The notes under the pieces: model-generated | The model's database searches: none | Seen by the model: the letters and a program-made list of their open reading frames with translations, nothing else | What the model was told of the DNA's origin: nothing | Part shown: positions 1 through 64,000 of the stretch, piece by piece | Layout of the letters: each line of letters starts with the position of its first letter | How positions within the stretch are numbered: the stretch's first letter is position 1 | Assembly (NCBI GenBank): GCA_030745875.1 | Contig: JASLNT010000022.1 | Coordinates: 1 to 64,000, forward strand | Length of the DNA stretch: 64,000 nt | Direction: 5' to 3' | DNA from: Phycisphaerae bacterium | GTDB taxonomy: Bacteria; Planctomycetota; Phycisphaerae; SM23-33 | Position numbers and translations under genes: made by a program

Positions 1-120
1 GTGGCCTGTAACACCACACCCCCGCGGCCGGGGGGCGGGGTTGGTTTGGCCGCGTCGGTATTTTTATTTCCCCCCCCGGGGCCCCGCCGCCGGGGGGCCC
101 GCGACGGTCTGGATCTAATT
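1..120. other. GC-rich intergenic end with inverted repeat
   Basis: No coding region is supported here. The stretch holds runs of G and C and an inverted repeat with 7-bp arms (79-85 and 94-100, loop 86-93). It lies just past the stop codon of the symporter gene on the minus strand and could fold in its mRNA. On that strand it is followed by an A-rich tract, not a U tract, so it is not a textbook intrinsic terminator. Confidence 0.3.
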
Positions 121-1947
121 CTATGACGAGGCGCTGCGTCCCCGCGGCAGGCGTATGTCTTCAACAATTCGCCTGACCTCGTCGGGGGGAGCCTTGGTGA
201 ACTTCGATACGGTAATCGCCACCGCGAAGTTCAGCACCATACCGACCGTTCCGATCCCTTCGGGGCTGATCCCGAGGAACCACGACTCGGCGCCCGCGGT
301 CGAGTTAATGAACTTGAAGTAGATAATATACGCACTGGTGAACAGAATACCACTGAGCATACCGGCGATGGCGCCTTCCTTGGTCGTTCGCTTCGAGAAG
401 ATGCCCAGAATGATAATCGGGAAGAAGCTGCTGGCGGCAAGCCCGAAGGCAAACGCCACCACCTGCGCAACAAAGCCCGGTGGATTGATTCCGAAATATC
501 CGGCGATGATAACGGCCACCGCCGCCGCAACGCGCGCAAGGGTTAACTCATGTTTCTCGCTCATGTTGGGCCTGAGCACACGTTTGAACAGGTCGTGCGA
601 TATCGCCGTCGATATAACCAGCAGCAGTCCCGCCGCCGTCGACAGCGCAGCGGCCAGGCCTCCTGCGGCCACAAGCGCTACGACCCAGGCGGGCAAATTA
701 GCTATTTCGGGATTCGCCAGCACCATTATGTCGCGGTCAATGTATAGTTCGTTCGGCGTTGTGGTGTTGATTTTGTTCGTAACAATTCGCTCGCCATGGC
801 TGCCGAGCTTGGATTCTCCGTTCTGGTCTACAGCGAATACGGGCTTGCCCTTGAACGGGGCTTGTTCCTTTTTCGCGGGGGCGTTGTGATTGTAATCGAT
901 TATCCCGTCGCCGTCCTTGTCCACCCATGCAATGAGACCGGTTTTCTCCCAGTTCTTGAACCAGGATGGAGCGTCTTTGTACTCCTTTTCGTGGAGTGTC
1001 TGAATCATATTGGCGCGGGCAAACGTCGCGACGGCCGGTGCGGTCGTATACAAGATACCAATAAACAACAACGCCCAGAACGCGCTGATTCGAGCGGCCT
1101 TGACGCTGGGGACGGTGTAGAAGCGAATGATCACGTGCGGAAGGCCCGCCGTGCCCACCATCAACGCCATAGTAATCGCGAACACGTCGATCATGCTCTT
1201 CTTACCGGCAACGAAGGCGGCTGTATATTCGGGCAGACCTAAGTCTCGATGTATCTTGTCGATCGCGTCCATGAGATACATACCGGCATTCTGGTTGCCC
1301 TGAGCTATCTCCGAACCGAGTCCTATTTGCGGGATCGGGTTGCCGGTGATCTTCCACGATATCGCAGCAGCGGGAATGAGGTAGGCGAGTATCAGCACCA
1401 CATATTGCGCCGCCTGCGTGTACGTGACGCCCTTCATCCCGCCCAGGGTCGCATAGATCAGCACCAACCCCATGCCGATCAACACGCCATAAGTCACGTC
1501 AACTTCAAGGAACCTCGAGAACACCACGCCCACGCCGCGCATCTGACCGGCCACGTAGGTGAACGATACGAAAATCGCACAGAAGACAGCCACCACGCGC
1601 GCCGCGTTGGAGTAATACCGATCGCCGACAAAGTCGGGCACGGTGAACTTGCCGAACTTGCGCAGGTACGGCGCCAGCAGCAGCGCCAGCAGCACATATC
1701 CTCCAGTCCAACCCAACAGGTAGATCGCGCCGGTGTAGCCCATGAAGGAGATCAGGCCCGCCATCGAGATAAACGACGCGGCGCTCATCCAGTCGGCTCC
1801 GGTGGCCATACCGTTGACAAGCGGAGAGACGCCCTGGCCGGCGATGTAGAAGCCCTTGGTGGTCCGCACGCGAGAGAGAATCGCAATGCCAACATACAGA
1901 GCAAACGTAGCCCCAACGATAATCCACGTCCAGGTGAGTATGCTCAT
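121..1947 (-). CDS. Sodium/solute symporter, SSS family large subunit (VC_2705/ActP-like)
   Basis: Multi-pass inner-membrane Na+/solute symporter of the SSS family, 608 aa. The N-terminal core has the usual SSS features: FYIAGQGVSP followed by NGMATGADWMSAASF, and a late segment AAGGLAAALSTAAGLLLVIS. A long extracytoplasmic insertion around residues 310-400 carries a Ca2+-loop-like DKDGDGIID near residues 342-350; I recall similar insertions in the VC_2705/ActP-like subfamily. Its ATG overlaps the TGA of the upstream small DUF4212 subunit (ATGA), so the two are translationally coupled and probably form one transporter. The substrate cannot be read from sequence; acetate or another small carboxylate is the best guess from family membership. 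Confidence 0.9.
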   Translation of the reverse strand: MSILTWTWIIVGATFALYVGIAILSRVRTTKGFYIAGQGVSPLVNGMATGADWMSAASFISMAGLISFMGYTGAIYLLGWTGGYVLLALLLAPYLRKFGKFTVPDFVGDRYYSNAARVVAVFCAIFVSFTYVAGQMRGVGVVFSRFLEVDVTYGVLIGMGLVLIYATLGGMKGVTYTQAAQYVVLILAYLIPAAAISWKITGNPIPQIGLGSEIAQGNQNAGMYLMDAIDKIHRDLGLPEYTAAFVAGKKSMIDVFAITMALMVGTAGLPHVIIRFYTVPSVKAARISAFWALLFIGILYTTAPAVATFARANMIQTLHEKEYKDAPSWFKNWEKTGLIAWVDKDGDGIIDYNHNAPAKKEQAPFKGKPVFAVDQNGESKLGSHGERIVTNKINTTTPNELYIDRDIMVLANPEIANLPAWVVALVAAGGLAAALSTAAGLLLVISTAISHDLFKRVLRPNMSEKHELTLARVAAAVAVIIAGYFGINPPGFVAQVVAFAFGLAASSFFPIIILGIFSKRTTKEGAIAGMLSGILFTSAYIIYFKFINSTAGAESWFLGISPEGIGTVGMVLNFAVAITVSKFTKAPPDEVRRIVEDIRLPRGRSASS

Positions 1948-2225
1948 GCTTGCTCCTCCTGGTCTTCATGCACGTCGAACTTCTTGTCAAGCCGGGCCAT
2001 CAGGCGCGTGTAAACGAAGATCAGTACGATGAACACGTAGATCGAGCCCTGCTGAGCGAACCAGAACCCCAGCGGGAACCCGCCAATGTGCACCTTGTTG
2101 AGAGTCTCGACGAAGAAGATGCTAAGCACATATCCGACCAGGAACCATACGCTCAACAAGTAAAGAAGAATGCGGATATTAGCTCGCCAGTAGCTTTGAT
2201 TGCTCTGGTCCTTCGACTCGCTCAT
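1944..2225 (-). CDS. DUF4212 small symporter subunit
   Basis: Small membrane protein of 93 aa with two hydrophobic segments (about residues 15-38 and 50-72) and a charged tail, matching the DUF4212 family that accompanies VC_2705-type sodium/solute symporters. The frame is open further upstream, but I chose the ATG at 2225 because AGGAG precedes it at normal spacing and the protein then begins MSESKDQSNQSYW, typical for the family. Its stop overlaps the start of the large subunit by 4 nt. A good promoter lies about 70 nt upstream. Confidence 0.85.
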   Translation of the reverse strand: MSESKDQSNQSYWRANIRILLYLLSVWFLVGYVLSIFFVETLNKVHIGGFPLGFWFAQQGSIYVFIVLIFVYTRLMARLDKKFDVHEDQEEQA

Positions 2226-2301
2226 AATCGGACTCCTGAAAGTGTTGTACCGCCGCCAATAAAATGGGCCCGTCATTGGGCGGCTTGAAACGTCGATAAC
2301 C

Positions 2302-2329
2302 ATAATAAGCGGACGGACCACACTGTCAA
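2302..2329 (-). promoter_or_regulatory. Predicted sigma70-type promoter for the symporter operon
   Basis: On the minus strand there is a perfect -35 TTGACA (2324-2329), a 16-nt spacer and a -10 TATTAT (2302-2307). Transcription would start near 2295, giving a leader of about 70 nt before the DUF4212 start codon. This is a motif match only. Confidence 0.5.
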
Positions 2330-2481
2330 CGATAAAGCCCATTACTTGTATCATATTAGTGTGTAATACATAGCGGACGCCCTCTCCGGATTTCGGTAAA
2401 AGCGAATCCTCTTGGACCGGGGAGCAATCGACGCTAAACTACTGCCCGAACGGATACCTGAAACACGGGAGCGCCACGAAA

Positions 2482-3285
2482 ATGTCGATCAAACCGGAAA
2501 AACGTTCGTTTGTTGTGCTGGCGATGATTGCATGCTGGGCGGTGTCGGTGAGCGGTTGCGGATCCTGTCCGTTTGCATCGTTCAGACCTGCGACTATCAA
2601 ACCGGCGGCGCATCGCGTGGTGCAGGTCGGTAAATCTGTGGGCGACAGAGCGATCCGGATGCACGTTTTCGGCGATCGGGGCCCGACAACGTTCATTTTT
2701 GCGGGCATACACGGTGATGAAGGATTGACCCAGTTCCTGGCCCTGAACATGATCGAACATCTGCTGGGCGACGAATCGCTATACGAATCGGCGACAATTG
2801 CGATCCTGCCGTCCGCCAATCCGGACGGACTGCTGGCCGGGACCCGCGTAAACGCAAACGCGGTCGACTGCAACAGGAATTTCCCCGCGGACAACTGGAA
2901 ACCCCAGGCCAAAGGAGCCCGCTACTCACCGGGCAAGGCTCCCGGAAGCGAACCGGAAACCCAGGCGATACTCGAAGCGGTCAGGATTCTAAAGCCTAAC
3001 GCCATTGTGTCGATCCACTCGACGGACACATTCAAACCGTGCAACAATTACGACGGACCGGCCGGGGAGCTTGCCGAACTGATGACGCCCCACAACGGTT
3101 ACCCCGCCAAGGGCTCAGTGGGATATCCAACGCCCGGAAGCTTCGGAACATGGGCGGGCGTCGAACGCAAGATCCCAACGATCACGCTGGAACTGCCCAA
3201 CAAGTCCCGCGCCCAGAAGGTCTGGCCTGGTAATCGCGACGCGCTGCTGGCGCTGATCGCAGCGGTGGGCGAATCCGCAAAATAG
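2482..3285 (+). CDS. M14-type zinc carboxypeptidase lipoprotein (MpaA-like)
   Basis: Predicted exported zinc peptidase of 267 aa, related to murein peptide amidase MpaA and succinylglutamate desuccinylase-like M14 enzymes. The N-terminus has a hydrophobic segment ending in a lipobox (VSGC, Cys26), so it is probably a lipoprotein. Zinc ligands fit H77 and E80 in GIHGDE and H179 in SIHST; the catalytic Glu is likely E237 in TLELP. NPDG and DCNRNFP match the substrate-binding region of the family. A plausible role is trimming peptidoglycan peptides or other amino-acid conjugates in the envelope. It ends 2 nt before the stop of the convergent HzsA-like gene. Confidence 0.8.
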   Translation: MSIKPEKRSFVVLAMIACWAVSVSGCGSCPFASFRPATIKPAAHRVVQVGKSVGDRAIRMHVFGDRGPTTFIFAGIHGDEGLTQFLALNMIEHLLGDESLYESATIAILPSANPDGLLAGTRVNANAVDCNRNFPADNWKPQAKGARYSPGKAPGSEPETQAILEAVRILKPNAIVSIHSTDTFKPCNNYDGPAGELAELMTPHNGYPAKGSVGYPTPGSFGTWAGVERKIPTITLELPNKSRAQKVWPGNRDALLALIAAVGESAK

Positions 3286-3287
3286 CG

Positions 3288-6122
3288 TTACCTCTTGTCT
3301 TCCGGTATCGGCGAGACGTAGCTCGAAGCATCTTTGAAACTCGGGACCGGTCGGAAATTCGGATGGTCCTTGTACTGGAGATTCTTCCGGCCCCAGTAGG
3401 CGCCGTAGTACTGGGCGTTCGTGTCGACCCAGTTGGAGATCTTCAGCAACTCTTCGGGTTTGAGGTTCACTTTCTCGTGGACTTTCGCCAGTTTGGCGGC
3501 GATCTCGGCCTTGGCGGGATCCTTCAGTTTGACCTTTCCCTTTGAGTGCATCGCCACCAGGATGCTGTTGTGCGAACCGTACGATCGCGTCCCTTCATAG
3601 TGCACGTTGCCCGTCTTGGGGTGATTCTCTCCGACTGTCGGGAACAGTTCGAAGCGCCGGCGGCCTTTCCCGCGACGCCGCTCTTTCAGCAGCGATTCGT
3701 ACGAAACGCTGAACATCCTGGTCAGCTCGCCAGTCAGCACGAGATCGGCTTTGGGCTTCTCGCCCGAATGGCATTTGACGCAATGTTTGTCGAGCACCGG
3801 CTGGACATCCGAAGCGTAATGCAGCGGGCGCTGGCCTGACTTCTCGCCAATCTGCGGACCGGGAACAGACGCCGGACGCTTAAGCGCCAAAACCGCTCCG
3901 CCCTTGCGTTTGGCGGCGGCGGCGTTGTTCGGGGTCTCGTGACATCCGATGCACGCTCGCGTCTCGCCGGGCATGTAGTTCACGTATGTCCGTTCGATCT
4001 GGACGGCCATGTAGTTCTCGTCGAGGGCGTGGAAGGCGATATTGGCCTTGGCGGGCACTACGAAGTGCGCCGACCCGTCGGCCTCCACGGGCACAACACC
4101 GTGCTGGACCTTGAGTCCGAGGTGCGTGTCTTTCGTGATGGTCGCGTGCTGCTGGTCGTACCCGTCGCCGCCCCACCGCCTGCGGGTGGCCCAGGGTCGG
4201 GGAATCTGCTCCATCACGCGAATGTACTTTATCGTCCCGCGCTTCGTGTCCTCCATACCGTGGTAGATATCGGTGACAACGCAGGTGGCGAGATTCTTTT
4301 TGGCGGTCTTCGGGTCGAAATCGGTGATCAGGACGGGCGGTTTCTTGCGGGCCTTCAGCGGGTACGGCAGCCAGCAGGAAATGTCTTCCTCCTTGTGAAT
4401 CAGCCCCACATTGCCCTTCTCGTCGAGGATGTACAGCCCGTATCCCGTTGGATCGGTCCAGCCCGGACCGCTCGGTTTGTGCGACACCAGGAACAGCTTC
4501 TCAGACAGCGGGTAGGGATCCTTGAACAGCGGACCTTGCCCTCGCCCGTCTCGACGCCACTGCCCCTCGGCGGTCTTGAACGAGAACCCGCCCTCGGCCT
4601 GGATGTCGGTGTACGGGGTCATGTACGTCATCGGGTCGCGCGTGCGAATATCCTTGCGCATGTCCAGACGGATGATCGTGCCGATCCCGTTCTGCGGGCA
4701 GTGAGGCGTGCCCATCACCACGTACTTGTTCTCGGTTTTCGGGATCGGACGCCCGTAGATGAACGTCGGCGGAAGCGAAATGTCGGCCGCGTAGATCTCC
4801 GCCGACCCGCTGCCGTCGGGGCGCATCGCCCAGAGGCATTTCACGCTGACCGCGCCCTTGGTCCAGTACTCCCAGCGCGTGTAGAGAATCCGCCCGTCGG
4901 GCATCATCACCGGAGATTGCTCGGAAACCGAACTGTTGGACAGTTTGACCATGTTCTTGCCGTCGGCGTCGATCTTGTACAGCACGGTCGTCGTGAAGTC
5001 GTCCGGAGCATCGCACAAAATGCCGTACTGGCAGCGCGTGGAGATGAAGCATATTTTACCGTCCGGCAAGTAGCACGGATGCATGTCGTCAGTTCCGTGG
5101 TGGTAGTGCGCCCGGGCGCGATACTTCTCGACCAGCTCGGCTTCGTTCTTCTGCGGGAAGGTAATCTGCCGCAGCCCCGACCCATCGATGTTGATCTCGT
5201 AGATGCGGTAGCCTTCCTGGTGCGCCTTCTTCCAGGCGAACACAAGTTTCTTCGCATCGTACGACAGATCGAATCGCCCGAAGACTCCGCCCTTGAGCTC
5301 TTTGACGATATCGGTGACCTTGCCCGTCTTCAGGTCCAGCACGCACAGGTTCCCACCGGGCAGCCAGCGGGAGTTGATGAACTCGGTGTAGTAGTGATTG
5401 GCGGTGTACGTAATCCGCTTAACGAACACGATCTTGTCGAAATCGAGCACCGATTCGCTCTTGCGCATGTCGGCGAACTTGAGCGTAGCCGGCGCTTCGA
5501 CGGGCGGACCGGCCGGAGCCCTTCCGCGACGACGCCCGCCAGTGGACCCCGAATCCTTAAACGCCGGCCAACCGGGCAGCCCCTTGCCTTTGGTGTCGAT
5601 CACATTCGACTTGGTGTCGATCTTGGCGTCGAACAGCTTTACGCTCTTGAGATGGAAATACCGCTGTCCGAACTTACCGGGCAGCCCGAGCTTGACGTAG
5701 CGAGCCTTAACGGGTTTGTCGAGGTTCACCGCCCAGACGTCCTGCCCCTGTTTGGTCCGCCAGACCTGCTTCCAGGCCTTCTTGTCGTCCGAGACCCACA
5801 TTGTAAGGTCGCGAGTCAACTCGCGCCAGCTCTTGCCCTGGATGCGGTTAATGATCTCGAAACCCGCGATCGTGCCCGGCTTGGGCAGCGTAATAATAAC
5901 CCAGGGATTGACCTCCCGATCGGTGTGAAACGCCCAGATGAACTTGGCGACGGGTATTTTCTGCGTCACAAGTTCAGCCGGATACTTGTTCCACTGCGAA
6001 GAACTGCTTACTTCAACCTTGGCGCCTCTGGATATCCATTCGGCGGACGCCTCGGAGGCGACCGGCCCGAACAGCAGCGACAAAGCGACCACAAAACCGA
6101 TAAGGGAAATCATTCTGTTCAT
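3288..6122 (-). CDS. Exported discoidin / beta-propeller / diheme cytochrome protein (HzsA-like paralogue 1)
   Basis: Large exported protein of 944 aa with a cleavable signal peptide (about 1-28). Order: discoidin (F5/8 type C-like) domain ~30-165; TolB/WD40-like propeller ~215-610 with CYLPDGKICFIS and DGRILYTRWEY; a middle domain ~640-740 resembling the hydrazine synthase alpha middle domain (VPVEADGSAHFVVP); and a cytochrome-like C-terminus. Two c-type heme sites are visible: CIGCH (C724, C727, H728) and CVKCH (C781, C784, H785). The ATG at 6122 has AAGGAG at 8 nt. Two paralogues lie at 6307-9822 and 30345-33314. Function in non-anammox bacteria is unknown; periplasmic redox chemistry or substrate binding at the surface is inferred. 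Confidence 0.8.
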   Translation of the reverse strand: MNRMISLIGFVVALSLLFGPVASEASAEWISRGAKVEVSSSSQWNKYPAELVTQKIPVAKFIWAFHTDREVNPWVIITLPKPGTIAGFEIINRIQGKSWRELTRDLTMWVSDDKKAWKQVWRTKQGQDVWAVNLDKPVKARYVKLGLPGKFGQRYFHLKSVKLFDAKIDTKSNVIDTKGKGLPGWPAFKDSGSTGGRRRGRAPAGPPVEAPATLKFADMRKSESVLDFDKIVFVKRITYTANHYYTEFINSRWLPGGNLCVLDLKTGKVTDIVKELKGGVFGRFDLSYDAKKLVFAWKKAHQEGYRIYEINIDGSGLRQITFPQKNEAELVEKYRARAHYHHGTDDMHPCYLPDGKICFISTRCQYGILCDAPDDFTTTVLYKIDADGKNMVKLSNSSVSEQSPVMMPDGRILYTRWEYWTKGAVSVKCLWAMRPDGSGSAEIYAADISLPPTFIYGRPIPKTENKYVVMGTPHCPQNGIGTIIRLDMRKDIRTRDPMTYMTPYTDIQAEGGFSFKTAEGQWRRDGRGQGPLFKDPYPLSEKLFLVSHKPSGPGWTDPTGYGLYILDEKGNVGLIHKEEDISCWLPYPLKARKKPPVLITDFDPKTAKKNLATCVVTDIYHGMEDTKRGTIKYIRVMEQIPRPWATRRRWGGDGYDQQHATITKDTHLGLKVQHGVVPVEADGSAHFVVPAKANIAFHALDENYMAVQIERTYVNYMPGETRACIGCHETPNNAAAAKRKGGAVLALKRPASVPGPQIGEKSGQRPLHYASDVQPVLDKHCVKCHSGEKPKADLVLTGELTRMFSVSYESLLKERRRGKGRRRFELFPTVGENHPKTGNVHYEGTRSYGSHNSILVAMHSKGKVKLKDPAKAEIAAKLAKVHEKVNLKPEELLKISNWVDTNAQYYGAYWGRKNLQYKDHPNFRPVPSFKDASSYVSPIPEDKR

Positions 6123-6149
6123 TATCGAACTCCTTTTTGTCTACTGACA

Positions 6150-6178
6150 ATTAAACCCCAGCCCGCCCGGAACTACAA
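6150..6178 (-). promoter_or_regulatory. Possible promoter for the 3288-6122 gene
   Basis: Minus-strand -35-like TTGTAG (6173-6178), 17-nt spacer and -10-like TTTAAT (6150-6155), about 30 nt upstream of the start codon. The -10 is good and the -35 is weak. Confidence 0.3.
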
Positions 6179-6196
6179 GTGAAACTGCAAGAGCTA

Positions 6197-6226
6197 TTGA
6201 TAGTCCCTGCGACCAGACGGTATGAT
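6197..6226 (+). promoter_or_regulatory. Predicted promoter for the 6307-9822 gene
   Basis: TTGATA (6197-6202), an 18-nt spacer and TATGAT (6221-6226) form a convincing sigma70-like promoter. The inferred start near 6233 gives a leader of about 74 nt. It lies between two divergent HzsA-like genes, so the region may co-regulate both. Confidence 0.45.
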
Positions 6227-6306
6227 ATTTGGTTCACGGAGGGTCGGACAACGCGTTGTTGTTCCGCCAAAACATCCAAAACTACCCGTAGTTAAAGGAA
6301 ACTGAT

Positions 6307-9300
6307 ATGACTTCACGAAAGATGTTGGTATTCGCACTGCTGCTGTCTTGCGCGGTCTTGCTATGCGCAACTCCCGCCCCAGCCGCCGCGAAAGGCGAGC
6401 GGATCGAGGCGTACATCGCCAAGGTCAACAAGCTTGTCGACAGGGAAACAAAAAGCGGCAAGGCGGTCCCGGCGTACCGCAATGAAGCCAAACTCCCACT
6501 GATTATCTTCCCCAAGGCGATAGAGGGCTCCGAAAGAGTCGAGTTCCGAATTGACGTCTCCGGCGTCACGAAGCTCTACATCGGAACGGGCGAGAGGTCG
6601 ACGCTGCGCGGGGTCGCTCTCGACAGCGGCGACGGCGTCAAGACCCCGCTGCGGACAAAAGACGGTAAAACGCTGGTCAAGGTCGCCGTCTCGGACAAGC
6701 GCCGCTTCAGGTGGCATCGGGGCCCGGGCGACTTCTATCTGCAGCAGTGCGAAACGTCGCTCCAACTGGACGGAAAGTACAAGTGGATATCCGGCAAGAT
6801 CGAGGCGTCCCGCGGCGTGGCGTGGATGAGTTCAACGTCCAACGTGTCCAAACTCAGCGTCTGGACGCGCATGCGCGGCTCGCGCCAGACGGCCGCCCAA
6901 CACGCCGGTTTCGACCGGCGCAAGGACACGCCGATGATGGCGTCCGGATACGTTCGGATCACCATCGCCGACGCCGTCGAAGCCATTACGGATTTCACGA
7001 TGCAGCGTTACGGCGGGAAGAACAAGGTTGACCCCGCGATCATCGCCGCCATCGAAAAGGCCGCAAAGAAAGCCAAAACCCCCGCCGATTACGATGACGT
7101 AAGAAGCCTCTGCTTCGCCGCGATCAACTATCGCGACTTTGAAAGCCTCCGCAAGCGGGTCCAGGAGACCAAGGATTTCCCCGGACTGTCGAAGAAATTC
7201 AATTCCACGATCGCCAGGGACTACGGGCTCTTGAATCCGGCGAAGTTCGACTACAGCACAGACTTCCCGAAACAGCAGAAAATCTGGGACAACCTGCTCA
7301 AGGAGGTCAAGATCGTCAACGCGTATCCGGCGCTCATTTCCGAGACGGTCAAGAATTTCAGCAAGACCCCGCCTTCTGACGCCGAACTGGCTAGACAGCA
7401 GGCCAGGCAACAGAGTCGCCTGGCGGCGGCTTCAAACGACGTCGACAAGTACCTGGCGGTCTACGCCGAACTGAAGGCCGAACGCCTGAAGTTCCTCTCG
7501 AGCCAGGCCGCCCTGGATTTCGACAGCATACTGATCAACCGCAACCCGCCTCCCGGATACAGTCACAACGGAGATCAGCACCTCGGAAGGCACAGTCGTC
7601 TGGGCAAGGGCCTGACGATACTCACCGACTGGAAGAGCGGAAACCCGAAGGTCAAAACGATACTCGAAGGAAAAATGCCTCCCGGGTCGTATCGCAACCC
7701 CGACCTGAGCTACGATGGAAAACGCGTGCTGTTCGCCTTCTGCGATCATACGGAGAAGGAAACCAAACACCGCCGCTTCTTCATCTATGAAGCCGCAATT
7801 GACGGCTCGTGGGTCCGCCAGCTTACCGGAACAAAACGCGACAAGTTCAAAACGTGGGACAATCGCGCGACGGTGCTGATTGAAGACAACGACCCGTGCT
7901 ACCTGCCCGACGGCGGGATAGTGTTCATCTCGTCGCGATGCCAGTCGTTCGGGCGCTGCCACGGCGGACGGTACAACCCGGCATGGAACCTGCACCGCTG
8001 CGACAAGAACGGCGACAATATTCAACAGTTGTCGTTCGGCAACGAAAATGAGGTCGAACCTTCGGTCCTGAATGACGGGCGAATCGTGTTCACGCGATGG
8101 GAGTACACCAACCGCCACGAGATGTGGTTCCACAAACTCTGGTGGTGCCGACCCGACGGAACCAGCGTCGCGCACTTCTTCGGAAACGACATGATCGTCC
8201 CCCACCAGTTCCTGGAGGCTACGGCGATCCCCGGAACTCACAAGGTTGTCTGCACCGCGCAGGGGCACCACAGCTACAACACCGGAACCACCGTAGTGCT
8301 CGACACGAATATCGACGAAAACGGCGAGCGGGCAATCAAGCACATTACGCCCGAAACGCCCTATTCGGAAACACGCGGATGGCCCGAACCCCACTACAGC
8401 CACCCCTACCCGCTTACCGAGAATATCTTCCTGATCTCGCGTGCGAACCATCCCGTTCACAACCAGGGACGCTTCCCCCCCAAGGCCAACCGGGCGATCT
8501 ATCTGGTCGACTCCTTCGGCGGACGCGACAAAATCTACGAAGATCCCGAGATCGCGTCGTTCTCGCCGATACCGATCAAACCGCGCAAGCGCCCCCCGGT
8601 CCTGCCCAGCATGCTGCCCGAAAACCCCGAACCCTACGGTATTGTCGCATTGCAGAACGCGTACCTGACCCGCAAGGAAAACGATCCCAACGGGATTATC
8701 AAACCCGGAATGATCAAGGCCCTTCGCGTAAACGCCCTCGGCGTCCAGCCGCGGGCCAGCCGCGTGTCGTGCACGCCGCTGGTGCCCAACGACATTCCCA
8801 AGAAGGTCCTGGGAACCGTCCCGATCAACGAGGACGGATCGGCGGTCTTCAGGGTGCCTGCGAACGTTTCGCTGCAGGTCCAGACACTCGACGAAAACGG
8901 AATGGCGATACTGACCGAAAAGAGCCTGTTCTACATGATGCCCGGCGAGCGGAGAAGCTGCGTCGGATGTCACGAAGCAGTGGGCACCACCCCGCCGATG
9001 AAGACCGTCGCCAAGATGAGCCGCATGAAGCCTATCGACCTCAAACCGGCCGCCGGTCCGCAGTACAGAGGCGGTATGAGTTTCGCACGCACCGTCCAGC
9101 CCGTGCTCGACAGGTACTGCATCAAGTGTCACGGTCTGGAGAAGACCGAAAAGAAGGTCAACCTGACGTACGTCAAGACCGGAAGGTACCCCACCTCGCT
9201 GATGGAGATCGTCAAGAGAGGCGATCACCGAATCGGCGACAAGGGCTTTTCGGGCGGAAGGTACAAGGGAACAGACGTCACGTACAACATAAGTCATCCG

Positions 9301-9822
9301 CGGGTGTTCTTCGCGTATTCAAACAGCGTCGCGCAGAAGCTGGCCAGCGGCGACAAGCACCACAAGAGCCTGAAAGACATCGACCGCGAAAGCTACATGC
9401 GGATCATCGAATGGCTCGACCTTAACGGGCAATGCTTCGGCGACCTGTTCCCCAACAGGATCGAAGACCGCAAGTTCGACGAGGGCAAACTCAAGGAGCT
9501 CAGAAGCCATGTCGCACAACTGCTGGGCGAGAAGATCGCAGCCCAACCGGCGACGACCCTGGTCAACGTCGCCCAGCCGGACGAAAGCAGAATTCTCATG
9601 ATGCCTCTCCCGGTCTCCGCCGGCGGATGGGGACAGGCAAAAGGCTTCAAGAGCAAGAGCGATCCGGCGTACAAGAAGATGCTCGCCATGGTCAATGCAT
9701 GCATCAAGAAGAACCCCAGCGAGAACGTGAACGGTTGGGAGCCGACATGGGAAATGGGCGGAGCGGAAAACTGGGTCAAAGAAGCCCGCGCCAAGTACAT
9801 CGAACAACTGAAGGAAAAGTAA
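6307..9822 (+). CDS. Exported beta-propeller / diheme cytochrome protein (HzsA-like paralogue 2)
   Basis: Exported protein of 1171 aa, the longest of three paralogues in the window. After a signal peptide (~1-27) comes an NPCBM-like beta-sandwich (~45-215), a helical region with charged repeats (~235-400), a propeller (~420-760) with CYLPDGGIVFIS and DGRIVFTRWEY, an HzsA-like middle domain with VPINEDGSAVFRVP, and a C-terminal cytochrome part. Heme-binding sites are CVGCH (C885, C888, H889) and CIKCH (C938, C941, H942). The start has AAAGGA at good spacing. It differs from its neighbours mainly in the N-terminal domain (no discoidin fold) and a longer C-terminal tail. The ligand or substrate is unknown. 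Confidence 0.8.
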   Translation: MTSRKMLVFALLLSCAVLLCATPAPAAAKGERIEAYIAKVNKLVDRETKSGKAVPAYRNEAKLPLIIFPKAIEGSERVEFRIDVSGVTKLYIGTGERSTLRGVALDSGDGVKTPLRTKDGKTLVKVAVSDKRRFRWHRGPGDFYLQQCETSLQLDGKYKWISGKIEASRGVAWMSSTSNVSKLSVWTRMRGSRQTAAQHAGFDRRKDTPMMASGYVRITIADAVEAITDFTMQRYGGKNKVDPAIIAAIEKAAKKAKTPADYDDVRSLCFAAINYRDFESLRKRVQETKDFPGLSKKFNSTIARDYGLLNPAKFDYSTDFPKQQKIWDNLLKEVKIVNAYPALISETVKNFSKTPPSDAELARQQARQQSRLAAASNDVDKYLAVYAELKAERLKFLSSQAALDFDSILINRNPPPGYSHNGDQHLGRHSRLGKGLTILTDWKSGNPKVKTILEGKMPPGSYRNPDLSYDGKRVLFAFCDHTEKETKHRRFFIYEAAIDGSWVRQLTGTKRDKFKTWDNRATVLIEDNDPCYLPDGGIVFISSRCQSFGRCHGGRYNPAWNLHRCDKNGDNIQQLSFGNENEVEPSVLNDGRIVFTRWEYTNRHEMWFHKLWWCRPDGTSVAHFFGNDMIVPHQFLEATAIPGTHKVVCTAQGHHSYNTGTTVVLDTNIDENGERAIKHITPETPYSETRGWPEPHYSHPYPLTENIFLISRANHPVHNQGRFPPKANRAIYLVDSFGGRDKIYEDPEIASFSPIPIKPRKRPPVLPSMLPENPEPYGIVALQNAYLTRKENDPNGIIKPGMIKALRVNALGVQPRASRVSCTPLVPNDIPKKVLGTVPINEDGSAVFRVPANVSLQVQTLDENGMAILTEKSLFYMMPGERRSCVGCHEAVGTTPPMKTVAKMSRMKPIDLKPAAGPQYRGGMSFARTVQPVLDRYCIKCHGLEKTEKKVNLTYVKTGRYPTSLMEIVKRGDHRIGDKGFSGGRYKGTDVTYNISHPRVFFAYSNSVAQKLASGDKHHKSLKDIDRESYMRIIEWLDLNGQCFGDLFPNRIEDRKFDEGKLKELRSHVAQLLGEKIAAQPATTLVNVAQPDESRILMMPLPVSAGGWGQAKGFKSKSDPAYKKMLAMVNACIKKNPSENVNGWEPTWEMGGAENWVKEARAKYIEQLKEK

Positions 9823-9864
9823 GGCGCCCCGCCGACAGGCGGGTCTGGAATAACATCAACGGTA

Positions 9865-9885
9865 AAGGCGCTAAGCCGCAAGCGG
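9865..9885 (+). repeat. REP-like repeat, left flank of transposase
   Basis: GCGCTAAGCCGCAAGCGG (9868-9885) contains a short hairpin (CCGC-AA-GCGG) and lies 60 nt upstream of the transposase gene. The preceding AAGGCGCTA (9865-9873) also occurs just after the gene at 10596-10604. The full 18-mer occurs again in inverted orientation inside the gene (10351-10368). Confidence 0.55.
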
Positions 9886-9946
9886 TGACCGCGCAGTCGT
9901 GTCTTGAGTTGATGTTCGTCTTGTACTATCGCAATCAACTGCTTTG

Positions 9947-10597
9947 ATGTGGGAGATTGTCGTGGGCAGGCCTATTGTCATTGCGCACCATCTGATCCTA
10001 ACTGCTTACGGGTGGTGGTTGCCCACCGATCCGCGAGGAAGCAGCTCGCGGACAGTAGGCGTCGACGTAATCGCTGAACTTGGCGAACTTCACCGGGGGC
10101 GCCGAAGAGTTCAACCGCCGTCGGCGGAGATTCGTGAGTTCTACACACGCGCTGAAGATGTGCTCAGCTTTCCGCTGGTGGAATTCAATACGCGGGCGAT
10201 CCACGAGATCGCCGCCGGGTTCGCCGAGGCGGTAAGTCGATATCGCTACACATGCTACGCATGCGCAATCATGCCCGATCACGTACACCTGATAATCCGC
10301 AAACACAGGGACAAAGCAGAGCAGATGATCGAAAATTTCCAAGAGTCTTGCCGCTTGCGGCTTAGCGCTTCAGGCCTCCGGCCGTCCGGTCATCCCGTGT
10401 GGGCCCGATCTGGATGGAAAGTGTTCCTGGACCATCCCGACGATATTCGCAGGACAATTCGCTACGTACGCGACAACCCGCTAAAACGCAGAAGGCCCGC
10501 CCAGGAATGGGCGTTTGTCACCGAATACAACGGTTGGCCCCTGCACGCGGGACACAATCCCAACTCGCCATACGCAAGGCGACTGCGGGAATGCTAA
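9947..10597 (+). CDS. REP-associated tyrosine transposase (Y1_Tnp / IS200-like)
   Basis: HUH-superfamily single-strand transposase of 216 aa from the REP-associated (RAYT) group. The HUH metal site is H112-V-H114 in MPDHVHLII, and the C-terminal helix carries the typical YVRDNP segment. I took ATG 9947; a TTG codon directly before it is less likely. REP-like sequences flank the gene and a REP copy lies within the reading frame. RAYTs are usually single-copy domesticated genes that may mobilise or process REPs. Nothing suggests truncation. Confidence 0.8.
   Translation: MWEIVVGRPIVIAHHLILTAYGWWLPTDPRGSSSRTVGVDVIAELGELHRGRRRVQPPSAEIREFYTRAEDVLSFPLVEFNTRAIHEIAAGFAEAVSRYRYTCYACAIMPDHVHLIIRKHRDKAEQMIENFQESCRLRLSASGLRPSGHPVWARSGWKVFLDHPDDIRRTIRYVRDNPLKRRRPAQEWAFVTEYNGWPLHAGHNPNSPYARRLREC
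10351..10368 (-). repeat. Internal inverted copy of the REP-like 18-mer
   Basis: This 18-nt stretch within the transposase coding sequence is the exact reverse complement of 9868-9885. In frame it encodes LRLSA in the sequence between the HUH motif and the C-terminal helix. Confidence 0.6.
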
Positions 10598-10612
10598 GGC
10601 GCTAGCGGCGCC
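10596..10612 (+). repeat. REP-like repeat, right flank of transposase
   Basis: AAGGCGCTA repeats the left-flank 9-mer and runs into a 5-bp hairpin (GGCGC 10598-10602, GCGCC 10608-10612), overlapping the stop codon region of the transposase. Together with 9865-9885 it delimits a unit of about 750 bp. The rest of 10613-10788 shows no gene. Confidence 0.4.
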
Positions 10613-10788
10613 AGACGCAGGAATAGCGTCGGATTCCGCATTGTTGGCGAAGTGGATGAGGAGAATGCGAAGAAGTAATCTGGCGATCAAGAATGGGGCG
10701 AAACTGCTCTGGAAGCAAGAAACGTAGCTAACTAGCGGTCATACCAGAAGATAGAACAGTTCTGACCCGGTCTACGCCCTCAGGGATT

Positions 10789-11382
10789 CTAGAATTTCAT
10801 TCTGACCCTGACTAGCAATAGCGTCAGTAGAATCAGCCCACTTACCGACACCCAGGTAATAATGAAGGACTGCAGATTATCAGCGGCCTGGATCTCCTCC
10901 TTGCTCCTTTCGTAGACACGATCCGTTTCCAGCTTAGGTTCCGACACAACTAGAAAGACTATTCCAAGCATGAAGACGATCAGGAGAATTGTAATCACAA
11001 TGGATAATGAGCTGGCGGTGTCCTTGCGTCTCATGCGCGAGCTGTACCGCGAGCGGAGTTTACACCCGTTTGGACGGGGAGAAGGTGTCGGCGGGGTGAA
11101 ACGGGGGGAATCCGGGTGTGGGCCGCCTCGTATTGGTTTCACGAAGTCAGTTTGGGCTTGCCGGGCTCTTCGCCCATCACTAGCGGCCAACAGGACTTCT
11201 CGTAACGCATATCTATAGGCGTCTGTCATCAGCTTGAACTGGCGTTCCGATTCGTCAGTATCTGAGTTGGAAATGTCGGGGTGCCATCGTATCGCCGCCT
11301 CACGATAGGCGCGCTTGATCTCCTCGACGGTGGCGTTGGGTTCGATGCCGAGCGTCTTGTAAGGGTCTTTGTTTGCTTCCAT
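10789..11382 (-). CDS. Membrane-anchored J-domain protein
   Basis: DnaJ-like co-chaperone fragment of 197 aa. The N-terminal J domain (residues 6-70: DPYKTLGIEPNATVEEIKRA) contains the essential HPD motif in RWHPDIS, so it should stimulate an Hsp70 ATPase. No G/F-rich, zinc-finger or CTD domains follow, so it is a type III J protein. A Pro/Arg-rich linker leads to two transmembrane segments (~125-146 and ~170-192), placing the J domain in the cytoplasm. A second J-domain membrane gene is transcribed divergently, 248 bp away. The role is unknown; local recruitment of DnaK to a membrane client is a reasonable inference. Confidence 0.8.
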   Translation of the reverse strand: MEANKDPYKTLGIEPNATVEEIKRAYREAAIRWHPDISNSDTDESERQFKLMTDAYRYALREVLLAASDGRRARQAQTDFVKPIRGGPHPDSPRFTPPTPSPRPNGCKLRSRYSSRMRRKDTASSLSIVITILLIVFMLGIVFLVVSEPKLETDRVYERSKEEIQAADNLQSFIITWVSVSGLILLTLLLVRVRMKF

Positions 11383-11630
11383 GGTCGAACTTATAGAACT
11401 GTGAACGTGACCCGATGCAGTCTGAGAACCGTGGCAACTGTAGCAAATATTATACCAGAAAATACCGATTCATCAAGCTGAAGCTACTACCCACGTCGTC
11501 CATATTCCACCCTCGCCACTGGAGCCCCTGAAATGGGGAAGGGGAGGTATGGAACCTGTATCCAGCGTTGATCAGATGTCACCGTGCTGTTAATCTTATG
11601 CCAGGGCAGTTCAGATATAGTCTCGGGACT

Positions 11631-12980
11631 ATGCAAATGGGTGACAAGGACTATTACAAAACGCTTGGTCTGGAGCGGAACGCAGCGCCTGCGGATATCA
11701 AACGTGCGTATCGCAGGCTGGCTAAGAAATTCCATCCGGACACCAACCCCCAGCCGGACGCAACTAGACGGTTCAACGAAATCAAAGAGGCGCATGATGT
11801 CCTAATCGATCCCGAATCCAGGCGGGAATACGATCGTCGAGTACTCCGTAAGTCAGATTCTTTGCGAAACACTCAATCGCCGGTCAATCAGGATGACGGC
11901 AAGCGCGGAATGCAGGGCATACACGGTATTTCGCCGGCTGAATATGCCGAAGACCGTGGTCCACTCGACGATCCGGAATTCATGAGAGTTTACGGAATTC
12001 CGCCGATAACATTTGCCGAAGACTGGTGGGCTCGACAAGATCGTCGGCCGCTCGTCAAGGAGGAATCCGATCGGGCGGACATGAGCATCGGATGGGCGGC
12101 GATTCCTCTCATCATTGTCCCCTACGTGGTGTTGTGCCTGAATTGGAACTGGTATCTCATCCCGGCAATCGTTCTGTTGAGCATCTCGGTCTATATGATT
12201 TCAGCAAGAGTCCGGACCATCCTCCACACAAAGCCCTGGATAACCACTGTCAGAGTCGCATTCCTTGTCGCGTGTGCGGGAGTGTCGGGACCGCTGCTTG
12301 CGTTGTGGATGGCTCCGGCTACAGAATTCTCGTACGCATGGACCACGCTTGCTTCATTGCTTACTGCCGGACCGGTCTGTTTAGTGCTCATGAAATACGA
12401 GAACCTCAGCCAAAACACGTCCTGCCGCGTCGGCATGGTCAGCGGTGTGGCCATCGGCATGGCCGCATCGTTTGTAGTGACGTCCATTTGTATTTCAGTA
12501 TATGTCGAGCGTCGTATCAAACTCTTCCTGGACAACAGCCCTTCTGCTGACAGTCGGAAGGACATTGTCGCGCAATTTGGTGATACGGTAGTCGAATCCT
12601 TGATCAAGGCCTTGGTGGAAGACCATGACATTATGGTCCGAAACGCCGCTGCAAATGCACTTGTGCGACTCGGCGATCAGCGGGCCGTCGATCCATTGAT
12701 CGGAGTCTTGTCGGACAATAACCCTATCGTTCGCAGAGCCGCTATAAATGCATTGGGGCAGTTAGGCAATAAACGGGCCGTCGATCCATTGGTTAGAATC
12801 TTGGCGACTGGGGACTGGTGGGACCGTCAATCCGCTGCGACGGCATTGGGGCGGTTGGGGGATAGGCGGGCCATTGAACCGTTGGTCAAGGCTCTGCAAG
12901 ATTCTGAGTGGGATGTCCGTCAAGCCGCCAGGAACGCTCTGAAGAAACTGGAGTACGAAGGAATGAGGACTGGAGATTAG
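11631..12980 (+). CDS. J-domain / polytopic membrane / HEAT-repeat protein
   Basis: Protein of 449 aa combining three modules. The N-terminal J domain (DKDYYKTLGLERNAAPADIK, ~4-70) carries HPD in KKFHPDTN. About six hydrophobic segments span ~130-300. The C-terminus (~320-445) has four HEAT/PBS-lyase-like repeats with the pattern ALxxLGDxRAVDPL. The frame is open upstream, but homology starts at MQMGDKDYYK, so ATG 11631 or 11637 is used. Repeats 2 and 3 are also similar at DNA level, indicating recent duplication. The HEAT repeats may bind a client and the J domain recruit DnaK; this is inference. Confidence 0.75.
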   Translation: MQMGDKDYYKTLGLERNAAPADIKRAYRRLAKKFHPDTNPQPDATRRFNEIKEAHDVLIDPESRREYDRRVLRKSDSLRNTQSPVNQDDGKRGMQGIHGISPAEYAEDRGPLDDPEFMRVYGIPPITFAEDWWARQDRRPLVKEESDRADMSIGWAAIPLIIVPYVVLCLNWNWYLIPAIVLLSISVYMISARVRTILHTKPWITTVRVAFLVACAGVSGPLLALWMAPATEFSYAWTTLASLLTAGPVCLVLMKYENLSQNTSCRVGMVSGVAIGMAASFVVTSICISVYVERRIKLFLDNSPSADSRKDIVAQFGDTVVESLIKALVEDHDIMVRNAAANALVRLGDQRAVDPLIGVLSDNNPIVRRAAINALGQLGNKRAVDPLVRILATGDWWDRQSAATALGRLGDRRAIEPLVKALQDSEWDVRQAARNALKKLEYEGMRTGD

Positions 12981-13273
12981 CTCATCTCTACGCTCAATTA
13001 TTGAACCATCTCCAGCGAAACCGGCGGGATGAGTTTGTGCTGGCTCGGATGACGGCGCTGGACGGTGGCGATACTGCAACGGACACGCCACCCATATCAT
13101 ACTGCTCCCCTGAAGAAGCGAGACACCGGTTAGTGTGTGGATCATGATGCTCTTCCACTTTTCCCAATAGTGTCTTGCGCGGAAAGGTGTTCATTGACTC
13201 AGCCATGTCAACGGGCCTACCATTTCCACTCGCCGGTGATACCCCCCCCCGCCGTCTTGACACGGAGTATGAC
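12981..13273. other. Intergenic region without a supported gene
   Basis: No convincing coding sequence. A run of nine C residues lies near 13240, followed by a TTGACA-like hexamer near 13257 that is too close to the next ATG to act as its promoter. Confidence 0.4.
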
Positions 13274-13408
13274 ATGAAGAGCATCTTTGCTGCGTCCGCT
13301 TTGATGTTACTGTTTGCGAGCGTCATTCTCGCCGCCGCCGTCGCGCCGACCACTACGTTGAAGAACAGCACGCAAGCCAACAGCTCTGTTATCTATTCCA
13401 AGGGCTGA
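13274..13408 (+). CDS. Possible small exported or membrane peptide (44 aa)
   Basis: A short frame starting MKSIFAASALMLLF, with a GGAG about 9 nt upstream. The protein is a hydrophobic signal-like segment followed by a Thr/Ser/Asn-rich tail and would be a small exported or membrane peptide. It overlaps the 3' end of the convergent PDZ gene by 16 bp. I do not recognise it, and it may not be real. Confidence 0.25.
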   Translation: MKSIFAASALMLLFASVILAAAVAPTTTLKNSTQANSSVIYSKG

Positions 13409-13899
13409 CCCGCAACGCCTCCGGCCGATGGTTTCCCCCGAATCGTAACTTGCTCGATTCGACCATCAGCCCGCTCCACCGTCACCACGATGTCTTTCTC
13501 TTTTGCGGTCTCGGCCATCATGTACAGTCGTATGATCCCGTCGCCGCGCGACGGTTCTCCATCGATATGTGTTATTCTGTCTCCGGGCTGAAGCAAACCG
13601 CCCGCTTTGTCTTCCTTCTCGCGCATGTATTGGTCGCCGTAAAGCAGGCTGCGAGGTTCGGGATCGGGTCCTCGGGAATACAGGTCAAGAAGCTCTGTCG
13701 CAGCCAGGGCTATCACCACGTACGAGCACGCCAAACCCACGAGCACGCAAAAAACACCCGCCACCACACCCGGCGCACCACGTATCTTCTTCTTCCCGGC
13801 AAACGGCACACCTTCACCGAAGAACGCCTCGCTGGCCAGATGGAAACTCCCGGCCGCCAACGCAACGAAAATAACAAGACCTATCAGAAGCGAGAGCAT
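13393..13899 (-). CDS. PDZ-domain membrane protein
   Basis: Membrane protein of 168 aa, unrecognised as a specific family. Two hydrophobic segments (~1-22 and ~45-70) are followed by a PDZ-like domain (~95-165) with GGLLQPGDRITHIDGEP, the carboxylate-binding and turn region typical of HtrA/RseP-type PDZ domains. There is no protease domain, so it may tether or recognise peptide ends at the membrane. I chose ATG 13899, where the hydrophobic N-terminus begins; a further upstream ATG adds 12 residues. Its promoter is not evident. Confidence 0.6.
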   Translation of the reverse strand: MLSLLIGLVIFVALAAGSFHLASEAFFGEGVPFAGKKKIRGAPGVVAGVFCVLVGLACSYVVIALAATELLDLYSRGPDPEPRSLLYGDQYMREKEDKAGGLLQPGDRITHIDGEPSRGDGIIRLYMMAETAKEKDIVVTVERADGRIEQVTIRGKPSAGGVAGQPLE

Positions 13900-14110
13900 A
13901 CTAATTTCCCAATTCCTAATTCCGGGGGCGTCCACGAACCAGCCCTTGTCATGTCGGCTCCAAGCCGTTGGCCAGGATTGTACAGCAATCTGTTACGGCA
14001 ATCGAGAGATACTAATCGGGATATCCGGTTACCGGTGCGGCTGTAACCATCCGTGTAATCAGTACTATCCGTGGTAAAAAAACGCCGTTATCCGCTGGCC
14101 GGTGGTCGTC

Positions 14111-15181
14111 TCAGGACCGTCTACGTCGGCGGAGCGTCGCCAAACCGCCCAACGCCAGCATCGACAGCGTGGCCGGTTCGGGGACCAGCAACAGGATTTC
14201 CGATTCGCTGCCGGGAATGGGAAAACCGCCGCCATCCAGCGCTTCGAGCCTCAGCGTGTAGGGCGACGCCGCGGTGCGATCTTCGGCGCCGGCGCGGGCC
14301 AGCTGTGCGAACGTGAGGAAATAGTCATCCACACTTCCGTCAGAGTCCGTATCGGGCAGTTCGGCGAGCATTGCAGAAGGCAAGGCCTCCGGCCCGCCGC
14401 TGATGCTCCAGCGATAGTTTGGGGCTCCGCCGACACAGTCCCCGCTCAACCAGATACCGTAAAACCCGCCGACCTGGGCGTCCCCGCCGGGAGTTACAGC
14501 AGCGGTTTCCAGCGGAAGCCCGTCCTGGAGGTCCTTCTGGGGCGCGATGATCTGCGTGGCCGGGTCGGGAGGAAGCGTGGCCAGCCCCTGAGGGTCTGGA
14601 TTTCTACCTAACCAAACGGATATGAAATTGATATTCCCGTCGCCATAAACACCTACACCCATCGCGGCCCAGGGGGTCTCCCACACGCCCCGATTGAGGA
14701 GCATGTCTCTATGGGGCGAACTGCCGTCCCAAAGGCTTACCGCCCGGGCCACGGTTAATCCGGCGCCGGCAGCCACAAGTTCAAATCCGATGTACGGATA
14801 GGCTCCGTTGGTGACCTCCGAGGGCTTGTCCCACATGCCCTGGGCGTATCGGTGGTCCGAGACATAACACAGCGGCGTCCAATTCCCATTGTCTGACCAG
14901 CTGTATAGAGTACACGGCATCCCTGAGGCCGGGTCAGTGTGCTGATCCGGGCGGTAGGTCACCAGGTCACGCGCATGGTGCTGGGCCACGTCGGTCAGCG
15001 AAACAGTTACCGGTATAGGGGCCAAATCATTGCTAGCGCGATATTCATTGACGGTCCGGCCGAGCAAATCGTCATCCGGCGTCAGAAACACATCCGCTCG
15101 CAGGACGGCGCTCCCGGCCGCCAGCACAAAAGCTGCGCCCGCAAGAATTGCAATGCATCCGACAGTGTAATTTTTCCTCAT
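14111..15181 (-). CDS. CAP (SCP-like) domain protein with PEP-CTERM anchor
   Basis: Exported 356-aa protein. It has a signal peptide (~1-30), a CAP/SCP-like domain (~40-195: TVNEYRASNDLAP, DVAQHHARDLV, and SPHRDMLLNRGV near the C-terminal end of the fold), a variable region, and a C-terminal PEP-CTERM sorting signal: VPEPATLSMLALGGLA and then RRRRRS. The PEP-CTERM tail is cut and processed by an exosortase (not in this window), placing the protein at the outer surface or in the extracellular matrix. CAP proteins can bind lipids or act as peptidases. It is preceded by a ~165-nt leader containing a structured element shared with the other PEP-CTERM gene. Confidence 0.8.
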   Translation of the reverse strand: MRKNYTVGCIAILAGAAFVLAAGSAVLRADVFLTPDDDLLGRTVNEYRASNDLAPIPVTVSLTDVAQHHARDLVTYRPDQHTDPASGMPCTLYSWSDNGNWTPLCYVSDHRYAQGMWDKPSEVTNGAYPYIGFELVAAGAGLTVARAVSLWDGSSPHRDMLLNRGVWETPWAAMGVGVYGDGNINFISVWLGRNPDPQGLATLPPDPATQIIAPQKDLQDGLPLETAAVTPGGDAQVGGFYGIWLSGDCVGGAPNYRWSISGGPEALPSAMLAELPDTDSDGSVDDYFLTFAQLARAGAEDRTAASPYTLRLEALDGGGFPIPGSESEILLLVPEPATLSMLALGGLATLRRRRRS

Positions 15182-15346
15182 CTTTCTTACCTTTCTCTAG
15201 TGCAGCGGCGCCGCATGTTCAGGGATCGCCGGGACCTACAGGGGCAATCCGCCATACGGCGCATTGCGGCCGCGGTCCGATACTGTAACCCGGAAGAGCG
15301 CTACCCCTCGCAGACGGCTCGGTCTGCGTATAGAGCCTTCACATCG

Positions 15347-15430
15347 TGGGAACTCGGCCGGTGCGGCCTTGAGGTGGTGCGAGTGAGCGAGACGCCCGTG
15401 CCTCGGTGTTGAGTAGCTCCGCCGCTCCCG
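15347..15430 (-). promoter_or_regulatory. Conserved structured leader element (copy A)
   Basis: An ~84-nt element in the 5' leader of the CAP/PEP-CTERM gene, about 165 nt before its ATG. It aligns over nearly its whole length with 38781-38867, upstream of the second PEP-CTERM gene. In transcript sense it begins CGGGAGCGGC and ends GCCGAGTTCCC, which can pair. Inside are GAGG...CCTC and GGCC...GGCC stems and a conserved core GGCACGGGCGTCTCGCTCAC. A variable part holds a hairpin in both copies with different sequence (GAG-CTA-CTC here). Function unknown. Confidence 0.5.
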
Positions 15431-15458
15431 AACATCTTAGCGAGCTTGAGCGAATTCA

Positions 15459-15487
15459 AGTATATCACAAGATGCCGATTTCACCAA
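15459..15487 (-). promoter_or_regulatory. Predicted promoter upstream of leader copy A
   Basis: Minus-strand TTGGTG (15482-15487), 17-nt spacer, TATACT (15459-15464). The conserved leader element starts 28 nt after the -10. Copy B has the same -35 and spacer, with the element 26 nt after its -10. Confidence 0.4.
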
Positions 15488-15711
15488 GGACAAACTCCGT
15501 ATAGAAGACGCCAGGAATCGGGCGAGATTCATGATTTCAACTCTTACAGGCCGGGCGCATCGTTTTCGCCAATTGCGGATCGGCGACCCATGTGTTCATA
15601 TGCCGGGAATTCCGAGGATGCCTGATGGCCCGGGACCATGTAAACCGTCGACCGGGTGACACGAACGCACGCGACGACCTGCGCTGTCGGGTCGGAATCG
15701 CAATCGGCCGG

Positions 15712-15916
15712 AGGTTCACAGCACCATTGCCTGTGAACCTCGGGATACCGTCGCTGCGGGCGTACCAAGCGGCCGCCGGAGGCCCGTGTCTCAGCCCCTA
15801 TCGCCGTAAACCGCCGCGAGTTACGATTCATCCCTATGGATAACACGCAAAAACAACGCCTCTTATCCCGCTTATGGTTCACACGCCGACAGGTGTGAAC
15901 CAATTGTGAACCTCGG
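15712..15916. repeat. Cluster of GGTTCACA/TGTGAACC palindromes
   Basis: Two perfect 9-bp inverted repeats occur: 15712-15720 with 15732-15740 (11-nt loop), and 15876-15884 with 15893-15901 (8-nt loop). A fifth arm lies at 15905-15912. TGTGAACCTCGG occurs twice as a direct repeat, at 15732-15743 and 15905-15916. The layout resembles recombinase or regulator binding sites. Confidence 0.55.
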
Positions 15917-16025
15917 CTTGGGGCGTGAGCGGGTTCAGGGAATTACGCGGACTTGTAGTCCGTGCGGATTGGCGGTATAAGCCATGAACTTAGTTCGCTG
16001 ACAGATTAGACAAGAAGGTGAAACA

Positions 16026-17762
16026 ATGATCGCAACACTCGCCGCCCAGGCCGACAAGCTCGCCTGGCAGGACTGGACTGTTATCGGAGTTTACTTCGCT
16101 GTAATCGGTGTGGTGGCGTGGCTTTCGAGCCGAAAGCAGAACACTTCGGAGGACTACTTCCTCGCCGGGCGGAATATCGGATGGTTCGCTATCGGCGGGT
16201 CCCTGTTCGCCTCGAACATAGGCTCGGAACACGTAGTGGGCCTGGCCGGTTCGGGCTCGACCAGCGGGATGATGATGGCGCACTACGAACTGCACGCCTG
16301 GTGCCTGCTGATGCTCGGGTGGGTGTTCATACCGTTCTATAAACGCTCGGGCGTGTTCACCATGCCTGAGTTTCTCGAAAAACGCTTCAACGCGACGGCG
16401 CGGGGCATTCTGACGATCGTGTCGCTGCTGGCGTACGTGTTTACGAAAGTTTCGGTAACGGTCTACGCAGGCGGAATGGTAATCGCCACCATCCTGCCCG
16501 AACTCACGGTCGCAACTCCGTGGGGTGTAGTAGATCCGTTCTGGACCGGCGCCTTGCTAACGGTTTTGCTTACGGGCGTCTACACGATCTTCGGCGGTCT
16601 GCGGGCGGTTGTCTGGACCGACGCGTTCCAGGCGATAATCCTGCTGGCCGGGGCGACAACGCTGACGTTGATCGGTCTGTCGAAACTCGGCGGGTGGGAC
16701 ATCGCCAACGGATGGGAGATTCTCCGCACAACTGTGTCCGCCAACAAGGATAGTTTCAGCCTGTGGCGTCCGGCCAGCGATCCGGATTTCCCGTGGGTGG
16801 GCGTACTGTTCGGAGCCCCGATTGTGGGCATATGGTACTGGTGCACTGACCAGTACATCGTTCAGCGAGCCCTGGCCGCACGGGATATCAAAACCGCCCG
16901 CCGGGCGACTATCTGGGGGTCGGTTCTGAAGATATCGCCCGTGCTGGTGTTCCTCGTGCCCGGCATGATCGCCTGGGCTCTGCAGGCCAACGGGGTTCTT
17001 ACGCTTCCTGTCGACGCCGAAACCGGCAAGATCGTCGAGGGCAAGGTCTTCCCGACGCTGGTTACCGAACTGCTTCCAACAGGCGTTCGCGGAATGGTCG
17101 TCGGAGGTCTGCTGGCGGCGCTGATGAGTTCGCTCAGTTCGCTGTTCAACTCGTGCTCGTCGCTGTTCACCATCGACATTTACGAGAAACTCCATCCCGA
17201 AGCGTCCGAAAAACACCTGGTTACGGTCGGGCGACTGGCCACCGCTCTGGTGGTGGGATTGGGAATCGCCTGGATCCCGATCATGCCCATGGTCTCGAAG
17301 TACGGGCTCTACGGCTACCTGCAGACCGTGCAGGCCTATCTCGGACCGCCGATAACCGCGGTGTTCCTGCTGGGGCTGTTCTCCAGGCGAATAAACGGCT
17401 CTGGAGCAGTGGCCGGATTGTCGGTGGGCTTCTCGCTGGCGATGGCGAAACTCGCCTGCCAGATAGCCAACGACCAGATGACCGGCCTGGGCCTTATAGG
17501 CCAGTTCGGCGCGATGAACTGGTTGTACTTCTCGCTGCTGCTGTTCGGTATAAGCGTGGTGACGATCGTGGTCGTCTCGCTGCTGACGCCCAGGCAGTCG
17601 GCGGAGAAAATCAGCGGGCTTACTTACGGCTCGATGACCGACGCAGACCGCAAGGAACTGCGACAAAGTTGGAACTGGTTCGACGTGATCGTCACCGCGG
17701 CGATACTGGCGGTAATCGTCGGGATATACGTCTACTTCTCGTTTGGATTCTGGACCACGTAA
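16026..17762 (+). CDS. Sodium/solute symporter (SSS family, SGLT/sugar-type)
   Basis: Polytopic inner-membrane Na+-coupled symporter of 578 aa in the sugar branch of the SSS family. Family features include YFLAGRNIGWFAIGGSLFA near the N-terminus, SNIGSEHVVGLAGSG, and GLLAALMSSLSSLFNS, the Na+ site helix. The ATG is preceded by AAGGTG at 7 nt. It is convergent with the sulfatase, so it does not share an operon with it, but the setting of CAZymes suggests uptake of a mono- or disaccharide or a sugar acid. Exact substrate unknown. A different branch of SSS from the transporter at 121-1947. Confidence 0.88.
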   Translation: MIATLAAQADKLAWQDWTVIGVYFAVIGVVAWLSSRKQNTSEDYFLAGRNIGWFAIGGSLFASNIGSEHVVGLAGSGSTSGMMMAHYELHAWCLLMLGWVFIPFYKRSGVFTMPEFLEKRFNATARGILTIVSLLAYVFTKVSVTVYAGGMVIATILPELTVATPWGVVDPFWTGALLTVLLTGVYTIFGGLRAVVWTDAFQAIILLAGATTLTLIGLSKLGGWDIANGWEILRTTVSANKDSFSLWRPASDPDFPWVGVLFGAPIVGIWYWCTDQYIVQRALAARDIKTARRATIWGSVLKISPVLVFLVPGMIAWALQANGVLTLPVDAETGKIVEGKVFPTLVTELLPTGVRGMVVGGLLAALMSSLSSLFNSCSSLFTIDIYEKLHPEASEKHLVTVGRLATALVVGLGIAWIPIMPMVSKYGLYGYLQTVQAYLGPPITAVFLLGLFSRRINGSGAVAGLSVGFSLAMAKLACQIANDQMTGLGLIGQFGAMNWLYFSLLLFGISVVTIVVVSLLTPRQSAEKISGLTYGSMTDADRKELRQSWNWFDVIVTAAILAVIVGIYVYFSFGFWTT

Positions 17763-17781
17763 CCCCCCCGCCGCGCGACAG

Positions 17782-19407
17782 TCATTCGACAACGATTTTG
17801 GTTTTGGCGGTAAATCCGCCGGGAACAACCGCTTTGAATGTGTGCGTCCCCGGAGCGAGATATGGAATCTTGACTACGCCCAGATTCGTCCGGGCATAGC
17901 TGATTTTCTCTGAGTTGTGGTGAATCTCCAGGCTGAAAACCGGGTTGGCGATCGAGCTTCTGGCGCCCGCGTGAACGTTGTAGACGCCCGGCTGGATTGG
18001 ATCGGGGCGGACGATAACGTACGGCTCGGGCGCCATGGGCTCGTATTCGGGAACAAGCGACGCCAACTCGCGGGCCTTCTCGGAATTCCCGGAGGCGATA
18101 TCAATTTCCTCATACGGATCGCTGGTCAGGTCAAACAGCATATCGCTCTCTGAGTCATCCTGGCGAACCAGTTTGTACCGCCCGTCAAACACCATCCGCC
18201 AACTCCCCGCCGGACCGTGCAGCATGCCCGAAACCACATAGTCTCTGGTCCGAGCGGCTGACCCGTCCAGAACGGGCTTCATCGAGATCGAATCGTAGTC
18301 GTCGGGAATTCCGGCCGACGCGTAGTCCAGGAACGTAGCTGCTAGATCCAGGTTCGTCACCGGATCGTCATTCACCACATCGCTGACTACGCCCGGGCCG
18401 GCGACGATCAGCGGTACGCCCACCGAAGCCCGCTGCCACCTGCACTTTCCGAACACGCCCTGGTCGCCCAACATATCGCCGTGATCGCTGCTGTAGACGA
18501 TCAGCGTGTTTTCCAACTCACCGCGACGGGCAAGTTCGTCCAGGACTACACCGATCAAACGGTCGTTGTTCTCCACCTGGGCCGTATAGTTCTGCCGCAT
18601 CGCCAGGTGCTCAGCCGTAGTGAATTCGTCTCCGGGCCTGAACGGACCGGGAATAGACCGCCCGCGACACTCGTTTTCCATCCGACGCGTTATATCGCTT
18701 GGATCGTGAGGATTATCGAAATTCAACTGCAGGAACCAAGGTTTGTCCGTTGGCGCCGCTTCGAGCATTTCCATCGCACAATCGGTCACCCAATTGTCCT
18801 TGTAGTGCTCGTCGGGCAGTTCGGTGGGCTCGGTCCGGAGCCTGGAGCAACTGTGATGCCTGCGAGAGTCCATATCGCTGAGATTCACGCTGAACAAACC
18901 ACACTGCAGAAGATGTTCCTCGTACGGGTCCATCGGAAACGCGTAATGATCGTATCGCTCAGCCCACTTCCCGATCACACTGACCATGTCGCAGAAACCC
19001 AGTTCGTCCATGCTCAATCGCCCGTGCTTAAGCTTTGAACCGGGAATTGAAAATGGAATATCCAGACCTTTCGACAGATCCAGCTTACCGGCCTGGAACG
19101 TATGGTATCCGGCCTCCCGCAGCCTGGTATAGAACGTCTCGTTGCTGAAAACGTGACACTGCAGGTTATCGAGCACTCCGCCGTTATTGTGGTATTCCTT
19201 GCCCACGGCTAGAGATACTCGGGAAGGCGAGCATAGCGGTGAGGGGCATACGGCGTTGGTGAAGCGGACCCCGCCGGCGGCGAGCCTATCGAGATTGGGC
19301 GTGCGAACGGGAATATCCTCGGGATGCTCGGTCGCGCAGCCCAGCCAGTCCGGGCGATGCTGGTCGCAATAGATAAACAGGATGTTAGGTCGCAAACCTT
19401 TGCTCAT
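17782..19407 (-). CDS. Type I sulfatase (arylsulfatase family)
   Basis: Sulfate ester hydrolase of 541 aa in the alkaline phosphatase superfamily. The N-terminus RPNILFIYCDQHRPD carries the metal-binding Asp residues. The activation motif is CSPSR with C59 as the residue converted to formylglycine, so an anaerobic or aerobic sulfatase-maturing enzyme is needed elsewhere in the genome. HGDMLGDQGVFGK is the conserved C-terminal sulfatase motif. No clear signal peptide is seen at the chosen start, so export is uncertain. The C-terminal ~70 residues look like an extra beta domain. In this setting it probably removes sulfate from polysaccharide fragments. Confidence 0.88.
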   Translation of the reverse strand: MSKGLRPNILFIYCDQHRPDWLGCATEHPEDIPVRTPNLDRLAAGGVRFTNAVCPSPLCSPSRVSLAVGKEYHNNGGVLDNLQCHVFSNETFYTRLREAGYHTFQAGKLDLSKGLDIPFSIPGSKLKHGRLSMDELGFCDMVSVIGKWAERYDHYAFPMDPYEEHLLQCGLFSVNLSDMDSRRHHSCSRLRTEPTELPDEHYKDNWVTDCAMEMLEAAPTDKPWFLQLNFDNPHDPSDITRRMENECRGRSIPGPFRPGDEFTTAEHLAMRQNYTAQVENNDRLIGVVLDELARRGELENTLIVYSSDHGDMLGDQGVFGKCRWQRASVGVPLIVAGPGVVSDVVNDDPVTNLDLAATFLDYASAGIPDDYDSISMKPVLDGSAARTRDYVVSGMLHGPAGSWRMVFDGRYKLVRQDDSESDMLFDLTSDPYEEIDIASGNSEKARELASLVPEYEPMAPEPYVIVRPDPIQPGVYNVHAGARSSIANPVFSLEIHHNSEKISYARTNLGVVKIPYLAPGTHTFKAVVPGGFTAKTKIVVE

Positions 19408-19515
19408 TGATACAGCCCAACGCCAAGAGACTACTCAGAAGTCTAGCACACACCGCAGGAAACGTCACCGGATTCTGCAGAAATATCCCTCACAACATCG
19501 GGCGAATGCTCCCGG

Positions 19516-19875
19516 CTAGCGGTCTTCGTCTTGCTGGTCCCTGGTGAGTTTCGCCCGGAATTGGTCAAGCTCCGCCTTCATCTGCAGCCAATAGACCTGA
19601 TTGGCGGTGTATGTGCAGTCGTGCAGGCGTTCGGCGGCTTCGTCCATGATCTCCAGTGCGGCGGCGATGTCCGTCCGGCTTACTTTTCTGGCTTTGTCCA
19701 ACAGCGCCTGGCATTCGTCGAGGAGGTCCAGAGGGGCATCCGCGGCGGGATTTGTTTCAGCCGCCGCCTTCCCGGCGGATGCATCGTCGGCGGGCTGTTC
19801 GTTGGTGGGAGCTTTGCGACAGGACACCAATGTCGCCAGCAACAGCATGCCCGTTATCGCAACTGTACGTTTCAT
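19516..19875 (-). CDS. Small predicted lipoprotein
   Basis: 119-aa protein with a lipobox (MKRTVAITGMLLLATLVSC, Cys19), followed by an Ala/Asp-rich linker and a helical domain with heptad-like spacing. The frame is open 30 codons further upstream, but AAGGA precedes the ATG at 19875 and the signal peptide starts there. I recognise no family. It probably sits on the inner side of the outer membrane. Confidence 0.6.
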   Translation of the reverse strand: MKRTVAITGMLLLATLVSCRKAPTNEQPADDASAGKAAAETNPAADAPLDLLDECQALLDKARKVSRTDIAAALEIMDEAAERLHDCTYTANQVYWLQMKAELDQFRAKLTRDQQDEDR

Positions 19876-20123
19876 TTTCCGGTCCTTTTCCCGCCTCGTA
19901 GCACCCGGAAAACTGATTGTAACGCGGGCGATAATCAGCGCCAAGTTCACGTTCGGCGGGAACACAAGCCAAAGAACCGAGGTGAGACGACAGGGGCGAT
20001 AATGACTGAAGCCCGCGCGACCTCCAACGGGCTCGCGGTTGCTTGCCCATGCCGACAGACGGGGGTATCATACGTTAGCATACGAACTCGCGCTGCCGGA
20101 CCGGACGAACATGGAGATACGCG

Positions 20124-22625
20124 ATGAGATTCTTCCGCACAAGTTTCGCAATGGTTGGGATTGCGATGACGCTGTTTACCGCCGCCTGCAACGCCGACAC
20201 CGGGAAGTACTTCGTCGGAGCAACATCCGCCCGACCGGCCGAGAACTGGACTGGAGCGTTTCTCAGTGGAAACGGGCGGATGGGCGTAATGATGTTCGGA
20301 CAGCCCGCCAGCGAGACAGTGGTCCTGAACCACTGTCAACTCTACCTGCCCAGAGGCAGTCGCGAAATTGTTCAGGACCTCGCCAAGTCAATGCCGGAAA
20401 TCAAAGCCGCCGGACTGAAGGCCGGCGCGAACGGACCGGCCGTCGTACACAAGATGATGCGCGAAAAGACCGGACAGAAGATCATCCACACCGATCCGTT
20501 CCATCCGGCCTGCCTGTTGAAACTTGAAATGGCCCGGCAGGCCAAGGAACGAACCAACTACAAGATGACCGAAGATTTCGAGACTGGGCAGCTCACCGTC
20601 GGCTGGAGCGACGCCTCCGGTCGGTGGGAGCGCAAGATGTTCGTCTCGCGGGCGGACAACGTCGCGGTAATGTCGATCGACGGGCCGAAGGGCAAGGTCG
20701 GATGCACGCTGTCGATGGACATAAACCACACGCTGGTCAAGCCCGAGATAACGGCCTCCGGGCAGTGGCTGTCGGCGCACGTTGTCTACGTCAAGGGCAG
20801 GGGCGGGTACGACTGCCTGATCCGCGTGATCGCCGACGGCGGCAAGGTCGAAGGCGCAGACGGACGCACCACCGTCTCCGGCGCTGACGGAATACTGCTG
20901 ATAATGCAGGTGCGTCCCTGGAAAACTCCCTTGCCGCCGGAACAGAGCGAAGCGTGGGCCTATTCGCCGAAACACCCGGATTTCGGACCCGGCCACAAGA
21001 CGAACCTGCAGGCGGATATGAAGAAACACCTGTCCGGACTGAAGGTCGACTACGATTCGCTCTTCAAACCGCACGTTAAACTCCACGGAGAACTCTTCTC
21101 GCGAGTGAAGCTCGACCTTCGCGGCGGGAAGGACCGTTTGACGCCTTCGGATGAGTTGCTGAAACGAGCGGCGGATACCGATCGCATGCCGCTGGCGCTG
21201 ACCGAGCGCATGTATGACGCGTGTCGCTACCTGATCATCTGCAGCAGCGGTCTGAACCCGCCGAATCTTCAGGGCATCTGGACGGGCACATGGCGACCGG
21301 CCTGGTCGGGCGACTACACGCTGGATTCGAACATGCAACTCGAGATCCAGTCGATGATGAGCTGCAACATGCCCGAACTCATGGAATCGTATTTCAGCAC
21401 GGTCGAATCCTGGCTGCCGGACTGTCGACTCAACGCAAAAAAGCTCTACGGGTGCAGGGGCATTGTCTCCAATCCGCGGGCGTCGAACACCTGCCTGCTG
21501 CTGCACTGGGGCCGCTGGCCGGGAGAACAGTGCATCGGATGCATGGGGTGGATGGCCCACTTCTTCTACGATTACTATCTGTTCACCGGCGACAAGAAAC
21601 ACCTCGCCAAACGCGCAATCCCCCTGCTCAAGGAAACGGCGCTGTTTTATGAAGATCTGCTGGCTGGAACGGAAGACGCAAAGGGCAAGTACCGCTTCTT
21701 CCTGGGCTACTCGCCTGAGCACGGAATGACCGCAAACACCACGTTCGACATCTCGGTAGCCAAGGCGGTGCTCACCTACCTGATCGAAGGTTGCGGCCAG
21801 TTGGGCATCGAAGCTGACAACGTGAAAAAGTGGAAGACTATCCTCGCCAAGATGCCCCCCTATCTGATCAACGAAGGCGGCGGGCTCCAGGAATGGTCCT
21901 GGCCCGGAGCGGGCGAGGACTATAATCAGCGACATCATTCACACTTCCTTCCGCTGTATCAATTCTGTGAGTTCGACCGCGACCTGACGCCGAAATTGTG
22001 GAAGGCGTCGGGAATAGCCTTCGAGGGCAAGGTCAAGGGCTGGCTGCGAAGAGTCAAGGGCTCCAACAGCAATCACATCACCCACGGGATGATGAACCAG
22101 GGCCAGTGCGCCGCGCGTCTGGGGCGCAGCGACGTTGTGGGCGAGGTTATGGCCCGAATGGCCACGAAGAAGTACATCTATCCGAGTTTCATGATCTCGT
22201 ACTGGCCCAACTTGCGGGGGTTCGGATTCGATCCGGTGGGAACAATCCCCGATGTGGTCAACAACTCGCTGATCTTCTGCTGGGACGGGGTGCTGGACAT
22301 TCTCCCGGCCTTACCGGCTGAATGGCCCAAAGGTTCGATCAGCGGGGTCCTGGTGCGCGGACAGATCCGGATTGACCGCCTGGCGTGGGATAGGCCTGGC
22401 GGAAAGGTTGACTTGGTGCTAACCTCCGGGCGAAAGCAGGACATAACGCTCCGCCTGCCGGTTGGGGTGCGCATGATCTCGGCCAAAATAACTCATGGCC
22501 CGGCGAGACTGACTGCGGTCCCCGAGGCCCCAAACAAACGCAAACTAACAGTTCCGGCGGGCAAGGCGGTTGGAGTTGAACTGACTATAAGCAAGCAGAC
22601 CCCAACAGACGGAGACAAATCATGA
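20124..22625 (+). CDS. GH95-like alpha-L-fucosidase/galactosidase
   Basis: Exported glycoside hydrolase of 833 aa similar to family GH95 (inverting alpha-1,2-L-fucosidases and related alpha-galactosidases). A signal peptide (~1-24) precedes the N-terminal beta-sandwich (~30-270, ARPAENWTGAFLSGNGRMG), a helical (alpha/alpha)6 catalytic barrel (~330-740, NPPNLQGIWTG, GGGLQEWSWPG) and a C-terminal beta domain. In the canonical segment with two catalytic Asn, I see LDSNMQLEIQ where others have NIN-type sequence, so specificity may differ. GGAG lies 10 nt before the ATG. It is first in an operon and overlaps the next gene by 4 nt. Confidence 0.8.
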   Translation: MRFFRTSFAMVGIAMTLFTAACNADTGKYFVGATSARPAENWTGAFLSGNGRMGVMMFGQPASETVVLNHCQLYLPRGSREIVQDLAKSMPEIKAAGLKAGANGPAVVHKMMREKTGQKIIHTDPFHPACLLKLEMARQAKERTNYKMTEDFETGQLTVGWSDASGRWERKMFVSRADNVAVMSIDGPKGKVGCTLSMDINHTLVKPEITASGQWLSAHVVYVKGRGGYDCLIRVIADGGKVEGADGRTTVSGADGILLIMQVRPWKTPLPPEQSEAWAYSPKHPDFGPGHKTNLQADMKKHLSGLKVDYDSLFKPHVKLHGELFSRVKLDLRGGKDRLTPSDELLKRAADTDRMPLALTERMYDACRYLIICSSGLNPPNLQGIWTGTWRPAWSGDYTLDSNMQLEIQSMMSCNMPELMESYFSTVESWLPDCRLNAKKLYGCRGIVSNPRASNTCLLLHWGRWPGEQCIGCMGWMAHFFYDYYLFTGDKKHLAKRAIPLLKETALFYEDLLAGTEDAKGKYRFFLGYSPEHGMTANTTFDISVAKAVLTYLIEGCGQLGIEADNVKKWKTILAKMPPYLINEGGGLQEWSWPGAGEDYNQRHHSHFLPLYQFCEFDRDLTPKLWKASGIAFEGKVKGWLRRVKGSNSNHITHGMMNQGQCAARLGRSDVVGEVMARMATKKYIYPSFMISYWPNLRGFGFDPVGTIPDVVNNSLIFCWDGVLDILPALPAEWPKGSISGVLVRGQIRIDRLAWDRPGGKVDLVLTSGRKQDITLRLPVGVRMISAKITHGPARLTAVPEAPNKRKLTVPAGKAVGVELTISKQTPTDGDKS

Positions 22626-23644
22626 GCGGTAAGGCGGACAAGAAGACTGTAAGCAGACGCACTGTGCTGAAGACACCTCTGGCGGCAACGGTTGGAGCGG
22701 CCGCTCTGGCCGGCGCCCGCCGGGCTGCAGGCGCCAAACCGCCCCAGGGCCAAGTCGGTGAGAACGCCATGCCTTACGGTACGATAGGCGATCGCAAGGT
22801 CAGCCGGTTGATTCTCGGCTCGAACACGCCCGGCGCTCATTCGCGAGATTTGATATACGCCGGTCAGCTCGGTAGAGCGTACAACACGAAAGCCCGCATG
22901 CTGGATACATATGAACTGGCGGAGTCCCAGGGCATTAACACGCTGCTTCAGGGCAACGCCGGCTTGATCAGAGAATACAACGCTAAACGGGGCGGGAAAC
23001 TGCGGAAGATAAAACCTGTTAACGTGACAAAGGACGACAGCAAGGAGAAGATCAAGAATACGCTTACAGCGGCGATGAAGGATGATACGGCCGCGTTGTT
23101 CTACATAATGGGCGATCGGGGCGACTATCTGGCGCGAGCCAGGAGGATGGATCAGGTCGGGACATCTATGGAGATCGCCAAATCGCTGGGCATAACACTG
23201 GGGCTTGGCGGGCACTCGCTGCAGGTGGTCGTCGAATGCCAAAAGAACCGCATCACACCGCACTTCTACGTCAAGACATTCCACCACGACGATTACTGGT
23301 CTGCGACGCCAAAAGCCAATCGCGAACCGTTCTGCTGGTACGACAGCAAGGGCGGGAACTCCTACAGCGGAAAGACCGGAGACCACAACCGGTTCCATGA
23401 CAATATATGGTGCCTCGACGCCGACAAGACCATCGAGGCGATGCAGGATGTCAAAGTTCCCTGGATCGCCTTCAAAGTGCTCGCAGCCGGAGCGATCAGC
23501 CCGACCAGCGGATTCAAATTCGCTCTTAACGGAGGCGCCGATTTCCTGGCCGTTGGGATGTGCGATTTTCACGTCAAATCGAACGTGCGTATTCTCAAGG
23601 GTCTGTTCGCTCGCGAGATAGACAGAAAGCGCCCCTGGGCGTGA
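22622..23644 (+). CDS. Tat-exported aldo/keto reductase-like TIM-barrel protein
   Basis: 340-aa protein with a twin-arginine signal (SRRTVLKTPLAATVGAAAL) and a TIM-barrel fold resembling aldo/keto reductases (GDRKVSRLILGSN at the first strand). I could not find the AKR catalytic tetrad, and it lacks an obvious NADPH site, so enzymatic activity is uncertain. Tat export fits a folded, cofactor-bound protein. Start ATG overlaps the GH95 stop (ATGA), so the two are coupled. Families of this kind are common in Planctomycetes and mostly have no assigned function. Confidence 0.65.
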   Translation: MSGKADKKTVSRRTVLKTPLAATVGAAALAGARRAAGAKPPQGQVGENAMPYGTIGDRKVSRLILGSNTPGAHSRDLIYAGQLGRAYNTKARMLDTYELAESQGINTLLQGNAGLIREYNAKRGGKLRKIKPVNVTKDDSKEKIKNTLTAAMKDDTAALFYIMGDRGDYLARARRMDQVGTSMEIAKSLGITLGLGGHSLQVVVECQKNRITPHFYVKTFHHDDYWSATPKANREPFCWYDSKGGNSYSGKTGDHNRFHDNIWCLDADKTIEAMQDVKVPWIAFKVLAAGAISPTSGFKFALNGGADFLAVGMCDFHVKSNVRILKGLFAREIDRKRPWA

Positions 23645-23660
23645 TAACCCCGAAAGCAAC

Positions 23661-24347
23661 ATGAGAACTAAAGCGTCGAAAATCCTGTTTATACTCTGTG
23701 CGGCGTGCCTTTCGGCGCCCGGCTGCAACATGGGCATGACAAGGCTGAATCTCGGTCTGGACACGATCACCCGCGCCACGCCGCGATACAAACCTAATGC
23801 GGTCAGGCCTCCGCACCTCCGCAAAGAAAGAAGGCGCCCGTCGCTGAAGGTGGCTCGCGGTGTGAAAAACCTTGCGATAAACAAGCCGGTGACCGCCGAC
23901 TCGAAACCGAGAATGGGCGAACTGGAGCAAATCACGGACGGAATAAAGACCTCCGGCGAGTTCGACATCGTTGAAGGTCCGAGTTGGGTCCAGGTTGATC
24001 TGGGAGCCCAGGCGTCGATTCACGCGGTGGCGGTGTGGCACTTCTACAAGAACCCCATCATCTACAATGACGTGATCGTGGCTGTCGCGGATGACGTCGA
24101 TTTCTCTCGGAATGTCCGCATGCTGTTCAACAACGATCACGACAACTCCTCACACTTGGGAAAGGGCAAAGACACCGCATTCATCTCCCGTTGGTGGGGA
24201 GAAGTTGTCGACACTCGCGGCTCCGATCGAACAGGAACGACCGCCCGGTTCGTTCGCCTTTATACGGGTCGAAGCATGGACGGAGCCCCTCCAAGGTACG
24301 TGGAGCTCGCAGTGTACGGAGTAAAAGCCGACGAGCAGGCGAAGTAG
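23661..24347 (+). CDS. Discoidin-like lipoprotein
   Basis: 228-aa protein with a lipobox (SAPGC) and one F5/8 type C-like (discoidin) domain (~75-220; NLAINKPVTADS, PSWVQVDLG, RFVRLYTG). Such domains bind carbohydrates or phospholipid heads; the surface lipoprotein could hold glycan next to the GH95 enzyme. It lies 16 nt after the TIM-barrel gene and is probably the last gene of that operon. Confidence 0.7.
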   Translation: MRTKASKILFILCAACLSAPGCNMGMTRLNLGLDTITRATPRYKPNAVRPPHLRKERRRPSLKVARGVKNLAINKPVTADSKPRMGELEQITDGIKTSGEFDIVEGPSWVQVDLGAQASIHAVAVWHFYKNPIIYNDVIVAVADDVDFSRNVRMLFNNDHDNSSHLGKGKDTAFISRWWGEVVDTRGSDRTGTTARFVRLYTGRSMDGAPPRYVELAVYGVKADEQAK

Positions 24348-24448
24348 AGTAGCGAAAACGGGGAATCTGCTGAAGGCCGCCCGCCGGCTCCTCGTCAGAA
24401 TCAGCGTACGTCTCATCAATTAATCCTATCAGCCCCTGGAAAACTGCT

Positions 24449-25912
24449 TCAGCGTTTCGCACCTCCCGGAGCCGCCGCAAAGCAGTGTATTTTGCCTCTG
24501 TCCGTGCTCACGTAGAGTCGTCCGTTTGCGGCCGCCAGACCACGGGCCTTTCCGTCGACCTTTCCGGTCCACAGTTTCTTTCCGTCACGGGCGGATATCG
24601 CGTGCACCTGACCGTCTCCGCCCAGGAAAAGCGTCTGCCCGGCCAGGATCATCTCGTAGGCGAGCGGACAATCGGCCTTCCAGCCGAAACATGCGTTAGC
24701 GGCGGCCTGGAGGCGTTTGAGTTCGGCGGGGATTGCTCTCAATTCTCTTTGGAGGTCTTCCCGCTCGGCTTTACGCTTGGAGGCTTGCTCGGCGGTTTCC
24801 CTCTGGTTCTTCTCGCCCTTTGGAGCCTTGGACAGAGCCTTCAACTTTCCGCCGAGCTTTCGCTGCTTGTCGCGAAGTTGAGCCGTCTGCTTGCCGAGTT
24901 TGACATGTTCGACGTATTCCAAGGTCGACAGGTTGCCCGGTTTATATATGTAGCCCGTCTTGTCGCCCATTACGATGCGGCTGGCGTCGGCAAAGGAGCC
25001 AATCCGCTTCCGCGTGTTGCTGTCCTGCACCGCCAGCCATCCCGTCCTGCTGCCGGGACCGTAGATTAGCTGGGAGTCTTTGGTGAGAATCGCGTGCACC
25101 CCCCCATCCCCCTTGGACGCCAGGCCATTGGCGAACTTACCGTCGCCGCGTGAGAATACTATTGCTCCGCTCCGCCCCTGCGGGGCGAATATCTTCGTAT
25201 CCGAGGCCAACAGCGCGCCCTGCATGGAGTGACCGGAGCCTACCGTCGCAAAGAGCCCGGGACCTGAATCCTTGCCCGTTCCGGCGTCTACGCCGCAAAA
25301 CCGAGATTCACGCCACGGGAAAAGCGATGCCGCAAAATACGCCTTTCCGCCGGAGACCAGAACGCCCGTTCGGACCGGCCAGAGCGAAATCAGCTTTCCG
25401 TTGCTGGGCACAAATCTGTCGCTCGGCGCGGCGCGGTATTTCCAGACGGCCGAACCGTCGGAGGCCTTAACGCAGTAGGCGCGCCCGTCGTCCGAACCAA
25501 AATAGGCGCGCCCGTCGGCAATACTCGGGGGCAGTCGGACAGGTCCGTCGGCATGCGAGGTCCACTTGGCTTTTCCGCTAGCCGCATCGAGGCAGTGAAT
25601 CGCGTCGTCAACCGACGACCCGAAGAACACCGACCCGCCCGCAACAGTAACGTGGAACACCGAATCGAAGTCCCGCATGTGCTTGAGACCTTTGATTCCG
25701 GCGTATGCGTTCCACTTGGCTGGTCCCGTCCATGCCGTTGCGGGCTCTGAAGGCGAGTCGTACCGCCAGACCGGCTTCAGGGGCGGGAGCAGGTTTTCCG
25801 GGGTGGCTCCGCTTCTGCGGTTATCGTGTCTGTATGTCGGCCAGTCGTCCGCGCTGACCAGGGCGGCCGGAAGCAATATCATCAAGGCGACAAATGCTCT
25901 GCGAATAATCAT
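24449..25912 (-). CDS. Exported PQQ-like beta-propeller protein with coiled coil
   Basis: 487-aa exported protein. Signal peptide (~1-19), then PQQ-like propeller blades (~20-290; DWPTYRHDNRRSG, GKAKWTSH, DGSAVWKYR) and again at the C-terminus (~410-480, ARDGKKLWTGKVDGKARGL). Between them (~305-390) is a Lys/Glu/Arg-rich coiled coil, unusual for a propeller. I chose the ATG at 25912 because the signal peptide starts there. It shares one nucleotide with the stop of the upstream gene (TGATG), implying translational coupling. Redox or binding function is unknown; the PQQ fold does not prove PQQ binding. Confidence 0.75.
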   Translation of the reverse strand: MIIRRAFVALMILLPAALVSADDWPTYRHDNRRSGATPENLLPPLKPVWRYDSPSEPATAWTGPAKWNAYAGIKGLKHMRDFDSVFHVTVAGGSVFFGSSVDDAIHCLDAASGKAKWTSHADGPVRLPPSIADGRAYFGSDDGRAYCVKASDGSAVWKYRAAPSDRFVPSNGKLISLWPVRTGVLVSGGKAYFAASLFPWRESRFCGVDAGTGKDSGPGLFATVGSGHSMQGALLASDTKIFAPQGRSGAIVFSRGDGKFANGLASKGDGGVHAILTKDSQLIYGPGSRTGWLAVQDSNTRKRIGSFADASRIVMGDKTGYIYKPGNLSTLEYVEHVKLGKQTAQLRDKQRKLGGKLKALSKAPKGEKNQRETAEQASKRKAEREDLQRELRAIPAELKRLQAAANACFGWKADCPLAYEMILAGQTLFLGGDGQVHAISARDGKKLWTGKVDGKARGLAAANGRLYVSTDRGKIHCFAAAPGGAKR

Positions 25913-28890
25913 CACTTGCCCTCCTTCTTGACCGGCGCGGTTTGAGTGGCGGGTTTCGCCGGCGGTTTGGGCTTCGGCGCAAATCCCAGCGACGTCTCCA
26001 ACCAGTTTCCGCAACTGCACCCCGCCCCGCCTTCGGGAATCAGCACCATCCCGCCAGCCGGTATCACACTCAGCCAACAACTCGGGCGAAGATTCACCCA
26101 ACTGCTGGTTTTTCCAGTGGTTGTATCCCACATCGATATCCTGCGCGCCGTACCGCGATACACCAGCGCGCCGGAGGCGGCGGCTCGCGTGGAGCATCCT
26201 TCTCGACGCCCCATACGCAAGGGCAACTTCTTGCCCGTGGCCAGTTCGTATCCGTTCGGTTCAACGAAGATCGCCCCACCGCTTATAGCCGGATGCTGCA
26301 TATGCGCCCCGTGATTATTCGACGACCACTTGTGCTCGGCATGCCAGATGTCTTTTCCGTCGACCGCGGAATATGCGTACAGGTCGTATTTGTTACTCGA
26401 CGACGAAACCAGCACGAGCTTCCCATCGCTGCAGGACAGGAAGAACACCACGGTTCCAGCCGACGTCTTGAGGGGACGCTCCCACAACTTCGATCCGGTC
26501 TCAGCATCAAGGGCTACGAGATACTGCTCGGACCAGAGCTTGTCGGTGGTCACCCGGCCGGACGATGAAGCTTTGGCTTCGGCGTCGCGCGACTCGGAAA
26601 AGTAAACCTTTCCACCGCCGATTGTAATCGTGGTGTTGACTATCAGACCGCCTCTATACGTCCAGGCGGTCTTGCCCGCGGGCAGGTCAACGGCAAACAG
26701 TTCGTCACTGCATATCTTCCATGTCCCGTACCCCGATCGCTGGTCGTACCAAGATACTTTTTTCCAGAAATCGGTGTAAGACGATCGGGCTTTCACGGTG
26801 CTGCCGTAAAGTTTTCGCCCGGCGCGGGCGACGTATCCCCAGTCGTGAGTGGCGAGTTTGGTCTTATCGGGAAGTCGCGCGGTCGCTTTTCTCCGGCCGG
26901 TGTACGCGTCCAGCGTCCAGCAGGCGTTTCTCAGGGCCACGTAAATGTTGTCTCGATCCGCACACCAGTTGCTGGCGTCTCGAGGCATGTTGACGCGTCG
27001 CAGGTCGGGGATGGAAAGCGTCCAGAGCGGTGCGCCGTTTTGTGAGTCCAGGGCAATCATGCGGTTCATTCCCTGGTGGAATAAGCGCCCGTTTACCGCA
27101 AGGGGAGCGGGCATGCGCGGGTTGCGGTCCAAACCGAAATCCGCGCCCGGACGCCCGAACCATTGAACGTGAAGGTCATTTGTGGCGGTGGCTCCTCGGA
27201 GCGTCTCTCCGCCAAACGCAGTATTGTCGGCGCGTCCGTACTGATGTGTCCAGACACCGATTCCGGAAGGTTCATCCCGCCTGACAACGGCCCACCAACC
27301 GCCCTTGCGGGAAACTACGCTGTCTACCTTGCCCGCCTTCAACCAGGCCGCGCAGCCGGAGCCCTCGGGTGCGCCGAAATGTGCGACACCGCCCGGGCGA
27401 AGAATGCGGAACATCTCGGCGGCCGAGCCCGGACACTTCCGCCCCGCCAGGATATCTTCCGAGACGATCAGGTTTGCAAAACCGTCTGTAAAGGGCAACT
27501 TGGCAAGCGATGCGGCGTGCCTGACTGTAATCCTCGGCCCGTACAGATTCGCTCCGGTGAGCAGTCTTCTCGCTTTTGCGACGGAGGCGGCGTCTTGGCT
27601 CACGCCGACAACCACTAGTTCGGTGCGTTTGGCCAGTTCGTACGCCAACCGTCCTTCTCCAAAACCGTACACAATGCAGTATCCCTTGGTGACGCCCGTG
27701 TCGCGAATAATTCGCTCGGCGGCGGCCTGGTGCGGTCCGGCGTCGGGCCAGGGGCTGGCGGCGTGGGCGATCGACGGCGGGCGATGGTTGAAGGCGGTGT
27801 TGAATGTATAAGGCCCGTCGGTATGTCCAATCGCGTATTTGGGGACGGTTACCTGGTAGCTGTAAACGCAATTGGCCCGGAGCCCGTCAAGCCTGAGGGC
27901 GTGAGCCTTTCGAGGCGTAGTGTCGGCGATTTGCTTCTGAGCCTGACCTTCCGGACCGTAACTGAGGATCGACGGCGCCGGGTCCGCCGTCTCCCAGCAC
28001 ACGACGGCTGAACCGGGCGCATCGTAGCGAACGTAGGGACCAAGGGCGACGCGGAAGCCGGCGGGTTTGGGCGTTTCAACAACGCCTGGGGTCGTGGGAG
28101 TCTTGAGTTTCTCGATGAGCTTCGGATCGGGTTTGGGGAACTTGTCTTTCTTGGCTTTGTAGCGAGCGAGAATTTCGCCGGCGCCCAGCGCCCGTTTGTA
28201 GACGGCGGCTTCGTGAATTCGTCCGGTTGTGCGGTAGTACTCGTTGTTGTCGTGGTACGCGCCTATCTCGTAGAACGTATCGGTCGACGGGTAGAGCAGC
28301 TTGCCCTTGCGTGAACTATCGCTGGCCTCCAAGCGACCGTCAACGTATATGCAATGGGCCTTACCATCGTACGTGCCCACGACATGATGCCATTTGCCCG
28401 GCGTGAACTGCATCTTTGAAGCCAGGTACGTCATCTTCCGCTTGTCTTCGGTGGCGATTGCAAACGAGAACTTCCCGCCCACAAAACCCAGCACCCAGCC
28501 GGTTTCGTCACTCCCGTTGTCGCGCATGGCTCCGACAATACCGCCCCATCGCAGCGGTTTGTAGACTGCGACCCACGCCTCGGCGGTGATCGTTTTCTCG
28601 GGAAGGTCGACCGAACTGCTCGCGGCGCTGATCATTACGCTGTGGTTCTTACCGCCCAACACGAGCGCCCCGGGCCCTTTTTCCTTCGCCAGGCGCGCGC
28701 CGCCCAGAATCCGACCGCTCGGTCCGTTAACTGCTTTTACGCCCGCACCGCGGACGTGAGCCTCATCGAACACCCAGTGATGCGCAGGCGGACCTTTGTC
28801 GCGTCCAGCCGCAATCGGACAGTTCATTCCTCCGGCAAGCAGAAGCACAACCGCCGCCAGCCGCCTCGACAACACAAATTTATTTAGCAT
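25912..28890 (-). CDS. Exported LamG / methyltransferase-like / PQQ-propeller fusion protein
   Basis: 992-aa protein, unusual domain order. Signal peptide (~1-28), LamG/concanavalin-like domain (~35-235; EAWVAVYKP, GKWHHVVGTYDG), a fibronectin-III/purple acid phosphatase N-like segment (~275-370), a class I SAM-methyltransferase-like domain (~385-520; VYGFGEGRLAYELA as motif I and RILRPGGVAHFG late), and a PQQ-like propeller (~540-950). The C-terminal tail is Pro/Lys-rich. ATG 28890 is preceded by AGAGG; a codon seven residues upstream is less likely. It is coupled to the next gene by a 1-nt overlap. SAM is cytoplasmic, so the domain may be a degenerate binding module; I cannot decide. Confidence 0.7.
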   Translation of the reverse strand: MLNKFVLSRRLAAVVLLLAGGMNCPIAAGRDKGPPAHHWVFDEAHVRGAGVKAVNGPSGRILGGARLAKEKGPGALVLGGKNHSVMISAASSSVDLPEKTITAEAWVAVYKPLRWGGIVGAMRDNGSDETGWVLGFVGGKFSFAIATEDKRKMTYLASKMQFTPGKWHHVVGTYDGKAHCIYVDGRLEASDSSRKGKLLYPSTDTFYEIGAYHDNNEYYRTTGRIHEAAVYKRALGAGEILARYKAKKDKFPKPDPKLIEKLKTPTTPGVVETPKPAGFRVALGPYVRYDAPGSAVVCWETADPAPSILSYGPEGQAQKQIADTTPRKAHALRLDGLRANCVYSYQVTVPKYAIGHTDGPYTFNTAFNHRPPSIAHAASPWPDAGPHQAAAERIIRDTGVTKGYCIVYGFGEGRLAYELAKRTELVVVGVSQDAASVAKARRLLTGANLYGPRITVRHAASLAKLPFTDGFANLIVSEDILAGRKCPGSAAEMFRILRPGGVAHFGAPEGSGCAAWLKAGKVDSVVSRKGGWWAVVRRDEPSGIGVWTHQYGRADNTAFGGETLRGATATNDLHVQWFGRPGADFGLDRNPRMPAPLAVNGRLFHQGMNRMIALDSQNGAPLWTLSIPDLRRVNMPRDASNWCADRDNIYVALRNACWTLDAYTGRRKATARLPDKTKLATHDWGYVARAGRKLYGSTVKARSSYTDFWKKVSWYDQRSGYGTWKICSDELFAVDLPAGKTAWTYRGGLIVNTTITIGGGKVYFSESRDAEAKASSSGRVTTDKLWSEQYLVALDAETGSKLWERPLKTSAGTVVFFLSCSDGKLVLVSSSSNKYDLYAYSAVDGKDIWHAEHKWSSNNHGAHMQHPAISGGAIFVEPNGYELATGKKLPLRMGRREGCSTRAAASGALVYRGTARRISMWDTTTGKTSSWVNLRPSCWLSVIPAGGMVLIPEGGAGCSCGNWLETSLGFAPKPKPPAKPATQTAPVKKEGK

Positions 28891-29055
28891 TACTCGCCTC
28901 TCGGTCTGCAAACATGCGTTTATTGTATATGCCCGAGCGTGTTATCCCAAGTCTTCTTGGGAACAAAGGGCTGTGGAAAACGCCAACGCTGGAATATACA
29001 ATGTTATTTCCGCAACAACGGTGCGGATAAACGAAAGATAATCAGGAGATCGCCG

Positions 29056-30288
29056 ATGATGTCGAAAGTTCTTCGTAACTGTGTAGTCACGGCTGCAGTC
29101 GCAGTCGCAACGTTCGCCTTGATCGCGCCGTCCGCCCGGGCGGCCGACAAGCCCGACCCGGAGCCGACGACGCAACCTAAGCCCAAAGCCTATCCTCCGT
29201 ATCCCAAGGTGATCGGACTGGGCATCGGCGATGCGGCTCCGGACTTCAAGTTGCCCGGCGTGGACGGTAAGACACACACGCTGGCCGAGTACAAGGACGC
29301 GAAGATTCTGGCGATCGTCTTCACCTGCAACCACTGCCCCACTTCCCGAATGTACGAAGACGCGATTATCAAGCTATCAACCGATTACGCCAAGAAGGGC
29401 GTGAAGCTGGTGGCGATTTCACCCAACGATCCCGGAGCCCTCAGACCCGACGAAGTGGCCGGTACGGTGCTGGGCGACAGCTTTGAGGAAATGAAGATCC
29501 GCGCCAAGGAGAAGAAGTATCCATTCCCGTACCTGTACGACGGCGATACGCAAAAGGCGGCGATGGCGTACGGAGCAACTCTGACTCCGCAGATGTTCAT
29601 ATTCGACGCCGAGCGCAAACTCCGCTACACCGGCGCCGTCGAAGGACCGCCCTATTCAACCGCGGGCGGACCGCACGCCCGAGTGGCGATAGAGGCGATG
29701 CTCGCGGGAAAGAAGATCGTGTACGACCGCACGCGCCCGTTCGGGTGCTCGACAAAGTGGGGATTCAAACGGCGATCGGTCGATTACGACACGGCTATGT
29801 GGAACGAAAAGCCCGTGACGATGGCGGATATCGATCTGGCGGGTTTCAAGAAGCTTGCGGCCAACGATTCCAACGTCTTGAAGCTCATCTGCATCTGGTC
29901 GCTCGACGACAAGTCAAGCGCGGCGGCGATGGCGGACCTGGTAATGCTCAGGCGAATCTACCAGCATCGCCCGCTGGAGTTGATAACGGTGAACATTGAC
30001 CCCGCGGCGAAGAAGAAGGACGCCCTGGCGCTTCTCAAGAAGAACCACGCCGCCAAGCCCTCCCCGTCTCGATTCGCCCCGATCGACCCCAAAACACCAA
30101 TAAACTACATGTTCACCGGTAAGAACGCCGCCGAGTTGTTCAAGGCTCTCAAAGCAAAGGCGGACAGCAAACCCGCCGCTCCCTACTCGGCGATGATCAT
30201 TCCCGGCGGAGAAGTGATTCACACCCAGACCAAGAAGCTCAACCCAAAAGGACTGCGAGCGAAACTGGTCACTGTTTTTCGAAGATAA
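29056..30288 (+). CDS. Exported redoxin (AhpC/TSA-type) with second thioredoxin-like domain
   Basis: 410-aa exported protein. After a signal peptide (~1-29) comes a thioredoxin-fold redoxin domain (~50-220; DAAPDFKLPGVDG) with the redox pair C91-N-H-C94 in FTCNHCPTS, a motif shared with a planctomycete redoxin group. The C-terminal half (~270-400) looks like a degenerate second thioredoxin-like domain. AGGAG lies 7 nt before ATG 29056; an earlier in-frame ATG has no good ribosome binding site. It lies 56 nt upstream of an HzsA-like gene, so the two probably form an operon and the redoxin may reduce or mature the hemes or disulfides of its neighbour. Confidence 0.75.
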   Translation: MMSKVLRNCVVTAAVAVATFALIAPSARAADKPDPEPTTQPKPKAYPPYPKVIGLGIGDAAPDFKLPGVDGKTHTLAEYKDAKILAIVFTCNHCPTSRMYEDAIIKLSTDYAKKGVKLVAISPNDPGALRPDEVAGTVLGDSFEEMKIRAKEKKYPFPYLYDGDTQKAAMAYGATLTPQMFIFDAERKLRYTGAVEGPPYSTAGGPHARVAIEAMLAGKKIVYDRTRPFGCSTKWGFKRRSVDYDTAMWNEKPVTMADIDLAGFKKLAANDSNVLKLICIWSLDDKSSAAAMADLVMLRRIYQHRPLELITVNIDPAAKKKDALALLKKNHAAKPSPSRFAPIDPKTPINYMFTGKNAAELFKALKAKADSKPAAPYSAMIIPGGEVIHTQTKKLNPKGLRAKLVTVFRR

Positions 30289-30344
30289 GGCCGAAGACCG
30301 CACCGGCGATGGTCCGGAGGTTCCAGACGACAAGGATAATGACT

Positions 30345-33314
30345 ATGAAATTGGCAAAACTCTCAACAGTATTCGTTTGCGTACTTATGGCTGGCACGGC
30401 GCTGGGAGCCGACAAGATCGTCAAGGTCGACATCCGTTGCGACAGCGAGCATCTCGGATACGAGGCCTACAAGGCGATGGACGGTAATCCCAAGAGTATA
30501 TGGCATACTCAGTTTTCAGGCTTTTCTCCCAGGCCTCCGCACGAGTTGCTGATCGATCTGGGAGGTGTTTACGAAATATCCGGATTCGCCTACCTTCCCC
30601 GCGAAGGCGGATTGAATGGGACTATCGGAAACTACGAATTCTACGTAAGCGCCACCGACAAGGATAAAGACAAAGGCAAACCCGCGGCAAAGGGCGGATT
30701 CAAGAAGCGAGACGCCGAAAACGTTGTCCCGCTCAAAACTCCCGTCAAGGGCAGATACGTCCGCCTGCGCGCCTTGTCTGAGGTCCGCGGACGGGCTTAT
30801 ACGTCTATCGCTGAACTGCGGATCATCTCCAAGGGCGTCAAATTCCAGGCCAAAATCGCCGTCAGCAAACGCCTGAAACGCGCCAAGGCTCCGATTGTTC
30901 CGGAAGTTATCATGACTCCGGCCGAGGAACTGGACTACCAGTACCAGACGCTGTCGAACGACATCCGCAATCGACGGCGTTTCGAACAGTACGCACCGCA
31001 AACTCTCAACGCTTCGGCGCTTATAGTGGAAACCGACCGCGACGCACTGGATGTGACGCTGCGACGAACGGCCTCGGTGCTTGAAGATATCAGCAAGATG
31101 ACCGGGGCGCCGGACCTGTCGACCCATACCGCCGAACTCAAGAAGCTGCAGGAAGCCGCAGGCAAGATCGACCCCAAAGAAACCAAGGCCCGACTCGAAC
31201 TGTTCAGAACCACCTGCAAACTCCGCCGCAAAATCTCGTTCTCCAACCCACTGCTGAACTTCGACAAGCTACTGTTCATCACGCGACATCGCTCGCGATT
31301 CAACCACATGTGCGACCAATATTACGGAATCAACACGCTGCCCGGCGGAAGCATTTACGTGCTGTCCAATCCGTTTGGAGACGCCGACAAGCAGAAGGTC
31401 ACCGACGTACTGGCCGATTCGAAAGTTGAGACAGGACGTTTGAAGGGAACGAAGCTAGACGGATCGTTCCTGTCGCCCGACCTTTCGTACGACGCGAAGG
31501 AAATCGCGTTCGCCTACGTCGAGTGCAAAGGCGAAACACGCCACGATCGTCACACCGACCCGTCGCGAGGACACTGGGACAAGCAGCGATGCTACCACGT
31601 GTTCAAGGCCAATATCGACGGAACCGGTCTGAAGCAGCTTACCGACGGGACCTGGAATGACTTCGATCCGTGCTGGATGCCCAACGGGCGATTGGCGTTT
31701 ATCACCGAGCGGCGAGGCGGATACCTCCGCTGCGGACGAACGTGTCCGACATACACGCTGTACGACATGAAACCAGACGGCACGCAAATCCAGTGTCTAA
31801 GCTACCACGAAACAAACGAATGGCATCCCAGCGTAACGCACGACGGAATGATTATCTACACGCGGTGGGACTACGTGGACCGACACGGATGCACCGCGCA
31901 CCTGCCCTGGATCACCACTCCCGACGGACGCGACTCGCGCGCCGTGCACGGGAACTTCGCACCGCGCGGCAAGCGGCCCGACATGGAGCTGGACATCCGG
32001 GCGATCCCCGGTTCGCACAAGTACGTAGCCACGGCGGCGCCGCACCACGGGCAAGCCTTCGGGTCGCTGGTTGTCTTCGACCCGCGAGTGCCCGACGACG
32101 ACGCGATGGCGCCGGTCAAGCGGCTGACCCCCGACGTAGCGTTCCCCGAGACACAGGGCGGATCGCAGGTTTACGCCACGGCCTGGCCGCTGAGCGAGGA
32201 CTACTACCTCTGCGTTTACGATCCGAGCATGAAACGGGGAATGGGCAGCCAGGGGCGGAAGCACAAGCGCGGGCAATACGGCATCTACCTGGTCGATGCG
32301 TTCGGCAACAAGGAACTGGTCTATCGCGACCCAACGATCGCCTGTCAAAGCCCCATGCCGCTTCGACCCCGTAAGAGACCACCGATCATCCCCGATGGTT
32401 CGAAACGCGTGTTCGCCCCAGCCGGCGGAGCAACGCTGTCGAAAACTCCCGAAACCGCCACACTCGCGCTGGTCAACGTATACGACAGCCTCAAGAAGTG
32501 GCCCGAAGGGACCAAGATCAAAGCCCTGCGGATCTACCAGATCATTCCGATGTCAGTCCCCTCCGGCGGTCCGCCCCATGAAATCGGCTTGCGCCCGCCG
32601 ACAACCCGCGACTCGGTGATCCTGGCGCGATACGTGCTGGGCACAGTGCCCGTCGAAAAGGACGGAAGCGCCCATTTCACCGTCCCCGCACACAGGGAAC
32701 TGTTCTTCCAGGCTCTCGACGAGAAGGGCCTGGCGGTCCAGTCGATGCGGTCGTCAACCTACCTGCAAGCCAACGAACGCCTGACCTGCCAAGGCTGTCA
32801 CGAGCGGAAACACAATGTACCGCAGGCGCCTGGACGTTTGGCGACAGCACACAGACGCAAACCCGACAAACCCAAGCCCGACGTCGACGGATCCAATCCG
32901 TTCAGTTACCCACGACTGGTCCAGCCCGTGCTCGACAAGAACTGCGTGAAATGTCACCAGGAAAAGACCGCCGACCCGAAGGTCAAGATCAAACCGCCCG
33001 ACCTGAGCAGCAAGATCGTCGGCAAGGGCCGACAGACCTGGTACGCTTCGTACCACAGCCTGGCGCAGAAGTACGGATTCTGGAGTTACGGTGACGGATG
33101 GCGCACCACACCGGGCAAATTCGGGGCCCGAGCCTCCAAGCTCTATCCTCTGCTGACAACCGGCAGCCACAAAGACCGAGTGAAGCTCTCGCCTGAAGAC
33201 CTGCACAGAATCACCCTATGGCTCGATTCGTGTTCGATATTCTATGGAGTCTATGAGAAAGAAGGCGGAAAAGCCCAACTGGAAGGTAAGATCGTAAGAC
33301 CCACTCTGGAGTAG
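30345..33314 (+). CDS. Exported discoidin / beta-propeller / diheme cytochrome protein (HzsA-like paralogue 3)
   Basis: 989-aa paralogue of the genes at 3288 and 6307. Signal peptide (~1-21), discoidin domain (~25-160), helical linker (~170-290), propeller (~300-690; CWMPNGRLAFIT and DGMIIYTRWDY), middle domain (VPVEKDGSAHFTVP), and heme sites CQGCH (C815, C818, H819) and CVKCH (C867, C870, H871). Start ATG 30345 has AAGGA at 8 nt; ATG 30339 is too close. The N-terminal discoidin domain makes it closer to paralogue 1. The neighbour redoxin upstream distinguishes this copy. Confidence 0.8.
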   Translation: MKLAKLSTVFVCVLMAGTALGADKIVKVDIRCDSEHLGYEAYKAMDGNPKSIWHTQFSGFSPRPPHELLIDLGGVYEISGFAYLPREGGLNGTIGNYEFYVSATDKDKDKGKPAAKGGFKKRDAENVVPLKTPVKGRYVRLRALSEVRGRAYTSIAELRIISKGVKFQAKIAVSKRLKRAKAPIVPEVIMTPAEELDYQYQTLSNDIRNRRRFEQYAPQTLNASALIVETDRDALDVTLRRTASVLEDISKMTGAPDLSTHTAELKKLQEAAGKIDPKETKARLELFRTTCKLRRKISFSNPLLNFDKLLFITRHRSRFNHMCDQYYGINTLPGGSIYVLSNPFGDADKQKVTDVLADSKVETGRLKGTKLDGSFLSPDLSYDAKEIAFAYVECKGETRHDRHTDPSRGHWDKQRCYHVFKANIDGTGLKQLTDGTWNDFDPCWMPNGRLAFITERRGGYLRCGRTCPTYTLYDMKPDGTQIQCLSYHETNEWHPSVTHDGMIIYTRWDYVDRHGCTAHLPWITTPDGRDSRAVHGNFAPRGKRPDMELDIRAIPGSHKYVATAAPHHGQAFGSLVVFDPRVPDDDAMAPVKRLTPDVAFPETQGGSQVYATAWPLSEDYYLCVYDPSMKRGMGSQGRKHKRGQYGIYLVDAFGNKELVYRDPTIACQSPMPLRPRKRPPIIPDGSKRVFAPAGGATLSKTPETATLALVNVYDSLKKWPEGTKIKALRIYQIIPMSVPSGGPPHEIGLRPPTTRDSVILARYVLGTVPVEKDGSAHFTVPAHRELFFQALDEKGLAVQSMRSSTYLQANERLTCQGCHERKHNVPQAPGRLATAHRRKPDKPKPDVDGSNPFSYPRLVQPVLDKNCVKCHQEKTADPKVKIKPPDLSSKIVGKGRQTWYASYHSLAQKYGFWSYGDGWRTTPGKFGARASKLYPLLTTGSHKDRVKLSPEDLHRITLWLDSCSIFYGVYEKEGGKAQLEGKIVRPTLE

Positions 33315-33338
33315 CATGGAATCGTCCAGGGCGATAGG

Positions 33339-36300
33339 TCAGGGGGCTCCGAGGCGGTGGTGTCGATTGAATTCGGGCCGCTTGAAGTACTCTCGGTAGG
33401 CCCGCACTACGTTGCTCGGACGGAGAGCCCCATCAGCAAGGCGTATGAAGATGGTTCGACCGCTGTAGTAATGGTGGTGCATTCCGAATTGATCGAAGAT
33501 ACGGAAGAAATCGTTCAGCAGTATTCTCTGTGCGGGTGAATCGTTGGTCGGCTCGTGAAACCCTCCGAACTCGCCGCAGTGCAGCGGTACGCTGTTACGA
33601 ATACCGTACTCGATGGCCGGCAACCACTTGCGGTATATGTTGGTGATGTCCTGCTCCATCGTCGGCCAGCGGTCAGCCGCATTCTTCAGGCGGAAGTTGT
33701 AGTCGTGGAAGCTGTAAATCGTAAGCGGGTCGCCGGTTGGTTTGACCAGGGCGATATTCTGAATGGCGCCCCATGATTGACACGGCTCGACGTAGAGCAA
33801 ATGTCGCTTGTCGACCTTGCGGATGCGAGCGGTCAGTTCCGCGATGGTGCGATTGTAAGCCGGAGCCTTGTGGTCGAAAGGTTCGTTGATTAGATCTATC
33901 GCGGCAGCCGAGAAGCCCAGCGGAGCCAATTGCGGAACCAGGCGGTCGAAATGCGGGAACAGCTTCGTGCGCACCCACTTGTCGTAGTTCTCCTGAACGT
34001 CCTTGCGCGGGCCGAGCGTCTGGTCGATGTTGTTTGTGTAGTTCACGCCGACCGCCCGGCAGGCGTCGAGCATAACCTGCACGCGAGTGCGTTTGTCGTC
34101 AGGAGGGAATTGGCCTCTGGGGGGCGTTTCGTTTGACCAATTATGCTGGGGGCGATAGCTGTTGGCGCCGGTCGAGGCGATAAGCTCCATCTCCCGCATA
34201 TTGCCCCGCACCCCGACGTCAACACCGCTGAACATCCAACTGGTGAAGCCCGCAAACCGCGGATACGGCTCGATACGGTAGCTGTAGCTTATACGATCGG
34301 CGTCTTTGAGACCCCGATACGGGCCGATCAAACCCCCGTCCTGGAAAACCGCAACCTTGTCGGCCTGGTCAAGGCGCAGGGTGCGATACTTGCAGTCGAC
34401 TGCAAAGCTGCACAGCGCCGGTAATGGAGCAATCTTCAGAGGCCTGGCTCCCGAATCGCTCCTGGTGATCAGGTAATCGTAAATAACGGTGTGACCGAGC
34501 CTCGGCCCGCGTGGAATATTATCGATTGATATCCCATCCAGGCCTCCGCCCGGCTGCAGCAGACGGGCTGTGCTGACGTAATTCACCGGAACCGCCAACG
34601 CCGCTCGCGACCAGAACTTCACCGCAGGCGGAGGAGATTCAGGACGCCTGACCGGAACATTCTCAACCCAAGGCCTCACAGCAATAACGCGCTGGTTGGG
34701 ACCGGTGAGCTTGATCTTAGTCAAACCGTCGCCGCACGAGATGACGGAGCCGCGTTTCTCAAAAACCAACAGGATCGGGCGAAGCGTGCCTGTCTTTGAA
34801 ACAGATTTCAACCACAGCAAGGCATAGGCTCCGTCGGCGACTCGAACCTGCAGGTCGGACCATTTGAATTTGGCTCCACCGGGGCGGGCTGCAACCTGGG
34901 CCTTACCGGCGTGGTGAAGATGTAAGCAATCCGTTTTGGGCTGGAGAATTACACACGGACTCAGCGGAGTGACCTGAATGTCGACCTTGGGCGTTTGGCC
35001 CGCTCCGGCCAGGGCGAATGAGGGGCAGGCAATTTCAGTTGGTCCAAGCAGTCCCCTTTGCTCGCCCGAAGCATCTACGCGCAGCGCCAGGCAGTTCCGC
35101 CCTCCGTAGACCACATGGCTTGATGGAATATCAAACGTCATGCCGACGCCGCTGGAGCGAGCGAGCTTTGTAATTTCACGGTCGTTAAACCACACCCGCC
35201 CCTTGCCCGCCAGGCGGAGCTTCAGCACGACGGTATTTCCGGCCCACTGCGAAGGCAAGTGTACGATCTGACGATACCACGCCGGGCCTGCATAATTCTC
35301 AAACGACGGATTCTTCGTCCAGCTCTGCCGACCGTCGACTACGGACCACTGATTGGCGATGTTGTAACCGATAGTGTAACGCAACTCTTTCAAACCGATG
35401 TTCTTCGGGTCCGTACTGAACCTCCACCGATAATGCAAGCGCTTGTCGGCTGGACCAACGGCGGGATTGACGCGTACGCCCCACAGGGCGATATCACTGT
35501 CGGTGAGTTGCCCATGATTGATCCAGCCCAGGCGGTCGCAGCATGATTCATTAAGATCACCCACGTGAGTTCGGGCTGACGGATCGATCTTTCCCGCCAA
35601 TTGACGCGCCTTGCTTCGATCGCTTTCATACGCTCCGGCCATGGCGGCGGCGATGGCGGATGATGTTGCGGCGGCGGATGTCTCCAGAGCCTCCAACCGC
35701 GGAGACAGACGTTTGAACGCGGCAACGTCATTCACCTGATTTCGGGCAAGATCGGACAGCTTGTTTTGGGCCTTGGTCAGCGATTCTACGGTAATCGATT
35801 TGGCGGTCAGCTTCTCAATCACCGGAGCAAGGCGAAACGGGCCGCCCCACTGATGAACTCGCAGCCCATGCAGATAGATCCCCTTTTTCACCGCAAGGTC
35901 CAGCCTCCATCGCGAATCGGAGAGGCTGCGTTTGATTCCGTCTATGGCGAAACCAAACAGCGAAGAGGCCAGCATATCCGGATCCGCCCGCCAGGACCTT
36001 CCCTGCTTAACCGAGACCGCAGGCCCCTTGCCCGCAGCGCCGACCTTCATGCTCGCCTGATCTTCCAGCACCGTGGTTGGACGAAACTTCAAAACGGTCC
36101 ATTTCTCATCGCTCGACAGGCGGGCGAGGCGTTTGGATCGCTTGTAGACCCCACCATCGAGAACAAAACCTCCCGCTGGAGCGCTTACGGCCAGAACATG
36201 GCGCCCGGGGCCAAGCTTCGAGGTCAAATCGACAATATGAACTCGTTTCGGATCGGCTGGAACAGCGGGCTTATTGCGACGTTTATCCCCCCTTTGGGGC

Positions 36301-36578
36301 GACCAGCCATATACGAACCGCCCGTCAACATACACGTAGACATACCCGCTCGTTCGAATCGCCGCGACCGCCCGGTCAACACCCTCGGCGACATCGACCT
36401 GTCTTCGATAGACCAGCGGAGACTCGCGAACGGAGAACCAGTAAAGCCCAACAGGCTTGAATTGCGGTTCGCGCCCGTCCGGCCAGGCGGGGGTTATCCA
36501 CACGCCGTCGGCAATCACAATCGTCGGACCAACTAGAGTTGCAAACGCCAGGACAAAAGATCTGATTATCGTGGTCAT
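33339..36578 (-). CDS. Exported GH5-like glycoside hydrolase with N-terminal beta domains
   Basis: 1079-aa exported protein. Signal peptide (~1-23), a jelly-roll domain with SGYVYVYVDGRFVYG (~30-180), a second sugar-binding jelly-roll (~400-540, NTVVLKLRLAGKGRVWFND), a beta-rich stretch and a C-terminal GH5-like TIM barrel (~800-1060). The catalytic pair is E899 (acid/base, LINEPF) and E1003 (nucleophile, HCGEFGG). The ATG at 36578 has GGAG at 8 nt. GH5 enzymes cut beta-linked glucans, mannans or xylans; specificity is open. The length and N-terminal part suggest binding of insoluble glycan. Confidence 0.75.
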   Translation of the reverse strand: MTTIIRSFVLAFATLVGPTIVIADGVWITPAWPDGREPQFKPVGLYWFSVRESPLVYRRQVDVAEGVDRAVAAIRTSGYVYVYVDGRFVYGWSPQRGDKRRNKPAVPADPKRVHIVDLTSKLGPGRHVLAVSAPAGGFVLDGGVYKRSKRLARLSSDEKWTVLKFRPTTVLEDQASMKVGAAGKGPAVSVKQGRSWRADPDMLASSLFGFAIDGIKRSLSDSRWRLDLAVKKGIYLHGLRVHQWGGPFRLAPVIEKLTAKSITVESLTKAQNKLSDLARNQVNDVAAFKRLSPRLEALETSAAATSSAIAAAMAGAYESDRSKARQLAGKIDPSARTHVGDLNESCCDRLGWINHGQLTDSDIALWGVRVNPAVGPADKRLHYRWRFSTDPKNIGLKELRYTIGYNIANQWSVVDGRQSWTKNPSFENYAGPAWYRQIVHLPSQWAGNTVVLKLRLAGKGRVWFNDREITKLARSSGVGMTFDIPSSHVVYGGRNCLALRVDASGEQRGLLGPTEIACPSFALAGAGQTPKVDIQVTPLSPCVILQPKTDCLHLHHAGKAQVAARPGGAKFKWSDLQVRVADGAYALLWLKSVSKTGTLRPILLVFEKRGSVISCGDGLTKIKLTGPNQRVIAVRPWVENVPVRRPESPPPAVKFWSRAALAVPVNYVSTARLLQPGGGLDGISIDNIPRGPRLGHTVIYDYLITRSDSGARPLKIAPLPALCSFAVDCKYRTLRLDQADKVAVFQDGGLIGPYRGLKDADRISYSYRIEPYPRFAGFTSWMFSGVDVGVRGNMREMELIASTGANSYRPQHNWSNETPPRGQFPPDDKRTRVQVMLDACRAVGVNYTNNIDQTLGPRKDVQENYDKWVRTKLFPHFDRLVPQLAPLGFSAAAIDLINEPFDHKAPAYNRTIAELTARIRKVDKRHLLYVEPCQSWGAIQNIALVKPTGDPLTIYSFHDYNFRLKNAADRWPTMEQDITNIYRKWLPAIEYGIRNSVPLHCGEFGGFHEPTNDSPAQRILLNDFFRIFDQFGMHHHYYSGRTIFIRLADGALRPSNVVRAYREYFKRPEFNRHHRLGAP

Positions 36579-36698
36579 AACGATCTCCCGTCCGGGACGA
36601 TACCATACCCGTATCGCCAAAACCACCCCAACAGGCGCACACTCCAAGCCCAAACTCCACGATCGACGGTTATCCCTCCTTCAATCTCTGTTTATCCG

Positions 36699-38705
36699 TT
36701 ATCTTCCCGCCCGTCGTTTCAACACCGCAACTCCGCCGAACGCCAAAAGCAGAACTGTCGCCGGTTCCGGTATAGGCGTCTGGGTGAAGCTCACTGTTGT
36801 CTGATCGAACGCCAGGAATGTCGGAAACGCCAGCGGGTCCCCGCCGTCAACACCGGGGTCGATGCCCAGGACGGTGAATCGGTCCACAGCCGTGGGAAAC
36901 GCGTGAAGGGCTCCTGCTGGAACGGTGACCGTTCCGTTAACGCTGTCGATGATCGTAAACAGTCCGTCGGCGTCGCCGACTGTACCCGGCAGGATTACTT
37001 GCGTAAAGTTCGACAGGCCGTTTGTCTCGTAGAGATACCCTTCAGCCGTCGGCGGATCGAACCATTGACCCTCGCCGGAAACGTTGTCGAACACCCACTC
37101 GCCTCGCAAGCCCGGAACGATGTTGTCGGGCACAACAGGATTATCCAGCGAACCGGGCCCACCGCCCGTGATCGAAGCAACAAACATGCCCGATGTGCTG
37201 TCTGTGAAGCTAAGCTGGTACGCCAACTGCCCCATATCGTTGAAGGAACTTGGGCTGCCGCTTTCCGTACCGACGCGGTCGAAGTGCCCGAAACCGCTAA
37301 TCGTCTTGAACACGCCCGGGCGGACCTCAACAACGTCGCCTGTGCGGTGGACAACCACCGGTTGTCCGTTGGCTGTCGCCAACAGGCCGTAATTATTAGC
37401 AGTGGTCACACCCGTGCCCCGCAGGGTGGATGTAAACGCCACCGCACCAGCGCCATTCAACGCCGGAGCGCTGAGATAATCGTACTGCACTCCGGGCGGA
37501 AGACCCGGAACCTGCCATCCTTCTCGAGCCACAAGGTTCAGCGAACCCGGTTTTCCGGTCCAAACTCCGTAGTCGTTGCTCCCGTATACGTTGGCGTGAA
37601 AGGCGACCTGTCCGGCGCTGTTGACGGATGGGGTCGTATAACGAATCCCCGAGAAGAACCCACCGCCCGTACCGGGAGCCGGATCGCCGTCGCGGGCCGC
37701 CAGAACCAGATCGCTGTACGACTTGCCGACCCATATGCCCTGCTCGTTGAAGAAACCGACCCCCGGACCGGTCACCTTGCCTTGGAAGGCGACCTGCCCG
37801 GCGTTGTTGAAGCCCATCTCAAACGGAATCTGGGAGAAAGTCACCCCTGAAGGCAAGTGCGGGGCCTGCTGCCCCACCATCGCCACCAACCCCAGGGACC
37901 CTCCAACATCAGACCAGATCGCCTGCTTGCCTCCCAGGCTGCCGTTCCACATATTCGCCTGGAACGCAGTGTTGCCTGCTGCGTTGATATACGGTGCGCT
38001 GAAACGCCACAGGTTCCAACCGGCGGGAGCCTCGGGCGGATGCGTATCGGCCAGCGCAACACTTCGCGAAGCTCCACCGCCCATCACCCACACACCATTA
38101 TAATTGAACTGGTTCGCACCGGCTCCCTGCATCCGACCCGTAAACGCCGCCTGCCCCGAGTCGTTGAAAGCCATATGCGTCTGGTAGTTGTACGTCGCGA
38201 ACGTCCAGCCCAGCGGCGCATCGGGGGCCTGAAGGGTATTGCGCGTAATCAGATTGGGTGAACCGACCGTAGCACTGTAAATGGTGTACACGAACGTACC
38301 CCCATTCTTGGCGAAAGGCTCAAAGGCGACCTGCCCGGCCCCGTTGAGAACCGAGTTCGAAAACGAATGGAACTGCGTCCCAACCGGCGCACCAGGGCAC
38401 GGATCGCCCGTCCGCGCTATTAATCCCAATCCTCCTTGCCCTTCAGACCATAAACCGTAATCGCGAACCTGGTAACCTATGCCCGGTCCGACCAGTTTGG
38501 CGCGGAACGCTACCCGACCCGAACCGTTTAGGCTGGCGTCGGCGAAGATTGAAGTAAATGAAGCGGTCAACTCCGTTCCCGGAGCGTGCTCACCGGACAT
38601 AATCACCGTTCGCACCGGGACTGCGACCGCAGGCGCCGATACGATCGCCATGATTAAGAGAACGAGCAGCGAGGATTCTACAAATTTGATATGCTTTCCG
38701 GTCAT
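36699..38705 (-). CDS. PEP-CTERM protein with repeated DUF7453-like units
   Basis: 668-aa surface protein. Signal peptide (~1-28), then about ten repeats (~30-560) containing motifs such as LNGAGQVAF and NSAGQVAFHA joined by LVAREGWQVPG-like strands, a choice-of-anchor-like C-terminal region, and the sorting signal PIPEPATVLLLAFGG followed by KRRAGR. Exosortase processing would anchor it outside. Repeat families of this type are frequent in planctomycete PEP-CTERM proteins. ATG 38705 has AAGGAG at 8 nt. The leader contains the conserved element copy B. Confidence 0.75.
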   Translation of the reverse strand: MTGKHIKFVESSLLVLLIMAIVSAPAVAVPVRTVIMSGEHAPGTELTASFTSIFADASLNGSGRVAFRAKLVGPGIGYQVRDYGLWSEGQGGLGLIARTGDPCPGAPVGTQFHSFSNSVLNGAGQVAFEPFAKNGGTFVYTIYSATVGSPNLITRNTLQAPDAPLGWTFATYNYQTHMAFNDSGQAAFTGRMQGAGANQFNYNGVWVMGGGASRSVALADTHPPEAPAGWNLWRFSAPYINAAGNTAFQANMWNGSLGGKQAIWSDVGGSLGLVAMVGQQAPHLPSGVTFSQIPFEMGFNNAGQVAFQGKVTGPGVGFFNEQGIWVGKSYSDLVLAARDGDPAPGTGGGFFSGIRYTTPSVNSAGQVAFHANVYGSNDYGVWTGKPGSLNLVAREGWQVPGLPPGVQYDYLSAPALNGAGAVAFTSTLRGTGVTTANNYGLLATANGQPVVVHRTGDVVEVRPGVFKTISGFGHFDRVGTESGSPSSFNDMGQLAYQLSFTDSTSGMFVASITGGGPGSLDNPVVPDNIVPGLRGEWVFDNVSGEGQWFDPPTAEGYLYETNGLSNFTQVILPGTVGDADGLFTIIDSVNGTVTVPAGALHAFPTAVDRFTVLGIDPGVDGGDPLAFPTFLAFDQTTVSFTQTPIPEPATVLLLAFGGVAVLKRRAGR

Positions 38706-38780
38706 GTCACCATCTCCTTTGCAAAGCATCAACATGTCCGCATGCCCTTAATGAACTGACAGACAGACCGTGTGGTTTTG

Positions 38781-38867
38781 CGGGAACTCGGCCGGTGGGG
38801 CCTGGAGGTGGTGCGGTGAGCGAGACGCCCGTGCCTCAATCAGTTGAAACAACTCCTGCCGCTCCCG
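38781..38867 (-). promoter_or_regulatory. Conserved structured leader element (copy B)
   Basis: An ~87-nt element 75 nt before the start of the second PEP-CTERM gene, aligning with 15347-15430. Its outer arms pair better (CGGGA with TTCCCG) and the variable hairpin is AGTTG-TTT-CAACT. The core GGCACGGGCGTCTCGCTCAC is identical to copy A. The TTGGTG -35 and 17-nt spacer are also conserved, which points to a transcribed leader. Confidence 0.5.
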
Positions 38868-38893
38868 TAACAAAGCAGGCTGGAGCAATGCAC

Positions 38894-38922
38894 ACAGTAC
38901 CACAATAACCACATATCACCAA
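38894..38922 (-). promoter_or_regulatory. Predicted promoter upstream of leader copy B
   Basis: Minus-strand TTGGTG (38917-38922), 17-nt spacer, TACTGT (38894-38899). The -10 is weak on its own; support comes from the parallel arrangement in copy A. Confidence 0.3.
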
Positions 38923-39009
38923 GCACAAAATGCCAAGAATCAGGGATAACTTGATGCGTAATTCGGCGACTGAAAACCGCTCTCGCCCCTCCCGCCAGCC
39001 AGACGAAGG

Positions 39010-39038
39010 TTGATTCGCCTGGGCAATGGGCCTAATAT
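39010..39038 (+). promoter_or_regulatory. Possible promoter for the zinc-ribbon/VWA gene
   Basis: TTGATT (39010-39015), 17-nt spacer, TAATAT (39033-39038), inferred leader about 50 nt. Confidence 0.3.
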
Positions 39039-39095
39039 ACACATTCGAGCTCTTGGGCGTCCGTGTAAACTGTCCTGCACGAGGAAGAAACGTAA

Positions 39096-40310
39096 ATGGC
39101 AATCAAAATCCGCTGCGTTGACTGCAAGAAGAAGATATCGATAGACGAAGCGTTCGCAGGCGGGGTATGCCGTTGCCCGTATTGCACGGCGATCGTTTAC
39201 GTACCCGACGAAAGCAGTACAAAGAAACGCAAAGGACGCCCGGAGACACCCAGACGGCGCCCCAAAGCTCCGGCGTCTCGTCCGGAATTCCCGACTCCCA
39301 GACCCACGGCCCCGGCGACAGTCGATCCCAATGCGGGCACAGCCTTGGACGCCCCGGCGGCTGTCGATCCAAATGCGGGCACAGCCATAGACGCACCGGC
39401 GGCGGTCGATCCGAATGCAGGCACAGCCATAGACGCCCCAGTCGCTGTCGATCCCAACGCGGGCACCGCTATAGACGCACCGGTCACGGTCGATCCCAAT
39501 GCGGGCACAGCCATAGACATCCCGGCCGCGGTAGAGGAGCCCAAACCTCTCAAGACCGCAGATCAAATCGAGGCTGACAAAGCCCTGGCCGTAGCGCACG
39601 GACAGGCAAACATCCCCATGGCGACTCCGGTGAAAGTGCAGGGCATTGTGGCGATAGTTCTCGCAGTGCTGCTAGTGGGCATGATCGGAGGGATGGTGTT
39701 CCTGGGCGTACACCTGACAAATCCGCCGCCCGTGCTCGACGTGCCCGAAGATTACGGAAACACAGCCCTGACTACTCGCGACTTCCCAGCCGTCGCGGGA
39801 ACGATAAAAGTGACCACGCCGGTTGTCTATTGCATCGACACCAGCAGACCAATGGCCGAGGTTTTCGAACCGGCCGGGCAGATAGTCATCGCCTCAATCA
39901 AATCGCTCAAGGGCGGAAAATTCAACGTTATCCTGCTCGGTGAAGATGACGACAAGACCCTGAGCGCCCAACCGATCGCATCAGACAAGGCTGGCATCGC
40001 CAAAGCCCAGGCCTTCATAACGCTGGAATTGTGCGGAGCGGCCGAACAAGCCAGAGGACTCCAAGCCGCCCTCGACATGAATGCCAAAACCGTAGTTCTC
40101 CTGGCTCGCGACAGCGCCATGGGCGCCAAAAGCGTCGCCGAGGGAGCCTTCAAGGATAAATCCGTACCGCTGCACACCGTCATTCTGGCTGGCGCGTCGA
40201 AAGGCCTGTCCGAAATGGCGGAACTCACCGGTGGGAAGTCGAGGGAGTTGACGGTCTCCGACCTCGCCGAGCAGGCCAAGCGAGCGGCTGAACAGTTGAA
40301 GAACAAGTAA
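39096..40310 (+). CDS. Zinc-ribbon / repeat / transmembrane / VWA-like protein
   Basis: 404-aa protein. The N-terminus has a zinc ribbon (RCVDCKKKISID and CRCPYC, four Cys). A Pro/Arg-rich region is followed by five 14-residue repeats of the form VDPNAGTAIDAPA (residues 75-144). One transmembrane helix (~180-203) is followed by a VWA-like domain (~225-395) with CIDTSRPM in place of the canonical DxSxS metal site; the aspartate and first serine position are partly retained. Such proteins are common in planctomycetes. GAGGAAG precedes the start. Role unknown; the repeats may be a flexible arm. Confidence 0.65.
   Translation: MAIKIRCVDCKKKISIDEAFAGGVCRCPYCTAIVYVPDESSTKKRKGRPETPRRRPKAPASRPEFPTPRPTAPATVDPNAGTALDAPAAVDPNAGTAIDAPAAVDPNAGTAIDAPVAVDPNAGTAIDAPVTVDPNAGTAIDIPAAVEEPKPLKTADQIEADKALAVAHGQANIPMATPVKVQGIVAIVLAVLLVGMIGGMVFLGVHLTNPPPVLDVPEDYGNTALTTRDFPAVAGTIKVTTPVVYCIDTSRPMAEVFEPAGQIVIASIKSLKGGKFNVILLGEDDDKTLSAQPIASDKAGIAKAQAFITLELCGAAEQARGLQAALDMNAKTVVLLARDSAMGAKSVAEGAFKDKSVPLHTVILAGASKGLSEMAELTGGKSRELTVSDLAEQAKRAAEQLKNK
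39318..39527 (+). repeat. Five tandem 42-bp coding repeats
   Basis: Five in-frame units of 42 bp encode variants of the 14-aa sequence VDPNAGTAIDAPA plus one residue. Units differ at a few positions, mostly synonymous, so they are recent but not identical copies and could vary in number between strains. Confidence 0.85.
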
Positions 40311-40365
40311 GCCAAGCGAGAAAACACCGACACACCGATTCACCCGAGACCAGAAAGCCCTCAAG

Positions 40366-41169
40366 ATGATCATTATCGGCGAGAAGATCAATGCGACGCG
40401 CAAGAGCGTCGCAGCAGCACTCCAGCAGCGCGACGAACAGTTCATTATCGACCTTGCGACAGCCCAGGCCCAGGCCGGAGCCGATTACATCGACCTGAAC
40501 GGAGGCGACCCGCGGGAAGGTCAGGAAGCCGAGAACATGAAATGGCTGGTGGAACTTACCCAAGCCAATACCGATGTTCCGCTGGCGATAGATTCCGCCG
40601 CACCCGACGCCCTGGAAGTCGGACTGTCGATGGCGACCGAAGGCTCCAGACCGATACTCAACAGCATTTCGCTGGAGACCGACAATCTCGATAAGCGTCT
40701 GGAAATTCTGGCGAAACATGATTGCATGGTCATCGGTCTGGAAATGAGCGATGACGGTCCTCCTCAGGGGGTCAACGATCGCGTGGATCGGGCCGGTGAG
40801 TTAATCGAAAAGTTCGAGGCGTGCGGCAAGAAATCCAATGACATCATCATCGACCCGTGCTTCTTCCCCGTATCGGCTGACGGAGCCTGCGGGCGAGCGG
40901 TGATTGACGCAATCGCAGCGATACACGCAACATGGCCCGATATCCACATCGGCGGCGGATGCTCGAACATAAGCTTCGGTCTTCCAAAGCGGAAACTGGT
41001 GAACTTCGCGGGATTGGCACAAGCGATTTACCACGGAATGGACACCGGTCTGATCGACCCGTGCACACCGGGGATAGTAGCAGCGATCCTGGCCGCCGAA
41101 GCCGTCGCAGGAAGAGACGACTACTGCATGAACTACATCAACGCTGAACGCCAGGGAATACTGGGTTAA
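40366..41169 (+). CDS. Pterin-binding methyltransferase (methyltetrahydrofolate/corrinoid type)
   Basis: 267-aa TIM-barrel protein of the dihydropteroate synthase/MeTr superfamily, resembling the methyltetrahydrofolate:corrinoid methyltransferases (AcsE-like or the methyltransferase of methanol-type systems). Pterin-binding signatures include GEKINATRKSV, GADYIDLNGG, LAIDSAAPDALEVGL and IHIGGGCSNISFGLP. In the reductive acetyl-CoA pathway such enzymes move the methyl group from methyl-tetrahydrofolate to a corrinoid protein. It is convergent with the formate dehydrogenase operon. I see no corrinoid protein gene next to it. RBS is weak. Confidence 0.8.
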   Translation: MIIIGEKINATRKSVAAALQQRDEQFIIDLATAQAQAGADYIDLNGGDPREGQEAENMKWLVELTQANTDVPLAIDSAAPDALEVGLSMATEGSRPILNSISLETDNLDKRLEILAKHDCMVIGLEMSDDGPPQGVNDRVDRAGELIEKFEACGKKSNDIIIDPCFFPVSADGACGRAVIDAIAAIHATWPDIHIGGGCSNISFGLPKRKLVNFAGLAQAIYHGMDTGLIDPCTPGIVAAILAAEAVAGRDDYCMNYINAERQGILG

Positions 41170-41176
41170 ACGGTGA

Positions 41177-43876
41177 TCAGCAAGCTTCGATGCGGACTGC
41201 GCACACTTTCAATTCGGGGATCTTGGCTATTGGATCCAAGGCGGCGATAGTCAGCCTGTTGGCGGGCGATTCGCGGTAATGAAACGCCAGGAACACCGTC
41301 CCGGGCAGCATGCGCGGAGATATCCGGGCGGCTACTTCGATCTCGCCCCGTCTGGAAGTAACCTTAACCGTAGCCCCGTCGGCGACACCGAGCTCATCGG
41401 CGTCGAATGAGCTTATCTCGATCGATCCGGTGGGCACGAGCGCATCGAGCACCTGCGATCTCCTGGTCATCGAGCCTGTGTGGAAGTGCTCAAGCACACG
41501 TCCGGTCGTAAGCAATATTGGGAATTCGTCGTCGGGCAGTTCGCGGGCCTCGACAAATTCAACGGGATGGAACTTACCGAGCCCGCGTGAGAACTTGTCT
41601 TTGTGCAAATACGGAGTCCCGGGGTGCTTGGCGTCCGGGCAGGGCCATTGCAGCGGTCCGTCCGCCAGGCGAGGGTAAACAATTCCGCCGTAGATCGGCG
41701 AAACAGATGCGATCTCGTCTTCGATAGCTCCGGCGTCGGCGTACGACATTTCGTAGCCCATTCGAGAGGCCAGGTCGCAGACTATCTCCCAGTCGAGGCG
41801 CGCCTCGCCAGGCGCCTCGATTGCCTTGTGCAACAACTGAACGCGGCGCTCGGTATTCGTGAACGTGCCGACCTTCTCGGCGAAACCGGCCGCCGGCAGG
41901 ACAACGTCGGCTAGTTCGGCGGTCTCGGTGAGGAAGATATCCTGAACGACCACGAAGTCAATCTTCTCCAACGCTTCACGCACGTGGTTCTGGTCGGGAT
42001 CCGAGAGCATGGGGTTCTCGCCCATGAGATACAGAGCCTTAAGATCGCCTGCGGCTCCGGCGTTCATCATTTCAACTACGGTGAGCCCGGGCGTGGGAGA
42101 CAGTTCGGCTCCCCACGCGGCCTGAAACTTCTTTTGCACTTCGGGAACATCGACTTTCTGGTAACCCGGATAGACATTCGGCAGGGCTCCGAGATCGCAG
42201 GCTCCTTGCACGTTGTTCTGACCGCGAAGCGGATTAACGCCCGCACCGGGCTTGCCGATATTGCCCGTGAGCATCGCCAGATTCGCCAGCGACAGTACGT
42301 TGTCGGTGCCGGTGGTGTGCTGAGTTATGCCCATGGAGTAGACGATTGACGCCGCCGGAGCCTTTGCGTACATGCGTGCGGCGCGGACGATATCGGCGGC
42401 GGGCACTGTGGTGATTTTCTCGGCCAGTTCCGGCGTGCAAGGTTCGACCGCAGCGCGGAATTCGGCGAAACCCTCGGTTCGCTCAGCGATAAACTGCTCG
42501 TCGGCGAGTCCTTCCTCCAGAATAACGTACATCATGGCGTTGATCAGGGCTACGTCAGTACCGCTTCGCTGGGCCATGTGCAGATCGGACAGGCCGACCA
42601 GTTCGATCTTACGCGGATCAGCTACTATGAGTTGCGCTCCGCGGTCGACCGCTCGCTTGATCGCCGAACCGATTATCGGATGGCATTCGGTTGTGTTTGA
42701 TCCGATCACGAATATGCAGTCGGTGACCTCGAAATCTTCGATTGAATTGGTCATCGCCCCGCTGCCGAACGCCCTTGCCAGCCCGGCCACCGTAGACGAA
42801 TGACAAAGCCTGGCGCAGTGGTCAACGTTGTTCGTTCCTATGACTCCGCGTATGAACTTCTGGAGTATGTAGTTCTCTTCGTTAGTGCACTTTGCAGACG
42901 CCAATCCGGCGATTGAATCGGGGCCTGACTCGCTGCGAATTTGTGTGAGACGCTCAGCAACCAGCCCCAGAGCTTCGCCCCACTCGACCGGCTGGAGTTC
43001 ACCGTCCTTGCGGACCAGCGGTTGGGTTAGTCGCTCGCTGTGGCCCATAAAGTCGATGCCAAACCGCCCCTTGACGCACAGCATTCCCTCGTTAACGCCC
43101 AGATCGCCCCGACCGGTGATTTTGACAATCTTGTTGTCGCGAACGTTGGCCACCAGCGTACATCCGCAACCGCAGTACGGACAGATGGTTTCTGTCTCTT
43201 CAAACTCCCAGTTTCGCCCGAGCCCCTGCCCCAACGAACCGGCCATCGCGCCCGTCGGGCAGACGTCGATACAGTTTCCGCACTCGCTGCAAACTGACTC
43301 TCTGCGCGTCTGGCCGGGCGGAAGGGCTATTTCCGTGTCGAAACCTCGTCCGGAGAATTCGATGGCGCCGCTGGACTGAACATTATGACAGACCTCTACG
43401 CATCGCCCGCAGAGTATGCATTTGCTGCGATCGTAAATAACGGCCGGACCGTCCTGAACGGGCCGAGGCTCAACGGGTCCGGAGATGCCTGAGTAACCCG
43501 ATTCGGAAATCCCCATCGAGTAGGCGTATTCCTGCAGCGAACACCCTCCGCCCTGTTCGCATGTCATGCAGTCCTGCGGATGATCCGACAGCAGCAGTTC
43601 GATCACCATCCGCCGGTACTCGCGTATCTTCTCGGTATCGGTCCGTACGACCATCCCATCTGCGGCATGCTGCGAGCAGGATGCGACCGGAGCCCTGGCG
43701 CCTTCGACTTCCACGATGCAGAGGCGGCAGGAACTGCTGGGCGGAATGCTCCAGTTCGGATCGTGGCAAAGGTGCGGTATGTCGATCCCAACAGTCGCCG
43801 CGGCGTCAAGAATGGTTGTCTGCGCCGCAACGGTGACTTCCACGTCATCAATTTTAAGTGTTATCGTATCTGACAT
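41177..43876 (-). CDS. fdhA: Formate dehydrogenase catalytic subunit, NAD-linked type
   Basis: 899-aa cytoplasmic molybdo/tungstopterin enzyme. N-terminal [2Fe-2S] domain (~1-80, HLCHDPNW, SCRLC), a His/Cys3 [4Fe-4S] site (HPQDCMTCEQGGGC), two ferredoxin-type clusters (CILCGRCVEVC, CSECGNCIDVC), then the molybdopterin domain starting CPYCGCGC. The metal ligand is Cys358 in HCARLCHSSTV, where selenium-containing relatives have Sec; so this is a Cys form. C-terminal residues have the usual molybdopterin dinucleotide-binding domain (GRVLEHFHTGSMTRRS). It is the last gene of the operon with the NuoF- and NuoE-like subunits. Direction of catalysis (formate oxidation or CO2 reduction) cannot be inferred from sequence. 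Confidence 0.85.
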   Translation of the reverse strand: MSDTITLKIDDVEVTVAAQTTILDAAATVGIDIPHLCHDPNWSIPPSSSCRLCIVEVEGARAPVASCSQHAADGMVVRTDTEKIREYRRMVIELLLSDHPQDCMTCEQGGGCSLQEYAYSMGISESGYSGISGPVEPRPVQDGPAVIYDRSKCILCGRCVEVCHNVQSSGAIEFSGRGFDTEIALPPGQTRRESVCSECGNCIDVCPTGAMAGSLGQGLGRNWEFEETETICPYCGCGCTLVANVRDNKIVKITGRGDLGVNEGMLCVKGRFGIDFMGHSERLTQPLVRKDGELQPVEWGEALGLVAERLTQIRSESGPDSIAGLASAKCTNEENYILQKFIRGVIGTNNVDHCARLCHSSTVAGLARAFGSGAMTNSIEDFEVTDCIFVIGSNTTECHPIIGSAIKRAVDRGAQLIVADPRKIELVGLSDLHMAQRSGTDVALINAMMYVILEEGLADEQFIAERTEGFAEFRAAVEPCTPELAEKITTVPAADIVRAARMYAKAPAASIVYSMGITQHTTGTDNVLSLANLAMLTGNIGKPGAGVNPLRGQNNVQGACDLGALPNVYPGYQKVDVPEVQKKFQAAWGAELSPTPGLTVVEMMNAGAAGDLKALYLMGENPMLSDPDQNHVREALEKIDFVVVQDIFLTETAELADVVLPAAGFAEKVGTFTNTERRVQLLHKAIEAPGEARLDWEIVCDLASRMGYEMSYADAGAIEDEIASVSPIYGGIVYPRLADGPLQWPCPDAKHPGTPYLHKDKFSRGLGKFHPVEFVEARELPDDEFPILLTTGRVLEHFHTGSMTRRSQVLDALVPTGSIEISSFDADELGVADGATVKVTSRRGEIEVAARISPRMLPGTVFLAFHYRESPANRLTIAALDPIAKIPELKVCAVRIEAC

Positions 43877-43900
43877 TTTTGTATTAAGCTTCCCGTTGGT

Positions 43901-45763
43901 CTAGCCTCTGGATATCTTCACCGCGTCGAACTTGCAGGTGTCTATGCAAACACCGCAGCTTACGCACTTGTCCTGGTCGATTACGGCCGGGACCTTCTTC
44001 ACGCCATCAGAAATGGCGTCCACGGGGCATGCCTTAACGCACATTCCGCAGGCCTTGCACAGCTCGACTTCCACAAAGTATGAGGTAAGGGCCTTGCACA
44101 CGCCGGCGGGGCAATTGTGGTCGACAACATGTGCGACGTACTCGTCGCGGAAGTATCGAATCGCCGACAGCACGGGGTTCGGACCCGTCTGCCCCAAACC
44201 GCACAATGACGCCTCCTTGATCATCTCCCCGAGTTTCACCAGGCGGTCAATGTCTTCCAACTCGCCCTTGCCTTCGGTGATGCGGGTGAGTATCTCCAGC
44301 ATTCGCTTCGTGCCGATGCGGCAGGGCACGCACTTGCCGCACGATTCGGACTGCACAAACTCGGTGAAGAAACGCGCAATGTCGACCATGCACGTGGTCT
44401 GGTCCATCACGATCAATCCGCCCGAGCCCATGATCGCCCCAATCTCCTGGAGCGAATCGTAGTCGATCGGATGATCGAGAAACTGGGCCGGCACGCACCC
44501 GCCGGACGGGCCTCCCAACTGGGCGGCCTTGAATTCCCGGTCGTCGGGAATACCCCCGCCAATATCGAAAACGATCTGGCGAAGCGTAGCGCCCATGGGT
44601 GCCTCAACCAATCCAGTGTTATTGACCTTGCCCGCCAGGGCGAAGACCTTCGTGCCTTTCGACCCTTCAGTGCCTACCGAGGCGTATTCGGCCGAGCCTG
44701 TGCGGATGATCAGCGGCACGTTGGCGAAGGTCTCAACGTTGTTAATATTGGTGGGCTTGCCTCGGTATCCGCTGACGGCCGGGAACGGCGGACGCGGACG
44801 CGGCATGCCGCGGGAATTCTCCAGCGAGGCGATCAACGCGGTCTCCTCGCCGCAGACAAACGCCCCGGCTCCCTTGTGAATGGAGATGTCGAAATCGAAC
44901 CCCGTGCCGAGTATATCCTCGCCCAGCAGGCCCGCGGCCCGGGCCTGATCCAGCGCGATACGGGTGTTCTCGATCGCCAGCGGGTATTCGGCCCGAACGT
45001 AGATAATGCCCTCGGAAGCCCCGATAGCGTAGGCCGCCACGATCATACCCTCAATGATCGCATGCGGCGTGCCTTCCAGAAGGCTGCGGTCCATGAAAGC
45101 GCCCGGATCGCCCTCGTCGGCGTTGCAGATCAGGTACTTCTGGTCTCCGGGAGCCTGACGGCAAAACTGCCATTTTCGCCCCGCGGGGAAGCCCGCGCCG
45201 CCCCGCCCGCGCAGGCCTGCTGCGATGACCTCGTCAATCACATCCTCGGGCGTCATGTCTCCCAGGGCTTTGGCCGCCGCGGCGTATCCGTCGCGGGCCA
45301 GGTAGTCGTCCAGATCAATGGGGTCCAGAATGCCGTTGAGGCGAAAAACCGCCCGCTGTTGCCGTGCGTAGAACGGGATCTTGTGGTCCTCTGCGATCCT
45401 CTCGCCCGTCATCGGGTCCACATAGAGCAGTCTCTCGATCGTCTTGCCGGCCACCACGGTTTCATCGATAATCTCGCCGATGTCCTCGATCTGGACGCTG
45501 GGGTAGAATATCCCCTGCGGCAGGATGACGATAACCGGGCCCTTCTCGCAAAATCCGTGACAGCCCGTTCGCTTGACGGAAACAGATTCCGACAAGCCGC
45601 GAGAGGCCACTTCGTCGCGGAAGACCTGCTCAACATCCGGAGCCCCAAAAGCGATGCAGCCGGTCCCGCCGCAGATCGTAATGATTTTCTGCTCCGGATC
45701 CAGTTTCTCCGTCAACTCACGCTGCCGATCGTGAAAGGCTTTGATTGAGCCCAATCGTTCCAT
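43901..45763 (-). CDS. NuoF-like diaphorase subunit of formate dehydrogenase
   Basis: 620-aa flavoprotein. N-terminal thioredoxin-like [2Fe-2S] domain (~15-115, GGTGC and RTGCHGFC), FMN/NADH-binding core with GRGGAGFPAGRKW and CNADEGDPGAFMDR, the [4Fe-4S] site ESCGKCVPCR, and a C-terminal ferredoxin domain with two [4Fe-4S] motifs (CKACGMCVKAC and CVSCGVCIDTC). It delivers electrons between NAD(H) and the iron-sulfur chain; similar subunits occur in NADP/NAD-linked and electron-bifurcating formate dehydrogenases and hydrogenases. Its start overlaps the NuoE-like gene stop (TGATG) and it is 24 nt from fdhA. Confidence 0.88.
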   Translation of the reverse strand: MERLGSIKAFHDRQRELTEKLDPEQKIITICGGTGCIAFGAPDVEQVFRDEVASRGLSESVSVKRTGCHGFCEKGPVIVILPQGIFYPSVQIEDIGEIIDETVVAGKTIERLLYVDPMTGERIAEDHKIPFYARQQRAVFRLNGILDPIDLDDYLARDGYAAAAKALGDMTPEDVIDEVIAAGLRGRGGAGFPAGRKWQFCRQAPGDQKYLICNADEGDPGAFMDRSLLEGTPHAIIEGMIVAAYAIGASEGIIYVRAEYPLAIENTRIALDQARAAGLLGEDILGTGFDFDISIHKGAGAFVCGEETALIASLENSRGMPRPRPPFPAVSGYRGKPTNINNVETFANVPLIIRTGSAEYASVGTEGSKGTKVFALAGKVNNTGLVEAPMGATLRQIVFDIGGGIPDDREFKAAQLGGPSGGCVPAQFLDHPIDYDSLQEIGAIMGSGGLIVMDQTTCMVDIARFFTEFVQSESCGKCVPCRIGTKRMLEILTRITEGKGELEDIDRLVKLGEMIKEASLCGLGQTGPNPVLSAIRYFRDEYVAHVVDHNCPAGVCKALTSYFVEVELCKACGMCVKACPVDAISDGVKKVPAVIDQDKCVSCGVCIDTCKFDAVKISRG

Positions 45764-46290
45764 CAGTTCGTCTCCTCTTTGTTCGATTCGGCGTCGACGA
45801 TCTCGTCGATCATCTCATCGATGCTGTCCGGAGTGGCCATGCCGTGGTATTTGTCGCCCATAACAACCACCGGCGCCAGGGCACAGGCTCCCAGACAGGC
45901 CACCGTCTCAAACGAGAACATCATGTCCTTTGTCGATTCACCGTCTTCGACGCCCAGGCGGTTTCGGGCAGCCTCGATTACGCCCTCTCCGCCGCGCACA
46001 TAGCACGCCGTACCGCGGCAGCATTTCAGCTTGTGTCGCCCCTGCGGCTCGGTGTAGAACTGGGCGTAGAAACTCACTACTCCATAGACCCGGCTCAGTG
46101 GAATCCTTGTCCGATCGCTGACTCCCTGGAGCACGTCGGCTGGCAGATAGCCCATCCGCTCCTGAACGTCCTGAAGGACGCTGATCAGGTCCGAATCGAG
46201 CCCGACGCCAAGTTCATCGAGCACCGCGTCAACTTCCGCGGGGCTAACGCCCTGGTCGGCTGAAGCGTCTTTAACAGTCTCACGCGCCAT
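45763..46290 (-). CDS. NuoE-like [2Fe-2S] subunit of formate dehydrogenase
   Basis: 175-aa thioredoxin-like [2Fe-2S] protein (HydC/NuoE type). The four ligands are in CCRGTACYV (first pair, with C-x4-C spacing) and CLGACALAP. N-terminal helices MGYLPADVLQGVSDR are typical. It forms the diaphorase unit with the NuoF-like protein. First gene of the operon; a weak AAAGG-type RBS is seen upstream of the start. Confidence 0.88.
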   Translation of the reverse strand: MARETVKDASADQGVSPAEVDAVLDELGVGLDSDLISVLQDVQERMGYLPADVLQGVSDRTRIPLSRVYGVVSFYAQFYTEPQGRHKLKCCRGTACYVRGGEGVIEAARNRLGVEDGESTKDMMFSFETVACLGACALAPVVVMGDKYHGMATPDSIDEMIDEIVDAESNKEETN

Positions 46291-46431
46291 CGCATAGGCC
46301 TTTCAAATGAGTCATTAAGCTAAAATCCGCAGCGATCACCGCGGACACGAAAAGGTAAAACCTAATCCATATCACGTCGCTGGATTATATCCGCCCGGGC
46401 AACTGGACGCAAACCCCCAAAAACGGGGGAC

Positions 46432-46460
46432 TTGACCGATCAGGCGGCAGGTGATAGGCT
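46432..46460 (+). promoter_or_regulatory. Predicted promoter for the 58-aa gene and fdhD
   Basis: TTGACC (46432-46437), 17-nt spacer, TAGGCT (46455-46460). The leader to ATG 46488 would be about 20 nt. A hairpin-forming sequence (CCCCC-AAAAAC-GGGGG) lies immediately upstream at about 46414-46429. The divergent region also serves the formate dehydrogenase operon. Confidence 0.4.
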
Positions 46461-46487
46461 CATGGTTTACGATTGCAGGAGATAATC

Positions 46488-46664
46488 ATGACCACAGAAG
46501 AACTTCGCACAACAATTCAAAACCAGGCCGTAGAAGGTAAGGTGTCGTGCAAGGCTATGCTCGATCTGGCTGGAGAGACCGGAACTTCCTCGCAGCAGAT
46601 CGGTGAGATATGCAACGAACTTGACATCAAAGTCAGCGCCTGCCAACTGGGTTGCTTCAAATGA
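46488..46664 (+). CDS. 58-aa cysteine-containing protein linked to fdhD
   Basis: Short protein of 58 aa with helical character resembling a helix-turn-helix (MTTEELRTTIQNQAVEGK; SSQQIGEICNELDI) and a C-terminal Cys-rich end SACQLGCFK, plus Cys at VSCKAM. AGGAG sits 7 nt before the ATG. The stop overlaps the fdhD start (ATGA). I do not recognise a named family; similar small proteins with CQLGCF ends exist beside formate dehydrogenase genes in anaerobes as I recall, without assigned function. It might bind a metal or iron-sulfur cluster or sense redox state. Confidence 0.7.
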   Translation: MTTEELRTTIQNQAVEGKVSCKAMLDLAGETGTSSQQIGEICNELDIKVSACQLGCFK

Positions 46665-47470
46665 CCGACGCACCCCTCCCGCCGGACAACCTCATCCAGG
46701 ACTGCCCCATACGCAGGTTCGAAGACGGCGCCCCTAAGGCGATGGTCGACAAGGTCATCACCGAAGCACGGATAGAACTGGACCTCAACGACGGAAAGCA
46801 CAGCCTTGCGATGCTCTGCCTGCCGCACGATCTGGAGTCGTTGGCGGTGGGATTCCTGATCGGGGAAGGAGCCCTGCGTGACCGATCCGAGCTGCATGAT
46901 GTCCGCGTAAACGTTGAGAACAATAAGGTTTTCATCCACGGAGACCTCGACGAGGACGCCCTTGAAGCAATGGCCAGTCGCTGGACGTGGGGAACCGGAT
47001 GCGGATCTGGCGGTACGGGCAGAGATCTTGACTCGCCAGCCTTCGGACGGGTCGGGCAGGGTCTCACTATAGGACCGAACAAGTTAATCGAACTGGCGAG
47101 AACATTCACTGGGAAAGCCGACATGTGGAAGTCCACGGGCGGACTTCACGCGTGCGCGCTGGCCGACACGGAAAAAGTTCTCCTTTTCGCCGAAGATGTC
47201 GGCCGACATAACGCATTCGACAAGATAATGGGGCGGGCCTTCCTGGATGGAATCGACGTGACCGACAAGATGGTCCTTATGACCGGACGATTGTCGGCGG
47301 AAATCGTTTCAAAAGCCGTCGCGTGCGGATTGTCCATGCTGGTGTCGCGTTCGGCGGTGACGGCGCTCGGGGCGAAGCTGGCTGGTCGATTTGGATTAAC
47401 GCTGGTGGGCTTCCTGCGCGGCAAGCGTCTGAACGTCTATACGGGGTTCGATCGTGTCGTCGCGGACTGA
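46661..47470 (+). CDS. fdhD: Formate dehydrogenase accessory sulfurtransferase FdhD
   Basis: 269-aa FdhD family protein that carries sulfur from a cysteine desulfurase to the molybdenum or tungsten cofactor before insertion into formate dehydrogenase. Motifs: RIELDLNDGKHSLAMLCLPHDL and the segment TGGLHACALAD near 160. The typical CxxC of the enterobacterial enzyme appears here as TGCGSGG with only Cys114, a variation I recall in other anaerobe sequences. Coupled with the 58-aa gene; its target fdhA lies divergently. Confidence 0.85.
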   Translation: MTDAPLPPDNLIQDCPIRRFEDGAPKAMVDKVITEARIELDLNDGKHSLAMLCLPHDLESLAVGFLIGEGALRDRSELHDVRVNVENNKVFIHGDLDEDALEAMASRWTWGTGCGSGGTGRDLDSPAFGRVGQGLTIGPNKLIELARTFTGKADMWKSTGGLHACALADTEKVLLFAEDVGRHNAFDKIMGRAFLDGIDVTDKMVLMTGRLSAEIVSKAVACGLSMLVSRSAVTALGAKLAGRFGLTLVGFLRGKRLNVYTGFDRVVAD

Positions 47471-47508
47471 CCCGGGCGACTTGCGTTCCTCCCCTATCGG
47501 ATGGCGGG

Positions 47509-48324
47509 CTACTTCTTCTTGGCCGCTGCAGCTTTCTTCCTGGCCGCTGCTGCGGCGCGGGCTTTCTTGGCGGCTTGGGCTCTTTTTCTGTTGTTATTAA
47601 CCCGCCTGCGGTTGTTGTTCCTCTTCTTGGGCGGTTTCTTCTTTGGGGGAACGGGAAGACCGAGCTTTTTCTTCTGGTCGGTGGTTAGTAAATTAACCGC
47701 AATAGACCGCAGTTGTGCTTCGGCCCGCGCTGGGGAGACCGAACCCTTGACTACCGCGGCGCCTGCGGACATGCAATTCGCCCTGATCTTTGAGACCTGG
47801 TCGCCATTCAGCACTTTCCCGAGCTTTCCGCCCGTTATCCCGTTGCAAAGTCGGTGTCCGAGTCTGGTGGCTTTCTGCTGAGGCGAAAGTGCGGAGAGAA
47901 TGTCAGCTTCGTGCCGCTTCTGGATGAGGCTGCGTTCGGCCCTGAGTTGCCGAAGTTGCGGCAGGGAGCCCGCTATCCGGCTTTTGTCTTCGGGTTTGAC
48001 AGCCATCTCGACAGCGGTTTCGAGTTCCAGTAGCTTCCGCCCCTTCGGCGTGGCGTCCCATTTGTCCAGAGCTTCCTGGAGTTTACTGCGCGCCGCGTCG
48101 AACTTCGCCTGCTGGGCGGGAGTGAAATCCATCTTCGCGTAAATCTGGTCGTCGCTGATGTGCTTCTGCACGCCGCCTTTGTTCTTCTTCTTAGCCGCAG
48201 GCTTCTTCTTGGCTGCGGGTTTCTTCTTGGCTGCGTCTGCGCTGGGAATTGCAGTAAAGGTCGCAATCAGCACAGCCGCCAAAACACAACAAACTCCCCA
48301 CCGGTGTCTTCTCGTAGACTTCAT
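47509..48324 (-). CDS. Exported Lys/Ala-rich protein with histone-H1-like tail
   Basis: 271-aa protein. The start ATG 48324 is chosen with GGAG 9 nt upstream (an ATG 5 codons earlier is possible). After a signal peptide (~1-31) comes AKKKPAAKKKPAAKKK, then a helical central part (FTPAQQAKFDAARSKLQEAL; LSPQQKATRL, weakly like LTxxQ/Spy-type motifs), and a highly basic C-terminus rich in KKA and RR. The basic tails resemble histone H1 tails but with export signal, so DNA or polyanion binding outside the cytoplasm is a guess. No close family is recognised. Confidence 0.6.
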   Translation of the reverse strand: MKSTRRHRWGVCCVLAAVLIATFTAIPSADAAKKKPAAKKKPAAKKKNKGGVQKHISDDQIYAKMDFTPAQQAKFDAARSKLQEALDKWDATPKGRKLLELETAVEMAVKPEDKSRIAGSLPQLRQLRAERSLIQKRHEADILSALSPQQKATRLGHRLCNGITGGKLGKVLNGDQVSKIRANCMSAGAAVVKGSVSPARAEAQLRSIAVNLLTTDQKKKLGLPVPPKKKPPKKRNNNRRRVNNNRKRAQAAKKARAAAAARKKAAAAKKK

Positions 48325-48395
48325 AAATGAAAGCTCCATAGACTACGCAAACCCGCCGCCTGAACAGCGGAGCACAGTATGTATAGAATTACAAT

Positions 48396-48418
48396 CCGTT
48401 ATCGTGTTATTATAACGG
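48396..48418. repeat. Inverted repeat in divergent promoter region
   Basis: CCGTTAT (48396-48402) and ATAACGG (48412-48418) form a 7-bp inverted repeat with 9-nt spacing between the divergent Lys-rich and acetylesterase genes. It could be an operator; no regulator gene is visible nearby. Confidence 0.3.
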
Positions 48419-48494
48419 CAGTTTCGGTCGTCGCACCCAAAAAAAACAGAAACATACGACCCGATTACCTTAGGAATCTGTAAAGGAGCATTCC

Positions 48495-50054
48495 ATGAAA
48501 CGCATCGTTCTTACATCCGTTATGATCGCCATTCTGCTGGTCGTCGGCTCGGCCCGCGCCGATGTGAAACTCTCCCGCGCGTTCGGGAATCACATGGTCC
48601 TTCAGCAAGGCCGGGAGATCCGCATTTTCGGCACGGCTGACGCAGGCGAGAAGGTCACGGTTGAACTGGCTGGCAAGACCGCCAGCGGAACCGCGTGCGA
48701 TGCGGGCGAATTCCGCGTCGACCTGCCGGCGATGAAGGCCGACGGAAAGGCCCACACGCTTACCGTCAAGGGCAAGAATACTGTCACTGTCAAGGACGTT
48801 CTGCTGGGCGAAGTGTGGCTATGCTCGGGGCAGTCCAACATGGAATGGACGATGGGCGGAACGCTTAACTCCAAGGATGAAATCGCCGCAGCGAATAACG
48901 CGCAGATTCGACTGTTCAACGTACCGGGGCACGTGCAGGGTCCCACGCCGTTGACCGATCCGCGCGGGAACTGGCAAGTCTGCACGCCCAGGAGCGTCGG
49001 CGGATTCTCCGCCGTCGGTTACTTCTTCGGCCGGGCGCTGCAGAAGGAACTCAAAGTTCCGATCGGGCTTGTCGGAACGAACTGGGGCGGAACGCGGATC
49101 GAACCGTGGACCCCGATCGTCGGCTTCAAGAGTGTTCCCCAGTTGAAGGATTACATCAAGTCCATCAGCGAGATTGACCCCGCCACACCAGCAGGCAAGG
49201 CCAGACACGAGAAATACCTTGCTGAACTCGAAAAATGGCTGGAGAAGGCCCGGGCGAATCTGAAAGCGGGCAAGTCGTTCCCCGGAAACCCGCCAATGAT
49301 GCGCCTGAGCCCCAAGGGCGGCGCCACGTACATCTACAACGGTATGGTCAACGCACTGACTCCGCTGAGCGTTCGCGGGGCGATCTGGTATCAGGGCGAG
49401 TCCAACGCCGGCGACGGTCTGCGTTACGAATACCTGAAGGAAGCGTTGGTCAAGGGCTGGCGTTCGACGTTTGAGAATGACGATCTCTCGTTCTACTGGG
49501 TGCAATTGGCGAATTTTCAGGGTCCCAACGACAACCCCTCCGGCGGCGGCTGGGGACCGGTCCGCGAAGGACAACGCAGAGCGCTTCGTATTCCCAAGAC
49601 CGGAATGGCGGTGATAATCGACATAGGCGCCGCACGCAACATCCACCCGAAGAACAAGCAGGACGTCGGCGCCCGCCTGGCGTTATGGGCTTTGGCGAAA
49701 GACTATGGAAAAGAGATCGTCTACTCCGGTCCGCTGTACAAGAGCATGAAGATCGAAGGCGACAAGATTCGCATAACCTTCGACTGCGTCGGCGGCGGAC
49801 TGGTAGCCGCCAAGAAGGAGGGCCTGGCTCCCGCGAAGGAGACTCCCGGCGCCAAGCTGATCCATTTCGCCATCCAAGCCGCCGACGGCAAATGGCACTG
49901 GGCCGACGCAAATATCGACGGCAAGACGGTTGTAGTGTCAGCCAAAGGCGTGAGTAAGCCCAAACACGTGCGGTTCGGATACCAGTCCAACCCCGTAGGC
50001 ATAAACCTGTACAACAAGGAAGGCCTGCCGGCCTCGCCGTTCACGACTGACTGA
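48495..50054 (+). CDS. Exported sialate O-acetylesterase
   Basis: 519-aa SGNH-type esterase of the SASA family, exported (signal peptide ~1-22). Catalytic Ser114 lies in CSGQSNMEW; WYQGESNAG is the second conserved block. The N-terminal part (~25-100) is a beta-domain. It removes acetyl groups from sugars such as sialic acid or, more likely here, acetylated polysaccharides. RBS AAAGGAG before the ATG. It ends at a strong terminator shared with the convergent gene. Confidence 0.85.
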   Translation: MKRIVLTSVMIAILLVVGSARADVKLSRAFGNHMVLQQGREIRIFGTADAGEKVTVELAGKTASGTACDAGEFRVDLPAMKADGKAHTLTVKGKNTVTVKDVLLGEVWLCSGQSNMEWTMGGTLNSKDEIAAANNAQIRLFNVPGHVQGPTPLTDPRGNWQVCTPRSVGGFSAVGYFFGRALQKELKVPIGLVGTNWGGTRIEPWTPIVGFKSVPQLKDYIKSISEIDPATPAGKARHEKYLAELEKWLEKARANLKAGKSFPGNPPMMRLSPKGGATYIYNGMVNALTPLSVRGAIWYQGESNAGDGLRYEYLKEALVKGWRSTFENDDLSFYWVQLANFQGPNDNPSGGGWGPVREGQRRALRIPKTGMAVIIDIGAARNIHPKNKQDVGARLALWALAKDYGKEIVYSGPLYKSMKIEGDKIRITFDCVGGGLVAAKKEGLAPAKETPGAKLIHFAIQAADGKWHWADANIDGKTVVVSAKGVSKPKHVRFGYQSNPVGINLYNKEGLPASPFTTD

Positions 50055-50073
50055 TAGTATCGTCAAAAACACG

Positions 50074-50105
50074 AAGGGCCCGCGCTGCGTGCAGCGTGGG
50101 CCCTT
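50074..50105. terminator. Bidirectional rho-independent terminator
   Basis: A 15-bp stem with one G-T pair (50074-50088 and 50091-50105), with T-rich sequence on the right side (CTTATT) and A-rich on the left, so it can serve the convergent genes on both strands. Confidence 0.8.
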
Positions 50106-50120
50106 CTTATTGCGCCAACA

Positions 50121-52157
50121 TTAGAGTTCGTCAGCGCCGAGGTCGGGCTTCGAGCCGCGTTTGGCGCCGTCGATGTCTTCTGTGACTTCGGCGAGTTTCG
50201 GGGCTTTGTCTACTACTTCCGGCGACGCTTTCTTCAGGTGGAGGTTTCCGCCTGACGGGTCTGCGAAGGCGGCGGTGAGGTCCTTGACCAAGTTACCGGC
50301 CGGCACGCCTGGCGGCGCCGGACCGCTGAATATATTCCCCGACACAACGAGACCCTCGCGATGGCCGAGAACCCGCAGCAGGCGCCGCATGCGGTTTTTG
50401 GGATCGTGGATCGTGTTGTTGTAGATCTTGCAGTCGGCGGTGTTGGCGGCCTCGATGCATCCCTCAGGAGCTCGCGTGATGAAGTTGTTCCGCACTATGC
50501 AGCGTCGCGCGTGCCGCGTTACGGCGCGGTTCTTCGGCATGTACGAGTTGCCCAGGCTCACGCCCTTGTCGCAATCGACAATAATATTCCGCTCGACTAC
50601 GCAATCTTCGGTCTCGTGCCACAGGAACACCGCCCCACGCCCTTCACGCGTGCGTCCCTGGATGTTCAAGAACACGTTGTCGCTGATGGTCCATCCCTTG
50701 GCGTACATCACGTCGATGGCGCCAACGTAGTTCCCGCCGAAGTTTTTCGGCGTATCGGCCTCATCGTCGCTGAACTTCTTGGGGCGATCGTTGTAAAAGA
50801 GGCAATATTCGATTCGACAGTCGCGCGGCTGGGTCTTCTTGCGATTCTTCTCGGGCACGATCACGCCCTTGACACCTCGCTGCCAAATATTATGGATCAC
50901 ACAGTTGTAGATGCGCAGCCGCTGCACTCCGGTCTCCGAATCGATCTTAAAACCGTTCCACTTGGCGTGCTGAATGGTCAGATCGGCTACGGTCACATCG
51001 CTGCAGGCGGTAAACGCAACCAACTCGCCAATCCCGTCGCCGTCAATGACAACATCGTCGCGATTGCCCGTAGCTCCGCGAAGCGTCACCCTGTCGGTCG
51101 TGATCCCAACGCGTCGCGAGATATTGTACCGCCCGGCGGCCAGCATTATCGTCCCGCCTGGACGGACGTTCTTCGTCGCTTCGAACAACTGACGCACGGA
51201 AGAGACCTTGATGACCCGCCCCTTGGGCGCGCCGAGTTTCGGGGCTTTGGGCCACCATGATTGGGCGGAGACAGAAACCGACACGGGTTTCTTTTCCGAG
51301 ACGAATTTCCTGGCCGCTGGTTTCTTCCCCGCGTCCAGCACCTTGTCCATGACCTCAACGTACGCGTTCAGCGTGATATAACTGCGAAGGTTGAAACCGT
51401 TGTGCTTCAGCCCGTCCTCGGTGAAATCCTTCCGCCATTTCTTCGGATTGCTGGGATGCACGCCGTCGCCGGCGATCAACGTGGGGACTTCATAGGTCTT
51501 GTGACCTTTGAACTTAGCGGCCGAGCCGTCCCAGTCATTGGGCCTGCGTTTGAGGACCTCAGCATGAAAGTCGCTCAACGGAACCTTCAACTCCTTTGCG
51601 ATCTTCCGTGCGACTTCGGCGTACTGGGCGGCTTTCTCGGCTTTCCCGCTACGGGGTGGAATCGTGCTGAGGATCACTACCGAACCGTTATCCAGACATC
51701 GCTGCACCAACTTCCGCAGCCCGATCTCGTACTTCTCGACAGAAACACCGCCCAGATCGTTAGTCCCAAACATAATCAGCACGACTTCAGGGTTCAGTTT
51801 CTTGAGCCATCCGTCAATATTGGCGTTGGCCCATGCGACGGTCTTACCGCTCAGGTTACCGTATTTCGGACCCTTCCAGCTGCGCCAGCAATCCTTGTGC
51901 ATGTACTTCAACACCCATTGGCGTGAGGCTTCAAAGTCGCTGTCGGCCTGGCCGGGACGCCACTGCAGCGAACTCCAGAACGCCAGCGAGTAAGTAATCG
52001 AATCACCAAAGTGAGCGAACGTCCCGGGTTTGCCCTTGAAGTCGGCGTGCACTTTCTTCATAGCCGGAACCCATGCGGATGTCGGGCCGCCGACCGCAAC
52101 GCCCGCGTGCAACAAAATCCCCAACAACAACACAATCGCAATATTGCGTATCCGCAT
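50121..52157 (-). CDS. SGNH hydrolase / right-handed beta-helix protein
   Basis: 678-aa exported protein (signal peptide ~1-22). The N-terminal half is a GDSL/SGNH esterase with Ser53 in HFGDSIT, GTND in IMFGTNDLGG and GDGVHPS as the late block. From ~330 there is a right-handed parallel beta-helix (LRGATGNRDDVVIDG, VADLTIQHAKWNGFK) typical of polysaccharide lyases or epimerases. Likely an acetyl- or methylesterase fused with a glycan-binding or lyase domain. ATG 52157 has AAGGAG at 7 nt within the upstream gene's end; the two genes are 2 nt apart, so they are coupled. Confidence 0.75.
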   Translation of the reverse strand: MRIRNIAIVLLLGILLHAGVAVGGPTSAWVPAMKKVHADFKGKPGTFAHFGDSITYSLAFWSSLQWRPGQADSDFEASRQWVLKYMHKDCWRSWKGPKYGNLSGKTVAWANANIDGWLKKLNPEVVLIMFGTNDLGGVSVEKYEIGLRKLVQRCLDNGSVVILSTIPPRSGKAEKAAQYAEVARKIAKELKVPLSDFHAEVLKRRPNDWDGSAAKFKGHKTYEVPTLIAGDGVHPSNPKKWRKDFTEDGLKHNGFNLRSYITLNAYVEVMDKVLDAGKKPAARKFVSEKKPVSVSVSAQSWWPKAPKLGAPKGRVIKVSSVRQLFEATKNVRPGGTIMLAAGRYNISRRVGITTDRVTLRGATGNRDDVVIDGDGIGELVAFTACSDVTVADLTIQHAKWNGFKIDSETGVQRLRIYNCVIHNIWQRGVKGVIVPEKNRKKTQPRDCRIEYCLFYNDRPKKFSDDEADTPKNFGGNYVGAIDVMYAKGWTISDNVFLNIQGRTREGRGAVFLWHETEDCVVERNIIVDCDKGVSLGNSYMPKNRAVTRHARRCIVRNNFITRAPEGCIEAANTADCKIYNNTIHDPKNRMRRLLRVLGHREGLVVSGNIFSGPAPPGVPAGNLVKDLTAAFADPSGGNLHLKKASPEVVDKAPKLAEVTEDIDGAKRGSKPDLGADEL

Positions 52158-52159
52158 AA

Positions 52160-53815
52160 TCACGCTCCTTTATTCAGAACCCCCACCTGTTTGATCTCAT
52201 CGTCTTTCTCGCCAATATGGTAAAACGATCCGCTCAAGGCGATATTCACCCTTATCTTCCTGTAACCGGGGATGTTGACCTCTACGCCTTTCTTATCACC
52301 GCGCGGAGCGTGGGCGTACAGCAGCCATTGGCGATTCGGCTTCTCGCCGATCACGCGTGCGAGCGTGAAGACCGGGAATACCGAATTGAGTTTGAGCGGA
52401 TATTCCGGATCGAGGCTGGTTCGAAGATGATACCAGCGGTTCCGGTCCTTGAGACGCTGCGGAACGTTCGTCTTGAACGGATGCAAGTTCTCCGCCGGCC
52501 GGACCAACTTGCCCTTGCGCCAGAAACGCGTCAGGGTCTTGTCGCTGTGCACCAGGTCCACCGCCTTGATAATCGCATTAAAGTAAGCCTCCCAACGCTC
52601 GCGTTTATCGGCGCTGGACCGCCATTCCCGGGCGACTCTCGGGGTAAGCAGCCACATTCCGTATTGCACCCACCCTCGATAACGTTCCGGCGATGGGGGG
52701 AAGCCCTTCTTCGTGTAGGTCGTGTAACGGTCGTTCTGCTTGCCAGGCAGGTTACCGTCCCAGAAAATCACTTCATGCCAGAACTCCGGCTTGATCTTCA
52801 ACGCCTCGGTCTTCAGGAGCACCATGTTCATCGCTTCGGTCTGACAGCTCCAGGCGCCCCAGATCGACTTCTGCGGCTGCCAGTGGTTGTCGTAGTATTC
52901 CGCCACGGCGCCGCCCCAGATCACCGGGCCCGGATCGACGTACTTGTCGGTAATAAGGGAATATGTTTTCCAGGCGCTCCATCGCCCCAGATGATTCGGA
53001 CCGAGAGCGCTGTACGCCGCAAATCGACTGTTCTTTCGCCAGGCGTCCTTGACTAGCGCCCCCCGCATGGATGTCAGCATCGCGCCATACCGCCGGATCC
53101 AGCCTTCGGCGACTACTTTGCGTTTGAAGGCGTTGTCCCTGCCTTTGCCGTACTTGTCGAGATAGCGTTTGGATTTTCTTCCGACTTCGTGCCAGCGAAG
53201 ATCGTGGGCTTCGTTGTTGCTGACGATGATCACCATCGGCGGATCGGGGTAGGCTTCCTGGATCGCCTTCATTCCGGGCGAGCCCATCCAGTACTCGCCC
53301 ACCTGACGCCACGGTTCGACGGCGCCGAACGGGCTAAGCTGCTTAGCGGTGAGTTTGACTTTCCCGTCCTTGCCTTTGATCGGTTCGTGCGGAACGACCA
53401 GCGGGCTTTTGTCCGGCGGTAGTTTTCGCCACTTCAACTTGTGATCGTAGAGCGTCGCCTCCCACTGCCCGCCTGTTATGAGAACGAAAGGCATCTTCCA
53501 CTTGCGAAGTGTTTTCAGTCCGGCTTTGTTTTCGCCCAAGGCGTTGCCTGCGTCGCGCTGTGGAACCGGGGTGGGTAGCCAGGGCAGAAGATGAGAGCCT
53601 TTGGAAATCAAGTCGATCTGGTAGGAAAGCGGACAGTACCGTCGATGCCAATGCGCCGCAAGCGGCAGGGGGCGCCCTTCGGGACTGTTGTTCTTCCGAA
53701 GAGCCTCGGAGCGGATGACCTTCGCAGCCGGCGGCATGCTTTCATCGGCACGGCAGACAGACGCACCCCAATCCGCCAGAAAAAGAGATACGCAAAAAGC
53801 TGCCAATAATTTCAT
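52160..53815 (-). CDS. Unrecognised exported protein
   Basis: 551-aa exported protein (signal peptide ~1-23 from ATG 53815, AAGGA at 8 nt). I do not recognise a family. Visible features are VIIVSNNEAHDLRWHEVG near 210-227, an acidic residue in a conserved-looking NNE, and Trp-rich stretches (RWSAWKTYS, WGAWSCQTEA), suggesting carbohydrate interaction or a TIM-barrel glycoside hydrolase. Its partner downstream is the SGNH/beta-helix protein. Probably takes part in polysaccharide degradation. Confidence 0.55.
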   Translation of the reverse strand: MKLLAAFCVSLFLADWGASVCRADESMPPAAKVIRSEALRKNNSPEGRPLPLAAHWHRRYCPLSYQIDLISKGSHLLPWLPTPVPQRDAGNALGENKAGLKTLRKWKMPFVLITGGQWEATLYDHKLKWRKLPPDKSPLVVPHEPIKGKDGKVKLTAKQLSPFGAVEPWRQVGEYWMGSPGMKAIQEAYPDPPMVIIVSNNEAHDLRWHEVGRKSKRYLDKYGKGRDNAFKRKVVAEGWIRRYGAMLTSMRGALVKDAWRKNSRFAAYSALGPNHLGRWSAWKTYSLITDKYVDPGPVIWGGAVAEYYDNHWQPQKSIWGAWSCQTEAMNMVLLKTEALKIKPEFWHEVIFWDGNLPGKQNDRYTTYTKKGFPPSPERYRGWVQYGMWLLTPRVAREWRSSADKRERWEAYFNAIIKAVDLVHSDKTLTRFWRKGKLVRPAENLHPFKTNVPQRLKDRNRWYHLRTSLDPEYPLKLNSVFPVFTLARVIGEKPNRQWLLYAHAPRGDKKGVEVNIPGYRKIRVNIALSGSFYHIGEKDDEIKQVGVLNKGA

Positions 53816-53853
53816 AGCGCCCGTCCTTTCACAACCGGCAAATCTAACAGCTC

Positions 53854-53949
53854 TCAGCCCCCTGCGCCCACTCTTTCCTGCAGCGTTTCCAAGAGGTCGT
53901 CGAGATCGGAGCTGGTATTTGCCTCGACCGGACCTTCCAAATCGTTCAT
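53854..53949 (-). CDS. Possible tiny acidic protein (31 aa)
   Basis: A frame of 31 codons reading MNDLEGPVEANTSSDLD and then a DLLETLQERVGAGG end. Codon use is coding-like and there is a modest GAAAG 4 nt upstream of the ATG. It lies 38 nt before the start of the exported protein and would be in the same transcript. May be a leader or small protein; no homologue known to me. Confidence 0.3.
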   Translation of the reverse strand: MNDLEGPVEANTSSDLDDLLETLQERVGAGG

Positions 53950-54015
53950 TATCTTTCAATAAACCCTGTGCAGGCAGCGATAAATACAAATAATTCATAA
54001 CCAGGGAGAATGAGT

Positions 54016-57000
54016 ATGAAATCTTCGCATGCGTGTTGTGTTATTCTGGTGCTGGCTGGACTTTCGGGGCTACCGAAGGCTCCCTGCCAGGCCGGAGAGC
54101 TTGCAAGCTTCGCCTGCACAGAACACGCCGATCGCAATTGGCCTCGAATGCTGGTGGGGTATGATGTCTCTCTTCCTCAGGGCAAGGCCTACACGAATCA
54201 GGTTCGACTCGTCGACGACAAAGGCGCCGAAAACGCGTTCCAGCTCGCAGCGGTCAAGCTACACCAGGATCGCAGCATCAAATCCTGCCGCGTTCACTTC
54301 TATGCTGAGTTGACGCCCGGCGGGAGCTATCGCTATCGCCTGGAAAATGGAAGACCGGCAACCCACGGTAAGCAAGGCGTAACCAGCCGCCTCCGCGGCG
54401 ACCGTCTTGAGGTAAGCTCGCCCCGCCTGGCGGTGGAACTGCCCGCCCCGGGAAGCAAGAAATACAAGACGCCGATTCCGGGCGATCAGGCTCCACCGCC
54501 AATTCTGCGCTTCCGCATGAGCAACGGTAAATGGGCCGGTAAGGGCGGGCTGCAGACCAAACGAAAGGTCACCGCTTTCTCGCAGCAGGTTGTCGCCCAA
54601 GGGCCTCTCTTCCACGAAACCGCTTACCGAATAGACTTTGCGCCCGGCGGGCGATACACGGTCCGCGTGCGCGTGGAGAAGGAGCTATCCCTGGTCCATA
54701 TATCCGAGGAGTTCGACATGGGCGCTGCGCTGCCCAACGAGAATCGGTTTGTCCTCGAACTCAACGCAGGATGGGATCCGAAGAAAGCGGTCTGGAGTTC
54801 CTACGCCAAACCGGACCGGGCGACCCAGCTTGCCGGGAAATGTCACTTTCACGGCGTGGGCTGCTGGGAGCAGGCGCTGGACTTCAGCAAACCGGGCGTT
54901 CACGTCGGTCTGAGCAACTTTCAGGATTTCGGTCGGGGAGCGACGTGGTACGGGCTTACCGGGCCGGACAAAACGTCGCCTTACGTGGGCGTGATGAGCC
55001 AGCACAGCGGCGCGTGGCGGTTGTCGCGTCCGGCCGCGGGCGATATCCAGTGGACCGCACGCAAGACTGTCGAGTTGCGACTCCCGCTGAATCCCTATCT
55101 TCAGGGGCAACCAATGAACCCGTTCTCCACCGCCGAGATCGACCCGGATCTGCCGCCTACCCTCGGCAGGCGCCACTGGGCGCTGGTGCTTGAATCCCGC
55201 CCCACCAAGGAAGACGGAGCGTTTGACACCGCGCCGCACTATCTCTATCGGCGTTATTACGGATCTCTCAACCTTGACGACTACAAGGATTTCATCCTGG
55301 ACTGGCCCGATGCGCAGAAGCGTTACCCTCGCCTGCTGGGAACGCCAAAGAGCATCGCACGCCTCAAAGCCAATCTGGACCGCTGCCCCGACGGAGAGAA
55401 ACTGAAGAGAAACTACCTGATCAGCGGTAGCGATAAGGACGCCAAGAGCGCTCTGGCAAGCGCCATGCGCGGGGCAACCTGGCGGTTAAGTGCGTTAGAT
55501 TGTCACGTGGCTCATTTTCGCCAGTTCCAGAACGACATGCGCTTTCTTTTCACCGTCGATACCGCCCTGGCCTGGCCGGAATTGCCCGCCGAAGCCCGCA
55601 AAAAACTCCGGGCGAAGATGGCGATCCTGGCGTACATGCTCACAAACGCAGACTTCCTGCCCCGCGGAGCCGGCGTGCATCTGGGCAATCCCAACATGGC
55701 GATCAACCGCACCATGGGCATTACCCTCTACGGTCGGATGCTGCCGGATCATCCCATGGCAAAGAAATGGCTCGACGATGCGTCGGAGTATCTCAAGTGG
55801 TCGATCTCGCATGATGTTACCCCGGCTGGCGGGCAGTTTCGCGAATGCCCGGGCTACGCGACCTACGGACCTACTGTCTTCCTGACTGTGGCGGCCGCCG
55901 CAATGCGGGATGCAGGCTACGATCTGGACAAATTCGACTCCCTCAAAGACATGGGGCGGTGGTTTATTGACATAGCGACCCCGTCGACCCATCCGCGCGG
56001 ATGGGCCAAATCGGGCGGACAGGTCAAGGAGGTGCGCGAGGAGGGCATCAAGGGGCGGAAGATGCGAGTGCTGCCCGGTTTTGGAAACGGGCGGGACATA
56101 CCCGGCGGGCAAGTGGAGATGCTCCTGGCCGGGCTCTTTGCAAAGAGCGATCCTGATCTGGCGTCCCGTCTAATGGGCTCCTTCCATGAGTCAGGCGGAT
56201 TCCTCGGTACGGAAGCCCGAGACCCTCGCATGTGGTTCTACTGGAACCCGGACATCAAACCGGTGACGCCGAAATACACCGACAAGGTCATAACCGGTTT
56301 CGGCGGAGTGCTCCGCGCACATCAGGGCGACCAGGAGTTCTGCGCGGGCCTGCGTCAGGGATACATGCAAAGCCACTGGAACCCCGACCAGGGCGACTTC
56401 GTTCTATACGCCCGAGGGCGGTGCATCGCCCCGCCTACCGGATGGTGCTACAACCCGGCGCCCAAGGGAATGAACCATGATTCGCTGATCGCTTTCGGCG
56501 AGCCCCTGGCCGGTCACGAGCACGGGCGGGTCGATACGTTCATCCGCGACTACGGGTTCACCCCTTCGCTGGGATATCTCGGCGGAGTACAAACCTACAA
56601 ACGCAATCTGGGTAAGAAGCTCGATGCGCCGTTCGATTGGCATCGCCAGATCCTGATGGTGCGCAACAGGAAGGTCACCAGCCCTAACTACGTGCTCATG
56701 CGAGACACCATGCGGGGCGAGAAACTCCATCCGAGTTGGTGGTATCAGTGGCTCAACACCAAGGCGGAATCGATAACCCCTATCCCCGGCGGAGTGCGGG
56801 CGAGTTTCCCCGAGAAGATCATGCTCGACATCCTCTTCCTTCACGCCAAACGCGTAAAGACCGAACTTCTGCAGGGCAAGTTCAACTACTCCTTCCATGA
56901 AGACTACTGCCAACTCAAAACGCACCGGGCCGCGGGCGAAGACTACTTCGTTCTCTTCTACCCCTACAAGGCTGGCGAAGCGCCCCCTGAGAGCGCCGAG

Positions 57001-57816
57001 CTTCTTGCTCCGGGAGTCGCCAGGATTATAACCTCCGAGTCGAAGGACTATGTCTTCGCCAGCACCGACAAGCCCGTCAAATGGAAGAATGACCGTGTCT
57101 CGCTTGAAGGTTACGCAGGCATGGTGCGGGTAAAGGACAAGATCGCCCAACTCGTAAACGCCTCCGCCCAGCCGGCGACGCTTCGATATGGTAAGGCGGA
57201 AAAGACCGGACCAGGCCCATGGGAGGCCAAGACTCAGATCGACTCGACAGTAGATGTGGTCAGGGCTCCGATTCGCAAGTCTCCGGGCAAACCAGTGGGG
57301 AAAAACGTAGCGGCTGTCGGTCCTGCGGTCAAAACCGATGATCCCAAGGTGCATTCCGAGAATATTACCGGATGGGTCGCTGTCGATGGGCAGACAGTAA
57401 CGCTGGTTGCAACAGGCGGACTGGGGACCATAGGATACAAGGACTTCTACGTAAAAGGAGAAGCGCCGTTCACCTGCATCTGGAAGCCGCGTGAAATCAC
57501 GCTCGAAGCCAAGGGCAGACGGCGCGTCTTTGTCATGCCGATCCCGGAAAACTTGGTCCCGACAAATCTGCTTCCGCCGAAGGGCTCTCTGCCCGAATCA
57601 ACCCTGAAGAACATGACCGTTAACGGATGGATCAATTGGCCGTGGGCGCCGTCGATGGAGATCAACGGCGTGATCGTTCAGGGCGGATGGTTCGACGGAG
57701 TGATGGCCGTCGGGCTCGATAGAAGACAATCCAAGGCAATCATCCGCCCTTACACCAACCCTCCGGTCTGGAAACAGAACGCAACCACACGCCTTCTTCC
57801 GACACCGACTGAATAA
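54016..57816 (+). CDS. Heparinase II/III-like polysaccharide lyase, exported
   Basis: 1266-aa exported protein (signal peptide ~1-24). The layout fits the heparinase II/III-like fold: N-terminal beta-domain (~30-410), an (alpha/alpha) barrel (~430-790) and a beta-sandwich C-terminus (~830-1240). The catalytic-looking segment is FRECPGYATYGP with E610, Y614 and Y617, near the E-x-x-G-Y-x-x-Y pattern of the family. Cofactor-free cleavage of uronic-acid polysaccharides would be expected; specificity is unknown. ATG 54016 with GGGAG at 7 nt is preferred over ATG 54010, which is too close to it. Divergent from the neighbouring exported-protein gene. Confidence 0.65.
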   Translation: MKSSHACCVILVLAGLSGLPKAPCQAGELASFACTEHADRNWPRMLVGYDVSLPQGKAYTNQVRLVDDKGAENAFQLAAVKLHQDRSIKSCRVHFYAELTPGGSYRYRLENGRPATHGKQGVTSRLRGDRLEVSSPRLAVELPAPGSKKYKTPIPGDQAPPPILRFRMSNGKWAGKGGLQTKRKVTAFSQQVVAQGPLFHETAYRIDFAPGGRYTVRVRVEKELSLVHISEEFDMGAALPNENRFVLELNAGWDPKKAVWSSYAKPDRATQLAGKCHFHGVGCWEQALDFSKPGVHVGLSNFQDFGRGATWYGLTGPDKTSPYVGVMSQHSGAWRLSRPAAGDIQWTARKTVELRLPLNPYLQGQPMNPFSTAEIDPDLPPTLGRRHWALVLESRPTKEDGAFDTAPHYLYRRYYGSLNLDDYKDFILDWPDAQKRYPRLLGTPKSIARLKANLDRCPDGEKLKRNYLISGSDKDAKSALASAMRGATWRLSALDCHVAHFRQFQNDMRFLFTVDTALAWPELPAEARKKLRAKMAILAYMLTNADFLPRGAGVHLGNPNMAINRTMGITLYGRMLPDHPMAKKWLDDASEYLKWSISHDVTPAGGQFRECPGYATYGPTVFLTVAAAAMRDAGYDLDKFDSLKDMGRWFIDIATPSTHPRGWAKSGGQVKEVREEGIKGRKMRVLPGFGNGRDIPGGQVEMLLAGLFAKSDPDLASRLMGSFHESGGFLGTEARDPRMWFYWNPDIKPVTPKYTDKVITGFGGVLRAHQGDQEFCAGLRQGYMQSHWNPDQGDFVLYARGRCIAPPTGWCYNPAPKGMNHDSLIAFGEPLAGHEHGRVDTFIRDYGFTPSLGYLGGVQTYKRNLGKKLDAPFDWHRQILMVRNRKVTSPNYVLMRDTMRGEKLHPSWWYQWLNTKAESITPIPGGVRASFPEKIMLDILFLHAKRVKTELLQGKFNYSFHEDYCQLKTHRAAGEDYFVLFYPYKAGEAPPESAELLAPGVARIITSESKDYVFASTDKPVKWKNDRVSLEGYAGMVRVKDKIAQLVNASAQPATLRYGKAEKTGPGPWEAKTQIDSTVDVVRAPIRKSPGKPVGKNVAAVGPAVKTDDPKVHSENITGWVAVDGQTVTLVATGGLGTIGYKDFYVKGEAPFTCIWKPREITLEAKGRRRVFVMPIPENLVPTNLLPPKGSLPESTLKNMTVNGWINWPWAPSMEINGVIVQGGWFDGVMAVGLDRRQSKAIIRPYTNPPVWKQNATTRLLPTPTE

Positions 57817-57849
57817 CACTGCCGGACGACAACATCGACGCAAACCGCC

Positions 57850-58929
57850 CTACCACTTCTTAACGCGCTGGAGCACGGTGTCCTGGTCCTCGGGTATTGC
57901 GGGGATCCACAGCATTATTCCCGTCGGATCGGTCCTGCTGATAAACTCATCGATTTCGTCCAGTTTCAAATCTACGATTACTGACTTGCCGGCGGACTGT
58001 ATCTTCTCGATCAGGGGCAACCACTGCATGATCGGCGAATCGTCGCCGTAGCCCTGGACCCATTGAACGGCTTTCAGATTCGGAAGCGTGAGCACCGAAT
58101 CGATATTCTTGCCGACGCCCGGACCATCGAGGTGGAACACATTGCAGTCGAAACACTCGGCCTCTTTGCGGATGATCGGGAGGCAGAACTCGTCAAAGTG
58201 CTCAGGCGATATCAGCGTTGCAAAATCGCACGCCAGAACGTTAAACTTCTCCGGCGAGGGGAGGTTCATCCAGGTGACCGACAGTTGCCCGGCGGCTTTC
58301 AGTTTGCGGTCGAAGTGATCGTATATTTCGAGGTACTCGGTCCATACCTGCTCGATAAGCGCCTTGAGCTTGTCGGGCGACATGAGAATATCCATGCACA
58401 TCCGGCCCATGTCGCGCAGACCAGCCGTGCAGTCGATGCCGGCGTACATATCAGTGTAACCGACGAGGAATTCTCCGTCGGCGATCTCAAGGGCCTTATC
58501 GGTCATCTCGTCGACGGCGCGGAGGAATCTGTTGTCTTTCTGGACCTTAATCTCGGGGAGATTGTCCAGATCGTCTATACACGGGTGCGTCCAGGCGGTA
58601 ACATCATCGAACACCGCCAATTGGCCCAGGAACAGGTTGTACGCAACGGCGCTGATGTTCGGCCAGTAGACCGGAAACGTCTCGCCCTTGAACTCGGTGT
58701 TTTCAAGCGAATCAACAAACGTCTTGATCTGGAAGTCGACGTCGAGCCAGCGTTCCTCAGCCGTCGCCCACGGTCCCGACACGGTGCGATGACGTTCGTA
58801 CTCGATATTGTGGTGATGGAATCGCACCGGCGGGCGATCGATGATCTTCTGTTCGTACCAAGCGTAGATGCGCTCCAGGCATTCGTTGACATCAGGCTTG
58901 CTGGTCAGATTATGGCCGCGATGGGTCAT
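57850..58929 (-). CDS. URO-D/MtaA-like family protein
   Basis: 359-aa TIM-barrel protein of the uroporphyrinogen decarboxylase superfamily, no signal peptide. It lacks N-terminal heme-pathway signatures (no clear RQAGRY); the conserved C-terminal part FHLDGPGVGKNIDSV and WVQGYGDDSPIMQW resembles the methyltransferase-like subgroup (MtaA, MtbA relatives) active in corrinoid methyl transfer. Its position between a polysaccharide lyase and a GH16 suggests demethylation or an intermediate role, but that is inference. RBS is weak. Confidence 0.7.
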   Translation of the reverse strand: MTHRGHNLTSKPDVNECLERIYAWYEQKIIDRPPVRFHHHNIEYERHRTVSGPWATAEERWLDVDFQIKTFVDSLENTEFKGETFPVYWPNISAVAYNLFLGQLAVFDDVTAWTHPCIDDLDNLPEIKVQKDNRFLRAVDEMTDKALEIADGEFLVGYTDMYAGIDCTAGLRDMGRMCMDILMSPDKLKALIEQVWTEYLEIYDHFDRKLKAAGQLSVTWMNLPSPEKFNVLACDFATLISPEHFDEFCLPIIRKEAECFDCNVFHLDGPGVGKNIDSVLTLPNLKAVQWVQGYGDDSPIMQWLPLIEKIQSAGKSVIVDLKLDEIDEFISRTDPTGIMLWIPAIPEDQDTVLQRVKKW

Positions 58930-58962
58930 GTTTCCTTGTAGCCCTTCAAACCTCTATCCACT

Positions 58963-60411
58963 TTACTCAAGATAAAGATCGTCAATCTTGAAGTAGTGTC
59001 CGTTGCTGACCCCTCCGCCCCAACCGACAGAAAAGAGCACCTTGATCTTGGCTGGATCCACACCGCTCTTCTTGACGTCATTCAAATCGATCGTACAGCG
59101 ATGCCATTTCCCGTCAGGTTTGAAACCGAGTGACGCCAGGGAAGCTTCGTATGACTTATCGTTGCTGTCGGCGATAAACACCTTGAACGAATCCCAGCCG
59201 GCGGCGTCTTTCGACTTCACTGCAAAGCCCATCTTCTTGAACTTTGAAATGTCGGCGGTTCCTGAACCATACTTCGGGTTCATTTCCACAACCCAACGGC
59301 TCCAACCGTGATTCAACACGAACTTGTATGACAACTGACCCTCAAGTTTATCTTTGAAGTCGGCGATCATGGCGGCCGATTCCTTACTTCGGCCTTGTGG
59401 TTTCCAGGCGTAGCTCTGCGAATCGGAGCCAGCGTCCCAACCGCATTTCTTGTTCACGGATTTCGGGTATTCGCTAAAATGATGAATGCCAACCTTCTTG
59501 CCCTTATACGGTTCGGACGCTACGTAGTCGTCGGCGGCCTTGAACTTCCTGTCTTCGTCTCGCTGATAGACTCGCACGTAGTCGATAATGTACTCGGCCG
59601 GAAGTTCAGCCTTCTCCATGTCTCCGCCGTTGTCCCCGCCAAGGGCAAGATTGATTATGATGTACTGAGGATGATGGAAGGGATTCTTCGGTCCCCAGGC
59701 GGGATTGGCGTTATACGTGTCAGCCAGCCTGGTCTCGTTCAACAGCCTGTCGTCAACATACAGGCGGATCGACTTTGTGTCCCAATCCATGCGCCAGATG
59801 TGATACTCATTGAGCCACTCGTCTCCACCGAGATCTTTGACCTTGACCTTCTTGCCGCTCCATTTGGGGCTCCAACGCTTGCCGGTCCCACTTGCGACGT
59901 TGGCCAGAATCATCTCCCGGTAGTACTCCATGATGTCAATCTCGCCGCTGCTGGGCCACTCGCCCTTGTCGCCGACTGTCCAAAACGCCGGCCACATTCC
60001 CTGGCCGTGGGCAAGCTTCGCCTTCATCACGAACCGGCCCATAGTCCAACTGTGCAGTCCCTTGGTCATCAGAGATGAAGACGTATACTCGATGAACTTG
60101 GTTTCCTTCCAATCGCCGGAGCCTTTTACATAGTTCGGATTCCGCTTAATGTCCTCGCGGGCAGTGATATGGAGTTTTCCGTTTTTGCATTTGGCGTTGT
60201 CCGTCTGATACCACTGCGCCTCGTGATTGCGCACAAACCCCTTCTCGAACACCCAGTTCTTCGGATTCGGCGCGCCATCCTTGTTGAACTCGTCGGCCCA
60301 GACAAGCTTATAACCGCCTTTGGTGAATTCCTCGCCGACCTTGTCGGCATTAGCTGGACAAGCAATCGAAAAAACACCCAGAACCACCGTAATCAGCATC
60401 TTGTTGAACAT
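58963..60411 (-). CDS. GH16 beta-glucanase/agarase-type hydrolase with C-terminal carbohydrate-binding domain
   Basis: 482-aa exported enzyme (signal peptide ~1-23, ATG 60411 with AAGG at 6 nt). The GH16 domain (~30-285) has the catalytic motif EIDIMEY with E157 nucleophile, D159 and E162 acid/base, and WPAFWTVG ahead of it. The C-terminal ~180 residues form a beta-sandwich resembling CBM4/9- or CBM11-type modules (WHRCTIDLNDV). GH16 cuts beta-1,3/1,4-glucans, agarose or carrageenan; the context of sulfatase and lyase suits marine polysaccharides. 33 nt downstream of the URO-D-like gene start in the same direction. Confidence 0.82.
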   Translation of the reverse strand: MFNKMLITVVLGVFSIACPANADKVGEEFTKGGYKLVWADEFNKDGAPNPKNWVFEKGFVRNHEAQWYQTDNAKCKNGKLHITAREDIKRNPNYVKGSGDWKETKFIEYTSSSLMTKGLHSWTMGRFVMKAKLAHGQGMWPAFWTVGDKGEWPSSGEIDIMEYYREMILANVASGTGKRWSPKWSGKKVKVKDLGGDEWLNEYHIWRMDWDTKSIRLYVDDRLLNETRLADTYNANPAWGPKNPFHHPQYIIINLALGGDNGGDMEKAELPAEYIIDYVRVYQRDEDRKFKAADDYVASEPYKGKKVGIHHFSEYPKSVNKKCGWDAGSDSQSYAWKPQGRSKESAAMIADFKDKLEGQLSYKFVLNHGWSRWVVEMNPKYGSGTADISKFKKMGFAVKSKDAAGWDSFKVFIADSNDKSYEASLASLGFKPDGKWHRCTIDLNDVKKSGVDPAKIKVLFSVGWGGGVSNGHYFKIDDLYLE

Positions 60412-60539
60412 AAACATCCTTCCTTCGTCGAGTTCGATCCGCACATTAGTACTCTCGCCGGGCACGTTTGCTTATCGAGTCCGGCCTTCATCGGTTTCAA
60501 GGTTTCAAGGTAGGACCTCTGAACTACATTTTACCATAG

Positions 60540-60734
60540 CTCTCCACCTACCGCCATCGCAGTGTGATTCCCTTCTTGTTCAAACGCCTACCTGCATACC
60601 TGGAATCCGTCGACGCCGAACTTCCTGCAGAGACCCCGGCCTACGATCTGGAGAAGCCAACGACAGACCCTCCAAAGGGCGGACCAAACAAGAGAAACCC
60701 AAAGAATCTACGGGCGATCGTAAGCAATAATTGA
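60540..60734 (+). pseudogene. Possible gene remnant or small ORF
   Basis: The 416-bp gap before the WD40 gene holds an open frame of 64 codons preceded by TAG with no ATG; from a GTG at 60564 it would read MIPFLFKRLPAYLESVDAEL and continue to a basic, Asn-rich end. No family is recognised. Codon use looks protein-like, so it may be the 3' end of a lost gene or a small gene with GTG start. Confidence 0.2.
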
Positions 60735-60751
60735 TTCCGCGAATTTGATTA

Positions 60752-60781
60752 TTGACCTGATCGCCAGAGGGAGGCTATCGT
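60752..60781 (+). promoter_or_regulatory. Predicted promoter for the WD40 membrane protein
   Basis: TTGACC (60752-60757), 18-nt spacer, TATCGT (60776-60781); the leader would be about 40 nt before ATG 60827. Confidence 0.35.
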
Positions 60782-60826
60782 TTTGCGGTAACGAAAAACT
60801 CTGATACGGACGTAAAGGGCCGTTCT

Positions 60827-62896
60827 ATGGGCAACTGGGTTGCGGGATGGTTTAGCGGTTGGCGAAAGTATGCATGGTTGTGGTTTGTGATTTGCGTCGG
60901 GGGGCTGGCCGCGCTGGGCTTGCGACTTCACAGCATCGCCTGCCCCTGGGAAATCGAATTCACCATACCCAGCGGATACGACCCCGACGATTGTCGCGGT
61001 ATGACCGGGGCCATACACTCTGGAGCATTTCAACTCTGCGATCTCACATCCGACGGGCGCCTGCTGGCCGTGGGACGACCCGGCGGGATCTGCGAAGTGT
61101 GGGACCTGGAAACCCGAAGGCGAATATCAACCCTTGGCCAGGTGTCCGATTTCGAAACAGACAAAGAAGACCCCAACCATAACGCTCCGCATCTCGTTCG
61201 CTTCTCGGCCGATGGTCGGAGAGTAGTCGTAAGTTACGATGAAAAGACGACCGTCTACGACCCTGCGGGCAAGGAGAGCCCGTTGGGCGCAGGCGGCGGA
61301 GCAAGAACGGTTAATCTCTCTCCAAAAGGCGAATTCCTCGCAACCATCGGCTCGAGCACGCTACAGGTATTCAACGTCGAATCGAAAGAGGTGCTGTTTG
61401 AAGCGAGGCTGGATCACGTTAACTCAGGTCGATCGCGACTCCAGTGGACCGCCGACGGGCGCCACTTGCTGCTGAACGACTACCTTGGCGTGCGCGTGTG
61501 GGACGTCAACAGTAAGAAGCTGCTCTATTTCCATCGAGAACTCGACCTCCGCCTGCCGCCGCCCATGATCGCAGACGAGAATTCCGGGACATCGGCCCCA
61601 CGATCCGACAAGAAGCAGCAACTCACCGAGACTCGGGCGAACTCCGATAGCTCAAAAGCAATCCCGCGTTATTATAGGGCTCCGAAACAAATTGCCGCAT
61701 TAGTGGATTCAAAACTGGCGCCCGGAGACCACTTCATCGTCAGCGTGTACCAGCCCGATGCCGGGATATTCTTCGGCAAGGGCACGCCAAACCCAAAAAC
61801 TCACCGCGTGCGGTTTTACGACACGGTCTCCGGTGAGCTTCTCTGGGACAAGATCATCGGGCGCCGGATCGTCCAAGTGGAATTCTCCAACGACGGGGCT
61901 CTATTGTATGTGCACATATCGATGGATTTCTCTGAAACGGTGCAGGTTTACGACGTAAAATCCCGCAAGCTCCTGCATGAAACACCGTACAAACTTCACT
62001 ACAGCCACCCCACGAAAATCGCGATCCGCAACGACGGACGATGGGTCGCGGCGTTCAACGATTCCCTGTGGCTTGTCGACACCGAAAACAGGTGCGCATC
62101 GATCCGGCTGAGAGGGCTCCCATCCGTCACTGAAGCATTCTTCACCCCAAAAGGTGATCGCCTGATAGATATGGGAAGGGATGCAACAGTTCGCATCTGG
62201 CGCCAGAGACACCCCTTCTCGCAGGCCGGGGCCTACCAACTCCCCGAAACATGGGGCCTCTACGCCGTCGCGGCGCTCATGGTGTTCGGCGTGCAGTTGA
62301 TCGCTGGCCTGGCCACCCAAAAAGCAACGAAACGAACCCTGCCCAAGCGACTCTGGATAACCGCCCTGCTATTCGGTCTGCTCGTCTCATTGTCAATCGC
62401 AGACGAGATCACCGGTTACGCGGTCGATGAATTGTACGAACACGATTATGAGCAGTGGACGGTCAGCGGAGCGGTTATTAGCTGGGCGTTCAGTGCACTA
62501 TGGATCCTGGCCGGGGTAAAGCTCCTGCGTCTTCGTCGCGGTTGGCGGACGTTCATACTGATACTGCTCGTGCTCGGAATGATAGTCGCAATAGTGCTTG
62601 CGGGCATTTTGATAGTCGTGCTGGTGATGTGGATGCTGGGCTGGTATCAACCCTCAGCGATGACCGACCACGGCATGGTCATCCCCCCGGGCGTTACGAT
62701 GTTCGGATTACTTCCGATTGGGTTGGCGATGTATTTCGCGATGTGGATCTGGTTGAGAAATCCGCAAGTTCGCGTCCTGTTCAAACCCGACCCGGATCCC
62801 GGGGACGAGACGTCGCCCTCGGACGGACCGAGCGATAAGTCGCCAGGCGGAACTTCGCCCGAACGGGCGCGGGCGACAAGCGAACCGACATCTTGA
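60827..62896 (+). CDS. WD40 / polytopic membrane protein
   Basis: 689-aa protein. One transmembrane helix (~14-36), a WD40-like propeller (~55-465; LTSDGRLLAVGRPGGICEVWD, VRFSADGRRVVVSYD, FFTPKGDRLIDMGRDATVRIW), then about five membrane helices (~475-655) and a charged Pro/Ser tail. AAAGGG-type RBS. No catalytic domain is recognised; the propeller likely binds a partner on one side of the membrane. The length and arrangement resemble planctomycete WD40 proteins of unknown function. Confidence 0.7.
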   Translation: MGNWVAGWFSGWRKYAWLWFVICVGGLAALGLRLHSIACPWEIEFTIPSGYDPDDCRGMTGAIHSGAFQLCDLTSDGRLLAVGRPGGICEVWDLETRRRISTLGQVSDFETDKEDPNHNAPHLVRFSADGRRVVVSYDEKTTVYDPAGKESPLGAGGGARTVNLSPKGEFLATIGSSTLQVFNVESKEVLFEARLDHVNSGRSRLQWTADGRHLLLNDYLGVRVWDVNSKKLLYFHRELDLRLPPPMIADENSGTSAPRSDKKQQLTETRANSDSSKAIPRYYRAPKQIAALVDSKLAPGDHFIVSVYQPDAGIFFGKGTPNPKTHRVRFYDTVSGELLWDKIIGRRIVQVEFSNDGALLYVHISMDFSETVQVYDVKSRKLLHETPYKLHYSHPTKIAIRNDGRWVAAFNDSLWLVDTENRCASIRLRGLPSVTEAFFTPKGDRLIDMGRDATVRIWRQRHPFSQAGAYQLPETWGLYAVAALMVFGVQLIAGLATQKATKRTLPKRLWITALLFGLLVSLSIADEITGYAVDELYEHDYEQWTVSGAVISWAFSALWILAGVKLLRLRRGWRTFILILLVLGMIVAIVLAGILIVVLVMWMLGWYQPSAMTDHGMVIPPGVTMFGLLPIGLAMYFAMWIWLRNPQVRVLFKPDPDPGDETSPSDGPSDKSPGGTSPERARATSEPTS

Positions 62897-62987
62897 AGAA
62901 AATTCGCGGGAACCATGCCGCCCTTTGTTCGTCCAAGTGTGATATGGCGTACTACTTTATTCACAACACATCAGCAGGAACATCGTT

Positions 62988-64000
62988 ATGACTCGTTCGA
63001 TTTTTTACTGTTCTCTCGTCCTGACAGCGGGTTTGCTGGTTCGCCCCGCATTGGCGGCGCCAGCGAATTCTAATCTTACCGGACTGAATAAGTCTCTGGC
63101 GACGTGGAAAACTCTGAAGGCAAAGTGCGGGGGCAACTACTCTTACAAGATCCGTTGGTCGAGTTTCGTCGGCTTTGGAAACGAGACCGAAATCGTCTGC
63201 CGCCAGAACACGGTGACCCAGCGGAAATACCGAGAGTGGAAAAGCGGTCCGGGAATGGCCATACCAATGCCGATCAACCAGCCGAAACCCAAAGATGTCA
63301 CCTGGACCGAAACCGGAGCCCAGATCGGAACTAACAAGAAAGGCTCCCCGCCGAAAACGCTCGACGAACTCTACGCTGAAGCCCGCAAGATTCTGGCTAC
63401 GAAGTTGTCGACCCACCAGAGGCTGTACGTTCGCTACGACAAACAGGGACTTCTGCAATCGTGCTTCTACGTCGACACGCGAATCGCTGACGACGCCCCC
63501 CGCAAAGGCGTTATGATCTCCAGCATTACGCTGGGCAAACCCGGCGGCGGGACGAGCAAACCCTCGAAAGCAAAGACCATAAACCTGACGATCGCAGACA
63601 AGGGTAAAACGATCAAGGCGAATGTCGGCGACACGCTGCTTGTGAAACTCAAAGCCAGCCCGAGCACGGGATTTCTGTGGTCGCCGGAAAAGCTGGTTAA
63701 GACTTCGGCGCTTGAGTTCAAGTCACGGAAGTACGTAACTGACGCCAAAGGGGAGCCCATGCCCGGCCAGGGCGGAAAGACAACGTTTACGTACCAAGTG
63801 GTGAAAGCGGGCAAGGCGGTAATCTCGCTGAACCACCGACGCCCATGGGAGAAGGGTAAAAAGCCCGCCTCGACGTTCACCGTGACCATCGAAGCCAGCG
63901 GTAAGGCTCCGGTCAAAGTTCCAGTGAAGGTCGCTGGCGGTGATCCGAAAACAGTGGCGGCCGCATGGCTGGAAGGTCTTGGCGCCAAGGGCCTGGTGCT
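62988..64000 (+). CDS. Exported protein with chagasin-type (I42) inhibitor domain, 3' end cut off
   Basis: A frame from ATG 62988 runs without a stop to the window end (337 codons visible). Signal peptide (~1-23, ALA cut site), an unrecognised region (~25-200), then a chagasin-like I42 domain (~210-310). The three family loops fit: SPSTGF at 224-229 (canonical NPTTG), GGKTTFTYQ, and RPW at 285-287. This family inhibits papain-type cysteine peptidases. After it comes a Val/Pro-rich tail whose end is outside the window. It could protect surface proteins or block host or competitor peptidases. Confidence 0.7.
   Translation, partial: MTRSIFYCSLVLTAGLLVRPALAAPANSNLTGLNKSLATWKTLKAKCGGNYSYKIRWSSFVGFGNETEIVCRQNTVTQRKYREWKSGPGMAIPMPINQPKPKDVTWTETGAQIGTNKKGSPPKTLDELYAEARKILATKLSTHQRLYVRYDKQGLLQSCFYVDTRIADDAPRKGVMISSITLGKPGGGTSKPSKAKTINLTIADKGKTIKANVGDTLLVKLKASPSTGFLWSPEKLVKTSALEFKSRKYVTDAKGEPMPGQGGKTTFTYQVVKAGKAVISLNHRRPWEKGKKPASTFTVTIEASGKAPVKVPVKVAGGDPKTVAAAWLEGLGAKGLV

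Follow-up and report, generated by a model that had tools for sequence, protein, structure and literature searches.

A putative structured leader RNA marking PEP-CTERM genes in one order of Phycisphaerae

Two PEP-CTERM genes in the window (the whole 64-kb stretch of DNA analyzed here) are preceded by copies of an element that is, in all probability, a 5'-terminal, cis-regulatory structured leader RNA marking a regulon of genes for PEP-CTERM cell-surface proteins in one planctomycete order; its transcription, its ligand or partner and its effect on expression are inferred. The order carrying it, within the Phycisphaerae, is probably uncultured. As part of the same leader-RNA reading, it is highly probable, though inferred from sequence alone, that a subset of the PEP-CTERM genes is co-regulated through the element. 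The family is probably order-specific and new, with no catalogued RNA family matched.

RESULTS

Two copies of the element in the window

An earlier note on this window had proposed a shared element with an identical core upstream of both PEP-CTERM genes. This held: both copies were confirmed on the minus strand, and the 20-nt core GGCACGGGCGTCTCGCTCAC, exact in the two, occurs exactly twice in the 64-kb window, against 0 expected from shuffles. Copy 1 spans 15348..15451 (minus strand, as are all features below), with a full-length match of 93.8 bits to covariance model R1 and E = 8.3e-16 with a second model, R2; copy 2 spans 38782..38886, with a full-length R1 match of 86.9 bits. Their 5' ends, 15451 and 38886, coincide with the predicted +1. 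Two measures in the note were corrected. The extent of about 85 nt (15347-15430 and 38781-38867) fell short, since the structure begins about 20 nt further 5', at 15451 and 38886, and the 26-28 nt given there from the -10 to the element are counted to GGGAGC, which makes up the loop and 3' strand of hairpin P1.

The element is about 100-105 nt long. It folds into P1, a variable P2, P3 and P4 (GGCC), and its 3' tail returns to pair with the loop region of P1. In copy 1, the 5'-terminal hairpin P1 (15416..15451) is built as GCUCA-A-GCU-C-GCU / AGC-GGC-GGAGC with GGG in its loop. P3 (15371..15404) has a GAGG..CCUC stem, the invariant UCGCUC loop and the strongest covariation of the whole structure; the P4 hairpin (15356..15368), read from the sequence as GGCCG-CAC-CGGCC, is paired in 91% of cells over the relatives. 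The invariant 3' tail GAGUUCCC (15348..15355) is complementary to the GGGAGC of P1, and this loop-tail pseudoknot is what the earlier note had described as an outer arm. The GAGG..CCTC stem, the GGCC..GGCC stem and the outer arms GGGAGC..GTTCCC that it listed are all present in the sequence. Its hairpin at the same place with a different sequence held only partly, being clear in copy 2 (AGUUG-UUU-CAACU) and weak in copy 1, and its place is the variable region P2 across the relatives. In some copies of the window's own genome, L046, L048 and L049 included, P2 contains an inserted AUUCGACC-UGAGCC-GGUCGAAU hairpin whose sequence recurs between copies.

The promoter described in that note also held for both copies, with the same -35 hexamer, TTGGTG (15482..15487 for copy 1 and 38917..38922 for copy 2), a 17-nt spacer and a -10 hexamer, TATACT at 15459..15464 and TACTGT at 38894..38899, all read from the sequence. 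The first conserved base of both copies lies 7 nt past the -10 hexamer, where a transcription start is expected. The gene downstream of copy 1 (14111..15181) has weak but significant matches to Pfam PF00188 (CAP domain, E = 1.5e-4) and to PF07589 (PEP-CTERM, E = 2.1e-4). The gene downstream of copy 2 (36699..38705) encodes a DUF7453 protein (PF24251, E = 6.4e-93) with a PF07589 match at E = 0.0039; taken alone, this match is under the family cut-off, but it passes in the genome scan (24.1 bits). Beyond copy 2, the reading frame at 39096-40310 contains a repeated stretch (window 39260-39520) of GTCGATCCCAATGCGGGCACAGCC-like units, which represents a short peptide repeat.

Family size and distribution

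Using copy 1 as the query, about 19 related stretches were found in the window's own genome, and their alignment revealed a promoter, element and spacing in common. Covariance model R1 retrieved 23 copies at E < 1e-3 from this 6.2-Mb draft, and the second model, R2, again gave 23. At the same threshold, about 135 copies were detected across the order: 26 of the 38 genomes searched carry the element, in 20 of 31 genera and two families, and the other 12 have PEP-CTERM genes and no detected copy. Among 391 other Planctomycetota, a single genome gave a marginal match (E = 0.0055, with about 4 expected by chance at the cut-off), and weak distant relatives could have been missed there because the search filters were stricter. 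In one member of the order, a stretch of 12 kb (L192, G034:C265:1-12017) carries about seven element copies along a one-strand PEP-CTERM run, in effect a tandem array of leader-plus-gene units.

None of the 4227 models of Rfam 15, known riboswitches included, matched the window at gathering scores, and in the stretch 15200-15560 around copy 1, the only one searched down to E = 10, no match was found either. The earlier note, too, had not recognized the element as a known riboswitch class. Likewise, a search of the open-access literature, with subscription journals outside its scope, found no paper that connects an RNA motif or a riboswitch to PEP-CTERM in such a sense.

The element precedes PEP-CTERM genes

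As the downstream gene of each copy we took the longest reading frame with a start no more than 700 nt 3' of it, and 138 copies were read in this way. A PEP-CTERM signature was present in 118 frames and absent from six; seven further frames were cut by a contig end, and seven copies, with too little sequence left, had no frame. PEP-CTERM genes are thereby found downstream of 118 of the 124 copies with a judgeable complete frame. Regarding the six exceptions, three (L178, L186 and L159) lie near a contig end, two (L212, on C57, and L215, on C103) look frameshifted or disrupted, and the frame behind L200 ends in a dockerin-like stretch. A two-sided control, restricted to loci with flanks on both sides, placed a PEP-CTERM gene in the sense direction in 27 of 29 cases and in the divergent direction in none of the 29. 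When the 114 downstream proteins were clustered after trimming the N-terminal 40 and C-terminal 35 residues, they fell into 58 clusters; therefore, the leader was not merely inherited with one duplicated gene, and most downstream proteins are otherwise unrelated.

The window's own genome encodes about 90 PEP-CTERM C-termini, and the element is found at roughly a quarter of them. No degenerate copies were detected, with filters off, at 23 other PEP-CTERM loci of this genome, each taken as about 1.5 kb on either side of the C-terminus, a span that leaves the starts of long genes outside. All 45 relatives tested have PEP-CTERM matches and 44 have a detectable exosortase, the element-free genomes included. 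The link to exosortase expression suggested in the earlier note was not supported, because the copies precede PEP-CTERM cargo genes and there is no significant match at the single exosortase of the window's own genome (C63:6600-7373).

Some individual loci of this genome deserve description. The gene behind its best-scoring copy (L212, region G000:C57:139791) has a scrambled PEP-CTERM-like tail with a partial Pfam PEP-CTERM match nearby, possibly the result of a frameshift or an assembly error. On C103, two elements (L003 and L215) diverge, about 400 nt apart. Y1 transposase genes occur within about 1.5 kb of elements at G000:C103:12900-14830 (L003, L215) and at C70:12800-14370 (L011), and on C103 such a gene overlaps a short frame, seemingly a disrupted gene, that lies behind the minus-strand element and has a signal-like start.

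Covariation supports a structured RNA

Single-copy folding energies were mostly no better than those of shuffles, so the case for structure rests on comparison. Over 112 copies from relatives, P1, P3, P4 and the loop-tail pairing were paired in 89.1% of cells. Changes on both sides were seen in 25 of 28 pairs, with 272 double-change cells against 76.1 (SD 8.2) for shuffled and 14-59 for slid partners. These counts are inflated because the main alignment was fitted to the model; in an unfitted MAFFT alignment of 19 copies from the window's own genome, the P3 double changes are already present, and P3 stem variants are visible by eye (GAGG/CCUC, GGCAGG/CCUGCC and GGGUGUG/CACACC). P1 shows covariation in all three of its helices over the 112 copies, its inner GCU:AGC helix being nearly invariant. 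Furthermore, G-U pairs outnumbered A-C mismatches (309 versus 114; 24 versus 6 in 13 copies of the window's own genome in the unfitted alignment), as would be expected were the sense strand to act as RNA.

The conserved bases that are unpaired, or that have more than one pairing option, comprise GGGAGCGG, the UCGCUC of the P3 loop and AGUUCCC. The loop-tail pairing GGGAGC:GUUCCC was paired in 94% of cells, with nine double-change cells. The claim that the outer arms can pair is backed by convincing individual cases of compensatory change: GUGGGC/GUCCAA in family f2 (U-A and G-C for G-C and A-U), GAGAGC/GUUCUC and GGAAGC/GUUUCC. The P1 and loop-tail arrangements compete for three base pairs, because this AGC has a second partner, the GCU within P1.

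Two further candidate features were rejected. Pairing of the UCGCUC loop with GAGCGG was 95% complementary but nearly invariant, and its covariation did not exceed that of shuffles; an anti-Shine-Dalgarno-like CACCUCC in P3 was dropped, as it is not kept in other copies.

Promoter, position and downstream region

Aligned at the -10, the family promoter reads TTGaca, a 16-17-nt spacer and TGnTATAAT (an extended -10), and in 74 copies the element starts 6-8 nt past the -10 hexamer. From this sigma70-type promoter, transcription is predicted to start at the base with which the element, and P1, begin; the placement is inferred from the sequence alone, and no transcript has been shown. The start codon lies a median of 114 nt downstream of the element (5-95%: 45-363). 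Four loci carry two tandem elements 34-36 nt apart. These pairs (L146, L184, L188 and L192, genus g9) have a similar linker (AAACCGAAAGU.AUAGUCUGU), with one PEP-CTERM gene after each pair.

A U/G-rich segment (UGUGU, GUUUU) follows at a fixed distance, 12-20 nt past the tail, over about 135 copies, with a T fraction of 0.37-0.53 versus about 0.22 further down. A terminator hairpin does not explain it: the preceding hairpins come to -1.2 kcal/mol versus -1.4 kcal/mol for shuffles, and across the family there was no enrichment of an upstream partner arm or of terminators within 90 nt of the element. We also rejected an intrinsic terminator overlapping the 3' CCC, for which hand-picked examples looked convincing but energies were not different from those of shuffles and no partner arm was found. 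Only about 11 copies, mostly of the window's genus, have a second hairpin that shows compensatory differences and leads into a UCUU-like tract. Copy 1 is among them: an alignment of downstream hairpins places this hairpin, ending in a UCUU tract, at 15294..15339, with terminator-like folds in its relatives. In these copies it may be an attenuator, which we regard as no more than possible.

DISCUSSION

The sequence comparison supports the cis-regulatory leader RNA reading already offered in the earlier note, with transcription and function still inferred. That note had also named a covariance model as the check on this reading, and the outcome was favorable: further copies lie almost only in PEP-CTERM 5' leaders, in the sense direction, and their stems covary strongly. 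Several points limit the claim. No transcript, ligand, partner or expression effect has been shown, and no general expression platform was found; in addition, 12 of the 38 genomes have no detected copy and the majority of PEP-CTERM genes in the window's own genome are unmarked.

We consider it likely, by inference, that the leader is a two-state switch, either riboswitch-like or protein-binding. In the proposed mechanism, the transcript would begin at the first base of P1, and the RNA would fold into P1, P2, P3, P4 and the tail. The AGC would then have two possible partners, one within P1 (GCU:AGC) and the other in the tail (GGGAGC:GUUCCC), giving two states, and a shared factor, whether a small molecule or an RNA-binding protein, would read the invariant bases and set the balance between them. 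With the start codon about 45 to 360 nt further on, the element is unlikely to mask the ribosome site directly, and we infer that it acts on transcription elongation or on the stability of the mRNA. The AGC exchange is the best candidate for the switching step, a possibility that remains inferred.

Whether the factor is a small molecule is less certain. The element meets one criterion for a riboswitch, a conserved covarying domain in the 5' leaders of related genes, and the evidence on an expression platform consists of no general terminator, the second hairpin in about 11 copies and the competing pairings GCU:AGC and GGGAGC:GUUCCC. Within the leader-RNA reading, and without ligand-binding data, we rate a small-molecule riboswitch as falling slightly short of an even chance. 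A bolder version, to which we would not quite commit either, is a new riboswitch class whose ligand would report the state of the cell surface or exopolysaccharide and which would set PEP-CTERM output in uncultured Phycisphaerae by switching between two folds, the P1 apical stem and the loop-tail pseudoknot.

The rival that survives best is a protein-binding leader, in which a single RNA-binding protein, recognizing the invariant loop and tail, exerts joint control over the PEP-CTERM messages. It remains possible, being favored by the invariant short single-stranded motifs and the GGA at a hairpin loop. CsrA is the obvious candidate because of the GGGA at the P1 loop, and the element resembles CsrA/RsmE-regulated leaders in this GGA and in its place in the 5' leader, with csrA present in most genomes of the order (33 of 38). 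Unlike those leaders, however, the ANGGA consensus is not kept (its A occurs in only 33 of 102 copies), and far more RNA is conserved than CsrA needs, which leaves the conservation of P3, P4, UCGCUC and GUUCCC unexplained. Moreover, csrA is equally present in element-free genomes. On these two grounds, the lack of the consensus and a csrA distribution that does not follow the element, a CsrA site was rejected; another protein is not excluded.

A transcription attenuator, in which the element governs an intrinsic terminator further downstream, with the final CCC of the tail forming part of the terminator's 5' arm, would draw on the U-rich peak 12-20 nt past the tail and on the second covarying hairpin with its UCUU-like tract in about 11 copies. 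It is unlikely, as the hairpins that precede the U-rich segment do not exceed shuffles in strength, and neither the partner arm nor terminators within 90 nt are enriched. Similarly, a constitutive 5' stabilizer, with P1 and a compact fold shielding the messages from decay without sensing, would fit a P1 that starts at the predicted first base of the transcript and a variable distance to the start codon. We doubt this too, because a plain protective stem would have no need for UCGCUC and GUUCCC to be invariant, or for two pairings that compete and show compensatory changes.

A DNA-level operator, that is, a large transcription-factor site just past the promoter, could account for the position fixed relative to the promoter; it is very improbable given a length of about 105 nt with variable internal spacing, pairs kept while the sequence changes and the excess of G-U over A-C. 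Finally, a mobile intergenic repeat (REP or similar), reaching PEP-CTERM genes by chance insertion or duplication and raised as the alternative in the earlier note, is all but ruled out: the element resembles REP elements with RAYT (Y1) transposases in being multi-copy, short and hairpin-bearing, and the same genome has eight Y1 (REP-type) genes, of which two (on C70 and C103) lie no more than about 1.5 kb from elements, but, unlike such repeats, it is about 105 nt long and fixed in place and orientation at PEP-CTERM promoters (27/29 sense, 0/29 divergent) instead of scattered, its diverged copies show compensatory base changes, and six of the eight Y1 genes are not listed near an element.

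As a structured leader, the element can be compared with two known kinds of system. It is like the orphan riboswitch candidates and structured leader motifs identified by comparative genomics (Weinberg et al. 2010, PMC2864571) in being a covarying multi-helix RNA in the 5' leaders of functionally linked genes, with an unidentified ligand. It differs from them in that what unites its genes is a protein sorting signal instead of a pathway, in its restriction to one order and in having no Rfam 15 match. Haft et al. (2006, PMC1569441) described a PEP-CTERM cis-regulatory site associated with PrsK/PrsR, found in Proteobacteria only; it is a DNA site bearing the -24/-12 motif of sigma-54. Both that site and the element described here are shared upstream elements marking many single PEP-CTERM genes per genome. 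In contrast to the PrsK/PrsR site, the planctomycete element comprises a sigma70-type promoter and then a structured RNA; the sigma-54 motif (-24 GG, -12 GC) is not met by the family promoter consensus, TTGaca / TGnTATAAT.

The regulation of PEP-CTERM genes outside Proteobacteria was left open in 2006 (PMC1569441). As a concrete, testable marker of the regulon, the element offers an RNA family found almost exclusively at PEP-CTERM genes, together with a covariance model, a promoter, a predicted start and candidate switching bases. If the leader-RNA reading is true, this would be an RNA regulon set by protein destination and sorting signal instead of by metabolic pathway, which would be unusual, and its ligand or partner could tell what these bacteria sense when building their surface.
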